Source of the DNA: Rhodococcus rhodochrous
GTDB lineage: Bacteria > Actinomycetota > Actinomycetes > Mycobacteriales > Mycobacteriaceae
Assembly: GCF_014854695.1 (NCBI RefSeq)
Contig: NZ_CP027557.1
Span: 2,480,001-2,544,000 of the forward strand
Direction: 5' to 3'
Length of the DNA: 64,000 nucleotides
The notes beneath the pieces were generated by a model. The model saw only the letters and a list, made by a program, of their open reading frames with translations, made no database searches and was not told where the DNA came from. Within the stretch, counting starts at the first letter, position 1, and every line of letters starts with the position of its first letter. Position numbers and translations under genes: made by a program. Positions 1-64,000 of this stretch are shown here, one piece after another.

Positions 1-117
1 ACGGCGGAGAAGATCTTCGCGAAGTACTTCGGTGGCGATCCCTGGGTGGCACGGGAGAACCCCGTGTCGTCGATCGACGACCGCGTCACCGCTGCTGTGA
101 TCGAACGGGGTATCTGA
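1..117 (+). CDS. C-terminal fragment of an unidentified protein
   Basis: The window opens inside a reading frame that runs 38 codons to a TGA at 115-117. The visible tail contains FAKYFGGDPW and ends IDDRVTAAVIERGI, with the alternating GC-rich third positions of a real gene. The start and most of the protein lie outside the window, so no family can be assigned. It is transcribed away from whatever lies upstream and towards the pentose phosphate operon, which runs on the opposite strand. No clear terminator hairpin with a T tract follows the stop. Confidence 0.6.
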   Translation, partial: TAEKIFAKYFGGDPWVARENPVSSIDDRVTAAVIERGI

Positions 118-239
118 CGGCTCGATCCCGGATCGGAACGGTCGATTTCGTCCCGAGTGGAACCGTCGGGCGTCCTGGCGCGTCGAACGAGACAGAGGGC
201 CGTGACGACAGCGGTCCACGACGGGAGGAGCTCACCGGC

Positions 240-440
240 ATGGACCCACGAACGGTGCGATGTGTCCCGGGTCGATCACCACTGCGCGCGTTGCGCTCGA
301 CGGCAGGGCCGCGTTCGATGAATCGGATGCGGTGCGTGCGAACCGGTCTCGACGACCATGGCGTCGACGAATCCTCCGGAAATCCACGGGCGGAGACGGA
401 CGAGGCCGACGATCCCGACTTCGACGGCGCCGGCGCGTGA
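240..440 (+). CDS. Possible small hypothetical protein (66 aa)
   Basis: A 66-codon frame begins with ATG at 240, preceded by a good ribosome binding site (GGGAGG, about 8 nt upstream). The second half is acidic (ends EADDPDFDGAGA); the first half is arginine-rich and does not look like a folded domain. I recognise no family. The only other content of the 118-463 stretch would be unassigned intergenic DNA between the fragment at 1-117 and the remnant at 464. The SD is the main argument for a gene; the poor codon pattern of the first half argues against it. Confidence 0.25.
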   Translation: MDPRTVRCVPGRSPLRALRSTAGPRSMNRMRCVRTGLDDHGVDESSGNPRAETDEADDPDFDGAGA

Positions 441-463
441 CGGCCGGATCGCCGGTCACGGCG

Positions 464-617
464 TCAGGATGCCACCGTCACGTCGGCGATGCGACCGGAG
501 AAGTCACCGAGGTCGCGCACGGCGGCCTGCCAGCCGGCGAGCGCCTCGTCGAGAGTGCCGGTGACGGTGCGGCCCACACCCGACGAGAACGTGCCGTCGG
601 CCTGTCTGTTCGGTCAT
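464..617 (-). pseudogene. Frame-disrupted small ORF downstream of pgl
   Basis: An ATG at 617 overlaps the pgl stop as ATGA, the usual translational-coupling arrangement, and gives MTEQTG before the frame turns into arginine-rich nonsense. One base away, the frame that is in phase with pgl reads protein-like sequence to a TGA at 464-466, including TLDEALAGWQAAVRDLG and ending RIADVTVAS. Joining the two with a single-base shift near 600 would give a protein of about 50 residues. A GTG start inside the downstream frame (around 580) is the alternative. The product is not recognised. Either the gene is decayed, or the assembly has a one-base error, or a short protein starts at the GTG. Confidence 0.4.
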
Positions 618-1375
618 GAGGCCGGGAGTTGCGCTGCGGCAGCCGGATCGAGGAACCACACGGTGCGTTCGGTGCCGCGGGCACCGGCGGAGGGGACGTC
701 CTCCGGTGCGGCGCCGCCCACAGCCGCTGCGACGGCCTCCGCCTTGGCATCACCGGTGACCAGCAACCAGACCTGCCGCGCCCGCTGCACGGCAGGCAGC
801 GTCAGCGTCACCCGCGCCGGCGGCGGTTTCGGGGAGTCGTCGACACCCACCACGAAACGCTCGGACTCGCGCACCGCGTCGGTGTGGGGAAACAGCGAAT
901 TGATGTGTCCCTCACCGCCCATGCCGAGCAGGTGCACGTCGAAGACCGGTGCGGTGCCGTCGGGGGAGTGCGCCGCGAGGAGTTCGGTGTACCGCTGGGC
1001 CGAGTCCTGCGGTGTGCTGCACCCGTCCTCGCCGAGCGCCGGCATGGTGTGGATGCGGGCCGGGTCGATCGGCACGTGGTCGAGCAGAGCCTCGCGGGCC
1101 TGCACCTCGTTGCGATCCGGATCGCCGGGCGGCAGGAAACGCTCGTCGCCGAAGTAGACGTTCACCGCCGACCAGTCGATGGCGCCCTGGTCGCGCCGCA
1201 CGTTCTCGAGCATCGCGATACCGGTACCGCCGCCGGTCAGCACGACGTGGGCCTGCACCCGCTCGCGCTGCGCGGCGACGACGGCATCGACGAAGGCGGA
1301 CGCCGCGGCGCGGGCGACCTCGTCGGCGTCGGCGAAACGCCGGATCTCGGACGGAGTGCGGACCGTGTCAGACAT
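614..1375 (-). CDS. pgl: 6-phosphogluconolactonase
   Basis: Hydrolyses 6-phosphoglucono-δ-lactone to 6-phosphogluconate, the second oxidative step of the pentose phosphate pathway, in the cytosol. The 253-residue length is normal for the family. A glycine-rich sugar-phosphate loop (LTGGGTG, 46-52), the GDERF motif (76-80) and the LGMGGEGHINSLFP segment (about 150-163) are all present, the last containing the conserved catalytic histidine region. The ATG at 1375 overlaps the end of opcA by 8 nt, so the two are translationally coupled. It is the last intact gene of the tkt-tal-zwf-opcA-pgl operon and follows zwf directly in the pathway. The same order is found in M. tuberculosis (devB, Rv1445c). 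Confidence 0.95.
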   Translation of the reverse strand: MSDTVRTPSEIRRFADADEVARAAASAFVDAVVAAQRERVQAHVVLTGGGTGIAMLENVRRDQGAIDWSAVNVYFGDERFLPPGDPDRNEVQAREALLDHVPIDPARIHTMPALGEDGCSTPQDSAQRYTELLAAHSPDGTAPVFDVHLLGMGGEGHINSLFPHTDAVRESERFVVGVDDSPKPPPARVTLTLPAVQRARQVWLLVTGDAKAEAVAAAVGGAAPEDVPSAGARGTERTVWFLDPAAAAQLPAS

Positions 1376-2276
1376 AATCCACCTTCGGCAGGGCCGACAA
1401 CGCGGCTTCGTAGACTTCGTCGGGATCGAGGCGACGCAGTTCCTCGGCGAGACATTCGGCCGAGTTCCGGCGTGCCAGGCTGATCAGCGAATCGGGCTTG
1501 TGAGTGCGTTCGAGGGTCGCCACGCGACCTTCCTGCGGGCGTTCCAGGGCGATCGTCTGCGACGCCGTGCGCAGTTCCACCCTCAGCTCGCCGACGGATC
1601 GTTCGACGGGGCAGTCGAGGCGGCTCGCGAGCCAGCCCGCGATCAGATCGACGGCCGGTTCGGTCCGCAGACCCGACACGCGCGCCGAGAGCACCGGCTC
1701 GTAGGGCGGCTGATCGAGTGCCGAGACCAGCAGGGCCCGCCAGTAGGTGATGCGAGCCCAGGCCAGATCCGTGTCGCCCGGCCGGTAACCGGACAGGCGG
1801 GTCGCGAGATCGGCACGCGGGTCGTCGGAGTTGGTCACGTCGGTGATGCGGCGGACGGCGAGGCGTCCCACCGGGTCCTCGGCCGGGACCGCGGGGGCCT
1901 GGTTGGGCCACCACGCAACGACGGGGGTGTCCGGCAGCAGGAACGGCACCACGACCGACTCCTGATGTTCACCGAGTTCGCCGTGCAGGGCGAGGATCAA
2001 CGCCTCGGAGGCGCCCGCTTCACCGGCGACCCGGATCTCCGCGTCGAGCCGTGATGGGCCGTCCTGCCGGCCGCGACCGACCACGATGACGCGGCAGGGA
2101 TGTTCCTTCGACGCCTCGGTGGCGGCCGTGATCGCGGCGTCGAGACCCCGCGCATCGCCGGCGCACACGATGAACGTGAGAACACGTCCCTGCGTGACCA
2201 TTCCGCTCGACCGCCGCAGCTCCACCAGCTTGCGGCTGATGGCGTTGGCGGAGGTGTTGCGCAACTGGAGCCTCAC
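1368..2276 (-). CDS. opcA: Glucose-6-phosphate dehydrogenase assembly protein OpcA
   Basis: OpcA is the actinobacterial and cyanobacterial partner needed for assembly or redox activation of glucose-6-phosphate dehydrogenase. The 302-residue product begins VRLQLRNTSANAISRKL and has the family's N-terminal region (SGMVTQGRVLTF) and the central VVAWWPNQAP segment. I start it at GTG 2276, which overlaps the zwf stop as GTGA; an in-frame ATG 12 nt upstream is possible but lies inside zwf. It sits between zwf and pgl, the universal neighbourhood of this family. It has no catalytic motif of its own and no signal peptide. Corresponds to Rv1446c. Confidence 0.93.
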   Translation of the reverse strand: MRLQLRNTSANAISRKLVELRRSSGMVTQGRVLTFIVCAGDARGLDAAITAATEASKEHPCRVIVVGRGRQDGPSRLDAEIRVAGEAGASEALILALHGELGEHQESVVVPFLLPDTPVVAWWPNQAPAVPAEDPVGRLAVRRITDVTNSDDPRADLATRLSGYRPGDTDLAWARITYWRALLVSALDQPPYEPVLSARVSGLRTEPAVDLIAGWLASRLDCPVERSVGELRVELRTASQTIALERPQEGRVATLERTHKPDSLISLARRNSAECLAEELRRLDPDEVYEAALSALPKVDYV

Positions 2277-3814
2277 GGACGCCTCCATTCCCGGCCGGTA
2301 CGCCGCAGCATCTCGTCGGCCGAATGAGGACCCCAGGTGCCGGACTCGTAGGGCTCCGGTCGCCCGTTCGCCGCCCAGTGCTCGAGCACCGGATCGAGGA
2401 TCTTCCAGGACAATTCGACTTCCTCGTCCACCGGGAACAGTGACGGGACGCCGAGGAGCACGTCGAGGATCAGCCGCTCGTAGGCCTCGGGGGAGGAGAC
2501 CGTGAACGCCTGGCCGTAACTGAAGTCCATGTTCACGTCCCGGACCTCCATCTCGGAGCCGGGAACCTTCGAGCCGAAGCGCATCGTGATGCCCTCGTCG
2601 GGCTGCACGCGGATCACCAGCGCGTTCTGACCGAGCTCCTCGGTCATGGTCTTGTCGAACGGCAGGTGCGGGGCCCGCTTGAAGACCACTGCGATCTCGG
2701 TGACGCGACGGCCGAGACGCTTGCCGGTGCGCAGGTAGAAGGGCACACCCGCCCAGCGGCGGGTGTCGACCTCGAGGGTGATGGCCGCGTACGTCTCGGT
2801 GGTCGAATCTGCCGCGAAACCCTTCTCCTCGAGCAGGCCGACGACCTTCTCGCCGCCCTGCCACCCGGAGGCGTACTGGCCGCGCGCGGTGGTCTCGTCG
2901 AACGGCTCGGCCGGCCGGGTCGCCGACAGCACCTTGATCTTCTCCGCGTGCAGTTCCGATGCCGCGAAGCTCACCGGCTCCTCCATCGCGGTGAAGGCGA
3001 GCAGCTGCAGGAGGTGGTTCTGGATGACGTCGCGCGCCGCGCCGATGCCGTCGTAGTAGCCGGCGCGACCACCGAGGCCGATGTCCTCGGCCATCGTGAT
3101 CTGCACGTGGTCGACGTAGTGCGCGTTCCACACCGGCTCGAACATCTGGTTCGCGAACCGCAACGCGAGGATGTTCTGGACCGTCTCCTTGCCGAGATAG
3201 TGATCGATGCGGAAGACGGATTCCTCGGAGAACACCTCACCGACAACCGAATTGAGTTCGCGCGCACTCTCGAGGTTGTGCCCGAACGGCTTCTCGATCA
3301 CGACGCGGCTCCACGAGCCGTTGCGTTGTGCGGCCAGACCCGAACGCGACAGCTGCCCGCACACCACGGGGAAGGCGTCCGGGGGGACCGAGAGGTAGAA
3401 CGCGTGGTTGCCACCCGTACCGCGCTCGCGGTCGAGCTTCTCGAGGGTCGTCGCGAGTTCCGCGAACGCCGCATCGTCGTCGAAGGTGCCCTGCACGAAG
3501 CGGATCCCCTCCGCGAGGCGCTGCCAGACCTCCTCGCGGAAGGGGGTACGCGAATGCTCACGCACCGCGTCGTGGACCACCTGACCGAAATCCTCGTCGG
3601 CCCAGTCCCTCCGGGCGAAACCGACGAGCGCGAATCCGGGCGGCAGGAGGCCGCGGTTGGCGAGATCGTAGACGGCGGGCATCAACTTGCGCCGGGCCAG
3701 ATCGCCGGTCACGCCGAAGATCACCAGCGCGCACGGGCCGGCGATACGGGGCAGTCTGCGATCTCTGTTGTCCCGGAGCGGATTCACCCACTCCGCCGCA
3801 CCGGATTCGGGCAC
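2273..3814 (-). CDS. zwf: Glucose-6-phosphate 1-dehydrogenase
   Basis: Oxidises glucose-6-phosphate to 6-phosphogluconolactone with NADP+, the entry and main control step of the oxidative pentose phosphate pathway. The 513-residue protein has the coenzyme motif GVTGDLARRKL (34-44), EKPFG (174-178) and the active-site signature RIDHYLGKE (202-210), and full family length. The GTG at 3814 is chosen because it lies 3 nt before the tal stop and restores the normal N-terminus; the open frame upstream of it runs through tal. Tightly packed between tal and opcA, so co-translated. Probably the main NADPH source for the lipid and mycolate synthesis encoded elsewhere in the window. Corresponds to zwf2 (Rv1447c). 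Confidence 0.96.
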   Translation of the reverse strand: MPESGAAEWVNPLRDNRDRRLPRIAGPCALVIFGVTGDLARRKLMPAVYDLANRGLLPPGFALVGFARRDWADEDFGQVVHDAVREHSRTPFREEVWQRLAEGIRFVQGTFDDDAAFAELATTLEKLDRERGTGGNHAFYLSVPPDAFPVVCGQLSRSGLAAQRNGSWSRVVIEKPFGHNLESARELNSVVGEVFSEESVFRIDHYLGKETVQNILALRFANQMFEPVWNAHYVDHVQITMAEDIGLGGRAGYYDGIGAARDVIQNHLLQLLAFTAMEEPVSFAASELHAEKIKVLSATRPAEPFDETTARGQYASGWQGGEKVVGLLEEKGFAADSTTETYAAITLEVDTRRWAGVPFYLRTGKRLGRRVTEIAVVFKRAPHLPFDKTMTEELGQNALVIRVQPDEGITMRFGSKVPGSEMEVRDVNMDFSYGQAFTVSSPEAYERLILDVLLGVPSLFPVDEEVELSWKILDPVLEHWAANGRPEPYESGTWGPHSADEMLRRTGREWRRP

Positions 3815-3816
3815 GT

Positions 3817-4962
3817 TCAGCCCTCCGCGCCCGGCGCGTGAGCCGCGAGCTGTTCCGCCGTCGCCGCGAGCAGGTCCTTCCACGACACGACGAACTTCTC
3901 CACACCCTCGTCCTCGAGCTTGCGGAAGACGTCGGGGAGGTCCACACCGACCGATGCCAGCGCGTCGAAGACCTGCTGGGAGGCGGCGATGTTGCGGGTG
4001 ACGGTGTCGCCCGTGACCTCACCGTGGTCGGCGACAGCCTCGAGGGTCTTCTCCGGCATCGTGTTCACGGTGTTCGGCGCGACCAGCTCGGTGACGTAGA
4101 GGGTGTCCGGGTAATCGGGGTTCTTCACACCCGTCGACGCCCACAGCGCACGCTGGGGAACGGCACCCGCCTCGGCGAGCTGCTCGAACCGCGTTCCGCC
4201 CTCGAACGCGCGCTGGTAGGCGGCGTACGCGAGTCGCGCGTTGGCGAGACCGGCCTTGCCGCGCAGAGCCAGCGCCTGGTCGGTGCCGATCTCCTCGAGG
4301 CGCGGGTCGATCTCGGTGTCGACACGCGAGACGAAGAACGACGCGACCGAGCGGATCTTCGACAGGTCGTGACCGGATGCCTTCGCCGCGGTCAGGCCGT
4401 CGAGGTAGGCCTCGATGACCCGCTCGTAACGCTCGACCGAGAAGATCAGCGTGACGTTGACGCTGACACCCTCACCGATCACCCGGGCGATGGCCGGCAG
4501 ACCCGCCACCGTCGCCGGGATCTTGATGAACAGGTTCGGGCGGTCGACGATGCGCCACAGCTCGAGTGCCTGCTGGACGGTCTCGTCCGTCTTGTGCGCC
4601 AGACGCGGATCGACCTCGATCGACACCCGTCCGTCGAGGCCGTCCGTCGCCTCGAACACCGGCGCGAGGACGTCGCAGGCCGCGCGCACGTCGTCGGTGG
4701 TGACGGTGCGGATCGCCTCGGTGGCGTCGGCACCGGCCGCGGCGAGATCGCGGATCTGCGCGTCGTAGGCATGGCCCTTCGACAGGGCGGCCTGGAAGAT
4801 CGACGGGTTGGTCGTCACACCCACGACACTGCGGGTCGCGACGAGCTCGGCGAGCTTGCCGGAGTCGATGAGGTCGCGGGACAGGTCGTCCAGCCACACC
4901 GAGACACCCTGGGCGGACAGTTCGGCCAGCGCAGCGTTCTGCGTGGAGGTCTGCTGGGTCAT
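3817..4962 (-). CDS. tal: Transaldolase
   Basis: Transfers a dihydroxyacetone unit between sedoheptulose-7-phosphate and glyceraldehyde-3-phosphate in the non-oxidative pentose phosphate pathway. The 381-residue length and the sequence are those of the long actinobacterial (TalB subtype 2) form. Visible motifs are [10 protein letters not shown] (48-57) and NLFIKIPAT (143-151), in which K147 is the Schiff-base lysine, plus the C-terminal VSWKDLL. It lies 4 nt downstream of tkt and 2 nt upstream of the zwf start, inside the operon. No fusion to glucose-6-phosphate isomerase is present, unlike the bifunctional proteins of some actinomycetes. Confidence 0.96.
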
Positions 4963-4966
4963 CGGA

Positions 4967-7090
4967 TCATCCCTTCACTCGGGTCAGCGAGCGACGCGCG
5001 GCGTCGACGACGGCCTCGGCAGTGATGCCGAACTCGCGGTACAGGGTCTTGTAGTCGGCGGAGGCGCCGTAGTGCTCGAGCGAGACCGGCTCACCGGCGT
5101 CGCCGATGAGGCGGTACCACGGCATCGCGAGACCGGCCTCGACGGACACGCGGGCGCGCACCGACGGGGGCAGCACCTCGTCGCGGTAGGCCTGGTCCTG
5201 CTCGAGGAACCGGTCGAGCACCGGCACGGAGACGACGCGGGTGGCCACACCGTCGGCCTCGAGGGTCTCGCGGGCGGCGACGGCGAGCTGGACCTCGGAA
5301 CCGGTCGCGAGGATCACGACCTCCGGGGTGCCCGACGAGGCCTCGGCCAGGATGTAGGCGCCGCGGGCGACACCCTCGGCGGCCTTCTCCCGCGTGCCCT
5401 CGAGCACCGGCACGTTCTGACGGGTCAACGCCAGGGCGGTCGGGCCGGTGCGGTTCTCCAGCGCGGCCTTCCACGCGAACGACGTCTCGTTGGCGTCGGC
5501 CGGGCGGATCACGGCGAGATTCGGGATCGCGCGCAGCGCCGCGAGGTGCTCGATCGGCTGGTGCGTCGGGCCGTCCTCACCGAGACCGATCGAGTCGTGC
5601 GTCCACACGTAGATCGCCGGGGTCTGCATGAGGGCCGCGAGACGCACCGCGGGCCGCATGTAGTCGGAGAAGACGAGGAAGGTGCCGCCGTAGGGGCGGG
5701 TCGGGCCGTGCAGGGCGATGCCGTTGAGGATCGATCCCATCGCATGCTCGCGGACACCGAAGTGCAGGGTGCGTCCGTAGGGCTGCGCGTTCCAGTCCTT
5801 CGTGGAGATCGACTCGGGACCGAAGGAGTCGGAACCGGGGATAGTCGTGTTGTTGCTGCCGGCGAGGTCGGCGGAACCGCCCCACAGCTCGGGCAGCACC
5901 GGTCCGAGCGCGGCGAGGGCCTTGCCGGACGCCGAGCGGGTCGCGGGACCGCTCTCGGTGGGCTCGTAGGTCGGCAGCGCGTCGACCCAGCCCTCCGGGA
6001 ACTCACCGGCGTGCAGGCGGTCGAACAGTTCCTTGCGCTGCGGCTCGCGGGAGGCCCACGCGTCGAAGTCGGCCTGCCATGCGGCGCGTGCCTCGGTGCC
6101 GCGCGTCACCACCTGCCGGGCGTGCTCGATCACGGCCGGGTCGACGTCGAAGTTCTTCTCGGGGTCGAAACCGAGGATCTTCTTGATCTCGGCGACCTCG
6201 TCGGCGCCGAGCGCGGCACCGTGCGCGTCGCCGCTGTTCATCTTCGTCGGCGCCGGGTAGCCGATGATCGTCCGGACGGAGATGAAGGACGGACGGTCGG
6301 TGACGGCCTTCGCGGCCTCGACGGCCTCGAGCAGCGCGGTGACGTTCTCGCCGCCCTCGACGGTCTGCACGTGCCAGCCGTATGCCTCGTAGCGCTTGGA
6401 GACGTCCTCACCGAGAGCGATCGCGGTGTCGTGCTCGATGGAGATCTTGTTGTCGTCGTAGAAGACGATCAGGTTGCCGAGCTGCTGGACACCGGCGAGC
6501 GAGGACGCCTCGGAGGTCACGCCCTCCTCGATGTCGCCGTCGGAGGCGATCACGTACACGTAGTGGTCGAACGGGCTCGAGCCGGCGGGCGCCTCGGGAT
6601 CGAACAGACCGCGCTCGCGGCGGGCGGCCATCGCCATACCCACGGCGGAGGCCAGACCCTGACCCAGCGGGCCGGTGGTCATCTCGACGCCGGCGGTGTG
6701 GCCGTACTCGGGGTGGCCCGGGGTGAGCGAACCCCACGTGCGCAGCGCTTCGAGGTCGGCGAGCTCGAGTCCGTAGCCGGACAGGTACAGCTGGGTGTAC
6801 AGCGTCAGGCTCGAATGTCCGCACGAGAGCACGAAGCGGTCGCGGCCGACCCACTCGGGGTCGGTCGGATCGTGGCGCATCACACGCTGGAAGAGGGTGT
6901 ACGCGAGGGGAGCGAGGCTCATCGCGGTACCGGGATGCCCGTTTCCGACCTTCTGCACGGCGTCGGCGGCGAGCACGCGCGCGGTGTCGACGGCCTTGGT
7001 GTCCAGGTCGGTCCAGTCGGCAGGATGCGCAGGCTGGGTGAGGGTGCGGATCTCGTCTGTGATCGACACGAGCTTGAAGTCTCCTGACAT
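4967..7090 (-). CDS. tkt: Transketolase
   Basis: Thiamine-diphosphate enzyme that moves two-carbon ketol units between sugar phosphates in the pentose phosphate pathway. The 707-residue protein is full length: [11 protein letters not shown] (49-59) marks the N-terminal PP domain, SDGDIEEG (183-190) is the start of the ThDP motif, and [13 protein letters not shown] belongs to the pyrimidine-binding domain. It is the first gene of the minus-strand operon and is divergent from ctaB across about 190 bp, where the operon promoter must lie. The same arrangement, tkt next to ctaB, occurs in mycobacteria. Acts as a homodimer in the cytosol. Confidence 0.97.
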
Positions 7091-7281
7091 GGGTGTACGG
7101 GGTCCCGGCGGGTGGAAGTCGGCCCGCGCGCTACTTCAGACTAGTGCGCTGCTCCGAACGGGTCGATTCGGTCCGGGCAACGGTCCGGTCTACCATCGTT
7201 CGTAGTAGAGGAGCGTCCGGAACCGGGCGACCGTGAACGGGCGAAACGAAGGTGCGGATCCGCGTGGGACAAGGAGACAGT
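7091..7281. promoter_or_regulatory. Divergent tkt/ctaB promoter region
   Basis: The 191 bp between the divergent tkt and ctaB genes must hold both promoters. For ctaB, TACCAT at 7191-7196 is a fair −10 box with an approximately 80-nt leader before the GTG at 7282. For tkt, TAGTCT read on the minus strand near 7140 is a candidate −10. Neither −35 is convincing. I see no long inverted repeat that would mark an operator. Confidence 0.35.
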
Positions 7282-8259
7282 GTGCGGGCAGGGCGACGGC
7301 CGGGAGGACACGGCTTCGGCGCCCCCGAAGCGCCGAGCGCCCCGCGCCCCGACACCGCGTGGGGCCGGATCTCCGGCACCGTCCTCGCCTACATCGCGTT
7401 GACCAAGCCGCGGGTGATCGAACTCCTGCTGGTCGCGACCATTCCCGCGATGCTGTTCGCCGACCGCGGCAACGTCGACATCGTGCTCATCCTGAGCACC
7501 CTGTTCGGCGGCTGGATGGGGGCGGCGAGCGCCAACTCGCTCAACTGCGTCGTCGACGCCGACATCGACAAGGTGATGAAACGCACGGCGTTGCGTCCTC
7601 TTGCCCGGCAGACGGTGCCGACGCGTAACGCCTTCGTCTTCGGCATGGTGCTCGGGATCGCGTCGTTCGCGTGGCTGTGGTGGCGGGCGAATCTGCTGGC
7701 CGGACTGTTGGTCGTGGCGACGATCGCGTTCTACGTGCTCGTGTACACGATGGTGCTCAAACGCCGAACCTGGCAGAACGTGGTCTGGGGCGGGGCTGCC
7801 GGATGTATGCCCGTGATGGTCGGCTGGGCCGCCGTGACGGGTTCGCTGAGCTGGGAACCCATCGTGTTGTTCCTGGTCATCTTCTTCTGGACGCCGCCGC
7901 ACACCTGGGCGCTCGCGATGCGTTACAAGGAGGACTACAAGGCCGCCGGCGTGCCGATGTTGCCGGTCATCGCCACCGAGCAGCACGTCACCAAGCAGAT
8001 CGTGTTCTACACGTGGGCGACCGTGATCGCGACGCTGGTGATCGTCCCGGCCGCCGGTGTGATCTACGCGGCTGTTGCGCTGCTCGCGGGTGCCTGGTTC
8101 CTGATCGTCGCGCACCAGCTGTTCAACAGCGTGCGCGGTGGGGCGTCGGTCAAGCCGCTCAAGCTGTTCCTGCAGTCCAACAACTACCTCGCGGTGGTGT
8201 GCCTGGGCCTGGCGATCGACTCCGTGCTCGCTCTGCCGACGATCGGCTCGTACTTCTGA
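7282..8259 (+). CDS. ctaB: Protoheme IX farnesyltransferase (heme O synthase)
   Basis: Attaches a farnesyl group to protoheme IX to make heme O, the precursor of the heme A used by cytochrome aa3 oxidase. The 325-residue membrane protein has about nine hydrophobic segments, the prenyl-diphosphate motif [14 protein letters not shown] in the first cytoplasmic loop and the second conserved loop [19 protein letters not shown] 7282 is preferred over an in-frame GTG at 7252 because AAGGAG ends 5 nt upstream of it. The partner enzyme CtaA is encoded 1.5 kb away on the other strand. A strong hairpin directly after the stop ends the transcript. Confidence 0.95.
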
Positions 8260-8269
8260 TCTACGCTTC

Positions 8270-8309
8270 ACGACGAACGCCCCGGCCGATCGGCCGGGGC
8301 GTTCGTCGT
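8270..8309. terminator. Bidirectional terminator between ctaB and qor
   Basis: A perfect 18-bp stem (ACGACGAACGCCCCGGCC and its complement) closes on the 4-nt loop GATC. It lies in the 64-bp gap between two convergent genes, so it can serve both. The U tract is weak, as is usual in high-GC actinobacteria. Confidence 0.85.
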
Positions 8310-8323
8310 GTCGGGTCGGGAGA

Positions 8324-9289
8324 TCACGGGATCAGGACGATCGATCCGGTGGTCCGCCGTCCTTCGAGATCGGCGTGGGCGCGGGCGGCTTCGGCGAGGG
8401 GATAGCTCGCTCCCACCCGGAGCTTCAGCGACCCGTCGGCGAGCGCCGCGAGCACGTCGCCCGCCCGCCACAGCAGCTCCTCGCGGTCTCGGGTGTAGTG
8501 CACGAGGGTCGGCCGTGTGACGAACAGCGAACCCGCCGGGTTCAGCCGCTGCAGGTCGAAGGGCGGGACGGGTCCGCTCGCGGCGCCGAACAGTGCGACC
8601 GTGCCGCGCACGCGGACGGACGCGAGCGACGCCTCGAAGGTCGCGGCACCGACACCGTCGTAGGCCGCGGCCACCCCCTCACCATCGGTGAGCTCGCGCA
8701 CCTTCTCGGCGAGGTCGTCGCCGTAGCGCAGCACCTCCGCGGCGCCGGCCTCCCGCGACAGGGCCTCCTTCTCGTCGGAGGACACGGTGGTGATCACCCG
8801 CACGCCCTTCGCGACGGCGAGTTGCGTCAGGATCAGCCCCACACCCCCGGCACCGGCGTGGACGAGAACCGTCTCGCCGGGCTGTGCCGGGTGGACGGAG
8901 TTCAGCAGGTAGTGCGCGGTCATGCCCTGCAGGAGGACCGAAGCGGCCTGCTCGGCCGGCACCGAGTCCGGGACCGGCACGGCTACCTGCTCGCGGACGC
9001 GGACCAGTTCGGCGTACGAGCCGGGTGCATCGCACCACGACACCCGGTCGCCGACCGCCGTGTCCCGCACACCCTCGCCGACCGCGACGACCGTGCCCGT
9101 GCCCTCCGAGCCCGGGATGTACGGCAGCTCCGTGCCGTAGAGGCCGGTGCGGAAGTAGGTGTCGATGAAGTTGACGCCGATCGCGTCGGTGCGGACCAGC
9201 AGCTCACCCGGTCCGGGCGAGGGGTCGGGTCGTTCGACGGGGACGAGGACGTCGGGGCCTCCGTGCTGTGTCACTTCGATTGCGTGCAT
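8324..9289 (-). CDS. qor: NADPH:quinone oxidoreductase (zinc-free MDR family)
   Basis: Reduces quinones or related electrophiles with NADPH. The 321-residue product begins MHAIEVTQHGGPDVL and carries the family's GSEGTGTVVAVGEGV segment and the nucleotide-binding VHAGAGGVGLILTQLA. No zinc-ligand cysteine cluster is present, as in QOR-type members. The ATG at 9289 is chosen because the family consensus begins there; a GTG three codons earlier is possible. Only 23 bp separate it from the divergent gene at 9313, so the two promoters overlap each other's coding start. Corresponds to Rv1454c. Confidence 0.88.
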   Translation of the reverse strand: MHAIEVTQHGGPDVLVPVERPDPSPGPGELLVRTDAIGVNFIDTYFRTGLYGTELPYIPGSEGTGTVVAVGEGVRDTAVGDRVSWCDAPGSYAELVRVREQVAVPVPDSVPAEQAASVLLQGMTAHYLLNSVHPAQPGETVLVHAGAGGVGLILTQLAVAKGVRVITTVSSDEKEALSREAGAAEVLRYGDDLAEKVRELTDGEGVAAAYDGVGAATFEASLASVRVRGTVALFGAASGPVPPFDLQRLNPAGSLFVTRPTLVHYTRDREELLWRAGDVLAALADGSLKLRVGASYPLAEAARAHADLEGRRTTGSIVLIP

Positions 9290-9312
9290 AGCGCTCACAG
9301 TATTCTGCAGAC

Positions 9313-9654
9313 ATGAGCGTCGAAACACAGGTCGTGGCCGCACCGGCCGACATCGTCTCGTCCATCCGCAGCTTCGTCGCCGAGCACGGAGGTTCCGGGA
9401 AGGCAGTGCTGCAGCCGATCGGTCTGTCCGGCGTCCGGATCACCGTGGTCGCCGCCGACGGCACCCTCGGCGACCGCGTCGCGAAGGACCTCCCGACGGC
9501 GCGTGCCATCGTCGAGGAGATCCCCGACGTCACCGTCTCCGAGTGGGACCGCGAGGTCACCAGCATCGCCAACCCGCAGAAGGGTCACTGGGCGAAGATG
9601 GCCGGCTGGGTGGCACGCCAGACGAAGTTCCCGAAGGCCCGCAACGAGCGCTGA
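9313..9654 (+). CDS. Conserved hypothetical protein (113 aa)
   Basis: Small cytosolic protein with no signal peptide, membrane segment or metal motif. Its alternating hydrophobic pattern (VRITVVAADG, EIPDVTVSEWDREVT) suggests an α/β fold. The C-terminus is basic (KGHWAKMAGWVARQTKFPKARNER). I do not recognise the family. A −10-like TATTCT at 9301-9306 stands 6 nt before the ATG, so the mRNA is probably leaderless. It is divergent from qor and convergent with ctaA, with a strong shared hairpin after the stop. Codon use is like that of its neighbours, so it is a real gene. Confidence 0.75.
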   Translation: MSVETQVVAAPADIVSSIRSFVAEHGGSGKAVLQPIGLSGVRITVVAADGTLGDRVAKDLPTARAIVEEIPDVTVSEWDREVTSIANPQKGHWAKMAGWVARQTKFPKARNER

Positions 9655-9680
9655 CCGACCCGACACCCGTACGACGACAC

Positions 9681-9714
9681 GCGGCCCCTCTCCGGAAATC
9701 CGGGGAGGGGCCGC
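9681..9714. terminator. Bidirectional terminator between 9313 gene and ctaA
   Basis: A 16-bp stem with one G·U pair (GCGGCCCCTCTCCGGA against TCCGGGGAGGGGCCGC) and a 2-nt spacer, placed in the 72-bp gap between convergent genes. Confidence 0.8.
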
Positions 9715-9726
9715 GCCGTCGAACGG

Positions 9727-10692
9727 TCAGGCCGGAACGGGTTCGCGATCCGGTGCGGTCGTGCGCGTCCGTCCGGCCGCCCAGACCGCGGCGGTCGCTG
9801 CCGTGCACAGTCCGGCGCCGGCAACGTGGAAGACGACCAGCACGGCGGGCACGTCCGTCCAGAACTGGACGAGGCCGATGCCTGCCTGTGCGACCACCAG
9901 TGCGAGAACGACCTTCAGACGCAGCGTGACGGCTCGGGGTGCATGGACGGCGTAGACGGCGAAGGTGAGGCCGATCAGCAGTGCGAGATAGCCGACGAGC
10001 GCTTCGGCGTGCAGGTGGACGAGATTGGTGATGTCGAGCGCGAGGCGCGGGACGGGTCTGTCGACACTCTTGTCTCCGGCGTGCGGGCCGGCGCCGGTGA
10101 CCATCGTGCCCAGCACGAGGACCACGGCGAGCGCGACACCCGTCAGAGCGGTGAGCCGGCGCAACGGCTGGGGCAGTACCTGTACCACCGTGCCGTCGTC
10201 CGGCTCGCTCACCTTCGCGTAGAGCACTGTCGCCAGCCACACCATGAGCATCGACGCGAGCAGGTGGATCGCGACCGTCCACCAGGCGAGACCGGCCAGG
10301 ACGGTGATACCGCCGATGATCGCCTGCAGCACGGTGCCCGCGGGCATCACCCACGCCCAGGCGATGACCTCCTTGCGGCGCCGTGCGCGGGTGACGGCCA
10401 GGACGATCGCGGCTGCGACGGCCACGACCACGAAGGTCAGCAGCCGGTTGCCGAACTCGACCACCTGGTGCAGGGTGTTCACCCCGCTCGACACACCCAC
10501 CGGGACCAACGACCCGGGGAAGCACTGCGGCCAGGTCGGGCAACCCAGTCCGGAGGCGGTGACGCGGACGACCGAACCGGTCACGGCGATGCCGCCCTGG
10601 GTGAGAATCGTGAGGAACGCGATGATCTTCTGCGTCCGCAGCGACGGCAGGGGGAGACGGTCGACAAGGCTCAGGTAGCCGCGATACAACAC
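9727..10692 (-). CDS. ctaA: Heme A synthase
   Basis: Oxidises the C8 methyl of heme O to the formyl group of heme A for cytochrome aa3 oxidase. The 321-residue protein has eight hydrophobic segments. Conserved heme-ligand histidines appear in NTLHQVVEFGNRLLTF, in the AIHLLASML helix, in the LVHLHAEALVGY segment and in VVFHVAGAG. A cysteine pair, GLGCPTWPQCFPG, lies in the first extracytoplasmic loop as in the CtaA family. The GTG at 10692 is 6 nt after a TACCAT −10 box, suggesting a leaderless transcript. Its mycobacterial counterpart Rv1456c was long annotated as an ABC transporter membrane protein because of the adjacent ABC genes; the histidines argue for CtaA. Confidence 0.92.
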   Translation of the reverse strand: MLYRGYLSLVDRLPLPSLRTQKIIAFLTILTQGGIAVTGSVVRVTASGLGCPTWPQCFPGSLVPVGVSSGVNTLHQVVEFGNRLLTFVVVAVAAAIVLAVTRARRRKEVIAWAWVMPAGTVLQAIIGGITVLAGLAWWTVAIHLLASMLMVWLATVLYAKVSEPDDGTVVQVLPQPLRRLTALTGVALAVVLVLGTMVTGAGPHAGDKSVDRPVPRLALDITNLVHLHAEALVGYLALLIGLTFAVYAVHAPRAVTLRLKVVLALVVAQAGIGLVQFWTDVPAVLVVFHVAGAGLCTAATAAVWAAGRTRTTAPDREPVPA

Positions 10693-10698
10693 GGTTCG

Positions 10699-10730
10699 AT
10701 GGTACGGCGTGAACCACTACACGCTGTAGT
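10699..10730 (-). promoter_or_regulatory. ctaA promoter with ACTACA-N3-TGTAGT inverted repeat
   Basis: On the minus strand TACCAT (10704-10699) is followed 6 nt later by the GTG start codon. A perfect 6-bp inverted repeat, ACTACA-CGC-TGTAGT (10716-10730), covers the expected −35 position. TACTACA/TGTAGTA dyads are the operator type of BlaI/CopY-family repressors, although those usually have a shorter spacer. Placement over −35 would fit repression. Confidence 0.5.
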
Positions 10731-10760
10731 TGGGTCGTGCCCGATCGGGCCGCCCACGAC

Positions 10761-11558
10761 TCAGGTGAAGCGGAACCAGCGCGCCGCGGCCGTGCCGCCG
10801 ATCACCGTCCACACGAGCAGCGAGACGATCGACAACCAGTCGAACACGCCGGAGGTGGCGTTCTCGAGCGCGAGCGTCAACGCCCCCGACGGCACGATCC
10901 GCAGCAGGTGGACCACCGCTTCGGGGATCACGTCGCCGAGCACCACGACGCTGCCGATGCCCAACAGCACGAACCACACGATGTTCGCGAGGGCGAGCAC
11001 GATCTCGGCGCGCAGGGTTCCGCCGAGCAGCAGCCCCAGTGTCGCGAACATCACCGTGCCCAGGGCGATGACGACCGCCCCGATGAGCAGGTCGACGGGG
11101 GAGGGGCGCCAGCCGAGGGCCAGCCCGATGGCACCGAGCAACACGGCCTGCAGGACGACGACGATGCCCACTGCCGCGCTCTTGCCCGCGATGATTCCCC
11201 ACTTGGGCAGCGCGGTCGCGCCGATCCGCTTGAGGGCGCCGTAGCGGCGGTCGAAGCCCACCGCGATCGCCTGACCGGTGAACGCAGTCGACATCACGGC
11301 CACCATCATCACTGCGGGCAGCACGCTGTCGACCCGCGAGTCGCCGAGATCGCCGATGGGCAGCAGCGACAGGCCGATCAACAGCGTGATCGGGATGAAC
11401 ATCGTCAGCAGGAGCTGCTCGCCGTTGCGCAGCAGCAGCTTGAGTTCCATGGCGGTCTGCGCCGCGAGCATCTTCGACGGTGAGTTCGGCTGCGGTCGCG
11501 GGGTGAAGGTCCCCTCCGCGAACCGGTTGTTCGCCAGACGATCGTGGGTCACGCTCAC
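10761..11558 (-). CDS. ABC transporter permease (ABC-2 type)
   Basis: Membrane half of a two-gene ABC exporter. The 265-residue protein has six hydrophobic segments, beginning after a soluble N-terminus with LLLTMFIPITLLIGLSLL and ending WTVIGGTAAARWF, and the ABC-2 topology of DrrB-like permeases. GTG 11558 overlaps the stop of the ATPase gene as GTGA, which fixes the start and implies coupled translation. The pair corresponds to Rv1457c/Rv1458c. The substrate is unknown; proximity to ctaA and mptB is conserved in Corynebacteriales but does not identify it. Confidence 0.88.
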   Translation of the reverse strand: MSVTHDRLANNRFAEGTFTPRPQPNSPSKMLAAQTAMELKLLLRNGEQLLLTMFIPITLLIGLSLLPIGDLGDSRVDSVLPAVMMVAVMSTAFTGQAIAVGFDRRYGALKRIGATALPKWGIIAGKSAAVGIVVVLQAVLLGAIGLALGWRPSPVDLLIGAVVIALGTVMFATLGLLLGGTLRAEIVLALANIVWFVLLGIGSVVVLGDVIPEAVVHLLRIVPSGALTLALENATSGVFDWLSIVSLLVWTVIGGTAAARWFRFT

Positions 11559-12499
11559 CCTCTCAACTCCCGACCGGTCAACTCGAGGAAGACGTCCTCG
11601 AGGCTGCGCTGATCCACCCGGATCTCGGTTGCCAGTGCGCCCAGGTTCGCGCACCAGGTGGCTGCCGTCGCGACGACGGACGGTTCGATCGTGCCCTCGA
11701 CGAGATACCGCCCGGGGTTGTCCTCCCGGACCCGGTGGGTGCCGGCCAGAGCGGACTGCAGGGCGCTCAGGTCGAGGCCCGGAGGCGCGGTCAGCCACAG
11801 CTGGCCCTCGGCGCCGTCACGGGTGACCTCGTCGGGCGTTCCCGCGGCGACCACCCGGCCGTGATCGATGATGACGATCTCGTCGGCGAGCTCTTCGGCC
11901 TCGTCCATGAGGTGGGTGGTGAGCAGCACGCTCACGCCGTCGCGGCGCAGCGCGTCGATCAGTTCCCACACGAGCAGCCGGGCCTGCGCGTCGAGACCCG
12001 CCGTCGGTTCGTCGAGGAACACCAGTTCGGGGCGCCCGACCAGCGCGCATGCGAGCGCGAGGCGTTGCTGTTGTCCGCCCGACAGTCGTCGGTAGGGAGT
12101 GCGGCGGGCGTCTGTGAGCCCGAGGCGCCGGAGCAGCCAGTCGGGGTCGAGGGGGTCGGCCGAGTAGGCCGCCACCAGGTCGAGCATCTCGCCGGCGCGA
12201 GAACCCGGATATGCGCCGCCACCCTGCAGCATCACGCCGATCCGGGGGCGGAGGGCGTCGGAATCGGCGACGGGATCGAGACCCAGGACGCGGACCGTGC
12301 CGGCGTCGGGAGTGACGAATCCCTCGCACATTTCCACGGTGGTGGTCTTACCGGCGCCGTTCGGGCCGAGGAGGGCGAGCACCTGAGCGCGTTCGACGGT
12401 CAGGTCCAGACCGTTCACGGCGGTGACGCCCCCGTAGGTCTTGACGACGCCGTTCAGGCGCACAGCCGGTACCGCACCGGCGGGAGAACTCGGGGTCAC
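11555..12499 (-). CDS. ABC transporter ATP-binding protein
   Basis: Cytosolic ATPase of the exporter whose permease follows it. The 314-residue protein has Walker A GPNGAGKT (45-52), the signature LSGGQ (139-143), Walker B LVFLDEP (159-165) and the H-loop TTHLMDEAEELAD, then a C-terminal extension of about 100 residues typical of DrrA/CcmA-like exporters. GTG 12499 begins the family consensus VTPSSPAG and sits 12 nt downstream of the mptB stop, so it probably shares the mptB transcript. Corresponds to Rv1458c. Confidence 0.9.
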   Translation of the reverse strand: MTPSSPAGAVPAVRLNGVVKTYGGVTAVNGLDLTVERAQVLALLGPNGAGKTTTVEMCEGFVTPDAGTVRVLGLDPVADSDALRPRIGVMLQGGGAYPGSRAGEMLDLVAAYSADPLDPDWLLRRLGLTDARRTPYRRLSGGQQQRLALACALVGRPELVFLDEPTAGLDAQARLLVWELIDALRRDGVSVLLTTHLMDEAEELADEIVIIDHGRVVAAGTPDEVTRDGAEGQLWLTAPPGLDLSALQSALAGTHRVREDNPGRYLVEGTIEPSVVATAATWCANLGALATEIRVDQRSLEDVFLELTGRELRG

Positions 12500-12510
12500 G
12501 GGGTTCCAGC

Positions 12511-14238
12511 CTAGGCGTCCGCGGTTTCCGCCGGACGCGGTGGTGTGCGCTCCTGCAGCCGCCACGGCAGCCGGGAGCGCGTGGCGACGATGATCAGCCC
12601 GACCACCACGATGGTCGCGATCGACGCCTGGACGATGATGAACGGTTGGTATTCGCTGCCGTTGGGCATGAGGATCATGCCGACCACCGATGAGAACGCG
12701 ATGGTGGGGATCCGGAAGACCGGGCGGGTGGCCCAGGCTGCGAGCGGGATCACTGCCCACAGCAGGTACCACGGTTGCACGACCGGGAAGAGCAGCACGA
12801 TCGCGCCCAGCGACACTCCCAGCGCGCCGACGGGATGGATCCGTCCCATGAGCACCGCGAGCAGCATGCGCACCGTGACGAAGGCGGCCACCAGCGCGGC
12901 GATGGGGCGAGTGATGGACAACACGGCCGTCGTGTGGTCGCCGAGGCCGAGCAGCACGCCCCCGAGGCCGGTACCCATGCCGAGCAGTGTCGGGATCGAC
13001 ATCCAGCTGCGGACCTCCGTGGCGGTGCCCAGGGTCTTCGTCCAGCCGAAGCCCAGCCCGCTGCCCCAGCTCACAGCGCCGATGACGACGCAGGTCCCGA
13101 TGCCGAGGATCGCGGCAGCAGCGATCACGGCGCGGAAGCCGCCACCCCACTTGCGGGCAAGGGCCATGCCGACGAATCCGAGCGCGAGCAGCGAGGGCAC
13201 CTTGATCATCGACGACAGGGCGATCAGCGTGGTGCCGGCCGCGAGCCACCCCGCGAGACGCAGGTGCGAGGCCGCCTCGTCGTCCGGGTGGACGGCCCGC
13301 AGCGCGAGTTCGACACCGGCGAGCATGAGCCCGAGCATCAGGGCCTCGTTGTGGATGCCCGCCACCAGGTGGAAGAGCAACAGTGGGTTCGCGGCACCGA
13401 GCCACAACGCGCTCACCGACGCGACGCCGCACCGGCGGGCGAGCCGCGGCAGCGCCCACACGATCAGGGCCACACCCACGAGCGCGAGCAGCCGGTGGAC
13501 GAAGATGCCGGCCACGATGTTCTCGCCCGTGAGGTATGTGATCTTCTCGCCGATCCACAGGAAGGCCGGGCCGTAGGGGGCCGAGGTGTCGCGCCAGATG
13601 TTCGGCACAGTCCGGGTCAGGACGTGGTCGACCCCCAGCGCGCCGGCCGGACCGATGGCGTAGGGATCGAGCCCGCGCGCCGCGATCTCGCTCTGCGCGA
13701 GATACGAGTAGACGTCCTTGCTGAACATCGGCGGCGCGACGACCAGCGGAAGGATCCACAGCAGCAAGGTGCGGTCGAGCTGCGACCGGGACAGTCGGCG
13801 CACGGGACCGTCCGGTGCGCCCCGGCCGATCGCGAACCGGCCGAGCAGCAACCAGGCGAGGATCACCAGCGCCGTGCCGATCATGGTCGTCGTGAGGGCG
13901 GCGCTCGGCATGCGTGCCGCCAACCCGAGGGCGCGGACGCCCTGCACGGGGTTCTGCAGGACCGGCTGGGCGCCGGCGCCGAGCGCTCCGACGGCCATGA
14001 GGACGGCACCGGTGGCGCCGAGCAATCGGATGCGGTGGAGATAGATGTTCTCGATCGCATCGAGTCCGCGACCTTCGGTCTCGTCGCCGTGCAGGACGAC
14101 CGAGACATCGGCGTGTGGGCCCGGGGCGTCGAGGCCCAGGGCGCGTCGGATCCACACGTGCAGCCGTTCGCGGACCCCGGATCGGCCCGGCGACGGAGAC
14201 GTCGTGCGCGGGGCGCACAGGGGAGGAGTCGACGGCAC
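12511..14238 (-). CDS. mptB: Polyprenol-phosphate-mannose α-1,6-mannosyltransferase MptB
   Basis: Membrane GT-C glycosyltransferase that starts the α-1,6-mannan core of lipomannan and lipoarabinomannan using polyprenyl-phosphomannose. The 575-residue protein has a soluble N-terminal stretch and about 13 hydrophobic segments. The first extracytoplasmic loop carries the GT-C acidic motif (MFSKDVYSYLAQ), followed by DPYAIGP and SAPYGPAFLWIG, which are typical of this family. The GTG at 14238 is 6 nt after a TACGCT −10 box, so translation is probably leaderless. Divergent from sufR. Corresponds to Rv1459c, in the same place. Confidence 0.88.
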   Translation of the reverse strand: MPSTPPLCAPRTTSPSPGRSGVRERLHVWIRRALGLDAPGPHADVSVVLHGDETEGRGLDAIENIYLHRIRLLGATGAVLMAVGALGAGAQPVLQNPVQGVRALGLAARMPSAALTTTMIGTALVILAWLLLGRFAIGRGAPDGPVRRLSRSQLDRTLLLWILPLVVAPPMFSKDVYSYLAQSEIAARGLDPYAIGPAGALGVDHVLTRTVPNIWRDTSAPYGPAFLWIGEKITYLTGENIVAGIFVHRLLALVGVALIVWALPRLARRCGVASVSALWLGAANPLLLFHLVAGIHNEALMLGLMLAGVELALRAVHPDDEAASHLRLAGWLAAGTTLIALSSMIKVPSLLALGFVGMALARKWGGGFRAVIAAAAILGIGTCVVIGAVSWGSGLGFGWTKTLGTATEVRSWMSIPTLLGMGTGLGGVLLGLGDHTTAVLSITRPIAALVAAFVTVRMLLAVLMGRIHPVGALGVSLGAIVLLFPVVQPWYLLWAVIPLAAWATRPVFRIPTIAFSSVVGMILMPNGSEYQPFIIVQASIATIVVVGLIIVATRSRLPWRLQERTPPRPAETADA

Positions 14239-14336
14239 GTCAGAAGCGTAACGGGACGGCGAGGGTGGTCTTCGACGGCTCCGTCATGAGGTGTAACAAA
14301 GGGCACCCTTGGTGGACCGTGCTTCCGAATTCCGTC

Positions 14337-14351
14337 ACACTGGTGTTGTGA
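14337..14351 (+). promoter_or_regulatory. SufR-type operator over the sufR start
   Basis: ACACT-GGTGT-TGTGA matches the ACACT-N5-TGTGA sequence I recall for the mycobacterial SufR operator; it also contains a perfect TCACA-N7-TGTGA dyad (14335-14351). It covers the predicted −10/transcription start and the GTG start codon (14348), so binding would block the suf promoter. A second dyad, AAGGG-CA-CCCTT, lies upstream at 14299-14310. Confidence 0.65.
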
Positions 14352-15130
14352 AATACCGGTCCGACACCACCGACACCGCAGAACGCGCAGGTCACGCACC
14401 TGCCGCGACGGCGTCGCGCGTCGAGGACACCCGCAGGAATCCTGCTTCGACGGGCCGCGAGATCCCGGAGGGTCAAACCCGCGCCGCCGTCGTGCAGTTG
14501 CTGCTCGAAGAAGGTCCCATCACCGCGCCGGAGATCGGCGAGCGTCTGGGGCTCAGCGCCGCGGGCGTGCGACGTCATCTCGACGCGCTCATCGAGTCCG
14601 GTGAGGCGCAGGCCGCCGCGCCGCCGCGCAGGCAGGGACGCGGTCGTGGCCGCCCCGCCCGCCGCTTCCAGCTCACCGCCGTCGGGCGTGCCCGCCTCGG
14701 GCACTCCTACGACGATCTCGCCACCGCCGCGATGCGGCACCTGCGCGAACTCGGAGGCGACGCTGCCGTCGAGGACTTCGCGCGGCGCCGCGTGGACTCG
14801 ATCCTCGGCACCATCGCACCCGCCGACGAGAACGTCGACGACGTCGAGAGCGTCGCCGAGGAGATCGCCGGGGCGTTCACCGCCTCCGGTTTCGCCGCCT
14901 CGACCCGCCGCGTCGGCACCGGCGTGCAGATCTGCCAGCACCACTGCCCGGTCTCGCACGTCGCGGAGCAGTTCCCCGAACTGTGCGAGGCGGAGCAGGA
15001 GGCCTTCGTGCGGATCCTCGGAACCCACGTGCAACGCCTCGCGACGATCGCGAACGGCGACGCCTTCTGCACGACACACGTGCCCGTTCTCCCCAGAGCG
15101 GATGTGCCCCGTCCGGAGCCGCCCACGTGA
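14348..15130 (+). CDS. sufR: Fe-S-sensing transcriptional repressor SufR
   Basis: Winged-helix regulator that represses the suf operon when loaded with an Fe-S cluster. The 260-residue protein has a helix-turn-helix at about 58-82 ([20 protein letters not shown]) and a C-terminal cluster-binding cysteine set C196-X3-C200-X12-C213 with a further C241. The GTG at 14348 gives VKYRSDTT; a GTG at 14309 would add 13 residues. It lies upstream of sufB on the same strand, 115 bp away, and carries a SufR-type operator at its own start, so autoregulation is expected. Corresponds to Rv1460. Confidence 0.9.
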
Positions 15131-15245
15131 CGACCCCACCGCGAGTGCTCCGCGAACCAGGGCACACCAGGAAGACATCCACCCACCCGTCGACCGTCGA
15201 CGCACAGCCCGCGCCGACGCCCACCAGACTCCGGAAGGAGCTCGC

Positions 15246-16691
15246 ATGACCGTCGCATCGGATCAGACGTCCGGAACCGCGCCGCTGACGCAGGAAGAGA
15301 CGATCGATTCTCTCGGCCACTACGAATACGGCTGGGCGGACCCCGACACCGCCGGCGCCACGGCGCAGCGCGGCCTGTCCGAAGAGGTCGTGCGGGACAT
15401 CTCCGCCAAGAAGAACGAGCCCGAGTGGATGCTCGACATCCGCCTCAAGGCGCTGCGCACCTTCGACAAGAAGCCGATGCCGGTGTGGGGCTCGAACCTC
15501 GACGGAATCGACTTCGACAACATCAAGTACTTCGTGCGCTCGACGGAGAAGCAGGCCGCGAGCTGGGACGAGCTCCCCGAGGACATCAAGAACACCTACG
15601 ACAAGTTGGGCATCCCGGAGGCGGAGAAGCAGCGCCTCATCGCCGGTGTCGCCGCCCAGTACGAGTCCGAGGTGGTCTACCACCAGATCCGCGAGGACCT
15701 CGAGAGCCAGGGCGTGATCTTCCTCGACACCGACTCGGGTCTGCGCGAGCACCCCGAGCTGTTCAAGGAGTACTTCGGCACGGTCATCCCGGCCGGCGAC
15801 AACAAGTTCTCCGCCCTGAACACCGCGGTGTGGTCGGGTGGCTCGTTCATCTACGTCCCGCCGGGTGTGCACGTCGACATCCCGCTGCAGGCCTACTTCC
15901 GCATCAACACGGAGAACATGGGCCAGTTCGAGCGGACCCTGATCATCGTCGACGAGGGCGCCTCGGTGCACTACGTCGAGGGCTGCACCGCGCCGATCTA
16001 CAAGTCCGACTCACTGCACTCCGCGGTCGTCGAGATCATCGTCAAGAAGGGCGGCCACTGCCGCTACACGACCATCCAGAACTGGTCGAACAACGTCTAC
16101 AACCTGGTGACCAAGCGCACCAAGGTCGAGGCCGGCGGCTCGATGGAATGGATCGACGGCAACATCGGTTCCAAGGTGACGATGAAGTACCCGGCCGTGT
16201 GGATGATGGGCGAGCACGCTCGCGGTGAGGTGCTCTCCGTCGCCTTCGCCGGCGAGGGCCAGCACCAGGACACCGGCGCGAAGATGCTGCACCTGGCTCC
16301 GCACACCTCCTCGACCATCGTGTCGAAGTCGGTGGCGCGCGGCGGTGGACGTGCCTCCTACCGCGGCCTCGTGCAGGTCAACAAGGGCGCTCACGGCTCG
16401 AAGTCGACGGTCAAGTGCGACGCGCTGCTCGTCGACCAGATCAGCCGCTCCGACACCTACCCGTACGTCGACATCCGTGAGGACGACGTCACGATGGGTC
16501 ACGAGGCGACCGTCTCGAAGGTGAGCGACGACCAGCTGTTCTACCTGATGAGCCGCGGACTCGACGAGGACGAGGCCATGGCGATGGTGGTGCGCGGATT
16601 CGTCGAGCCCATCGCCAAGGAACTGCCGATGGAGTACGCCCTCGAACTCAACCGCCTGATCGAACTGCAGATGGAAGGGGCAGTCGGCTAA
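15246..16691 (+). CDS. sufB: Fe-S cluster assembly scaffold protein SufB
   Basis: Scaffold subunit of the SufBCD complex on which Fe-S clusters are built. The 481-residue protein is normal length and uninterrupted: C247 in [11 protein letters not shown], the site that carries an intein in M. tuberculosis SufB, is here an ordinary cysteine. C391 (TVKCDALLV) corresponds to the essential C-terminal cysteine of E. coli SufB. The C-terminus has the [18 protein letters not shown] segment shared with SufD. ATG 15246 follows GGAAGGAG. The stop codon directly abuts the sufD ATG. Confidence 0.97.
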
Positions 16692-17921
16692 ATGACTGCG
16701 GAAGCGAAGAACACTCCGGCTACCGGAGTGCAGGATGCCGTGCGCGCCGAGAATCGTGCCCCGGCGGTCAAGACCGCCGGCAAGCCGGCAATCAACAAGG
16801 GTGAGGTCTTCACGTCGTTCGACGTGCATGCCTTCGAGATTCCGTCGGGTCGCGACGAGGTGTGGCGGTTCACCCCGCTGCGCCGCCTGCGCGGTCTGCA
16901 CGACGGCACCGCTCCCGCGACCGGCACCGCGACCGTCGAGGTCACCCCGGTCGACGGCGTGCAGGTCGAGACCGTGGCGCGCGACGACGCGCGACTCGGA
17001 CAGGCCGGTGTGCCGTTCGACCGGATCGCAGCACAGGCGTACTCGTCGTTCGAGACCGCGACCGTCCTGACCGTCGGCCGCGAGGTCGAGGTCGCCGAGC
17101 CCGTCACCGTGACGATCACGGGACCGGGCGAGGGCGCTGTCGCCTACGGACACGTGCAGATCCGGCTCGAGGCGTTCGCCAACGTCACGCTCGTCGTCGA
17201 TCAGCGCGGCAGCGGCACCTACGCCGAGAACATCGAGTTCGTGCTCGGCGACAGCGCACAGCTGAAGGTCGTCGCGGTGCAGGACTGGGCCGACGACGCC
17301 GTACACGTCGCCGCGCATCACGCTCGCCTCGGCCGCGATGCCGTGCTGCGCCACTTCACCGTGGCGCTCGGCGGCGATCTCGTGCGCGTGTCGGCGACCA
17401 CCAAGTACGACGGCCCCGGCGGCGACGCCGAACTGCTCGGCCTGTACTTCGCCGACGCCGGTCAGCACTTCGAGCAGCGCCTGCTCGTCGACCACTCGCA
17501 GCCGAACTGCAAGTCGAACGTCGTGTACAAGGGTGCGCTGCAGGGCGATCCGGCCTCCGGCAAGCCCGACGCGCACACCGTGTGGATCGGCGACGTGCTC
17601 ATCCGCGCCGAGGCCGAGGGCACCGACACCTTCGAGCTCAACCGCAACCTGGTGCTCACCGACGGTGCGCGCGCCGACTCGGTGCCGAACCTCGAGATCG
17701 AGACCGGTGAGATCGTCGGTGCCGGACACGCGTCGGCGACCGGCCGCTTCGACGACGAGCAGCTGTTCTACCTGCGTGCTCGCGGCATCCCCGAGGAGGA
17801 AGCGCGTCGCCTCGTCGTCCGCGGCTTCTTCCACGAGCTGCTCGAGCGCATCACGGTCACCGAGGTCCGCGAACGGCTCGAGGCCGCCATCGAGGCGGAA
17901 CTCGCCGCCGTCGGCGCCTGA
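16692..17921 (+). CDS. sufD: Fe-S cluster assembly protein SufD
   Basis: Partner of SufB in the SufBC2D scaffold, thought to help iron acquisition. The 409-residue protein has a low-complexity N-terminus, then a β-helix core with the conserved DHSQPNCKSNVVYKG stretch and a SufB-like C-terminus (YLRARGIPEEEARRLVVRGF). The ATG follows the sufB stop with no gap, which forces coupled translation. It is a divergent paralogue of sufB within the same operon. Corresponds to Rv1462. Confidence 0.96.
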   Translation: MTAEAKNTPATGVQDAVRAENRAPAVKTAGKPAINKGEVFTSFDVHAFEIPSGRDEVWRFTPLRRLRGLHDGTAPATGTATVEVTPVDGVQVETVARDDARLGQAGVPFDRIAAQAYSSFETATVLTVGREVEVAEPVTVTITGPGEGAVAYGHVQIRLEAFANVTLVVDQRGSGTYAENIEFVLGDSAQLKVVAVQDWADDAVHVAAHHARLGRDAVLRHFTVALGGDLVRVSATTKYDGPGGDAELLGLYFADAGQHFEQRLLVDHSQPNCKSNVVYKGALQGDPASGKPDAHTVWIGDVLIRAEAEGTDTFELNRNLVLTDGARADSVPNLEIETGEIVGAGHASATGRFDDEQLFYLRARGIPEEEARRLVVRGFFHELLERITVTEVRERLEAAIEAELAAVGA

Positions 17922-17971
17922 CCGGCCCTGCCTCCCGTACTCCCGATACTTCACTAAGGAAACGCATTTCG

Positions 17972-20018
<2,047 letters not shown>

Positions 20019-20022
20019 TCCG

Positions 20023-20514
20023 ATGCGGATGGAGCAGATGTACCAGGAAGTGATCCTGGACCACTACAAGCACCCGCACAATCGCGGACTGCGCGAACCG
20101 TTCGGCGCCGAAGTGCATCACGTCAACCCGACCTGCGGCGACGAGGTGACCCTGCGCGTGCACATCGACGGCGACACCGTCAGCGACGTCTCCTACGACG
20201 GGCAGGGCTGCTCGATCAGCCAGGCATCGACGTCCGTGCTCACCGACCAGGTGATCGGCGTTCCGCTCGGCGACGCGCTGAAGATCGTCGAAGGGTTCGT
20301 CGAGATGGTCGGCAGCCGCGGGACCGTCGAAGGCGACGAGGACCTGATCGGCGACGGCATCGCATTCGCCGGCGTCGCGAAGTACCCGGCGCGCGTGAAG
20401 TGCGCGTTGCTGGGCTGGATGGCCTTCAAGGACGCGGTCGCGCAGACCGTGGACGCCGCCCCCGCCGACCTGGCGGGCGGCGCGCACACCCTTTCGAGCG
20501 GAGGACAGAACTGA
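20023..20514 (+). CDS. sufU: Zinc-dependent sulfurtransferase SufU
   Basis: Takes sulfur from SufS and passes it to the scaffold. The 163-residue protein has the zinc and sulfur ligands C38 and D40 (NPTCGDEV), C63 (GQGCSIS) and C127 (RVKCALLGW), as in Gram-positive SufU, and the inserted segment between C63 and C127 that separates SufU from IscU. It overlaps sufT at its stop (TGATG). Corresponds to Rv1465. Confidence 0.95.
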   Translation: MRMEQMYQEVILDHYKHPHNRGLREPFGAEVHHVNPTCGDEVTLRVHIDGDTVSDVSYDGQGCSISQASTSVLTDQVIGVPLGDALKIVEGFVEMVGSRGTVEGDEDLIGDGIAFAGVAKYPARVKCALLGWMAFKDAVAQTVDAAPADLAGGAHTLSSGGQN

Positions 20515-20933
20515 TGACCGAACCCGCACCGGGCACCGTGAACACCGACGAGAATCCGACGGCCGACGCCGGCGCGGACGAGACCTCGACGCTGGTCGCG
20601 GCCACGGCGCCGCCGCTGGATCCGGGCCGCCTCGACGAACTCGAGGAAGCGCTGCGCGACGTCGTCGACCCCGAGCTCGGCATCAACGTCGTCGATCTCG
20701 GTCTCGTCTACGGGATCTCCGAGGTCGACGAGACCGTGACCGTGGACATGACGCTCACCTCGGCGGCGTGCCCCCTCACCGATGTCATCGAGGAGCAGGC
20801 CAAGGGCGCACTCGTGCGCAGCGGCCTGTGCGACGAGCTGCGCATCAACTGGATATGGATGCCGCCGTGGGGTCCCGACAAGATCACCGACGACGGACGC
20901 GAGCAGCTGCGCGCACTCGGATTCACCGTCTGA
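20514..20933 (+). CDS. sufT: SUF system Fe-S maturation protein SufT (MIP18/DUF59 family)
   Basis: DUF59 protein that helps deliver or mature Fe-S clusters. The 139-residue product has a disordered N-terminal extension of about 35 residues, then the DUF59 core: ALRDVVDPELGINVVDLGL, a conserved cysteine in TSAACPLTD and the C-terminal WIWMPPWGPDKIT. ATG 20514 overlaps the sufU stop, so it is the last coupled gene of the operon. A hairpin beginning 26 nt after the stop ends transcription. Corresponds to Rv1466. Confidence 0.93.
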   Translation: MTEPAPGTVNTDENPTADAGADETSTLVAATAPPLDPGRLDELEEALRDVVDPELGINVVDLGLVYGISEVDETVTVDMTLTSAACPLTDVIEEQAKGALVRSGLCDELRINWIWMPPWGPDKITDDGREQLRALGFTV

Positions 20934-20959
20934 TCCCGCGGTCTCCGGTTCCGAGCCTC

Positions 20960-21001
20960 GGCGCCTGATCTTCGACTTCCCGTCGGAGGTCAGGCGCCTT
21001 T
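20960..21001. terminator. Shared terminator between suf operon and ku
   Basis: GGCGCCTGA and TCAGGCGCC form the base of a hairpin with an inner TCGAC/GTCG(G) helix, followed on the plus strand by TTT. The ku stop codon (20990-20992) lies inside the right arm, so the hairpin is shared by convergent genes. Confidence 0.8.
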
Positions 21002-22039
21002 GCGTTCGCCGGAGGTCTTCTTGGCGGCCGTCTTCTTCGCTGGAGTCTTCTTGGCTGCCGAGCTCTTGGACGCGGTCTTCTTCGCCGTGCTCTTCTTCGC
21101 TGGAGTCTTCTTGGCCGCCGAACTCTTCGACGCCGAACTCTTGGACGCGGTCTTCTTCGCGGGGGCTTTCTTCTTCGTGCCCTCGTCCTCGCCTTCGTCC
21201 TCGTCGTCGTCCTTCGAGGACTTCTTCCCGCCGGAGGACGAACCGGACGGGACCTTCTTGCCCGCCGCATCGACGCTACGTTGCAGGGCGGCCACGAGGT
21301 CCAGCACCTCGGCGTCCTCTTCACCGGTGTCGTGTTCGGCGACCTGGAAGACCTTCTCGCCGCCGCGGGCGAGGGCCTCGTCGATCAGCGTGCGCAGTTC
21401 CACCTGGTACTCGTCGGTGAATTCGGTGGGATCGAAATCGTCGGACATCGACTCGACCAGGGTCTCGGCCATCGCGAGTTCGCGTTGTTTCGGCTTCTCG
21501 ATGTCGTCGAGCGACTCGAACTCGGCCGCGCGCACCTCGTCGGGCCACAGCAGGGTCTGCAGGATGAGCAGTCCGTCGCGGGTGCGCAAGGCGGCCAGCC
21601 GGGTGCGCTGACGAAGCGTGAAGTGCACCAGCGCCGTCCGGTCGCTCTGTTCGAGAGTCGCGGCGAGCAGGCCGTAGGCCTTCGGTGACGACGAATCGGG
21701 TTCGAGATAGTAGGACTTCTCGAACAGGATCGGGTCGATCTGCTCGGTGGGCACGAACTGCAGCACCGGGATCTCGTGCTTCTCGGCGGCCGGGAGTTTC
21801 TCGAAGTCCTCGTCGGTGAGCACGACCCGCTCGCCGTCCTCGGAGTCGTACGCCTTGTCGATCTCCTGGTAGGGGACGACCTCACCGCACTCGGTACACA
21901 CACGCTGATACTTGATCCGCCCGCCGTCCTTCGCGTGCACCTGGTGGAAGGAGATGTCGTGCGACTCGGTCGCCGAGTACACCTTCACCGGCACGTTGAC
22001 GAGGCCGAACGCGAGTGAGCCTTTCCAGATCGACCGCAT
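20990..22039 (-). CDS. ku: Non-homologous end-joining protein Ku with histone-like tail
   Basis: Homodimeric Ku ring that binds DNA ends and recruits LigD in bacterial double-strand break repair. The 349-residue protein begins MRSIWKGSLAFGLVNVPVKV, the canonical Ku start, with the core to about residue 258. The remaining 90 residues are a disordered tail: an acidic patch (KDDDEDEGEDEG), then repeats of the type KKTASKSS and AAKKTPAKK, resembling histone H1 or HupB tails. Such lysine-rich tails in actinobacterial Ku bind DNA without ends. No ligD lies in the window, so this may be one of several Ku genes. The M. tuberculosis block lacks a ku gene here, so this is an insertion relative to that genome. 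Confidence 0.92.
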   Translation of the reverse strand: MRSIWKGSLAFGLVNVPVKVYSATESHDISFHQVHAKDGGRIKYQRVCTECGEVVPYQEIDKAYDSEDGERVVLTDEDFEKLPAAEKHEIPVLQFVPTEQIDPILFEKSYYLEPDSSSPKAYGLLAATLEQSDRTALVHFTLRQRTRLAALRTRDGLLILQTLLWPDEVRAAEFESLDDIEKPKQRELAMAETLVESMSDDFDPTEFTDEYQVELRTLIDEALARGGEKVFQVAEHDTGEEDAEVLDLVAALQRSVDAAGKKVPSGSSSGGKKSSKDDDEDEGEDEGTKKKAPAKKTASKSSASKSSAAKKTPAKKSTAKKTASKSSAAKKTPAKKTAAKKTSGERKGA

Positions 22040-22091
22040 GTGTCCATCATGATCGACACCTCGGAAGCACGCTGGAAAGCTGCGAAACTCA

Positions 22092-22108
22092 CTCGGCGGT
22101 TCGCCGAG
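22092..22108 (-). terminator. Possible terminator after crtL
   Basis: A perfect 7-bp stem (CTCGGCG/CGCCGAG) with a 3-nt loop lies in the 97-bp gap between the crtL stop and the ku start, both on the minus strand. It is followed by a short TTTC run in the direction of transcription. Readthrough into ku remains possible. Confidence 0.45.
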
Positions 22109-22136
22109 ACGTTCGCCACACGCCGCGCCCGGCGGA

Positions 22137-23252
22137 TCAGCGGAGCGAACGCAGAATCGTCGCGCGCGCACCCGTCGGCAGCACCCGGAACAGCCGCCAC
22201 ATCGTGGCCGCCACGCCGGTCGCGTCGTCGCGACCGGACAGGTAGGCGCGTTGCTGCTCGACCGGCAGGGCGAAGAACGCGTCGAAGAACTCGATCGCTC
22301 CGCGTGCGTCGAGTCGCAGCAGGACCCGCAGTCCCATCTGCCGCAGGGTCGCCACCGAGCGGGCGCGCACCGGCCACAGGACGCGCTGCGGGTCGTCGCC
22401 GAGGCGCATCGCGTCGATCACTGCATCCGCGGTGGACAGGGCGGTGGCCACCGCGTATCCCGTGGCCGGATGCATGAGACCACCGCGAGCGCCGAAGCCG
22501 AGCACTCCGGGTGCCGTCGGTGCGCCCTCGACGGCGAAGCGCACCCGTTCGACCTGCTCGTCGCCGGTCGTGTGCACGCCTCGCGCTGCGAGGCGGATGT
22601 GCAGGCGCCGTTCGAGTTCGCCGAGACCGAGTGCTGGGCGGCCGACGAGGCAGGTCTCCTCGAGGATCGTGCGTCCGTCGCCGACCGGCACCGCGTACAG
22701 GAAGGACGGCACGTCGTCGGGGCCCGTGCCGTTGTCGCGGCGCCAGTCCATGAACCAGGCGTCGTGGCCCTCGAGTGCCGGAGCTGCGGTCGCATCGTCG
22801 ACGATCAGCCCGAATGCCGTCTGCTGGGCACGTTCCGGTTCGGCGGGAACCCCGCGGGCATCGACGACGTAGCGGGCAGTCACCCGGCGTCCGTCGCCGA
22901 GGACCACGCCGTCCGCATCGACGTCGCGTACCCGATCCGTGACCACCGTGACGGCGTCGAGGGCGAGGAAGTCCTGCAGGTACGCCGTGTCCAGCACCCG
23001 GTAGGCGCGATCGACGATGCGGGGCCCGGTCGTCCACGCCGCGGGCCTGTCGATGCGTGCTGCCACCACCTCGTCGGGCAGCCAGGCGGGCAGTTCGTCG
23101 GCCCACGCCGCGTAGGTCGCGGTCCACCGACGCTGCGGACGCACGTCGACGGCCGTCACCGACAACCCGGCTGCGGCGGCACGGAACGCCAATGCACGGC
23201 CGGCGGGGCCGAGTCCGGCCACGACGAGGTCGGTGGAGGGAAGGAGGGTCAC
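22137..23252 (-). CDS. crtL: Lycopene cyclase (CrtL/CrtY flavoprotein family)
   Basis: FAD-dependent cyclase that forms β-ionone rings on lycopene or γ-carotene. The 371-residue protein starts near an N-terminal dinucleotide-binding loop (DLVVAGLGPAGRALA) and has FLYAVPVGDGRTILEETCL, the motif found in this family, and GFGARGGLMHPATGYAVA, close to the conserved C-terminal FAD site. GTG 23252 is chosen because the nucleotide-binding β-strand follows nine codons later. No other carotenoid gene is in the window, so the pathway is split in this genome. It stands alone between ku and the ABC-F gene and is likely to affect pigmentation. Confidence 0.85.
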   Translation of the reverse strand: MTLLPSTDLVVAGLGPAGRALAFRAAAAGLSVTAVDVRPQRRWTATYAAWADELPAWLPDEVVAARIDRPAAWTTGPRIVDRAYRVLDTAYLQDFLALDAVTVVTDRVRDVDADGVVLGDGRRVTARYVVDARGVPAEPERAQQTAFGLIVDDATAAPALEGHDAWFMDWRRDNGTGPDDVPSFLYAVPVGDGRTILEETCLVGRPALGLGELERRLHIRLAARGVHTTGDEQVERVRFAVEGAPTAPGVLGFGARGGLMHPATGYAVATALSTADAVIDAMRLGDDPQRVLWPVRARSVATLRQMGLRVLLRLDARGAIEFFDAFFALPVEQQRAYLSGRDDATGVAATMWRLFRVLPTGARATILRSLR

Positions 23253-23419
23253 GGGCGCCAGCCTAGGTCGCGCGCGGGAAGAACCCGGCCGCGCGTGGCG
23301 AGGGGTAGTGCATCTCACCGTGGGGGAGAGGTGCTGTCACGGTAAAATGAGTAGTTCGTGTGCCCGGCTGTTTGCCACCATGGCACCCATCCATCGTCTT
23401 TCGTTCTAGGAGCCCGTGC

Positions 23420-25051
<1,632 letters not shown>

Positions 25052-25171
25052 TCGGGCCTCCGGTCGGATCCGTCCCACGATCCGCTCCCGCTGGTCCGAT
25101 CTGCGTCCGCGCAACCTGACAGTCCTCTAGCCTGGGAAAGGGACCTTTGGCGAGGGCGCAGGGAGGATCCG

Positions 25172-25423
25172 ATGGCGCGAAATTCCGGTGGTGGAGAGAC
25201 GACCTACGCGAAGGGAGCCCGAGTTACAGGGGAATCGCGGGACCGCTTGCAGGAGGATCTGAAGCGCCGCTACGAGGAGGGCGCGAGCATTCGGAGGCTC
25301 GCGCAGGAAACCGGTCGATCCTACGGTTTCGTGCACAACGTTCTCGTGGAGTCGCAGGTGCGGCTGCGGGGCCGCGGCGGCCCGAACCGTCGTCGGGCGG
25401 CAGCGAGCGACGAGAAGGCGTGA
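25172..25423 (+). CDS. Small helix-turn-helix protein
   Basis: An 83-residue basic protein whose central segment (RYEEGASIRRLAQETGRSYGFVHNVL, about 34-59) is a helix-turn-helix of the resolvase/ParB-like type. The C-terminus is arginine-rich (RLRGRGGPNRRR). ATG 25172 follows GGGAGG. It corresponds in position and size class to Rv1473A. It may be a DNA-binding regulator, but its targets are unknown. It is convergent with acnR, 17 bp away, and follows the ABC-F gene by 120 bp. A TAGCCT −10-like box in that gap suggests its own promoter. Confidence 0.82.
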   Translation: MARNSGGGETTYAKGARVTGESRDRLQEDLKRRYEEGASIRRLAQETGRSYGFVHNVLVESQVRLRGRGGPNRRRAAASDEKA

Positions 25424-25440
25424 GGAACGGATCCGGCGCG

Positions 25441-26007
25441 TCAGTCGCGCCGGCGCACGGATTCCTCGACGAGGTCGAGAACTGCGACGAGGTCCTGTTC
25501 GGTGTGCCCTGAAGCGAGGCGGGCGACGAGCCCGTCGAGCACGAGGTCGAGATAACCCAGGACGACTTCGGTCGGCACGTCGTCGCGCAGCCGGCCCGCT
25601 TCCCGCTGCCGTTCGAGGCGTCCGACGGTGGCCTCGGTGAGTTCGGCCGAATGCTGCGTCCACGCCTTCGCGAACTCGGGGTCGGTGCGGAGACGGCGCG
25701 TGATCTCGAGCCGCGTCCCGAGCCAGTCGAACTGGTCGGGGGAGGACAGCATGTCGCGCATGACCTGTACGAGACCCTCATTGGCCGCGACGTCGGCCAT
25801 CCGTCTCGCATCCTCCTGGGCGAGGGCGAGGAACAGTCCGTCCTTGTCCTTGAAATGGTGGAAGATCGCGCCACGGGACAGACCCGTGGCATCTTCGAGC
25901 AGTCGCACGGTCGCGCCGTCGTAACCGTATTCGGCGAAGCAGCGACGGGCACCGTCGAGGATCTGCCTGCGCCGCGCGGCGAGATGGTCCTCACTGACCT
26001 TGGGCAC
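25441..26007 (-). CDS. acnR: TetR-family aconitase repressor AcnR
   Basis: TetR-type regulator next to acn; in Corynebacterium glutamicum its orthologue represses acn. The 188-residue protein has the N-terminal HTH (ATVRLLEDATGLSRGAIFHHF, residues 32-52) and a ligand-binding C-terminal domain (WLGTRLEITRRL). A match to the AcnR operator lies in the acn promoter at 29038-29053, which supports the assignment. It is downstream of acn on the same strand, separated by 105 bp that hold a strong hairpin, so it is probably expressed at a lower level from readthrough or a weak promoter. Corresponds to Rv1474c. Confidence 0.9.
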   Translation of the reverse strand: MPKVSEDHLAARRRQILDGARRCFAEYGYDGATVRLLEDATGLSRGAIFHHFKDKDGLFLALAQEDARRMADVAANEGLVQVMRDMLSSPDQFDWLGTRLEITRRLRTDPEFAKAWTQHSAELTEATVGRLERQREAGRLRDDVPTEVVLGYLDLVLDGLVARLASGHTEQDLVAVLDLVEESVRRRD

Positions 26008-26035
26008 GCGCCACTTCCTTTCGGCTCGAGGGAGA

Positions 26036-26072
26036 CGGCGGGCCCGAGACGAGTCTCGTCCCGGGCCCGCCG
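26036..26072 (-). terminator. Hairpin between acn and acnR
   Basis: An 11-bp GC stem (CGGCGGGCCCG and its complement) encloses an inner AGACGAG/CTCGTC helix. A second dyad, GTGACC-GATCG-GGTCAC, lies at 26085-26101 just after the acn stop. Together they would stop or attenuate acn transcription before acnR. Confidence 0.8.
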
Positions 26073-26112
26073 CTTCACACAGATGTGACCGATCGGGTCA
26101 CGAGCACTGCTC

Positions 26113-28908
<2,796 letters not shown>

Positions 28909-29030
28909 GTCAGCTCCACTCGTCGTTTCGGCTGGCCGCCGACGGGGCTGTGTCGACGGCTGAAGCGAGGCACACGACGTCCGCTCGCGGCCCGTGGCCC
29001 GGATGCAGTAGTCGTGGCGTCTCGCACTCG

Positions 29031-29060
29031 ATTCTAACAGTACGCTTGTCCTGTATTGAA
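29031..29060 (-). promoter_or_regulatory. acn promoter with AcnR operator
   Basis: Read on the minus strand, CAGGACAAGCGTACTG (29053-29038) fits the CAGNAC-N3-CGTACTG operator described for C. glutamicum AcnR. It ends one base before a TAGAAT −10 box (29036-29031), with a weak TTCAAT −35 at 29060-29055, so repressor and RNA polymerase would compete. The mRNA would have a leader of about 115 nt before the GTG at 28908; I see no known riboswitch in it. The remaining 29061-29250 bases hold the promoter side of the divergent membrane-protein gene. Confidence 0.75.
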
Positions 29061-29250
29061 CCGAAGTCGGGTCCGTCGTGTCGACGAGGCGTCCCGCCGG
29101 CATCGGTCCTGCTCGCGACGAGTGCTTCGAGGCGCCGTCGCGCGATCGCGTAGTGTTCTCCCTTGCCGCACGGGTGTGGCGCTTCGTGTCGTCTCCGCGC
29201 GGCCGGATCGCCGTATCGCCCGGCTTCCGACCCTGCACCACCGGAGAGAG

Positions 29251-29799
29251 ATGTCTGCGCCACTGCTTCGCATACCGGGCCCTGCGCTCACGGATCTTCC
29301 TACCGGGGTCTCGGTCGAAAAAGTGCTCGCCGATCTCGCCGACGACCAGGTGGCGGCGCCCTCGCAGTACGTCGACGACCTCGTCGCCGAGGTGCAGCGC
29401 GCGCAGGAGAACGGGATCGACCTCAGCGTGGTCGTGCTCGACCGGGACCCCCGTATGGATTCGCAGCTGCGCGACCTCGCGACGGAGGTCGGCGCCGAGG
29501 ACGGCGGAACGGTGCTGGTCCTCAGCCCGGGATGGGTCGGGACGTTCAGCGAGGATCTCGACCGCGTCACTCTCGAGGCCGCCCAGGATCGCACCTACAC
29601 CGGCGATCCGGTGGTCTCCACACGCAACTTCGTCGACTCGGTGCTCGAGCCGTCTCCGCCCTGGACTCTGATGACGCTGCTGATCGTCGCGGTGGTCGCT
29701 CTTGCGGCCGGCGCGACCTGGCTCGCCAAACGCCGCCGCGCGGACGGTGACGCGACCGTTGCCGGAGGTAACGGATCGTCATCGGCCGAAGATGTCTGA
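29251..29799 (+). CDS. Rv1476-like membrane protein
   Basis: A 182-residue protein with a soluble N-terminal domain of about 135 residues and one transmembrane helix near the C-terminus ([20 protein letters not shown], about 139-158), followed by a basic then disordered tail. There is no signal peptide, so the soluble part probably faces the outside only if the protein is inserted in reverse; the lysine/arginine cluster after the helix favours a cytosolic tail. The soluble part has a TPM-like α/β pattern ([20 protein letters not shown]). ATG 29251 follows GGAGAGAG. Divergent from acn and upstream of the cell-wall endopeptidase, as in M. tuberculosis (Rv1476). Function unknown. Confidence 0.8.
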
Positions 29800-29889
29800 G
29801 GTCTCTTTCCCGTCACCGTAGAGATCTTCTCCGGGTTGTCCTCGTCCCGATCGTGACGGAATCCGGCAGGGAAGATCGTTCGGCGTCCT

Positions 29890-29920
29890 CACGGTGTTGC
29901 TCGGTGTCCGCACCGTGTTC
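29890..29920 (+). terminator. Likely terminator after the Rv1476-like gene
   Basis: CACGGTG and CACCGTG pair perfectly across a 14-nt loop, followed by TTCTTT. It separates the membrane-protein gene from the leader of the NlpC/P60 gene. The rest of 29800-30020 shows no gene. Confidence 0.6.
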
Positions 29921-30020
29921 TTTCGGCGTTCTTCCGGCCGATCTTCGTGACTGTCATGCGACATACCCCTGAGGTGTCGTACGGTTCTCATGACGCTCTT
30001 GGGGAAGGTGTGTCACAACC

Positions 30021-30158
30021 CGGCTCGTGGGGACGCTGTCCGCAGTCGGTGTACGACTGCAGCGTGTGAGCCGTGGGGCACCCGCGGCGAGCGGATGCTG
30101 CCTGCCTTCCTCGGGTCGTCCGGCCGGATGTCTCGGCCACCAGGTGCGACCGAGGGAG
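30021..30158 (+). promoter_or_regulatory. Structured leader that can hide the ripA ribosome site
   Basis: Two structured parts are visible. Hairpin 1 (30021-30073) stacks CGGCTC/GAGCCG, ACGCT/AGCGT and GCAGTCG/CGACTGC around a GTGTA loop. Hairpin 2 pairs 30106-30113 with 30151-30158 and 30115-30118 with 30147-30150 (one bulged G, one G·U), enclosing a small GGCCG/CGGCC hairpin. Its right arm is the GAGGGAG ribosome binding site of the following gene. This is the layout of a translational riboswitch. Known c-di-AMP (ydaO) riboswitches precede NlpC/P60 genes in actinobacteria, but I cannot find their conserved core here. Confidence 0.55.
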
Positions 30159-30164
30159 ATGCAC

Positions 30165-32180
30165 GTGAGACGGTTCGGTATCCACGGAGGGATTCCGCGA
30201 CGGTCGGGGCCGGACGGCACCGCCACGACGCTCACTGCAGGCCGTCGACCCGACGGTCCGACGCCCGGTCGCATCCCGCGGACGCGCACCGGCACGCTCC
30301 TCGCCGGTTTGGGGTTGGTCACAGCCGTGCTCCTCACCGTGACCACGACGGCGTCCGCCGCACCGGCCCCGCCGCCGAACCCCTCGGACGCCGAGATCGA
30401 CCGCGCAGGTGCGGCCGTCGCGGCCAACATCGACCGGGTCGGGCAGCTGATCGTCCGGATCGCCGACGCGGATCAGCAGCTCGCCGAGCTCGACGCGCAG
30501 GTCGCCATCCGCCGCGAGGACGTCAACCGCGCCCTCGTCGATCTCCAGAGCGCGCGCGACGCGGCGGATCTCGCCGAACGGGTGGTCGTGGATTCCCGCC
30601 GCGCACTCGACGACGCCGCCGACCGGATCGCTGCTGCCCAGAAGAACTTCGACGCGTTCGTCCGCGACAGCTACACCCGTGGCGCCAACTCGGTCTCCCT
30701 CGCGGCCTTCCTCGACGTCGACGGTCCCGACGATCTGCTCGACCGCGCCCAGGTCATGCGATTGCTGTCCGCCGGGCGCACCGCGGTGCTCGATGCGCTC
30801 CAGCGCGCCCGGGCCCAGGAGGCCAACTCCCATTCGCGGGCACGCGCGGCCAAGCTCGAGGCCGACGCGGCGGCGGAAGCCGCCGAGCAGCGCAGGGCCG
30901 AGGCCGAGGCCGCGATCGCCGTCGCGCGAGCGGAACTCGGTCGGCAGGCTGCCGAGAAGTCGCGCATCGAGCAGGAACGTGAAAACGCGCAGAGCGAACT
31001 CGACCGGGCCCGCGTGAACGTTGCGGGCCTGGAAGGGCAACGCGCGCAGTACCAGGACTGGGAGCGTCGCCGCGCAGCCGAGGAAGCAGCCGCCGCGGCG
31101 GCACGGGTCGCGGCAGCCGAGGCGGCCGAGCGTGTCGCCGCCGACGCCGCAGCCCGGGAACGTGCGGCGGAACTGGCCAACGGCCGTCGCCCTCACACGC
31201 TGATCGAGGAGTCTCCGTCGACCGGCGACAGCGACGTCGCCGCACCGGGTGAGGTCACCACCGAATCCGGAGCGCCGGAGGACAGTGACACCGCTGCGAG
31301 TCGCACCGATACCAGTGGCACCGACACGGTTGCACCGGACTACACCGACGACGCCACGGTCCCGGATTACGGCGACCGTGGAAGCGTCCTGGACGACGTC
31401 CTCGAGGACACGGACAGCGGAACGGTCCCGGATGACAGCGATGGTGGAACCGTCCCGGATGACAGCGATGGTGGAACCGTCCCGGATGACACCGGCGGTG
31501 GAACCGTCCCGGATGACAGCGATGGTGGAACCGTCCCGGATGACACCGACGATGGATCCGTCCCGGACGGCACCGACAGCGGCACGATCCCCGACGTAGA
31601 CGAGGACAGCGGCAGCGACGGTGGGATCGACTGGGAGAACCCGGATCCGGGCGACCCCGTTGTGGAGACCCCCGGATCGGGGACCGGGGGATCGGGTTCC
31701 CGCCCCTCCACACCGAATTCGACGCCCAGCACCCCGTCGCGTCCGTCCGTCACGGGTCCCGCTGCGGTGGAGATCGTCATCGACCGCGCGATGTCCCAGA
31801 TCGGCGTCCCGTACGCGTGGGGTGGTGGCAACGAGAACGGCCCGACCCGCGGTATCCGCGACGGTGGCGTCGCCGATGTCCACGGCGACTACGCCAAGGT
31901 CGGCTTCGACTGTTCGGGACTGATGATCTACGCGTTCGCGGGCATCGGTATCTCGCTCCCGCACTACACCGGCTACCAGTACACGGCCGGCACGCAGGTC
32001 CCGTCGTCGCAGATGAGGCGGGGCGACATGATCTTCTACGGGCCCAACGCCAGCCAGCACGTCGCGCTGTATCTCGGCGACGGGCAGATGCTCGAGGCGC
32101 CGCAGTCGGGATCGTTCGTGAAGATCTCGCCGGTACGCTGGGGCGGCATGACACCGTACGTGGTGCGCATGGTGTCGTGA
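30165..32180 (+). CDS. ripA: NlpC/P60 peptidoglycan endopeptidase (RipA-like)
   Basis: Secreted hydrolase that cuts peptide stems of peptidoglycan during cell separation. The 671-residue protein has a long basic N-region and signal peptide ending near ASA-AP (about 66), a coiled-coil domain (about 75-345, Ala/Arg/Glu-rich), an acidic linker with seven nonapeptide repeats (419-481), and a C-terminal NlpC/P60 domain with catalytic C583 (FDCSGLM) and H632 (SQHVALYLG). GTG 30165 is chosen because GAGGGAG lies 6 nt upstream; ATG 30159 overlaps that site. Only one such gene is present, whereas M. tuberculosis has ripA and ripB in tandem. The coiled coil probably holds the enzyme inactive until processed. 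Confidence 0.9.
   Translation: MRRFGIHGGIPRRSGPDGTATTLTAGRRPDGPTPGRIPRTRTGTLLAGLGLVTAVLLTVTTTASAAPAPPPNPSDAEIDRAGAAVAANIDRVGQLIVRIADADQQLAELDAQVAIRREDVNRALVDLQSARDAADLAERVVVDSRRALDDAADRIAAAQKNFDAFVRDSYTRGANSVSLAAFLDVDGPDDLLDRAQVMRLLSAGRTAVLDALQRARAQEANSHSRARAAKLEADAAAEAAEQRRAEAEAAIAVARAELGRQAAEKSRIEQERENAQSELDRARVNVAGLEGQRAQYQDWERRRAAEEAAAAAARVAAAEAAERVAADAAARERAAELANGRRPHTLIEESPSTGDSDVAAPGEVTTESGAPEDSDTAASRTDTSGTDTVAPDYTDDATVPDYGDRGSVLDDVLEDTDSGTVPDDSDGGTVPDDSDGGTVPDDTGGGTVPDDSDGGTVPDDTDDGSVPDGTDSGTIPDVDEDSGSDGGIDWENPDPGDPVVETPGSGTGGSGSRPSTPNSTPSTPSRPSVTGPAAVEIVIDRAMSQIGVPYAWGGGNENGPTRGIRDGGVADVHGDYAKVGFDCSGLMIYAFAGIGISLPHYTGYQYTAGTQVPSSQMRRGDMIFYGPNASQHVALYLGDGQMLEAPQSGSFVKISPVRWGGMTPYVVRMVS
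31419..31607 (+). repeat. 27-bp tandem repeats coding for GTVPDDSDG
   Basis: Seven in-frame 27-bp units inside the ripA gene. The first five are near identical at the DNA level and encode GTVPDD followed by SDG, TGG or TDD; the last two (GSVPDGTDS, GTIPDVDED) have drifted. The array forms a flexible acidic linker between the coiled coil and the catalytic domain and should vary in copy number between strains. Confidence 0.9.
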
Positions 32181-32351
32181 GGGCGAGGTTTGCCGCGGCC
32201 CTCGTACCACCGAGGACGGGTGCCATCCGGTCGTTTCCGGGTGCCGTCTCCCGGTCGGTGCAGGGGCGACGACACACCGAGCCGGCACCTGCAATAGTGG
32301 TGCAGCAGGTGTTTCCAGCGGAGCGACGTAGGCGAAAGCGGTGGATTGTTG

Positions 32352-33713
32352 GTGACCTCACGCGAGGGTGGGACGTCCGGTTCGGCAACGCCGGGCGACC
32401 AGAGCGGTAACGACGGACGCAAGAACAACCAGGCTGCGGCGGGTGCCGCGTCGGCGCCGAAGGCGGCGGGCGCGAACGGTCCTGCTCCGCAGGGGTCCGG
32501 CGCGAACGCTCAGCCGGCTCCGCAGGGGACCGGTGCGAACACTCAGCCGGCGGCCGGTACGAACACCCAGCCGGCAGCCGGCGCGAACATGCGGAAACCC
32601 GGCGACGCTCCTGCGAAGGCGTACGACCCGGCCGACGACGTCCGTCTCCTCGAACGGGCCATCTACGAGGTCAAGCGCGTGATCGTCGGCCAGGACCTGC
32701 TGGTCGAGCGGATGCTGGTCGGTGTGCTCGCGCGCGGGCACGTGCTGCTCGAAGGCGTTCCCGGTGTCGCGAAGACGCTGGCCGTCGAGACCTTCGCGAA
32801 GGTCGTCGGTGGATCGTTCTCCCGCGTCCAGTTCACCCCCGACCTCGTGCCGACCGACCTCGTCGGTACCCGCATCTACCGGCAGGGACGCGAGGAGTTC
32901 GACACCGAACTCGGACCGGTCGTCGCGAACTTCGTGCTCGCCGACGAGATCAACCGCGCCCCGGCGAAGGTGCAATCGGCGCTGCTCGAGGTGATGGCCG
33001 AACGCCACGTCACCATCGGTGGCAGGACCTTCCCGATGCCCGAGCCGTTCCTCGTGATGGCGACGCAGAACCCCATCGAGAACGAGGGCGTCTACCCGCT
33101 CCCGGAAGCACAGCGCGACCGCTTTCTGTTCAAGGTCCTCGTCGACTACCCGACGGTGGAGGAAGAACGCGAGATCGTCTACCGGATGGGTGTCGCCGCT
33201 CCCGAACCGAAGCAGGTGCTCGACAACGAGCAGCTCCTGCGCCTGCAGAAGATCGCCGGACGTGTGTTCGTGCACCACGCGCTCGTCGACTACGTGGTGC
33301 GGGTCATCTTCGCGACGCGTCGGCCCGCCGAACTCGGCCTGCACGATGTGCAGGGCTGGATCGCCTACGGCGCCTCGCCCCGCGCGACGCTCGGCATCAT
33401 CTCCTCGGCGCGTGCCCTGGCGCTCGTGCGCGGTCGCGACTACGTGGTACCGCAGGACATCGTCGACGTCATCCCCGATGTGCTCCGCCATCGCCTGGTG
33501 TTGTCCTACGACGCGCTCGCGGACGACGTCTCCCCGGACCAGATCATCACCCGCATCCTGCAGACGGTGGGTCTTCCGCAGGTCGCGCCCCAGGCGAACG
33601 CACCCGTGCCGACCGCGACCCCCGGCCCGGCGCCCGCCGATCCGCGGACCGTTGCCGGTCAGCAGGCGCCCGTCGGTGCACCCGGTCCGCAGGGAGGTGC
33701 GGGCGCGCGGTGA
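32352..33713 (+). CDS. moxR1: MoxR-family AAA+ ATPase
   Basis: Cytosolic AAA+ chaperone that works with the DUF58 and VWA proteins encoded next to it. The 453-residue protein has a disordered N-terminus with GANTQPAAG-type repeats (about 30-85), then Walker A EGVPGVAKT, Walker B VLADEINRAP, sensor 1 VMATQNPIENEG and an arginine finger in EAQRDRFLF. The C-terminus is a Pro/Ala-rich tail. GTG 32352 (VTSREGG) matches the start of mycobacterial MoxR1 (VTS); a TTG two codons earlier is possible. No strong ribosome site is seen. Ends overlapping the next gene. Corresponds to Rv1479. Confidence 0.93.
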   Translation: MTSREGGTSGSATPGDQSGNDGRKNNQAAAGAASAPKAAGANGPAPQGSGANAQPAPQGTGANTQPAAGTNTQPAAGANMRKPGDAPAKAYDPADDVRLLERAIYEVKRVIVGQDLLVERMLVGVLARGHVLLEGVPGVAKTLAVETFAKVVGGSFSRVQFTPDLVPTDLVGTRIYRQGREEFDTELGPVVANFVLADEINRAPAKVQSALLEVMAERHVTIGGRTFPMPEPFLVMATQNPIENEGVYPLPEAQRDRFLFKVLVDYPTVEEEREIVYRMGVAAPEPKQVLDNEQLLRLQKIAGRVFVHHALVDYVVRVIFATRRPAELGLHDVQGWIAYGASPRATLGIISSARALALVRGRDYVVPQDIVDVIPDVLRHRLVLSYDALADDVSPDQIITRILQTVGLPQVAPQANAPVPTATPGPAPADPRTVAGQQAPVGAPGPQGGAGAR

Positions 33714-34665
33714 GCACACGTCCTCACGACGGGTCGCCACCGCGGTTCCGGTCCGGTGAACTGCGCGATCCCGCGCTCACCGCCGCGCTCCGCACCCTCG
33801 AGCTCACCGTGCGGCGCCGTCTCGACGGCGTCCTGCACGGCGACCACCTCGGTCTGATCCCGGGCCCGGGTTCCGAACCGGGGGACGCCCGCGAGTATCA
33901 GCCGGGCGACGACGTGCGGCAGATGGACTGGTCGGTCACTGCGCGCACGACGCACCCGCACGTGCGGCAGACCGTCGCCGACCGGGAACTCGAGACGTGG
34001 CTCGCGGTCGACCTGTCGGCCAGCCTGGACTTCGGTACCGGTATGTGCGAGAAGCGCGACCTGGCGATCGCAGCGGTGGCCGCGCTCGCGCATCTGACCA
34101 CCGGTGGCGGGAATCGGATCGGTGCGGTGATCTCCACCGGCAACGAGACCGTCCGCGTCCCCGCGCGTGGTGGGCGGCTGCACGCCCAGTCGTTGCTGCG
34201 TACCGTCGCGACCACCCCGCATGCACCCGACGGGACCCGCGGCGATCTCCAAGGCCTCGTCGAGTCGCTGCGACGCCCCCAGCGCCGCCGCGGTCTGGCC
34301 GTCGTGGTGAGCGATTTTCTGGGTCCGCTCGACTGGGAGCGCTCCCTGCGGGCGCTGTCCGGCCGGCACGAACTGCTCGCCGTCGAGATCATCGATCGCC
34401 GCGACCTCGAACTGCCCGATCTGGGCGACGTGGTGCTGCACGACCCGGAGACGGGCCGCACCCGCGAATTCACGACCACTCCCGAACTGCGGGCCGACTA
34501 CGCGCAGGCGGCCGCGGAGCATCGCGCGGCCGTGCACCAGGCACTGCGCAGTTCCGGTGCACCCGTGCTGACGCTGCGCACCGACCGCGACTGGATCGGC
34601 GACGTCGTGCGGTTCGTCGCGGCCCGGCGGCACAGCTTCGGCGCACCCGCACGGCAGGGGGGACG

Positions 34666-34669
<4 letters not shown>
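33710..34669 (+). CDS. DUF58 domain protein
   Basis: A 319-residue cytosolic protein with the DUF58 signature [20 protein letters not shown] followed by [18 protein letters not shown] (about 62-79), and a VWA-like second half ([13 protein letters not shown], where D-x-S-x-S is a MIDAS-type loop). GTG 33710 overlaps the moxR stop (GTGA). DUF58 proteins form the MoxR-DUF58-VWA module, proposed to chaperone or activate cell-envelope or metal-dependent complexes. Corresponds to Rv1480. Confidence 0.9.
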
Positions 34670-36461
<1,792 letters not shown>

Positions 36462-36507
36462 CGGTCTCGCGACCACATCCGAATCTCACTGGAGGACCGA
36501 TACACTC

Positions 36508-37314
36508 ATGGGCGGACTGCTCGAGGGCAAGACCATTCTCGTCACCGGCATCATCACCGATGCCTCGATCGCCTTCCACACCGCGAAGGCCGCGCAGGAA
36601 CAGGGCGCGAAGGTGATCATCACCGGCTTCGAGCGACTCCGGTTGATCGACCGGATCGCGCAGCGTCTCCCGCAGCCGGTGCCGCCGGCCATCAGCCTCG
36701 ACGTGCAGAACCAGGAGGATCTCGACGGTCTCGCCGACAAGATCCGCGAACTCGCACCGGAGGGGATCGACGGTGTCGTCCACTCCATCGGTTTCGCACC
36801 CCGGTCCTGCCTGGGCAGCCCGTTCCTCGACGCGCCGTGGACGGACGTCGCGGTGGCACTCGAGGTGTCGGCCTACTCCTACGGCGCGCTCGCCAAGGCC
36901 GTCCTGCCCGTCATGAACGAGGGCGGTTCGATCGTCGGAATGGACTTCGACCCGTCCCGGGCCGTGCCGTTCTACAACTGGATGGGTGTCTCCAAGGCGA
37001 CGCTCGAGTCGGTGAACCGCTACGTGGCCAAGGAGGTCGGCCCGCGCGGCATCCGTTCGAACCTCGTCGCCGCCGGCCCGATCAAGACGCTCGCGGCCAA
37101 GGCCATCGCGGGCGACGCGACCGGCCCGGGAGCGGAGATGAACCGCTTGAACGAGGGCTGGTCGGCCGCGTCCCCGATCGGCTGGGACGTCGACGACCCG
37201 ACGCCTGTGGCGAAGACCGTGTGTGCGGTGCTGTCCGACTGGCTACCCGGGACAACGGGATCCATCGTCTACGTCGACGGTGGTTTCCACTCCCAGGTCG
37301 GCTTCGGCAGCTGA
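36508..37314 (+). CDS. inhA: Enoyl-ACP reductase InhA
   Basis: NADH-dependent enoyl-ACP reductase of FAS-II, the target of activated isoniazid in mycobacteria. The 268-residue protein has the divergent cofactor motif [11 protein letters not shown] and active-site Y156 and K163 (equivalent to Y158 and K165 of M. tuberculosis). Ser93 in VHSIGF matches the S94 position of resistance fame and is the wild-type residue. The substrate loop differs ([12 protein letters not shown]). ATG 36508 has GGAGG upstream. Forms the fabG1-inhA-hemH operon. Corresponds to Rv1484. Confidence 0.97.
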
Positions 37315-37336
37315 CCGTACGACGGAAGGCACTTTC

Positions 37337-38413
37337 ATGACGAACACCCCCGGGGCGTACGACGCGCTGATGCTGCTGTCGTTCGGCGGACCGGAAGGAC
37401 CCGACGACGTGCGGCCGTTCCTCGAGAACGTCACCCGCGGACGGGGGATCCCACCGGAACGACTCGACGAGGTTGCGCAGCACTATCTGCACTTCGGGGG
37501 TGTCTCGCCGATCAACGCCCTGAACCGGGCGATCATCGACGCCGTCCGCGCCGAGTTCGACGCGCACGGTATCGATCTGCCGATCTATTTCGGCAACCGC
37601 AACTGGCATCCCATGGTCGAGGACACCGTCGCGCGGATGCGCGACGACGGGATCCGCAACGCCCTGGTGTTCGCGACCTCCGCCTGGGGCGGCTACTCGG
37701 GATGCCGGCAGTACCACGAGGACATCGCGCGGGCACGGGACGCCGTCGAGAACGCCCCGCAGTTGACGAAGCTGCGGCACTTCTACGACCACCCGCTGTT
37801 CCTCGACGCCGTCACCGACGCCGTGCGCGCCGCCCGCGTCGAACTCGCCGACGACGTGCGCGATTCCGCGCGCGTGGTGTTCACCGCGCACTCCGTTCCG
37901 AACTCCTTCGACGCGACCGGTGGTCCGCCGGAGGAGGGTGGGCATCTCTACAGCCGGCAGGTGGCCGAAGCGGCGCGGTTGGTGGCCGAGGCGCTCGGCG
38001 AGGACGACTACGACCTGGTGTGGCAGTCGCGGTCCGGTCCGCCACAGGTGCCGTGGCTCGAACCCGACATCGTCGACCACGTCGACGCCCTGCACGAACG
38101 GGGAGTCCGCGCCGTCGTGGTCGTGCCGGTCGGGTTCGTCTCCGATCATCTCGAGGTCGTGTGGGATCTCGACACCGAGGCTCGCGACCGGGCCGCTGAG
38201 CTGGGCATGGGCTTCTCTCGTGCGGCGACGGCCGGAACCGACCCGCGCTTCGCGCAACTCGTCCGCGAACTCGTCGAGGAACAGCGGGACGGGATCACCG
38301 CCCGTCGCTGCGGCACCGAACCGCTGCTCGGGGCCGCGTGCAACGGGAGCCTGTGCGCCGTCGGGTGCTGCGAGCCGCCGAAACGCCCGTCCCGTCCCGC
38401 CGCGAACGGATAG
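37337..38413 (+). CDS. hemH: Ferrochelatase (coproporphyrin type)
   Basis: Inserts iron into the porphyrin; actinobacterial members use coproporphyrin III in the coproporphyrin-dependent heme pathway, so CpfC is the functional name. The 358-residue protein has [13 protein letters not shown] near the start, the metal-site histidine in FTAHSVPNS and the glutamate in the [11 protein letters not shown] motif. Cysteines at the C-terminus ([11 protein letters not shown]) are the probable [2Fe-2S] ligands known in actinobacterial ferrochelatases. ATG 37337 follows GGAAGG. Adjacent to inhA as in Rv1485; the link between heme and mycolate genes is positional only. Confidence 0.95.
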
Positions 38414-38426
38414 ATCCCTCCGCGCC

Positions 38427-39107
38427 TCACCGGGCGGGGTGCCCGACCGGTGAGGCCAGAGGGGAGTCGAACCAGCGCGACAGCGACCGGCGCAGGGTGC
38501 TCGGACCGTCGACGACCACGGCGCCCGAGCGCAATGCGTCCGGCCAGGTCGCTTCGCCACGCCAGATCTCGGTCAGCTCCCGCAGTCCCGTCGTCACCCG
38601 GATCGAGACCTCGAAGCCCGGGTCCTCGTCACACACGTCGACGTCGTGCGGCGTGATGACCATCCACCACCGGCGCGACGCGTGGGTGACCGTCGGGAAG
38701 GCGAACTCCACGACCACCCGGGATTCCGGCAGGGCCGCATGGTCGACGTGCCGGTGCATGTCCCACATCAGCAGTCGCGGATCGAGGTCGACGTCACCGA
38801 GTTTCCCGGTCCACCGCGTGCCCCACGCACCGAGTGCGTCGACGACGGTCTCGAGATCGCGTCCCGCCGGGGTGAGCACGTACCGGACGTCGTTTCTGTC
38901 CTCGAGACGCCGCACGATGCCCGCCGCCGTGAGCTGATGCAGCCGCTTCGACAACAGCGTCGGCGACATACGGGGCAGGCCGCGCCGGAGGTCGTTGAAC
39001 CGTTCGCTGCCGAGCACGAGTTCGCGCACTACGAGCAGCGTCCACCTCTCGTCGAACAACTCCATCGCCTTGGCGACGGGACAGAACTGGTGGTAGGGCG
39101 GGCCCAT
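38427..39107 (-). CDS. HxlR-family winged-helix regulator
   Basis: A 226-residue protein with an N-terminal HxlR/MarR-like winged helix: CPVAKAMELFDERWTLLVVR, FNDLRRGLPRMSPTLLSKRL (recognition helix) and the wing DVRYVLTPAGRDLE. The C-terminal half (about 105-226) resembles an SCP2-like domain (WRGEATWPDALRSGAVVVDG), so it may bind a lipid or small molecule. One cysteine in the N-terminus could be a redox sensor as in HypR/QorR types. ATG 39107 begins the family consensus; the open frame upstream is not coding. A CAGTACA dyad 55 bp upstream is the likely operator. Divergent from the methyltransferase gene. Confidence 0.85.
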   Translation of the reverse strand: MGPPYHQFCPVAKAMELFDERWTLLVVRELVLGSERFNDLRRGLPRMSPTLLSKRLHQLTAAGIVRRLEDRNDVRYVLTPAGRDLETVVDALGAWGTRWTGKLGDVDLDPRLLMWDMHRHVDHAALPESRVVVEFAFPTVTHASRRWWMVITPHDVDVCDEDPGFEVSIRVTTGLRELTEIWRGEATWPDALRSGAVVVDGPSTLRRSLSRWFDSPLASPVGHPAR

Positions 39108-39161
39108 GATCGGATCGTAGGCCGGTCGGACCGCCACGACCAGCACGGATGTGCGGCTGTG

Positions 39162-39180
39162 CAGTACAGATTGTGTACTG
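39162..39180. promoter_or_regulatory. Inverted repeat operator for the HxlR regulator
   Basis: CAGTACA-GATTG-TGTACTG is a perfect 7-bp dyad between the divergent regulator and methyltransferase genes. HxlR/QorR-type regulators bind GTAC-rich dyads of this kind, so it is the natural operator for both. Confidence 0.65.
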
Positions 39181-39276
39181 GAGGACACCGCGTCCGCGTT
39201 CCTACAGTCGATCTGTGACCCGGGCCGCCTCCGAGACGGCGCCGAAGCCGGGTCCCTCGACAGGAGGAATCCTCTG

Positions 39277-40107
39277 ATGACCGACATCTCCACGACACAC
39301 GACGCCGATCTCGCCCTGAAGGCCAAGCACCGGGCGATGTGGGCACTCGGCAACTATCCGGCGGTGGCGACCGAGGTCATCGCCGAACTCGGCCCCGCTC
39401 TCGTGGCCGCGACCGGAATCGGTCCGGGCGACCGCGTCCTGGACATCGCCGCCGGCTCGGGCAATGCGTCGATCCCCGCCGCGCTCACCGGTGCGAGAGT
39501 GCTCGCGACCGACCTGACCCCGGAACTGTTCGAGGTCGGCCGCCGTGACGCCGAAGCGGCAGGTGCGACGCTGGACTGGCAGGAAGCCGACGCCGAAGCA
39601 CTCCCGTTCGATGATGCGAGCTTCGATGCCGTGATCTCTTGCGTGGGAGTGATGTTCGCGCCCCACCACCGGGCCGCGGCCGACGAACTGCTCCGGGTGA
39701 CCCGCCCGGGCGGACGTATCGGCCTGCTGAGCTGGACCCCCACCGGCTTCATCGGGCAGATGTTCGCGACGATGAAACCGTATGCGCCACCGCCCCCGCC
39801 GGGTGCACAGCCGCCGCCGCTGTGGGGCGACGAGGTGCACGTGCGCGAGCTGATCGGCGACCGTGTCACCGACCTGCAGGCACGCACCGAGAACCTGCGC
39901 GTCGAACGCTTCACGACCGGGGAGGACTTCCGCGAGTTCTTCAAGTCCGCCTACGGCCCCACCATCGCGGTGTACCGCAACATCGCGGACGATCACGAAC
40001 GGGTCGCGGCTCTCGATCTCGACCTGCTCGAACTCGCCCAGCGTCACGATCTCGGTGGGGGAGCGATGAATTGGGAGTACCTGTTGGTCACCGCGCAACG
40101 GAGTTGA
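39277..40107 (+). CDS. Class I SAM-dependent methyltransferase
   Basis: A 276-residue cytosolic methyltransferase with motif I VLDIAAGSGNASI (about 50-62), an acidic D in ATDLTPELF, motif II EADAEALPFDDASFDAV and motif IV LLRVTRPGGRIGLLSW; the C-terminus carries a substrate lid (AYGPTIAVYRNI). This is the UbiE/Coq5 type, but the acceptor is unknown. ATG 39277 has AGGAGG. It is divergent from the HxlR regulator and probably its direct target. Quinone, sterol or xenobiotic methylation would all fit. Confidence 0.85.
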   Translation: MTDISTTHDADLALKAKHRAMWALGNYPAVATEVIAELGPALVAATGIGPGDRVLDIAAGSGNASIPAALTGARVLATDLTPELFEVGRRDAEAAGATLDWQEADAEALPFDDASFDAVISCVGVMFAPHHRAAADELLRVTRPGGRIGLLSWTPTGFIGQMFATMKPYAPPPPPGAQPPPLWGDEVHVRELIGDRVTDLQARTENLRVERFTTGEDFREFFKSAYGPTIAVYRNIADDHERVAALDLDLLELAQRHDLGGGAMNWEYLLVTAQRS

Positions 40108-40109
40108 CG

Positions 40110-40140
40110 CGCACTGGAGTCGACGCGTACTGCCGGTGCG
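40110..40140. terminator. Weak hairpin between convergent genes
   Basis: CGCACTGG pairs with CCGGTGCG, with one U·G, across a 15-nt loop in the 34-bp gap between the methyltransferase and the gene ending at 40142. No T tract. Confidence 0.35.
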
Positions 40141-40141
40141 G

Positions 40142-40951
40142 TCAGCGATGGTGCTCGGCCCGCAGAGCCGCCGCGACCGCACCGGTGCGGGCCTCACGCA
40201 CCGCGGCCCACAGCGGCTGCAGCGCGCCCTCGCGGCCGGTGGCGGCGGACACCGAACCGGCCCGCAGACCCCCTCCGCGACCGGCCACGGCGAGGATCGC
40301 CGCGACCTGGTCTGCGGTGTCGAGGACGCGCACGGCACGTGCGGGCAGTGACGGGGGATAGCGGTGCCGCGCGAGTTCGGCGACCTCCTCGGCGATCTCC
40401 GTCCGCGGATCGGTGCGGCGCCCGTCGGTGCCCACCGTCGGGATTCCGCTCAACGCGGAGGCGGCATCACGCACCGCCTCGCGGATCGCGAACTCGGCGG
40501 CACCGAGACCCCCGTCGACGGCGATCTCGGGTACCGCCGGCAGCGTGAAGACGTTCCACCGTAGGACGTCCGGACCCTCGATCACGGGTACCAGACCCAG
40601 CCCCGGGGCTCCGGGCGCTCCCACAACGACGCCTTCACCGGCCGCGAGCGCCGCGGAGGCGAACGCCGTACCGGCAGGCAGCGCGCGCACGTCGCCCGGG
40701 GCGGGAAGGACGAGGTGCAGACCCGCGCCGGCGGCGGTGTCGACGCGGCGGATCAGGGTGAGCAGCAGGGCGGCACCGTCGGCAACACCCCTGTCGGGCA
40801 GATCCGCCGCGGAGGCCGTCGCCGCATCGTGGGCACCCACGAGATGCATCGGCGCCCATCCGTGCAGCGCGTCGATCACATCGTCGGGGGAGGCGTGACC
40901 GGACAGCCACGACCCCGCCCACACGGTCAGCGTCAGGCTCGGAGAACTCAC
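40142..40951 (-). CDS. Conserved hypothetical protein (Rv1486c-like)
   Basis: A 269-residue Ala-rich protein without signal peptide or membrane helices. The N-terminal half (LTLTVWAGSWLSGHASPDDVIDALHGW) and the proline-rich VLPAPGDVRALPAG segment have an α/β pattern, and the C-terminal part (about 180-269) is helical. I recognise no catalytic motif. The position corresponds to Rv1486c, a conserved protein of unknown function near hemH in mycobacteria. Start GTG/ATG is taken at 40951 (MSSPSLTLTVWAG). It is divergent from the DUF3097 gene by 82 bp. Confidence 0.75.
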   Translation of the reverse strand: MSSPSLTLTVWAGSWLSGHASPDDVIDALHGWAPMHLVGAHDAATASAADLPDRGVADGAALLLTLIRRVDTAAGAGLHLVLPAPGDVRALPAGTAFASAALAAGEGVVVGAPGAPGLGLVPVIEGPDVLRWNVFTLPAVPEIAVDGGLGAAEFAIREAVRDAASALSGIPTVGTDGRRTDPRTEIAEEVAELARHRYPPSLPARAVRVLDTADQVAAILAVAGRGGGLRAGSVSAATGREGALQPLWAAVREARTGAVAAALRAEHHR

Positions 40952-41033
40952 CCCGAAAGCATACGGCGACCGCGCACGGCGGTCCGGCGTGGCAGCGCGA
41001 GCGGCCCCGCGCGATGTCCTAGGGTCGACTGGC

Positions 41034-41867
41034 GTGAGCCCACGCGATATCTACGGCGGCGACATCTATGCCGGTCACGCCCGCACCAAGAAGAAGGCCG
41101 TTCCCGAACTCGCAGCGGAGCGCGGTGTCGTCGTCGAGGACGCCGCATCCGGTTGGTGCGGCGCGATCGTGGGAATCGAGAAGACCTACGACGGCGACTT
41201 CGTGCGGCTCGAGGACGCGCAGGGACGCACCCGCCTGTTCGCGATGCGACCCGCGGCGTTCCTGGTCGACGGAGCACCCGTCACCCTCGTCAAGCCGAAG
41301 ATCCGTCCCGCCTCCGCACCGACGAGATCCGCCTCGGGATCCACCCGGGTGGAGGGTCTGCGCGCACGCGTGGCGCGGGGAAGCCGGATCTGGGTGGAGG
41401 GCGTGCACGACGCCGCCCTCGTCGAACGGGTGTGGGGGCACGACCTGCGGGTCGAAGGCGTGGTCGTCGAACAACTCGAGGGCCTCGACAATCTCGGCGC
41501 CAGGCTGGCCGAGTTCGAACCCGGCCCGGGCCGGCGTGTCGGTGTGCTCGCCGACCACCTCGTCACCGGATCCAAGGAGGAGCGTCTCACCGCGAATCTC
41601 GGTCCGCACGTGATGGTCACCGGCCATCCCTACATCGACGTGTGGCAGGCCGTGAAACCGAAGGCCGTGGGCATCGACGCCTGGCCCTCCATCCCGCGCG
41701 GACAGGACTGGAAGACCGGCGTCTGCCGTGAACTCGGCTGGGGCACCCCGCAGGACGGCTGGCGGCGCGTCTACAACGCCGTGAACTCGTTCCGCGATCT
41801 CGAATCGCACCTCATCGGCGCCGTCGAGCGCCTCGTCGACTTCGTCACCGAACCCGACGAGGGCTGA
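41034..41867 (+). CDS. DUF3097 domain protein
   Basis: A 277-residue cytosolic protein of the DUF3097 family, conserved across Actinobacteria. It begins VSPRDIYGGDIYAGHARTKKK, has an OB-like segment (GWCGAIVGIEKTYDGDFV) and a second half with a Toprim-like pattern (IWVEGVHDAALVERVWG; RVGVLADHLV), which suggests nucleic acid or nucleotide binding, but no function is known. The GTG at 41034 stands 8 nt after a TAGGGT −10 box, indicating a leaderless mRNA; upstream in-frame starts have no coding character. Convergent with the mce operon, 12 bp away. Confidence 0.85.
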   Translation: MSPRDIYGGDIYAGHARTKKKAVPELAAERGVVVEDAASGWCGAIVGIEKTYDGDFVRLEDAQGRTRLFAMRPAAFLVDGAPVTLVKPKIRPASAPTRSASGSTRVEGLRARVARGSRIWVEGVHDAALVERVWGHDLRVEGVVVEQLEGLDNLGARLAEFEPGPGRRVGVLADHLVTGSKEERLTANLGPHVMVTGHPYIDVWQAVKPKAVGIDAWPSIPRGQDWKTGVCRELGWGTPQDGWRRVYNAVNSFRDLESHLIGAVERLVDFVTEPDEG

Positions 41868-41879
41868 CCGACCGGAACG

Positions 41880-42590
41880 TCAGCGGCCCCCGTCCGCCGG
41901 CGGCGGCGCAGGTTCCGACTCCCCGGCGCCGCCCGGCAGGCCGGTGCCCACTCCGCCGACGTCGGTGATGGTCCAGTCCGACGCGCGGTCCATCGTCACC
42001 GTGTAGGTCGCGGTGGCGGCGACGCCGTCGGGTGTCTGCTTGCTCTTCGAGATCATGTCGACGAAGACCTGCACGACGAAGGTGTCGCCGTCGTTGCTCG
42101 CCACCTCGGCGGCGAGCAGACGGGCCTCGGCGGTGTACTCCATCTGCGTCAGCCACGGAGCCACGACGTCCACGGCCCCTTCGAGTTTCGGTGCGAGTTG
42201 TTCGCTGACGCCGTCGGTGAGCGCCGCCCGCCAGGCGTCGAGGTCACGGAAGTCGACCTCGGAGACACTCAGTGCGTAGTCGGAGGCGACGGCTTCGGCC
42301 TCGGCCTCGGTGTCGAGCCGGCTCTGCAGGGCCTGCAGTTGCTCGGACGAGTCGTCGGTCGCCCACAGCACCCCGAAGGTGACCGCGGTGACGACGGCGA
42401 GCACCGTCACGACCGCGAGGGTGCGGACCGACGACCACCACGGACCGCGACTTCCCGACTCGGTGGCAGTGGCGGTAGGGGCGGAGACGGCCGGTTCCTG
42501 TTCGGTGACCCCGATGTTCGAGGGCCCGGTGTTCGAAGGTCCGGTGTTCGAAGCTCCGGTGTTCGACATGACGATTTCTTCCTTCTTCAT
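41880..42590 (-). CDS. Mce-associated membrane protein
   Basis: A 236-residue protein with a low-complexity N-terminus (repeated SNTGPSNTGPSN), one transmembrane helix (about 53-73, TLAVVTVLAVVTAVTFGVLWA) and an extracytoplasmic SnoaL-like C-terminal domain. This is the layout of the Mas/Orphan Mas proteins that stabilise Mce transporters. ATG 42590 overlaps the mceF stop (ATGA); an in-frame ATG at 42569 with a better AAGGAAG ribosome site is an alternative. Last gene of the mce operon. The tail is Pro-rich. Confidence 0.85.
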   Translation of the reverse strand: MKKEEIVMSNTGASNTGPSNTGPSNIGVTEQEPAVSAPTATATESGSRGPWWSSVRTLAVVTVLAVVTAVTFGVLWATDDSSEQLQALQSRLDTEAEAEAVASDYALSVSEVDFRDLDAWRAALTDGVSEQLAPKLEGAVDVVAPWLTQMEYTAEARLLAAEVASNDGDTFVVQVFVDMISKSKQTPDGVAATATYTVTMDRASDWTITDVGGVGTGLPGGAGESEPAPPPADGGR

Positions 42591-43537
42591 CGGGGTACGT
42601 TCACGGTGAATCGGACACTGTCGCCCGGCATGGTCGCGATGGCCTGTTCGAGCAGGGTACCGAGATCCATCCGGCCCACCACGGAACCGGCGGCCTGGGT
42701 GACCGGGCGGAGCGCGACACCGATCGCGCCGAGTTCGGGTGCGAACCTCCTGAGGAAGTCGGCGAGTTCGATCTCCTCCTCGCGCCACGAGCCGAGGATC
42801 TCCTCACCCTTCAGTACCGAGGACCCCTCGAAGAGGTACTCGTACGAGACACCGAGGGTCTCACCGAACTGGTCCAGCATGGGAGGCGCCGCGACCATCG
42901 CGGGTCGCACCCAGTCCACATCGCCCATCATCCACATCAGGTCGCTCAGTACCGTTTCCAGCGATCCCTCGTGCCGGGTCAGGGTCGACAGCAGCAGCTC
43001 GGCGCCACGACCCGCCGCGGGCATGGTCTCCTCGAGACCCGCAACCGATTCGGTGAACGTCGCGACGAGCTCGTTCAGCGACTCGGCGTCGGTCTGTTCG
43101 AGCAGCTCCGAGGTGGTGGCGAGGAGATCGGGTACCGAGGTGGGCAGCTCGACGATCTCGGTCAGGTGGGCGCCGTCCTCGAGATAGGGCCCCTGGGTCG
43201 AGGCCGGGAGGAACGAGAACACCGGTTCGCCCAGCGACGACAGGTTCTCGACGCGCATGGTGCTGTCGACGGGGATGCGGTGTTCGGCTTCGTAAGAGAT
43301 GTTCATGCGGACGAAACCGTCGAGGTTTTCCATGCCGTCGACCCGTCCGATGTTCACCCCGCGGTAGACGACGCTCGATCCGGTGCGCAGTCCTGCCGCG
43401 TCGCGCATGTCCACCACGGCGTGCACGCGGCGCTGGGTCGGATCGATCTGCAGCACACCGACGACGAGATACCAGGTTCCCAGGATCATCACGAGGGCCA
43501 GGGCGAGTGCGGACATCCAGGCCGGAATTCGGGTCAC
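42587..43537 (-). CDS. mceF: MCE-family protein MceF
   Basis: Sixth Mce subunit of an ABC-type lipid importer (substrate class unknown). The 316-residue protein has an N-terminal signal-anchor (ALALALVMILGTWYLVVGVL) and the MCE domain (about 37-115, with VVYRGVNIGRVDGM), then a long helical region that forms the channel. It is shorter than typical MceF proteins and lacks an extended C-terminal tail. Its stop overlaps the Mas start, and its ATG overlaps the mceE stop. Periplasm-facing in the mycobacterial-type envelope. Confidence 0.9.
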   Translation of the reverse strand: MTRIPAWMSALALALVMILGTWYLVVGVLQIDPTQRRVHAVVDMRDAAGLRTGSSVVYRGVNIGRVDGMENLDGFVRMNISYEAEHRIPVDSTMRVENLSSLGEPVFSFLPASTQGPYLEDGAHLTEIVELPTSVPDLLATTSELLEQTDAESLNELVATFTESVAGLEETMPAAGRGAELLLSTLTRHEGSLETVLSDLMWMMGDVDWVRPAMVAAPPMLDQFGETLGVSYEYLFEGSSVLKGEEILGSWREEEIELADFLRRFAPELGAIGVALRPVTQAAGSVVGRMDLGTLLEQAIATMPGDSVRFTVNVPR

Positions 43538-44562
43538 GGGATCGCTCCGATCATGCGCAGGAGAACCAGTCCGTCGGCCGCCGGACTCCCCTCGTTACCG
43601 GCGATGGTCACCTCACGGATGTCGATGCCGGGTTCGAGCAGGAAGGGGACGAGCTTCTCGTCGACGAGCTCCACGAGTTCTGCTGCGTTGCCGCGCAGTT
43701 CGGTGGCGTTCGGCGACGGTTCGCGCAGCAGCGGAGTGAGGATCTCGAGGTTGTCGTTGATGTGCGGGAGGCGGGGGATCAACCATTCCAGGCCCGTGAC
43801 CATGGTGTTCACGTCGATGACGATGTTGAGCACGGCCTCCATGAAGTAAGGCACCCGGTCGAGACGCCGACGTGCGGTGTCGGAGAACAGGAACCCCACG
43901 TCGTCGCGTGCGGCATCGAGACGCTGGGACAGGTCCTCCGTCGCGACGACGATGCGATCGATCTGGTCGATGTTCGCGGCGGCCTCGCTCAGATCGTTGG
44001 AGATGACCGCCGACAACTCACGGGTCTCCTGCGTGTCCTCGGGCAGCACGTCGTTCAGCCGCGCAAGCGAATCCTGCAGGCGGGTCAGGCTTCCGCCGTT
44101 GACGAACATCGCGATGCGTTCGAGCATGTCCTCGATCTGCGGACCCGGATCCGTGTCCTGCAACGGGATCGTGTCGCCGTCCTGCAAGGGTGCGCCGCTG
44201 CCGTCCTTCGGGGGGAGCAGAGCGACGTAGATGTCGCCGAGCACGGTGTTCTGCCGCAGTTCGGCGCGGGTGCCCGCGGGCACGACCACCGACTCGCGCA
44301 CGTCGATCCGGGCAACGGCGCTGTGCGGCTCGAGATCGATCGCCCGCAGGGTGCCGACCGAGATGCCTTCGGAGCGGACGTCCGCCCCGGCCGGCAGGCT
44401 CAGCAGCGATTCGAATTCGAGGTTCAGCCGGTAGGTCGGTCCGCGCACCCCGGAGCCGGGCAGCGCGTGGTCGCTGGGGTCGAAACTGCATCCGCACAAT
44501 GCCACCAGCGCGGTGAGGACCGCACCGATGAGAAGGCGGGACCGGGAGAACGAACGGGTCAC
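43534..44562 (-). CDS. mceE: MCE-family lipoprotein MceE
   Basis: The lipoprotein subunit of the Mce complex (LprK/LprN type). The 342-residue protein has a signal peptide with a lipobox ending at C25 (LVALCGC), then the MCE domain (LSLPAGADVRSEGISVGTL, about 52-70) and a long helical tail. GTG 44562 overlaps the mceD stop (GTGA). The lipid anchor is expected to hold it in the inner membrane. Continuous with the other genes of the operon. Confidence 0.9.
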   Translation of the reverse strand: MTRSFSRSRLLIGAVLTALVALCGCSFDPSDHALPGSGVRGPTYRLNLEFESLLSLPAGADVRSEGISVGTLRAIDLEPHSAVARIDVRESVVVPAGTRAELRQNTVLGDIYVALLPPKDGSGAPLQDGDTIPLQDTDPGPQIEDMLERIAMFVNGGSLTRLQDSLARLNDVLPEDTQETRELSAVISNDLSEAAANIDQIDRIVVATEDLSQRLDAARDDVGFLFSDTARRRLDRVPYFMEAVLNIVIDVNTMVTGLEWLIPRLPHINDNLEILTPLLREPSPNATELRGNAAELVELVDEKLVPFLLEPGIDIREVTIAGNEGSPAADGLVLLRMIGAIP

Positions 44563-45659
44563 GGCGTTGCTCCGATCGTCGACAGGACCAGCTGAGGCAG
44601 CGGCACCGACACCGAGCGGGACGACACCACGGTGCAGCTGTCGGGTGCGATCTGCTCGAGTGCTGTGCACGTCAGCGCGGCATCGGGGGTCGGCACCTCG
44701 GCGCGGGCGGGATCGAGTTCGACGGCGACCGACCCCGGGTGGGACTGCACCATGGTCTCGAGCATCGTGATCGTGCCGGGAATGGTGGCGAGCAGCTCAC
44801 TCGAGCTCTCCGCCTGGGTGCGCAGCATCGTCAGCGTGGGCAGCGTCGAGTTCAGGGCGTTCATCAGGTACGGGAAGTGCTCGTTGAACAGCCGGTCGAG
44901 AGGTCCGACGGCCAGTGACAGCTTCTCGACGAGGATCTTCGCCACGACGAGCATCTGCTCGATGCCCGCCAGGCCCGGGGCGAACGTCTGGATGGTGGAC
45001 TTGACGTTCTCCCAGTCGCCGGTGAGCAGGGTCGTCATCTCGGCCGAGTTGTCGAGGATCTGTCCCAGCTGGTCCATGAAGTTGTCGGGGGAGGAGAGCA
45101 GGTCCGCGAGGTCGCGCAGTTCGCGGTTGAGTGTCGGTCCCAGGTCCTCGAACTCGCGTCCGGCGTCCTTCAATGCGGTTTCGAGCGGCGCGGTCCCGTC
45201 GGGTCCGCGCTCGGTCATCTGCCGCACGAGTTCGGAGAACGATCCGAGCGCGTCCGACACGCTGACCGGGGTGCGGGTGTGCGCCGTGTCGATGCACGTC
45301 TCCCGCGACAGGGTCGGTCCCGGCCGGGGATCGGCGTCGACGAGTTCGAGTCTGCGGTCGGTGAGGATGGACGCGTTGGTGATCACCGCGCCGGTCTCGG
45401 CGGGAAGCTCGCGGTCACCGACGGTCATGTCGACGCGCACGCGCGCACCGTCGGGTTCGATCCGGTCCACGGTCCCGACCGAGATCCCGCGGATGGTGAC
45501 CGGGGAACCGGGGTAGAGGCCGTAGGAGTCCTCGAAGTACGCGCAGATCGAGGTGTCGTCCCCCGAGGTCGCGGAGAAGGCGGTCGCGCCGGCTACGGCC
45601 AGCGCCACGACCGTCACCGCGGGAACGAGTCGTCGTGTAGTCGTCGTCAGTGTTCGCAC
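44559..45659 (-). CDS. mceD: MCE-family protein MceD
   Basis: Fourth Mce subunit. The 366-residue protein has an uncleaved N-terminal anchor (LVPAVTVVALAVAGATAF), the MCE domain (YGLYPGSPVTIRGISVGTV, about 47-65) with the strictly spaced hydrophobic pattern, and a helical C-terminal region. The GTG at 45659 lies 1 nt after the mceC stop. Two cysteines in the C-terminal part (LTCTALEQIAPDSC) could form a disulfide outside the membrane. Confidence 0.9.
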   Translation of the reverse strand: MRTLTTTTRRLVPAVTVVALAVAGATAFSATSGDDTSICAYFEDSYGLYPGSPVTIRGISVGTVDRIEPDGARVRVDMTVGDRELPAETGAVITNASILTDRRLELVDADPRPGPTLSRETCIDTAHTRTPVSVSDALGSFSELVRQMTERGPDGTAPLETALKDAGREFEDLGPTLNRELRDLADLLSSPDNFMDQLGQILDNSAEMTTLLTGDWENVKSTIQTFAPGLAGIEQMLVVAKILVEKLSLAVGPLDRLFNEHFPYLMNALNSTLPTLTMLRTQAESSSELLATIPGTITMLETMVQSHPGSVAVELDPARAEVPTPDAALTCTALEQIAPDSCTVVSSRSVSVPLPQLVLSTIGATP

Positions 45660-45660
45660 G

Positions 45661-46677
45661 TCAGCACCGTGTTCCCGGCATCGGGAGACAGACGTCGGGT
45701 CGCTGGACCGTCAGTCCGCTCTGGTCGACAAGGGCCTGGCCTTCGGGACCGGCGACGGCCGCGAGTCCCGTGAGGGTGGCACGGAGGGATTCCGTCATCG
45801 ACTCGACGGAGGCCGACAGTTCCGCACTGCTGTCGGCGGCTTCGACGAGATGCGGGATGATCGGTTCGACCTTTTCCTGGTACGGGCCGCTGAGGAAGTC
45901 GAACAGCAGCCCGGCGAGCCCGGAGAGCCCGTCGGCGAAGATCTTCACGTCCTGATGGGCCTCGACGATCTTGGGGCCGAGGATCGCGTAGCCGCGGATG
46001 ATCTCGAGCGCGAGTTCCTTGTTGTCGTTGGCGGTGCGGAGATATTCGTTGGACAGCTCGAGCAGGCTTTCGATCTGGTCCTTCTGATTCGCGATGACGT
46101 CCATGACGGCTTCGAGATCGGTGACCGTGATCCGCACCGAATCCGGGGATTCGCCGAGCAGCGCAGCGGTCTTGTCCAGGGCGGTGCGCAGTGCCTGCGT
46201 GTCGAGTTCTTCCACCACCTCGGTGGCCTCCTCGAACATGTCGTTCACCAGGAACGGCAGTGCTGCGCGGTTCTCGGGGATCGGTTCGGTGAGCGGCTGC
46301 CGGCCGGCCGGGTGCACCGCGAGGTACAGGCCCCCGATGGGAGTGAGCATCCGCACCGACACGGAGGTCTGGTCGCCGACGAAATGCTCGGAGTCCACGG
46401 TGAACTCGACGTCGACGTGGTCGTCGGCGAGGTGCAGACCGGTGACCGACCCGACCGGCACACCCGCGATGCGCACGTCGTCGCCGGCAGCGAGCCCCGC
46501 CGATTCCGGTAGTTCGAGCCGGTAGGTCGTCGAACCGACCGGTCGCAGATAGAGCACGAGGACGATTCCCGCGACGAGGGCGAGGACGATCAGACCCGAC
46601 AGCGCCCACCACATCTGGGTGCGGGGATCGGCGTCCTCGGCGCCGAAGTCGAGTCGTCCGAACAGACGGGTGCGCAT
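45661..46677 (-). CDS. mceC: MCE-family protein MceC
   Basis: Third Mce subunit. The 338-residue protein has a cytosolic N-terminus of about 30 residues, a transmembrane anchor (SGLIVLALVAGIVLVLYL), the MCE domain (SAGLAAGDDVRIAGVPVGSV, about 60-80) and a helical tail ending in a cysteine pair (VCLPMPGTRC). ATG 46677 overlaps the mceB stop (TGATG). The tail length matches the ladder of helices that form the hydrophobic tunnel in Mce complexes. Confidence 0.9.
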   Translation of the reverse strand: MRTRLFGRLDFGAEDADPRTQMWWALSGLIVLALVAGIVLVLYLRPVGSTTYRLELPESAGLAAGDDVRIAGVPVGSVTGLHLADDHVDVEFTVDSEHFVGDQTSVSVRMLTPIGGLYLAVHPAGRQPLTEPIPENRAALPFLVNDMFEEATEVVEELDTQALRTALDKTAALLGESPDSVRITVTDLEAVMDVIANQKDQIESLLELSNEYLRTANDNKELALEIIRGYAILGPKIVEAHQDVKIFADGLSGLAGLLFDFLSGPYQEKVEPIIPHLVEAADSSAELSASVESMTESLRATLTGLAAVAGPEGQALVDQSGLTVQRPDVCLPMPGTRC

Positions 46678-47714
46678 CAGGCACCTCCGTTGCAGATGGT
46701 CAGGGGACGGCCCTGGAGCAGAATGTCGGCCTCGATCGGCAACTGCACCGCGCCGTTGCTGCACTGTCGGGACTCGTCCACGCGCGGCACCAGGGAATTG
46801 ATGCCCTCGAAGATCCCCGGCAGCACCGACAGGGTGTCGATGGCCGTCTGTGGATCCGGGATCACCTGGTCCACGCGGACGATGAAATCATCGTTGCGTT
46901 CGAGGAATCCCTCGTGCTCGGCGGGCGCGCCGAGACCGAGCTGGGAGAGCAGGTTCACCGTGCGGTCGACCTCCGCCATCTCGAGTGCACCGAGCTTGGT
47001 CAGGGACAGGAACTCGGTCATACGTGTCACCAGCGGTGTGAAGATCGAATGGAAGACCTCGAGGATGTTCTCGAGATTCTCGGACCGGCCTTCGAGTTGC
47101 TCGTTGAGGGCCGTGAAGTTGTCGAGCAGGGTGCTCATCAGCGCGCTGCGGTCCTCGGCGTAGCTCGCGAGTTCGGCGATGTCGCGCATCACCGGGGTCG
47201 GACTGGACTCGCTGCCCTCGATCAACGCGGCCACATTCGTGGCGAGCCGATTGTAGACGGCCGGATCGGCCTCGCGCAGAAGCGGTTTGAGCCCGTTGAA
47301 CACCGTGGTGATGTCGAACGAGTCGACGGTGTTCACGACCAGCCCCGACGGGTCGACCTCCTGGCCACTCTCCTCGCTGCGATCGAGTTCGAGATAGCGC
47401 TGGCCCGTGAGGTTCTGGAACTTCACGAGCAGCCGGTCCGACTCGCGCAGACGGTACTCCTCGAGCACCGTGAAGTCGACGAGCGCACGGTTGCCGTCGG
47501 ACACCGAGATGTCGGTGACCTTGCCGATCTGTACGCCCCGCAGGCGCACGTCGGCGTTCTCCTTGAGGCCGAAGACGTCACCGAACTGGGCCTTGTAGGC
47601 GACGGTCGATCCGCCGACGGGACGTTCGATCGCCTGCACGATCAGCACGATGATCAGGACGACGACGCCGGCGAGCAGGGCGAGCCGGACGGCTGCCTGG
47701 CGTGGAGTTCTCAT
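46677..47714 (-). CDS. mceB: MCE-family protein MceB
   Basis: Second Mce subunit. The 345-residue protein has an N-terminal anchor (LALLAGVVVLIIVLIVQAI), the MCE domain (VFGLKENADVRLRGVQIGKV, about 47-66) and a long helical segment (about 130-300). Two C-terminal cysteines (RQCSNGAV, LTICNGGA) are likely disulfide partners. ATG 47714 overlaps the mceA stop. Codon use is uniform with the rest of the operon. Confidence 0.9.
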   Translation of the reverse strand: MRTPRQAAVRLALLAGVVVLIIVLIVQAIERPVGGSTVAYKAQFGDVFGLKENADVRLRGVQIGKVTDISVSDGNRALVDFTVLEEYRLRESDRLLVKFQNLTGQRYLELDRSEESGQEVDPSGLVVNTVDSFDITTVFNGLKPLLREADPAVYNRLATNVAALIEGSESSPTPVMRDIAELASYAEDRSALMSTLLDNFTALNEQLEGRSENLENILEVFHSIFTPLVTRMTEFLSLTKLGALEMAEVDRTVNLLSQLGLGAPAEHEGFLERNDDFIVRVDQVIPDPQTAIDTLSVLPGIFEGINSLVPRVDESRQCSNGAVQLPIEADILLQGRPLTICNGGA

Positions 47715-48727
47715 CGGGTACCCCCGGTGGTTTCGAGCGGAACCCGGAAGGCCGGGAAGGTGTCGACGAGCACGTCCACCCCCAGGACCACCCGGTCGCC
47801 CTGGTGCTGCAGGGCACCGTCTGCGCCGTCGACGAGCCTGTCGACCTGATCGGGGGTGACCCCTCCCAGGCTCTGGTTCAGCGGGATCAGGATGTCGAGC
47901 AGCATGTCGACGGCAGACGAAGTGGGGCCGAGCGCGCCGACGATCTCACCCGAGAGTGCGAGCACCAGATGCGAGACCTCGGTGATCGTCTCGCTTGCCT
48001 GCTGCGTGCGGAAATCGTCCTCGAGTTCCTCGACGGACGCGATGGCCGACAGAGTGTTCAGTGCCGACGGGGTGAACGCCGCGACACCTTCGGAGACATC
48101 CGCGAATTTCGGCAGCAGCTCACTGAGCGGCTCGTTCTGGGTGCGGGCGATGTTGCGCATCACGAGCAGCGACGAGGCGAGCAGCGGCGCCATCTGCTGG
48201 GTCAGTTCGGCGGCACTGTCGATCGAGTCCGACAGCTGTGGGGTGACCACGTCGAGCAGGAGACGACCGGAATCGCGCAGCACGGTGGTGACGGTGTAGT
48301 CCCCGACATCGCCGAGGGCGAGGGTGCTGCCGGCTCGGATCGGCTCGCCGCCCGGCATCGGGATGAGTTCGAGTGCGGTGGAGCCGAAGATGTTCGACGA
48401 GACGAAACGGGTGTGCATCGCCGTCGACAGCTCGTCGACGTGCTCCTCGTCGACACCGAGCGTGACGATCTGTTGCTGCGGCCCCTGCGGTTCGACCTCG
48501 ATCACCGATCCGATCGACATGCCCCGCAGACGCACGGCGGTGTCGGTGGAGACTCCGTCGCCGAGATTCGATGCGGTGACGGCGAACTGCACCTCACCGG
48601 AGCGGTCGGGCTGCGACGCCCACCAGGCCACGGTGACGACGAGTGCGGCGGCGACCACGACGGCGAGCCCGCGGATCCGCAGTCCGCGGCGACTGGGGCC
48701 GAAGCCCGAATACTGTGCTGCGCTCAC
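47711..48727 (-). CDS. mceA: MCE-family protein MceA
   Basis: First Mce subunit. The 338-residue protein has a basic N-terminus, an anchor helix (GLAVVVAAALVVTVAWWA), the MCE domain (NLGDGVSTDTAVRLRGMSIG, about 54-73) and a helical region. It lacks the RGD or other cell-adhesion segments reported for pathogen MceA proteins. It follows yrbEB by 7 nt. With B-F it should make the hexameric ring between the YrbE permeases and the outer envelope. Confidence 0.9.
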   Translation of the reverse strand: MSAAQYSGFGPSRRGLRIRGLAVVVAAALVVTVAWWASQPDRSGEVQFAVTASNLGDGVSTDTAVRLRGMSIGSVIEVEPQGPQQQIVTLGVDEEHVDELSTAMHTRFVSSNIFGSTALELIPMPGGEPIRAGSTLALGDVGDYTVTTVLRDSGRLLLDVVTPQLSDSIDSAAELTQQMAPLLASSLLVMRNIARTQNEPLSELLPKFADVSEGVAAFTPSALNTLSAIASVEELEDDFRTQQASETITEVSHLVLALSGEIVGALGPTSSAVDMLLDILIPLNQSLGGVTPDQVDRLVDGADGALQHQGDRVVLGVDVLVDTFPAFRVPLETTGGTR

Positions 48728-48734
48728 TGATTCC

Positions 48735-49619
48735 TCACCCCGAGAAGCTGATCGTCGCGTCGAGGCCCCACATGACGAGCGTGAGCACCATGTCGGTGGT
48801 CACGATCAGCACGAGGCTCGCCCGGATGGCCCTGCCCGAGGCGATCCCGACCCCCTCGGGACCACCGCTCGCGTGATAGCCCTGGTAGGCGTGCACGAGC
48901 GTCACGACCAGGACGAACACGATCACCTTGACCAGCGAGTAGATCAGGTCGATCGGCTCGGTGAACATGTGGAAGTAGTGGTCGTAGGCGCCCGACCCCT
49001 GACCCTGCACCACGGTGACGGTCGCGCCGGTGGCGGCGAATCCGAGCGCGAGCGCGATCAGATAGGACGGGACGACGGCGCCGACGGCGGCGATGAGCCG
49101 GGTGGAGACGACGTAGGGGATCGAGTCGATGGCCTGGGCTTCGAGCGCGTCGATCTCCTCCGAGATCCGCATGGCGCCGACCTCGGCGGTGATGCGGCAG
49201 CCGGCCTGGGCGGCGAATCCGATCGCCGCAATGAGGGGAGCGAGCTCGCGTGGATTCGCCAGGGCCGACATGGCGCCGGTCAGCGGTCCCATCCCGAGCA
49301 TGTCGAGTGCGGAGAAGCCGACGAGACCGACCATCGCCCCGGCGACGATGCCGAGGATGGCCAGTACCGGTGCGACGCCTCCGCCGACGATGACTGCGCG
49401 GCCGTTGCCCCATGTCAGGTCGGTGAAGATGGCGACGGTCTGGCGGCGGTTGCGGCGCAGGGCGTGGCCGATGCCGCGGAACGAGACGACGACGAAGTGC
49501 AGGTAGAGCCCGAGGGATTCGATCGGGTTCCACGCCCGGCCGGCGTGGCGCGTCCACCGCAGACCGCGGGGACGATAGGGCGACGGCGTGGCAACGGATC
49601 CGCTGCGTGTGGCGCTCAT
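48735..49619 (-). CDS. yrbEB: Mce permease YrbEB (MlaE family)
   Basis: One of two MlaE-type permeases of the Mce lipid importer. The 294-residue protein has a soluble N-terminus and five hydrophobic segments; the MlaE signature EIDALEAQAIDSIPYVVSTR (coupling helix for the MceG ATPase) is intact. ATG 49619 overlaps the yrbEA stop (TGATG). The ATPase MceG is not in the window and is normally encoded elsewhere in these bacteria. Confidence 0.92.
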   Translation of the reverse strand: MSATRSGSVATPSPYRPRGLRWTRHAGRAWNPIESLGLYLHFVVVSFRGIGHALRRNRRQTVAIFTDLTWGNGRAVIVGGGVAPVLAILGIVAGAMVGLVGFSALDMLGMGPLTGAMSALANPRELAPLIAAIGFAAQAGCRITAEVGAMRISEEIDALEAQAIDSIPYVVSTRLIAAVGAVVPSYLIALALGFAATGATVTVVQGQGSGAYDHYFHMFTEPIDLIYSLVKVIVFVLVVTLVHAYQGYHASGGPEGVGIASGRAIRASLVLIVTTDMVLTLVMWGLDATISFSG

Positions 49620-50464
49620 CAGAGGAACCTCATGGGGACGAACATCAGGACCACCTGGGTGATGAAGAGGTTGACGACCATGCAGGCGATGATGCTGAGC
49701 ACCACGGCCGCATTGACGCTGTCCGCGACGCCCTTCGGGCCACCCTTGGCTTCGAGGCCCCGTTGGCTGGAGATGATCGCCACCACATAACCGAAGACCG
49801 CGGCCTTGAACAGGCAGACGATCAGGTCGGTGGTCGAGGCGAAACTGCCGAACGACAACCAGTACGAGCCGGGGGCGACCCCCTGGCCGAGCGAGGCCAC
49901 GGCGAAGCTCGCAAGGATGCTCATGAGGATGATCAGCACCGACAACATCGGGGCGACGACGACCATCGCCAGGATGCGGGGGGAGACCAACCTGCGCTGG
50001 GGGTCGATGCCGAGGGTGCGCAGCGCGTCGATCTCCTCCCGGATGGTGCGCGAGGCGAGGTCGGCCGAGATGGCCGAACCACCGACACCACCGATGAGCA
50101 GGGCCGCGGCCAGGGGCGCGATCTGCTGCATCACTCCCATGCCGCCCACCGCGCCGGCCATGGAGTTGGCGCCGACGTTGTCGGTCATGCTGCCGACCTG
50201 GACGGCGATGACGACGCCGAGCGGCAGCGCCACCAGAACTGCGGGCACGGCCGAGACGGAGATGAAGAACCATCCCTGAACGATTGCTTCCCGCATCGGG
50301 AAACGACCGCGTGCGATGTCGACGATCAGGTATGCGGTGGAGCGGAACCCCAGACGGAGCGTGCGTCCGAATGTGCGTGTGGAATCGGCGGTGCGTGTGA
50401 CCACGGCACCTCCGAACGGCCGCTCGCCCCGGACGTCTGCGTCCGCGGGTCGCGAGGTCTTCAT
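49619..50464 (-). CDS. yrbEA: Mce permease YrbEA (MlaE family)
   Basis: First gene of the mce operon and partner permease of YrbEB. The 281-residue protein has five hydrophobic segments and the coupling-helix motif REEIDALRTLGIDPQRRLVSPR. ATG 50464 has AGGGGG upstream; the open frame continues further but without a ribosome site. The promoter and a TACCCGA dyad lie in the 163 bp upstream. Confidence 0.92.
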   Translation of the reverse strand: MKTSRPADADVRGERPFGGAVVTRTADSTRTFGRTLRLGFRSTAYLIVDIARGRFPMREAIVQGWFFISVSAVPAVLVALPLGVVIAVQVGSMTDNVGANSMAGAVGGMGVMQQIAPLAAALLIGGVGGSAISADLASRTIREEIDALRTLGIDPQRRLVSPRILAMVVVAPMLSVLIILMSILASFAVASLGQGVAPGSYWLSFGSFASTTDLIVCLFKAAVFGYVVAIISSQRGLEAKGGPKGVADSVNAAVVLSIIACMVVNLFITQVVLMFVPMRFL

Positions 50465-50532
50465 CGAGCCCCCTGATGAACTGACACTGAATCGATTGGT
50501 ACTGGGTGGAACCGGGCACGGAAGCAACCGGA

Positions 50533-50547
50533 TACCCGAGTCGGGTA
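50533..50547. promoter_or_regulatory. Inverted repeat upstream of the mce operon
   Basis: TACCCGA-G-TCGGGTA, a perfect 7-bp dyad with a 1-nt centre, 69 bp before the yrbEA start. It is a plausible operator for the adjacent TetR regulator. No convincing −35 or −10 can be named. Confidence 0.45.
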
Positions 50548-50580
50548 CTTGCGGGACGGCCGACGACTGCAGCATCGGCT

Positions 50581-50603
50581 CGCGTCCGCTACGAGCGGAC
50601 GCG
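50581..50603. terminator. Terminator after the DUF2236 gene
   Basis: A perfect 10-bp stem, CGCGTCCGCT/AGCGGACGCG, with a 3-nt loop, 25 bp downstream of the DUF2236 stop. It separates that gene from the mce operon on the same strand. Confidence 0.75.
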
Positions 50604-50627
50604 TGTACGGCGGTGAGGACCGGTGGG

Positions 50628-51491
50628 TCAGATCCCCAGCGCGGCGCGGGCTTCCGGGATCATGCGCAGGCGCTCGGGAACCAGCCGGGAGCCGACGCGC
50701 ATGAGTGCGAGGATCGCTCGGAACTCACGTTCGCGGGCCGCGCTCCACGGCACTCCCCAGATCCGGCGGACGGATTCGGGGAATGCGCCGAACATCAACG
50801 TCTTCACCGGCCGCCCCGTCAACTTCTCGAGGACGGCGGGAAGGGGCCGGGGGAGTGCGGCGAGTTTCGGCTCGAGGGTTGCGATCACGTCCTGTTCGTC
50901 GACGAGTTGCTGCATCCGCCGGGTTCCGGGCGACATCGCGAGCTTGTCGGCGACCCCTCGGTCGACGTAGGCGCGAAGAGCTGCCACGTCGTCCGGCATG
51001 TCCTGCTCACGGACGCCGAACAGCATGCCGAGCCGGCAGCTCTCCCGGTAGAAGGCCTCCACCTCCGGTGCGGGTTGCGGACCGAAGCAGACCTCGATCG
51101 CGTAGATGAGCGATTCGATGGTGGTGAGGTGGACCCACGTCCACACGTCGCGGTTCCACGCGTGGTATCTCCGGCCTTCGTAGTCGAGTCCGGTGATGGG
51201 GCGGTGCATCTCCCGCAGTTCGCGTGCCGAATCGGCGACGTTCTCGCCGAAGTAGATGCGGTAGGTGTACGCGAGGGTGTTCTCCGCGCGTACCGACGGC
51301 TCGGTGAACGACTTCGAATGTTGTTCGAGCGCAACCATGACGGTGGGGTGGGTGCCCTGGAGGGAGAGCGCCCGGAACAGGAACATCGGCCAGATGCGGC
51401 GATCTGCCAGCAACCGGACGAAGGTGCGGTCGGCGACGGGTACGTCGTCCTCGATGTTTGCGCGAACACGCTGTGCGGGAGTGACTTCCAT
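50628..51491 (-). CDS. Oxygenase MpaB-family (DUF2236) protein
   Basis: A 287-residue protein of the DUF2236/MpaB family, helical proteins that bind heme b and include the rubber-cleaving Lcp of actinobacteria. The sequence has the conserved W-x-W-V-H segment (VWTWVHLTTIESL) that bears the likely heme-ligand histidine, and the HRPITGLDYEGRRYHAWN stretch. ATG 51491 is preferred because GAGGAG lies 7 nt upstream; ATG 51536 overlaps the tetR stop but has no ribosome site. It probably forms an operon with the TetR gene upstream. The substrate is unknown. Confidence 0.82.
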   Translation of the reverse strand: MEVTPAQRVRANIEDDVPVADRTFVRLLADRRIWPMFLFRALSLQGTHPTVMVALEQHSKSFTEPSVRAENTLAYTYRIYFGENVADSARELREMHRPITGLDYEGRRYHAWNRDVWTWVHLTTIESLIYAIEVCFGPQPAPEVEAFYRESCRLGMLFGVREQDMPDDVAALRAYVDRGVADKLAMSPGTRRMQQLVDEQDVIATLEPKLAALPRPLPAVLEKLTGRPVKTLMFGAFPESVRRIWGVPWSAAREREFRAILALMRVGSRLVPERLRMIPEARAALGI

Positions 51492-51535
51492 TGCCGGACT
51501 CCTCGGGTTCGATGGCTGGGGAACGGATGCGGACA

Positions 51536-52171
51536 TCAGCTGTCGGTGGAGGGCGTCGAGGGCACGATCAGGAAGGACAGCATGGTCCGGGCCACCCGTC
51601 GTACCCCGTCGTCGGTTGCGGTGGCGCTGCCCAGATCGGGTGCGAGCCACACGCTCGCGAAGAATCGCGAGACGATCTCCGCGGCGGTGGCCGTGTCGAA
51701 CGTGATCCCCGCCCGTTGTGCGGTGAGGTCGAGTTCGTGGCGGACCGACGTGAGCAGCGCGGCGGTGATCTGCGGATCGTGCAGGAGGGGGAGGGCGGCT
51801 CCGTCGTCGACGAATCGTCGTGCGACCGGGTGGTGGCGAACGGTACGGACCGCTTCGACGATCCATTCGACCGCGCGCTCGTACGGGTCCTCGATGTCGT
51901 CGATGGCGGCGTGGAACCGCGTGACGAGCTGATCGAGCTCCCACGCGAACGCGCGACCGAGCAGTTCCTCTTTGGTGTCGAACCGCCGGAAGACCGTCGC
52001 GCGGCCGACGCCGGCCTCCGCCGCGACGTCGGCCACGGTCGTCCGCTCGAGGCCGTGATGGCTCAGGCAGCGGATGGTGGCCGCAAGGATTGCGGTGTCG
52101 GTCGGATCGGCGTCGGCGCTCTGGCCGATCAACGCTCCCACGAGGAGCGAACGCACGGGGGTGATACCCAT
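51536..52171 (-). CDS. TetR-family regulator
   Basis: A 211-residue regulator with an N-terminal HTH (LERTTVADVAAEAGVGRATVFRRF, about 41-64) and a TetR C-terminal domain. It lies upstream of the DUF2236 gene and the mce operon, all on one strand, so either could be its target. The 217-bp region upstream of it holds an A-rich tract. No tandem operator is obvious at its own start. Confidence 0.85.
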   Translation of the reverse strand: MGITPVRSLLVGALIGQSADADPTDTAILAATIRCLSHHGLERTTVADVAAEAGVGRATVFRRFDTKEELLGRAFAWELDQLVTRFHAAIDDIEDPYERAVEWIVEAVRTVRHHPVARRFVDDGAALPLLHDPQITAALLTSVRHELDLTAQRAGITFDTATAAEIVSRFFASVWLAPDLGSATATDDGVRRVARTMLSFLIVPSTPSTDS

Positions 52172-52388
52172 AGTTCGGGGACGGTATCACCGATCTCACA
52201 ACGGCAAAAGGATGTGTTTCGGCTAACTTCACTTATGGAGCGAGGCGGGAGTCCGGTCGGGACGGAAAAAAGAAAAATACAGAATCTCCGGCCCTGAGAT
52301 CTCCCCTGCGGGAAACAGCATCCAAGACGAGGAGCCGAGACCGTTTCCTCCACCAGGGCGTCTGCCAGGATGTCCGATTTGTGGTTCG
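52172..52388. promoter_or_regulatory. Divergent tetR/nfeD intergenic region with A-rich tract
   Basis: The 217 bp between the divergent TetR and nfeD genes include an A-rich patch around 52264-52283 (GGAAAAAAGAAAAATACAG), rare in this genome, which may be a bent promoter or UP element. No operator dyad stands out. Confidence 0.4.
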
Positions 52389-52829
52389 ATGGTGATCGTG
52401 GCCGCATTGATTTGGTTGATCGCCGGAGTGGCGTTGGCGGCCGGCGAAGCGCTCACGGGCGATTTCGCGCTGCTCATGCTCGGCGGTGCAGCGCTCGTCA
52501 CCGGCGGTGTCTCCGCGGTGACCGATCTGCCCGTCTGGATCGACGCGGTGATCTTCGCCGTGACCTCGCTGGTTCTGCTGCTCGGTGTCCGGCCGATGCT
52601 GAGGCGGCGGTACTCCCAGCCGCCCGCTCTGCCGACCGGGATCGACGCTCTCCCGGGCAAGCACGCCTTGGTCCTCGAGCAGGTGGGGGAGCATTCCGGG
52701 CGCGTCAAGATCGACGGTGAGGTGTGGACCGCCAGGCCGCTGGACGCCACCGAGGTATACGAGCCGGGAACGACAGTGACAGTGATGCAGATAGACGGCG
52801 CGACTGCCGTCGTGTGGAGGGGTGTCTGA
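52389..52829 (+). CDS. NfeD-family membrane protein
   Basis: A 146-residue short NfeD: two to three N-terminal transmembrane helices (1-18, 27-42, 50-67) and a C-terminal OB-fold domain (about 80-146, ALVLEQVGEHSGRVKIDGEVWTARP). NfeD proteins partner with SPFH/stomatin-like proteins, and an SPFH gene follows 2 nt later. It lacks the ClpP-like protease domain of long NfeD. Corresponds to Rv1487. Confidence 0.88.
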   Translation: MVIVAALIWLIAGVALAAGEALTGDFALLMLGGAALVTGGVSAVTDLPVWIDAVIFAVTSLVLLLGVRPMLRRRYSQPPALPTGIDALPGKHALVLEQVGEHSGRVKIDGEVWTARPLDATEVYEPGTTVTVMQIDGATAVVWRGV

Positions 52830-52831
52830 GG

Positions 52832-54073
52832 ATGGAAGCTCTGATCGTGCTCGCCGTAGTGGTGGCACTGGTCGTGGTGGTCGTGGCCAAATCGGTATCG
52901 CTGGTACCGCAAGCGGAGGCCGCGGTCATCGAACGTCTCGGCCGGTACTACCGGACGGCGTCGGGTCAGCTCACCTTCCTGGTGCCCTTCGTCGACCGCA
53001 TCCGCGCGAAGGTCGATCTACGCGAACGTGTCGTCTCGTTCCCGCCGCAGCCGGTCATCACCCAGGACAACCTGACGCTGAGCATCGACACGGTCGTGTA
53101 CTTCCAGGTGACGAACCCGCAGGCGGCCGTCTACGAGATCAGCAACTACATCGCCGCGGTCGAGCAGCTCACCGTCACCACACTCCGCAACGTCGTCGGT
53201 GGAATGACCCTCGAGGAGACGCTCACCTCGCGCGACTCCATCAACGGCCAGCTCCGCGGTGTGCTCGACGAAGCGACCGGCCGATGGGGCCTGCGTGTCG
53301 CCCGGGTCGAACTCAAGAGCATCGATCCGCCGCCGTCGATCCAGGAATCGATGGAGAAGCAGATGAAGGCCGACCGTGAGAAGCGCGCGATGATCCTCAC
53401 GGCCGAGGGTCACCGCGAATCCGCGATCAAGACCGCCGAGGGCGACAAGCAGTCGCGCATCCTCTCCGCCGAAGGTGCGAAGCAGGCCGCGATCCTCGAA
53501 GCCGAGGCCGACCGGCAGTCGCGGATCCTGCGCGCGCAGGGTGATCGCGCGGCGCGCTACCTCGAGGCTCAGGGCGAGGCGAAGTCCATCGAGAAGGTGT
53601 TCGCAGCGATCAAGGCCGGCAAGCCCACTCCGGAGCTGCTCGCCTACCAGTACCTGCAGACCCTGCCGCAGATGGCCCAGGGCGATGCGAACAAGATGTG
53701 GGTGGTGCCGAGCGACTTCGGCAAGGCGCTCGAAGGATTCGCGCGGACGCTCGGCGCGCCCGGCGAGGACGGCGTCTTCCGCTTCGAGCCGAGTCCTGTC
53801 GACGAGGAACTGCAACGGCCCGAGGACGACAGTGCCGAGGTCGAGGATTGGTTCGCGACCAAGCGCGACCCCGAGGTGGCCCAGGCCGTCGCCGAAGCCG
53901 AGGCGGTCGCGCGCAAGCCGGTCGACCCCGCAGTTCGGACGGGTCTCGCCACGGAGGGGACGCAGGGGGGTGCCGGTGAAGGACAGTCGGCGTTGCCCGC
54001 AACGCCGCCGGCGCAGCGTTGGATGACGAACGACGCATCCGAGCAGCCGGCCGAGCCGCCGCAACAGCAGTAA
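52832..54073 (+). CDS. SPFH/Band 7 (stomatin-like) membrane protein
   Basis: A 413-residue protein with an N-terminal membrane helix (2-20, LIVLAVVVALVVVVVAKSV), a prohibitin-homology domain (about 25-190, VIERLGRYYRTASGQLTF, PPPSIQESMEKQM) and a long coiled coil with repeats of TAEG(H/D) and AEG(A)KQ type (about 190-260), then a Pro/Ala-rich tail. SPFH proteins organise membrane microdomains. Translated with nfeD (2-nt gap). Corresponds to Rv1488. Confidence 0.9.
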   Translation: MEALIVLAVVVALVVVVVAKSVSLVPQAEAAVIERLGRYYRTASGQLTFLVPFVDRIRAKVDLRERVVSFPPQPVITQDNLTLSIDTVVYFQVTNPQAAVYEISNYIAAVEQLTVTTLRNVVGGMTLEETLTSRDSINGQLRGVLDEATGRWGLRVARVELKSIDPPPSIQESMEKQMKADREKRAMILTAEGHRESAIKTAEGDKQSRILSAEGAKQAAILEAEADRQSRILRAQGDRAARYLEAQGEAKSIEKVFAAIKAGKPTPELLAYQYLQTLPQMAQGDANKMWVVPSDFGKALEGFARTLGAPGEDGVFRFEPSPVDEELQRPEDDSAEVEDWFATKRDPEVAQAVAEAEAVARKPVDPAVRTGLATEGTQGGAGEGQSALPATPPAQRWMTNDASEQPAEPPQQQ

Positions 54074-54085
54074 CGGAAACCGATT

Positions 54086-54124
54086 CGAGTGGGAGGGCGC
54101 GCCGACCGGCGGCCCTCCCACTCG
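54086..54124. terminator. Bidirectional terminator between SPFH and EamA genes
   Basis: A perfect 13-bp stem (CGAGTGGGAGGGC and its complement) with a 13-nt GC-rich loop. It ends one base before the EamA stop codon (54125-54127), so it serves both convergent genes. Confidence 0.8.
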
Positions 54125-55135
54125 TCATCGGCGGCCGAGCATCGGCAGTGCCATCGCTACCACGATGAGACCGGCGCCCGCGGCGGCGAGCACGGTCACG
54201 GACTCTCCGAAGGCGACCATGCCGATCATCAGCGCGACCACGACCTCGAGGTAGGACAGGCCCGACAGTTCCGCGGCACGAAGGTGCTTGCCCGCAACGA
54301 CGAGCAGCCCCAGCGCGAACAGGCCGCAGACGACGAAGAACCCACCGGCCCACAACCAGTGCGTCGCGGTCATCCCCGACATGTCGGGTCGGGTCACCGC
54401 GACCATCCCACCTGCCGCGACGGCACCGAAGACGAAGTTCCACAGGGACCGGACGTCGGACGGCATATCGGTGCGATAGCGGTAGCACAGCAGGGCCCCG
54501 CCGTAGAAGACTCCCGAGGCCGCGCCCAGCACGGTGCCCAGCGTCTCGTGCTCACCCCCGGACGACCCACCGCCGACCAGACCGGCGGCGAGCAGCATAC
54601 CGGCGAACGCCGTGCCGATCGACAGGGCGTCGAGGCGACCGACCCTCTCCTTCAGGAACACCCGGGCGAGGGCCGTCGCGACGACGGGGCCGAGGTAATG
54701 GAGAACCACGGCACGGGACAGGTCGGTCAACACCGTGGCGGACAGATAGGTCGCGAGGGACAGTCCGAGGAGCACACCGCCACCGACGACCGACCAGGAC
54801 AGACGGGTCCGGCGCAACTGTCCGAGGCGGCGGGACAGCGCCATCAGGAGGAGCATGCCGAGTGCTCCGACTGCCATCCGTCCGAGCGTCAGTGCCTCAC
54901 CGAGCACCGCGCCTTCGGGAGTGGCCTTGCGGCCGAACAATCCTGCGGCGCCCATCGCGGTCGCGGACAGCACGATCGCGGCGATCCCGAGTCGCCGGTT
55001 CGTACGCGACGGCGACTTCGGGGCGGGGGAGGGAGGGAGAACAGGGCCACGCGACTCGGTCGGTGCAATATCGGCGCGCGAAGGCGCGCCCACGGCATCA
55101 TCGGCGCGCGAAGGCGCGCCCAGGGAAACGGTCAC
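54125..55135 (-). CDS. EamA/DMT-family transporter under a glycine riboswitch
   Basis: A 336-residue inner-membrane transporter with about ten hydrophobic segments arranged as two EamA repeats of five helices. DMT proteins of this class export amino acids and other small metabolites. The mRNA leader (55190-55365) is a tandem glycine riboswitch, which makes glycine efflux the most direct hypothesis. GTG 55135 (VTVSLGAPSRADDAVG) has GAGG 7 nt upstream. The N-terminal 20 residues repeat GAPSRAD twice, encoded by a short palindromic DNA repeat, so they are probably inserted and disordered. Confidence 0.85.
   Translation of the reverse strand: MTVSLGAPSRADDAVGAPSRADIAPTESRGPVLPPSPAPKSPSRTNRRLGIAAIVLSATAMGAAGLFGRKATPEGAVLGEALTLGRMAVGALGMLLLMALSRRLGQLRRTRLSWSVVGGGVLLGLSLATYLSATVLTDLSRAVVLHYLGPVVATALARVFLKERVGRLDALSIGTAFAGMLLAAGLVGGGSSGGEHETLGTVLGAASGVFYGGALLCYRYRTDMPSDVRSLWNFVFGAVAAGGMVAVTRPDMSGMTATHWLWAGGFFVVCGLFALGLLVVAGKHLRAAELSGLSYLEVVVALMIGMVAFGESVTVLAAAGAGLIVVAMALPMLGRR
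55070..55122. repeat. Duplicated palindromic element in the EamA N-terminus
   Basis: A 23-bp unit starting ATCGGCGCGC occurs twice at 55070-55092 and 55100-55122, 30 bp apart and in frame. Each copy contains the hairpin GGCGCGC-GAAG-GCGCGCC. It encodes GAPSRAD in both copies. It looks like a mobile or REP-type palindrome embedded in coding sequence. Confidence 0.7.
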
Positions 55136-55189
55136 ACGTCTACCTCGGGTCCAGGGTGCACGAAACGAGCACCAGCGGGTGTTGTCGTT

Positions 55190-55365
55190 CCCCGCTCTGT
55201 CATCGGACCTGAGAGCTTTCGCGGACGGAGCCGCTTACACCTTCGGTGAACCCGGAAGAGTTGCTTTCCAGAGGAGCCTCGCCGTGGCGGTCTGGGGGCC
55301 TGAGAGATTCCCGGGGAGGTTGCTCCTTCGGCGCCCGCTGTGTGCGGGACTCTCCCGCCGCGGTT
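55190..55365 (-). promoter_or_regulatory. Tandem glycine riboswitch
   Basis: On the minus strand, aptamer 1 shows GGGAGAGTCC, CGCCGAAGGAGCAA and CTCTCAGGC (55360-55295); aptamer 2 shows GGCTCC, CACCGAAGGTGTAA and CTCTCAGGTCC, ending in GACAGAGCGGGG (55278-55190). These are the conserved glycine-aptamer blocks, and the two in a row match the cooperative tandem class. It precedes the EamA gene by about 55 nt, with no other gene between. Glycine binding normally turns expression on. Confidence 0.85.
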
Positions 55366-55509
55366 CGGTGGCTGTTCAGTTGTGGCGTCAAGTATGCCAT
55401 GCGGCTCGATGCCGGTCTGTGAGGTCGTACCGGGGGTCGGGCATGTCTCGCATTTTGCCTGGTGAGAGGGCTGCCAGAAAATTCCAGCCGATACCTTCAC
55501 AAATATAGG

Positions 55510-55535
55510 CATAATTGCTATGGTGTGCATCACAC
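55510..55535 (+). promoter_or_regulatory. Candidate promoter and dyad of the catabolic operon
   Basis: An AT-rich stretch, rare in this region, has CATAAT at 55510-55515 as a −10-like box, followed by the dyad GTGTG-CAT-CACAC (55523-55535). It lies 100-120 bp before the CoA ligase start. I found no convincing −35. The rest of 55366-55631 shows no gene. Confidence 0.4.
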
Positions 55536-55631
55536 GGTCTCGCGACCGAGGGTTCGGCACCCGGTGATCGCGAGCGCCGGTCGATTCGTCTCTTCTCTCG
55601 TACGGCAGAGCTTCTGAAGACAGGTGGTCAT

Positions 55632-57125
55632 ATGGGTATCGGGATGGTCCTCGACATGGCGTCCGCCGCCACCCCCGATCGGATCGCGATGGGTCCTCGT
55701 TCGAACGGTGTCACCTACCGCCGGCTCGACGAACTCGCTTCGCGCGGTGCGGGCTTGCTCGGTGAGCTCGGAGCCCGGAACGTCGTTTTCGTCGGAGTGA
55801 ACGGTCCGGTCCTTCCCACGCTCATGTTCGCTGCCGGTCGTGCCGGTATTCCCCTGGCGCCCTTGAACTACCGGCTTCCCGCTGCGCAATTGCTCGAATT
55901 GATCGACAGGTTGGACGAACCGATCGTCGTGGCGGACGCCGACTATGTCGGCAAGCTCGACGGGTGCGCGCACCGAATCGTCTCGACCGACGAGTTTCTC
56001 GGTCTCGCGGAGGGGACGGCACCTCTCGCGGGGGACCGCTCGGAAGACGAGGGGACCGCGATCGTGCTGTTCACCTCCGGGACCACCTCGGCTCCGAAAG
56101 GGGTGCTGCTCCGACACCGGCACCTGCTGTCCTACCTCATCAACACCGTCGAATTCGGTTCGGCGGCACGGCAACAGGCCACCCTGGTCAGCACGCCGCC
56201 CTATCACATCGCGGGTCTCGGTGCCGTTCTGAGCAACGTCTACTCGGGTCGACGCATGGTCTACCTGCCCGACTTCACGCCGCAGGGCTGGCTCGACCTC
56301 GTTCGCACCGAGGGTGTCACCAGCGCGATGGTGGTGCCGACGATGCTCGCCCGCATCGTCGACCACCTCGACGGCGCGCCCGCCGAGGTCCCGACGCTCG
56401 AGTCGCTCGCCTACGGAGGTGCGAGGATGCCCCAGCCGGTCCTCGAGCGTGCCCTCGCGGCATTCGGCGACACCGGATTCGTCAACGCCTACGGATTGAC
56501 GGAGACCAGTTCGACGATCGCGGTGCTCGGACCCGAGGAGCATCGGGAGGCGTTCGCGAAACCCGAACTGCGAGGACGGCTCTCCTCGGCCGGTCGGATC
56601 GTGCCCGGTATCGAAGCGCAGATCCGATCCGAGGACGGCGAACGCGTGCTGCCCGACGGGCAGACGGGTCTGCTGTGGGTGCGCGGGGCGCAGGTCAGCG
56701 GCGAGTACATGGGTAACGGTTCGGTCCTGGACGCGGAGGGCTGGTTCCCGACCAGGGATCGCGCCCGGATCGAGGACGGCTATCTCTACATCGGTGGTCG
56801 CGCGGACGACACGATCATCCGGGGCGGGGAGAACATCGCGCCGGCCGAGATCGAGGACGTGCTGGCACACCACCCGCAGGTGCGTGAGGTGGCCGTGATC
56901 GGTACTCCCGACGACGAATGGGGCGAACGGATCTGCGCGGTGATCGTTCCGGCTGTCGACAACCATGAGGAGGCCGATGCGATCCGCACGTGGTGCCGTG
57001 AACGTCTGCGCGGTTCGAGGACCCCCGACGACGTCGTGTTCGTCGACGATCTGCCCCGTACTCCCACCGGCAAGCTCGTGCGCCGCGATCTCGTCGAGCA
57101 GGTCACGGCCGGACTCGCGGGATGA
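55632..57125 (+). CDS. Class I adenylate-forming acyl-CoA ligase
   Basis: Activates a carboxylic acid to its CoA thioester through an acyl-adenylate, the likely entry step of this catabolic operon. The 497-residue protein has the P-loop LFTSGTTSAPKG (about 147-158), the YGLTETSS motif, the hinge RIEDGYLYIGGRADDTI and the catalytic lysine K481 (RTPTGKLVRRD). ATG 55632 (MGIGMVLDMAS) follows AGGTGG; upstream codons lack coding character. The length is normal for medium-chain or aromatic acyl-CoA ligases; the substrate cannot be told. Confidence 0.9.
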   Translation: MGIGMVLDMASAATPDRIAMGPRSNGVTYRRLDELASRGAGLLGELGARNVVFVGVNGPVLPTLMFAAGRAGIPLAPLNYRLPAAQLLELIDRLDEPIVVADADYVGKLDGCAHRIVSTDEFLGLAEGTAPLAGDRSEDEGTAIVLFTSGTTSAPKGVLLRHRHLLSYLINTVEFGSAARQQATLVSTPPYHIAGLGAVLSNVYSGRRMVYLPDFTPQGWLDLVRTEGVTSAMVVPTMLARIVDHLDGAPAEVPTLESLAYGGARMPQPVLERALAAFGDTGFVNAYGLTETSSTIAVLGPEEHREAFAKPELRGRLSSAGRIVPGIEAQIRSEDGERVLPDGQTGLLWVRGAQVSGEYMGNGSVLDAEGWFPTRDRARIEDGYLYIGGRADDTIIRGGENIAPAEIEDVLAHHPQVREVAVIGTPDDEWGERICAVIVPAVDNHEEADAIRTWCRERLRGSRTPDDVVFVDDLPRTPTGKLVRRDLVEQVTAGLAG

Positions 57126-57165
57126 TCGCGCTGCCGTCCGCATCACGAAGAGAACGGGCATCCTT

Positions 57166-58209
57166 GTGACCGACATCGTGGACACCGAACTCGTCCGACG
57201 CGAATGGATCCTCCGGGCGCGCCCGAGTGGCCGTCCCCGTGACACCGACGTCGAGTTGGTCGGAACCGCTCTCGTCGAACCCGCCTCGGGGCAGATCCGC
57301 GTGCGGAACCTCGTCATGTCCGTCGAGCCCTACATGCGGGGCAGGATGGGCGGTGAGGCAACCTACGCGGAGCCCTACGCACTGGGGGAGCCGATGCTCG
57401 CTCCCACGGTCGGGGTCGTGTCCTGGTCCGATCGACCCGAGTTGCCGATCGGATCGCTTGTTCTCCACGAGTACGGCTGGCGGACGGAAAGTTTCGTCGA
57501 CCCGTCCGACTGTCGCAGGCTTCGGCACGACGATCTCCCCGCAGCCCTGCACCTGAGTGTCCTCGGCATCCCGGGTATGACCGCCTGGGTAGGAATCGAT
57601 CGGATCGCGCAGGTGCGCAGTGGCGATGTGGTGTTCGTGTCGTCCGCGGCCGGTGCGGTCGGATCCACTGCGGTCCAGCTGGCGAAACAGCGTGGTGCCG
57701 TGGTGATCGCGAGCGCCGGATCTCCCGAGAAGGTCTCGCTCGTCAGGGAACTCGGTGCCGACGCGGCGTTCGATCATCACGAGGGGCCGGCGAAGGACCT
57801 GCTGCGCAGCGCTATGGCCGAGGTCGGTGCCACCGCGCTCGATGTGTATTTCGACAATGTCGGGGGCGAACAACTCGAAGCGGCCATCCGCGTGCTCGCC
57901 GACCACGCCCGCATCGCTCTGTGCGGGATGATCAGCGTCTACAACTCCGCCACACCCGTGCCCGGACCGAACAACCTGCTCAAACTGATCTGGCGTCGCG
58001 CCCGGATGGAAGGCTTCCTGCTGGCCGACCATCTCGACGCACGCGACGCTTTCGAGGACGAGATGGCCGCGCTCGTCCGGAGCGGACGGATCCGGCCCGT
58101 CCACACCGAGTTCGCCGGTGGCATCGGCGGTGCATGGGATGCCTTCGTCGGGATGCTCGACGGCGCCGCGACCGGCAAGGCCCTCGTCCCTCTCGTCCCC
58201 TCGACCTGA
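57166..58209 (+). CDS. MDR-family NADP-dependent oxidoreductase (LTB4DH/PTGR type)
   Basis: Zinc-free medium-chain reductase that likely reduces an α,β-unsaturated ketone or CoA ester. The 347-residue protein has VEPYMRGRMG in the catalytic domain and SSAAGAVGSTAVQLAKQ as nucleotide-binding loop (about 158-174), followed by GADAAFDHHEG. The GTG at 57166 begins VTDIVDTELVRR; the short gap after the ligase implies co-transcription. Related to YncB/curcumin reductase proteins. Confidence 0.87.
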   Translation: MTDIVDTELVRREWILRARPSGRPRDTDVELVGTALVEPASGQIRVRNLVMSVEPYMRGRMGGEATYAEPYALGEPMLAPTVGVVSWSDRPELPIGSLVLHEYGWRTESFVDPSDCRRLRHDDLPAALHLSVLGIPGMTAWVGIDRIAQVRSGDVVFVSSAAGAVGSTAVQLAKQRGAVVIASAGSPEKVSLVRELGADAAFDHHEGPAKDLLRSAMAEVGATALDVYFDNVGGEQLEAAIRVLADHARIALCGMISVYNSATPVPGPNNLLKLIWRRARMEGFLLADHLDARDAFEDEMAALVRSGRIRPVHTEFAGGIGGAWDAFVGMLDGAATGKALVPLVPST

Positions 58210-58313
58210 CTCCGTCGGGACCGTCCCGACGTCGCTGCGGCGACGCCGGTGTCCCGCCGCACCTTCTCACTCTTTAGGCGCTTTCGACGCCGACCTCATC
58301 GACAGGAGCCCGC

Positions 58314-59078
58314 ATGACCACGCATCCCCGTCCTCTCGAAGGAAAGGTAGCGCTCGTCACCGGTGGCAGCCGCGGCCTGGGCCGCGAGATGGTTCTCGCC
58401 TTTGCGAACGCCGGTGCCGACGTCGTCATCGTCAGCCGCAAGGTCGACAGTTGCGAGAAACTCGCCGCGGAGGTCGCCGAGACCACCGGACGCAAGGCTC
58501 TGCCCCTCGCACTGCACGTCGGCGACTGGGACGCCCACGAACCGGTCGTCGACCGGGTCTACGACGAGTTCGGCCACCTGGACGTCCTGGTGAACAACGC
58601 CGGCATGGCGCCTCTGTACCCCAGCCTCGACCAGGTGACCGAGGAACTGTTCGACAAGGTGATCGGGGTCAATCTCAAGGGTGCCTTCCGTCTGACCGCC
58701 CTCGTCGGTCCTCGGATGGCGGCGGGTTCCGGGGGATCGATCATCAACATCAGCTCCATCGCCTCCGAGCGGCCGATGACCACCGATCTGCCGTACGCGG
58801 CCGCCAAGGCGGGACTGAACACCCTGACCAAGGGCTTCGCGCAGGCATACGGCCCCAGCGTGCGGGTCAACACGATCATGGCCGGTGCGTTCCTCACCGA
58901 CATCAGCAAGGCCTGGGACATGGACTCGGCCAACGAACTCTTCGGGGCGATGCCGCTCCGGCGTGCCGGAAATCCGGACGAGATCGTCGGCGCCGCACTG
59001 TATCTCGCGGGGCCCGGTTCCACCTACACCACCGGTGCCGTGATCCCCGTCGACGGCGGCCGCACCTCCACCCCCTGA
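58314..59078 (+). CDS. Short-chain dehydrogenase/reductase (first of three)
   Basis: Classical SDR of 254 residues: TGGSRGLG (16-23), NNAG (94-97), catalytic S148, Y161 and K165 (LPYAAAKAG). The C-terminus has PVDGGRTS, as in FabG-like enzymes. It likely oxidises a hydroxyl group of a CoA-activated or free intermediate. It stands about 100 bp after the reductase, with CAGGAG before its ATG. Confidence 0.88.
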   Translation: MTTHPRPLEGKVALVTGGSRGLGREMVLAFANAGADVVIVSRKVDSCEKLAAEVAETTGRKALPLALHVGDWDAHEPVVDRVYDEFGHLDVLVNNAGMAPLYPSLDQVTEELFDKVIGVNLKGAFRLTALVGPRMAAGSGGSIINISSIASERPMTTDLPYAAAKAGLNTLTKGFAQAYGPSVRVNTIMAGAFLTDISKAWDMDSANELFGAMPLRRAGNPDEIVGAALYLAGPGSTYTTGAVIPVDGGRTSTP

Positions 59079-59118
59079 CCCGATCCGCGGCCCACGGGCC
59101 GACGACCAGGAGCCTCCC

Positions 59119-60213
59119 ATGGACTTCATCCGAGCACCGCGCCGTACCCGGCGCACCTTCCTGTCGACCCTGACCGCCGCCGCGCTCGCCGCGACCCTCG
59201 CGGCCTGCGGTGGAAACGGTGGGGACGACCGCATCACCTCGGAATCGATCGGAGCGACCGGCCCGGCCGGCGACGATGCCTGGCAACAGGTGATCGAGGC
59301 GGCCAAGGCGGAGGGCGAGGTCACGATCTATTCGTCGAACGCCGCGGACGCTCTCGCCGAACTGGGCCGCCGCTTCGAGGCCGACTACGGCATCCGCCTG
59401 AACGTCGTCCGTGACGTCGACGCGAATCTGCACCAGAAGATCGGTGCGGAGACCGAGACCGGCAACCGGGTCGCCGACGTGGTCACGCAGGCGAGTGTGC
59501 CGTGGGCCGTGAGCCTCGGCGCGGAGGGGGAGTTCGCCGAGCCCGTCGGCCCGGCCTTCACCGACTCCGCCAGTGAGTACGACGTCACGACCCTGAAGGA
59601 CGACACGGGTTACTTCGTCTCCAATGCGTCGGTCCTGACCTTCGGCTGGAACACCCAGCGCTACCCGGACGGCGTCGACAGCTACGGCGATCTCCTGGAT
59701 CCGGCGCTCGGCGACGGCAGGATCGGCATCGTCCTTCCCACGTCGACCGCCCACGTGGATTTCTACGACAACTATCTCGAGCAGGTCGGAGGTGAGGGCT
59801 ATCTCGAGAAGTTGGCCCAGCAGCGTCCGCGGATCTACCCCAGCGCGCTGCCGTTGGCGCAGGCCCTCGCCTCCGGTGAGATCGCCGCCGCCGCATTCGT
59901 GCAGGACCAGAAGAGCGAGCAGCAGACCGGCGCCCCTGTCGACTCGGCCTTCGGAGACGTCGTGTGGGGCGCACCCATGTACACCGCGATCCTCGCCGAC
60001 GCCGTTCATCCCAATGCAGCCCAGGTCCTGGCCAACTACATGATCACCCCGGCGGGTCAGGAAGCGGTCTCGTTCCGCAATGCCTCCGTTCTGCCCGGCA
60101 TCGGTTCGGCGGTCACCACCGTCGACAAGGTTGCCCCTCAGAACACGGACGCCATGACGCCGGAAGCACTCGAAGAACTCAAGGCCCGCTTCGGCCGTCT
60201 GTTCAACCAGTAG
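59119..60213 (+). CDS. Solute-binding lipoprotein (Fe3+/AfuA-like class), orphan
   Basis: A 364-residue lipoprotein with a twin-arginine-like N-region (RRTRRTFLS), signal core and lipobox LAAC ending at C30, then a periplasmic-binding domain (VTIYSSNAADALAELGRRFEADYGI). This resembles bacterial extracellular solute-binding family 1/8 proteins used for Fe3+, thiamine or polyamine uptake. No permease or ATPase gene is in the operon, so it either borrows another transporter or has a capture role for the operon's substrate. Spaced 40 bp from the SDR before it. Confidence 0.82.
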   Translation: MDFIRAPRRTRRTFLSTLTAAALAATLAACGGNGGDDRITSESIGATGPAGDDAWQQVIEAAKAEGEVTIYSSNAADALAELGRRFEADYGIRLNVVRDVDANLHQKIGAETETGNRVADVVTQASVPWAVSLGAEGEFAEPVGPAFTDSASEYDVTTLKDDTGYFVSNASVLTFGWNTQRYPDGVDSYGDLLDPALGDGRIGIVLPTSTAHVDFYDNYLEQVGGEGYLEKLAQQRPRIYPSALPLAQALASGEIAAAAFVQDQKSEQQTGAPVDSAFGDVVWGAPMYTAILADAVHPNAAQVLANYMITPAGQEAVSFRNASVLPGIGSAVTTVDKVAPQNTDAMTPEALEELKARFGRLFNQ

Positions 60214-60245
60214 TTCCGGGATCGCCGGAGAAGGAGTCACCCCCC

Positions 60246-61073
60246 ATGGGAAGAGTTGAAGGAAAGGTCGCACTGATCACCGGCGCGGCCCGTGGCCAAG
60301 GGCGCGCGCACGCCGTGCGTCTCGCCGAGGAAGGGGCGGACGTCGTCCTCCTCGACGTGTGCAGGTCGATCGACTCGGTGCCGTACCCGCTTGCCACCGG
60401 GGACGACCTGAAGGAGACCGAGGCGCTCGTCGCCGCGACCGGCCGTCGGGTCCTGTCCCGCGTCGCCGACGTCCGGGACCAGACGCAGCTCGACGCTGCG
60501 GTTGCGGACGCGATCGGAACGTTCGGGCACATCGACATCGTCTGCGCCAACGCGGGCATCGTGGGCTTCCGGCCCACCTGGGAGTTGAGTGACGCAGAGT
60601 GGCAGGACATGCTCGACGTCAACCTCACCGGGGTGTTCCACACCGTTCGAGCCGTCGTCCCGGAGATGATCCGCGCCGGCCGCGGTGGATCGATCGTCAT
60701 GACCAGCTCGATCCAGGCGATGCTCGGCTCGGCCAACATCGGTCACTACAACGCGTCGAAGAGCGGTGTCGTCGGCCTCATGCGGACTCTGGCCACCGAA
60801 CTCGGCCCCCACGGCATCCGCGTCAACACGGTCAATCCGAGCGCCGTGGAGACGCCGATGCTGCACAACGATGCGACCTTCCGGATCTTCGGGCCCGATC
60901 TCGAGAATCCGGGACCGGACGACCTGTGGGAGCGCTCGAAGGACCGCAATCCGATGGGCATCGGCTGGGTGGCGCCCGAGGACATGAGCAACGCCGTGTT
61001 GTTCCTCGCCTCGGACGAAGCACGATTCATCACCGGTGTGGCGCTGCCGGTCGACGCGGGAGTGCGACTGTGA
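60246..61073 (+). CDS. Mycofactocin-coupled SDR-family dehydrogenase
   Basis: A 275-residue SDR with TGAARGQG (12-19), catalytic S154/S155, Y168 and K172 (HYNASKSGV), and an inserted segment after the first β-α-β unit (VCRSIDSVPYPLATGDDLKE, about 38-57). That insertion is the hallmark of the mycofactocin-coupled SDR family, whose NADH does not exchange and is re-oxidised through the redox cofactor mycofactocin. It probably oxidises a secondary alcohol. ATG 60246; its stop overlaps the next gene. Confidence 0.87.
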   Translation: MGRVEGKVALITGAARGQGRAHAVRLAEEGADVVLLDVCRSIDSVPYPLATGDDLKETEALVAATGRRVLSRVADVRDQTQLDAAVADAIGTFGHIDIVCANAGIVGFRPTWELSDAEWQDMLDVNLTGVFHTVRAVVPEMIRAGRGGSIVMTSSIQAMLGSANIGHYNASKSGVVGLMRTLATELGPHGIRVNTVNPSAVETPMLHNDATFRIFGPDLENPGPDDLWERSKDRNPMGIGWVAPEDMSNAVLFLASDEARFITGVALPVDAGVRL

Positions 61074-61885
61074 CCGCGCTGGACAACGAGGCCCGGCCCG
61101 AGACCGCCCAGGTGCCGCGCAGACTCGAAGGTCGCCGGATCTTCGTGACCGGCGGTGGAAGCGGCATCGGTGAGGCCGTGGCGAAGCGACTCGCCGCCGA
61201 GGGCGCAGCGGTCGCGGTGACCGACGCCCGGGGCGAGGCCGCGGAGGTCGTGTCCGCTTCGGTCGCGGAGACCGGCGCACCGACGCTGGGGCTGCGGTGC
61301 GACGTCGGCGACGAGACCTCCGTCGCGGACGCCGTGGCTGCCGCGGCGGACGAGTTCGGAGGTCTCGACGGCGTGGTGACCTGCGCCGGCATCAACGGGA
61401 CGGCGATGCTCCACGAGATGGAACTCGCCCATTGGGAACGCATCCTGCGCGTGAACCTCACCGGTACCTTCCTACCGTTGCGGGCCACCCTGCCCCACCT
61501 GCTCCAGGCCGGCGGGGGCTCGATCGTGACCGTCGGCTCGGTCGCGTCGCTGGTGGCGACCAACCTGAACACCCCCGGTTACGACGCGTCCAAGGGAGGC
61601 GTCCTGCAGCTCACCCGGTCGGTTGCCATGGGGTACGCGGACCGGAACATCCGGGCCAACTGCCTGTGCCCCGGACTGGTGCGGACGGGTCTGCGGGTGA
61701 ACTCGCAGGCGCTGCAGGGCCCCGAGCCCGAGGCGACCCGCAGTCGGGTGGTGGAGAACACCGCGCTCGGACGCTCGGCGGACCCGGCCGAGATGGCGTC
61801 GGTGGTGGCCTTCCTGCTGTCCGACGACGCCTCCTTCGTGACCGGCGCGGCGATCGCCGCCGACGGCGGACTGACCGCGAACTGA
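61070..61885 (+). CDS. Short-chain dehydrogenase/reductase (third)
   Basis: A 271-residue SDR with an N-terminal extension of about 20 residues, TGGGSGIG (27-34), NLTGTFLPLRATL, and the catalytic S-Y-K set (SVASLVATNLNTPGYDASKGG). GTG 61070 overlaps the previous stop (GTGA), so the two SDRs are translated together. Ordinary NAD(P)-binding; no mycofactocin-type insertion. Likely acts on the product of the partner SDR or on a CoA ester. Confidence 0.87.
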   Translation: MTALDNEARPETAQVPRRLEGRRIFVTGGGSGIGEAVAKRLAAEGAAVAVTDARGEAAEVVSASVAETGAPTLGLRCDVGDETSVADAVAAAADEFGGLDGVVTCAGINGTAMLHEMELAHWERILRVNLTGTFLPLRATLPHLLQAGGGSIVTVGSVASLVATNLNTPGYDASKGGVLQLTRSVAMGYADRNIRANCLCPGLVRTGLRVNSQALQGPEPEATRSRVVENTALGRSADPAEMASVVAFLLSDDASFVTGAAIAADGGLTAN

Positions 61886-61929
61886 CTCCCCGCCCGCTGC
61901 GGCGGGCACGACACAGAGGTGACCCACAC

Positions 61930-63117
61930 ATGTCCACCGATCCGACCTGGCGCAGGGATGCCTGCGCCATTGCAGGAATCGGAACAACCGCGTTCTCCAA
62001 GGATTCCGGTGTCTCCGTCACAGCGCTCGCCGTCGAGGCCGCCGCGGCGGCCCTCGAGGACGCCGGACTGACCCCGGACGACGTCGACGGCGTCGTCCGC
62101 AACGATATGGATCTCGTCTCGTGTGCGGCGCTCGCCGACGGACTCGGCGTCCCGCACCTGACCTACTGGGGCGAGGCCGGCCCGGGTGGTTCGGGGCCGG
62201 CCGCGATGGTCGCCCAGGCCGTCGCCGCCATCATGAGCGGACAGGCGACCACCGTCGTCGTGTTCCGTTCGCTCAACGGTCGATCGGGCCGTCGGTTCGG
62301 CCTGTCTCCTGTCGTCACCCCCGAGGTGGGCGGCAACGAGACCTTCGAGGAGTTCTTCGGCCCGTACGGGCTGCTGTCGTCCGGCCAGTACTTCGCGCTC
62401 ATGGCTCAGCGCTACATGACCGAGACCGGCCTGACCTCCGAGCAACTCGCGCAGATCGCGCTGGTGACCCGCAAGCGCGCCAATGCGAATCCGGCCGCCC
62501 AGATGTACGACCGGACGATGACGCTCGACGACTACTTCGACTCACGGATGCTGTCGTCGCCCCTGCGCCTGTTCGACTACTGCCTCGAAACCGACGGTGC
62601 CGCAGCGGTCGTCGTCACCACCGCCGAACGCGCCAAGGACCTGCGGCAGACGCCGGCGCTCATCCGGTCGGTCGCGATGTCGACCTGCCGTCACCCCCAG
62701 CCGGGCCTGATGTACCCGACACTCATGCGCGAGGACATCACCGCCCTGCCGTCACGGGAATGCCAGGACACGCTCTACAACCGGGCCGGTCTCGGTCCCG
62801 CGGACGTCGACGTCGCGCAGATCTACGACTGCTACTCGATCACGGCCCTCATCCAGCTCGAGGATTACGGGTTCTGCAAGCGCGGCGACACCGGCGACTT
62901 CCTCGCCGAGGGCCAGATCGACCTCGGTGGAGCGATACCGATCAACACCAGCGGAGGACACATGTCCGAGGGATACATCCACGGAATGAACCACGTCGTC
63001 GAAGGGGTGCGGCAGATCCGCGGCACCTCCACGAGCCAGGTCGAGGGCGCGCAGGTCTCCCTGGTCACCTCGGCCCCGCCCCCGGCGGCGTCCGCGCTGA
63101 TCCTGGTGGCGGCATGA
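61930..63117 (+). CDS. Thiolase-like protein lacking the nucleophilic cysteine
   Basis: A 395-residue member of the thiolase/SCP-x superfamily of the kind annotated lipid-transfer protein or acetyl-CoA acetyltransferase. The thiolase Cys site is replaced by PGGSGP (85-90), while H344 in the SGGHMSEGY motif and Y299/Y302 in YDCYS remain. Such Cys-less proteins include the Ltp2 retro-aldolase of steroid side-chain degradation, which works with a DUF35 subunit. The next two genes encode DUF35 proteins. An aldolase or a specialised carrier role is therefore more likely than classical thiolysis. Translated with the next gene (overlap). Confidence 0.85.
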   Translation: MSTDPTWRRDACAIAGIGTTAFSKDSGVSVTALAVEAAAAALEDAGLTPDDVDGVVRNDMDLVSCAALADGLGVPHLTYWGEAGPGGSGPAAMVAQAVAAIMSGQATTVVVFRSLNGRSGRRFGLSPVVTPEVGGNETFEEFFGPYGLLSSGQYFALMAQRYMTETGLTSEQLAQIALVTRKRANANPAAQMYDRTMTLDDYFDSRMLSSPLRLFDYCLETDGAAAVVVTTAERAKDLRQTPALIRSVAMSTCRHPQPGLMYPTLMREDITALPSRECQDTLYNRAGLGPADVDVAQIYDCYSITALIQLEDYGFCKRGDTGDFLAEGQIDLGGAIPINTSGGHMSEGYIHGMNHVVEGVRQIRGTSTSQVEGAQVSLVTSAPPPAASALILVAA

Positions 63118-63596
63118 GCGCCGCGGCAGCCGCGAGCGCGGCGACCACCGACCGGCTCCGTCCCCTCGTCACCGAACGGGGCAGCGCAGGCTTCTTCTCC
63201 GCCGCTGCCGAGCGCCGCATCGAGATCCTCACCTGCGAGGATTGCGGGCGACGCATCCACCTGCCGCGACCGCGCTGCGTGTACTGCGCGAGCACCGAGG
63301 TGTCGTGGCAGCCGGCGCCCCACACGGGCACCGTGTACAGCCACACCATCGTCGAACATCAGGTGCATCCGCTGTTCCCGGTCCCGTACACCGTGATCGT
63401 CGTCGACCTCGACGGAGAGCAGGCCGGCGTGCGCCTGATCGGCAACCTGCCCGGTCGCGCGGACGTCACCGCCGGGACTCCGGTCCGCTGCACCTTCGAG
63501 GACCTCGGCGAGGACGCGGCCGGAAACCCCGTGGTACTGCCCGTCTGGGAGATCGACACCGAGCGCGCGAACGACGGCACCGGGGAGGGCGAATGA
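63114..63596 (+). CDS. Zn-ribbon OB-fold protein (DUF35 family)
   Basis: A 160-residue protein with a Zn ribbon C41-X2-C44 ... C55-X2-C58 and an OB-fold domain (TGTVYSHTIVEHQVHPLFP onward). DUF35 proteins form complexes with thiolase-like enzymes, as in archaeal HMG-CoA synthesis complexes and actinobacterial Ltp2-DUF35. ATG 63114 overlaps the thiolase-like stop (ATGA), consistent with a stoichiometric complex. Confidence 0.88.
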   Translation: MSAAAAASAATTDRLRPLVTERGSAGFFSAAAERRIEILTCEDCGRRIHLPRPRCVYCASTEVSWQPAPHTGTVYSHTIVEHQVHPLFPVPYTVIVVDLDGEQAGVRLIGNLPGRADVTAGTPVRCTFEDLGEDAAGNPVVLPVWEIDTERANDGTGEGE

Positions 63597-64000
63597 CCAC
63601 GACGCCCACCCGCCCGATCGATCCGGTCCTGTTCGTCGACGACGACCCGAACGTCGCACTGCGCGGCGCCCGCTGCTCCCGTTGCGCGACCGTCACCTTT
63701 CCGATGCAGCCCAGCTGCCCCCGCTGCGGGGCCGCGGAGATGAACCCCGAGGCCTTGCCGAGGGACGGCGTGCTCTGGTCGTACACCGTGCAGTCCTTCG
63801 CTCCGAAGAAACCGTTCCTGCACACCGAACCGTTCACCCCTTTCGGGGTCGGCTACATCGACCTCGGTGACGTGATCGTCGAGTCCCGCCTCACCGTGAA
63901 CGACCCGGAATCGCTGGAGATCGGGATGCCGATGCGGTTGTGCAGCATCGTCAACCACGTCGACGACGACGGCACCGAGGTCGTCACCTTCGCATTCGCA
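63593..64000 (+). CDS. Second Zn-ribbon OB-fold protein (DUF35), cut by window edge
   Basis: First 136 codons of a second DUF35 protein: Zn ribbon C28-X2-C31 ... C42-X2-C45, then VLWSYTVQSFAPKKPFLHTE and an OB-fold segment (VGYIDLGDVIVESRLTV). ATG 63593 overlaps the previous stop (ATGA). Two different DUF35 subunits after one thiolase-like gene suggest either a heteromeric complex or a second thiolase-like partner beyond the edge. Confidence 0.85.
   Translation, partial: MTTTPTRPIDPVLFVDDDPNVALRGARCSRCATVTFPMQPSCPRCGAAEMNPEALPRDGVLWSYTVQSFAPKKPFLHTEPFTPFGVGYIDLGDVIVESRLTVNDPESLEIGMPMRLCSIVNHVDDDGTEVVTFAFA

Follow-up and report, generated by a model that had tools for sequence, protein, structure and literature searches.

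Glycine riboswitches are described in PMC5829553, which cites reviews on this point, as raising the expression of genes for glycine cleavage or for a 'glycine export protein', and PMC4848308, citing Mandal 2004, likewise speaks of 'glycine export and catabolism genes'; the general idea of glycine export genes under riboswitch control is therefore not new. According to PMC6944388, the targets in Actinobacteria are 74% GCV and 22% other glycine metabolism, and an excerpt of PMC12452182 names glyA and serine dehydratase as targets. The closest described systems in terms of the RNA are the actinobacterial gcv tandems, represented by that of gcvP in the genome studied here and by those of gcvP and gcvT-gcvH in S. 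griseus. Transporter genes are also found under this control. According to PMC5829553, a sodium:alanine symporter gene of S. pyogenes is preceded by a tandem glycine riboswitch and repressed at high glycine, with uptake by the symporter being the hypothesis of its authors, and glycine transporter genes are given as the main riboswitch targets in Streptococci and some gamma-proteobacteria in PMC3766115, whose passages on these targets do not name DMT proteins.

In terms of the protein, the nearest described case is SerE, a DMT protein of Corynebacterium glutamicum reported to be an L-serine exporter (PMC7260847, in part). SerE acts on serine and threonine, and its gene is divergent from, and controlled by, the LysR-type regulator gene NCgl0581. 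A riboswitch candidate is also found before an EamA gene in the ykkC subtype 2d RNAs (PMC7266159), but these belong to a different RNA class; that paper was the only one retrieved when glycine riboswitch and EamA were searched together, and the combination of glycine riboswitch with 'metabolite transporter' gave a general sentence only. No paper linking a glycine riboswitch with a DMT gene was found in this literature search, an earlier listing in a supplementary table being possible. The locus presented here joins a known riboswitch class to a DMT permease, apparently a new target family. It shares with the gcv tandems the Rfam family, the tandem order and the stronger aptamer 1, and differs from them in that its target is a permease rather than a glycine cleavage gene. 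It shares with the S. pyogenes symporter the tandem before a transporter gene, the transporter being of another family, and with SerE the description as a DMT/EamA-type amino-acid transporter of an actinobacterium.

Covariance-model searches with Rfam RF00504 identified the minus-strand interval 55187-55367 of the window (the whole 64,000-nucleotide stretch of DNA that was analysed) as a tandem glycine riboswitch with two aptamers (Table 1). The E-value was 8.9e-12 for aptamer 1 in the search against the window and 2.7e-9 for aptamer 2 in the search of the whole genome. Aptamer 2 was called by the latter and is not listed by cmscan of the window, probably because the two matches, being of the same clan, overlap by 4 nt and one of them was left out. 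The initial annotation had placed a tandem glycine riboswitch at 55190-55365 and proposed scoring it with the Rfam model; both aptamers lie above the gathering cut-off, and the coordinates were correct to within 3 nt. The two aptamers precede a single expression platform, and both halves of the leader-linker pattern, which we take to be a kink-turn from work on tandem glycine riboswitches, were matched in the window; two leaders, L043 and L044, carry one extra base in the leader half. On the 5′ side of the riboswitch, the CATACT hexamer varies among the upstream sequences compared, and no sigma-70-type site was found by a consensus scan of the riboswitch/permease leader region.

Table 1. Features of the riboswitch-permease locus (window coordinates).
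Feature	Position	Strand	Basis
-10-like hexamer CATACT, putative promoter 5′ of the riboswitch	55391..55396	-	by eye, upstream sequences
Leader half of putative leader-linker kink-turn (GCCACCGA)	55365..55372	-	pattern in 32/34 leaders
Glycine aptamer 1	55278..55367	-	RF00504, 67.1 bits (gathering score 32)
Linker half of putative kink-turn (GAGGC)	55276..55280	-	33/34 leaders; L098 differs
Glycine aptamer 2	55187..55281	-	RF00504, 51.4 bits (above gathering score 32)
Platform helix AGCGGG/CCCGCT re-using part of the aptamer-2 P1 3′ strand, possible P1 competitor	55174..55196	-	folding
Hairpin GGTGC...GCACC directly before the ribosome-binding site	55155..55173	-	lowest-energy folds
Shine-Dalgarno-like GAGG	55143..55146	-	read directly
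EamA/DMT permease, 336 aa, GTG start	54125..55135	-	PF00892, E 3.9e-21

The riboswitch is located 51 nt upstream of the permease gene, whose GTG start at 55135 lies 7 nt past the GAGG. PF00892 matches the permease in two stretches, and the NCBIfam model 'carboxylate/amino acid/amine transporter' reaches 51.8 bits, far under its cut-off of 230.2. The predicted model of the protein contains ten helices with a mean pLDDT of 69; its best PDB match is 5i20 (TM 0.59/0.67), and the other top matches are nucleotide-sugar and phosphate translocators and the choline importer LicB. As modelled, the permease is an EamA/DMT transporter with the ten-helix DMT fold. An 18-nt self-complementary unit (GGCGCGCCTTCGCGCGCC) occurs twice at the start of the gene (55073-55120, minus strand). 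The copy number of the encoded unit varies among congeners, up to four in L043, the extra copies lengthening the variable N-terminal tail of the permease.

Two glycine tandems are present in the genome from which the window is taken (6.09 Mb, 4 contigs). The second of them, at G000:C1:3075519-3075721, precedes gcvP, as identified by TIGR00461 with 1324.6 bits. That this tandem of the window belongs to a permease and not to gcv, as the initial annotation had it, is borne out by this separate tandem of gcvP and by the conserved pairing with the permease. All 34 readable leaders of permease orthologues, counting that of the window, carry the riboswitch; compared over 180 nt, 27 of them are distinct. 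They were drawn from three collections (11/11, 13/14 and 10/10) with some duplicates between them; one orthologue, L049, starts at the edge of its contig, has no upstream sequence and was excluded from the leader count. The core pattern of aptamer 2 is likewise present in 34/34, the window leader counted. The pair occurs in Rhodococcus, Georgenia, Occultella, Oceanitalea and Cellulomonas, and the orthologues of the latter four genera, found in a search of named genomes, are 64-73% identical. In Georgenia satyanarayanai (L056:936-2048, minus strand), the unit of riboswitch and permease has an alanine dehydrogenase gene as its divergent neighbour.

The window is placed in Rhodococcus by the leaders too, since that of L050, on a contig named as Rhodococcus, is identical to that of L041 from a genome of the window's genus. 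Within this genus, the permease is encoded by 14 of 18 genomes (E 1e-60). Thirteen of these 14 have two tandems, and the remaining one, G154, a 75% complete genome in which the permease is truncated at the edge of a contig, has a single tandem, as does each of the four congeners without the permease. In the 18 congeners, presence of a second tandem coincides fully with presence of a readable permease leader. In wider samples, the permease is encoded by 11/201 genomes and 1/31 genera of the family (E 1e-40), 1/200 genomes of the order and 2/394 of the class; when the order to which G708 belongs was searched, homologues were found in 19/396 genomes. The glycine riboswitch itself is present in 135 of 151 genomes of the family sample. 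Twenty-nine new family loci, the best-scoring ones and hence a non-random sample, comprise 23 with a gcvP homologue and six with an orthologue of the EamA permease. Additional tandems were inspected in five genomes from other genera: by reading, one each precedes glyA, gcvH and gcvT, the fourth has glyA within its first long frame, and the first long frame after the fifth gives no sensible protein.

The association of riboswitch and permease has a sharp boundary. The riboswitch is present at all ten homologues of 66-71% identity versus none of ten places in nine genomes at 35-51%, the latter being the next homologues found (43-51%) and one paralogue at 35%. It is also absent upstream of nine distant EamA relatives (0/9, taken from 11 distant loci), one of which, L061, has 199 bases upstream only. 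Such a patchy occurrence hints that riboswitch and permease have been transferred together, but the protein tree gives no proof of it. Monophyly of the window's genus is not rejected in that tree (p-AU 0.59), and no direction of transfer is claimed. A search for a plasmid origin found no permease (E 1e-30) in 72,556 plasmid records. The leader sequence is similar to 12 plasmid records, four of which were opened. In three actinobacterial plasmids (L088, L089 and L090; NZ_CP053546, NZ_CP096037 and NZ_AP024656), the similar leaders precede gcvP, and in two of them gcvT also; in a sphingomonad plasmid (L091), the similar leader precedes L-serine ammonia-lyase.

The related clade that lacks the riboswitch is found in a different context. 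All nine of its genomes encode a homologue of amidinotransferase, versus 0/18 riboswitch-type genomes (E 1e-20). This gene adjoins the permease in eight of the nine (G803, G925, G1014, G927, G898, G1005, G771 and G874; L102, L104-L106, L108-L111); in the ninth, G891, some 3.9 kb separate the two, and the neighbours of the permease there are BCCT-like and basic-amino-acid-antiporter genes. Searches of Pfam and NCBIfam at E 0.001 left the homologue without a name. The best match of the G927 protein among PDB sequences is L-arginine:glycine amidinotransferase (1jdx, phmmer E 7.2e-83), with weaker matches to SxtG (6.7e-60), HsvA (3.2e-55) and inosamine-phosphate amidinotransferase (1.1e-46), and the homologues of the other seven genomes are 84-93% identical to it. 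Eight of the permease loci, that of G927 among them, also carry a TIGR00883/ProP-kind symporter gene, which stayed under the curated cut-offs where it was scanned; the G874 locus has in addition a creatininase, above its cut-off. The amidinotransferase homologue, the EamA permease and the ProP-kind symporter form an operon-like cluster, which could possibly be a bacterial guanidinoacetate pathway. The two permease branches are weakly supported (60/73 and 74/83) when outgroups are added; the outgroup rows of that tree are too distant and L111 is long-branched. Glycine would be the acceptor of the putative enzyme by homology, in which case this neighbourhood would be an independent link to glycine, and the two separate contexts, riboswitch and amidinotransferase neighbourhood, would connect the permease lineage to glycine. 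The neighbourhood would be compatible with glycine import or guanidinoacetate export as well as with glycine export.

Turning to the expression platform, the helix that overlaps P1 forms 5-8 contiguous pairs in all 22 leaders tested and is better than shuffles (p < 0.05) in three of them, and the hairpin before the ribosome-binding site was seen by eye in about 19 of the 22 lowest-energy folds. Platform energies are no lower than those of shuffles (z -2.4 to +0.5). A platform-closing helix GACAG/CTGTC (or GATGAC/GTCATC) was rejected: it reached p < 0.05 against shuffles in 9/22 leaders and showed no true covariation, its 5′ side being invariant. A consensus alifold of the leaders was set aside because conformers were mixed. 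No terminator-like site was found in 54950-55520, which makes control at the level of translation likelier.

Two questions follow for the function of this locus. First, does glycine turn the permease gene on or off? Second, what does the permease carry? The initial annotation had suggested a transporter that is responsive to glycine and may export it as a relief valve, in keeping with ON logic. A glycine-related substrate is backed by the 34/34 conservation and the amidinotransferase neighbourhood. The ON direction found no consistent sign in the free-energy calculations, in which the accessibility of the Shine-Dalgarno sequence with the aptamer-2 P1 forced versus forbidden showed small differences in both directions over the 22 leaders. 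An indirect indication comes from the aptamers. Between Rhodococcus and the other group (13 x 10 leaders), identity is 89.0% for aptamer 1, 79.3% for aptamer 2 and 55.2% for the platform, and the Rfam score of aptamer 1 exceeds that of aptamer 2 in each of 32 tandems (14/14 permease-type and 18/18 others), a difference that may partly reflect the model. As reported in PMC6944388, aptamer 1 is the conserved one where glycine cleavage is regulated and aptamer 2 where transport is, the transport targets there being from Bacilli, Vibrio and a random set, not from actinobacteria. By this rule, the permease riboswitch would resemble a cleavage-type switch. A cleavage-type glycine switch is reported to activate in S. 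griseus (PMC5829553, in part; title cited in PMC5666159). From this activation together with the cleavage-type asymmetry, and thus by analogy, ON logic is favoured.

We propose that the tandem riboswitch responds to the glycine level in the cell and that, when this is high, more would be made of the product of the single DMT permease gene in whose leader it lies. Control would be exerted on translation, where P1 of aptamer 2 may compete with the downstream helix just before the ribosome-binding site. The permease would then carry glycine, or a compound closely derived from it, out of the cell and so provide an overflow route alongside GcvP, the glycine cleavage enzyme that is also under riboswitch control. 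We regard this proposal in full as evenly balanced. Its computed support consists of the tandem aptamers, their placement, the conserved pair, the co-occurrence within the genus and the amidinotransferase neighbourhood. That the transporter is glycine-linked is likely; glycine export would be the best reading of the sequences, and export together with ON logic is plausible.

An alternative interpretation, to which we give appreciably less weight, is that glycine serves as a signal only and that the permease exports some other product accumulating along with glycine, for instance serine, guanidinoacetate, creatine or a one-carbon by-product. SerE, as a described exporter of serine and threonine, fits this alternative, and so does the related clade, whose permease lies near an amidinotransferase homologue that could, by homology, make guanidinoacetate, near the ProP-kind symporter and, in G874, near creatininase. 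However, since the amidinotransferase is absent from all 18 riboswitch-type genomes, guanidinoacetate is an unlikely cargo there, and the cargo would most simply be the sensed ligand. Somewhat less probable still is uptake of glycine or a precursor by the permease, with the riboswitch as an OFF switch that stops uptake once glycine is abundant. The repression of the S. pyogenes symporter, the prominence of glycine transporter genes in Streptococci and some gamma-proteobacteria and the fold shared with the importer LicB agree with uptake; against it, the conserved aptamer is aptamer 1, the reverse of what has been published for transport targets, and SerE, a known actinobacterial DMT amino-acid carrier, is an exporter. 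That the riboswitch is a passive leftover no longer controlling the gene is highly improbable, for although the platform has only 55% identity between the two groups and its switching resisted modelling, both aptamer cores persist in every leader, aptamer 1 keeps 89% identity across distant genera, and riboswitch presence tracks the permease gene.

We consider it conceivable, at somewhat under even chances, that a DMT lineage is specialised for glycine or its direct derivatives, with the riboswitch branch as the glycine-gated exporter and the related branch in the clusters of amidinotransferase homologues. An identified glycine carrier would fill a gap, as the phrase 'glycine exporter' was not found in the literature searched. 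Here the riboswitch points to what a permease of no other known identity is likely to carry, and glycine export can be tested directly and cheaply. As a transport target under a GCV-like riboswitch, the locus is a test case for the rule that the type of target sets which aptamer is conserved, and the permease is a good candidate for a glycine export valve in Rhodococcus and its relatives.
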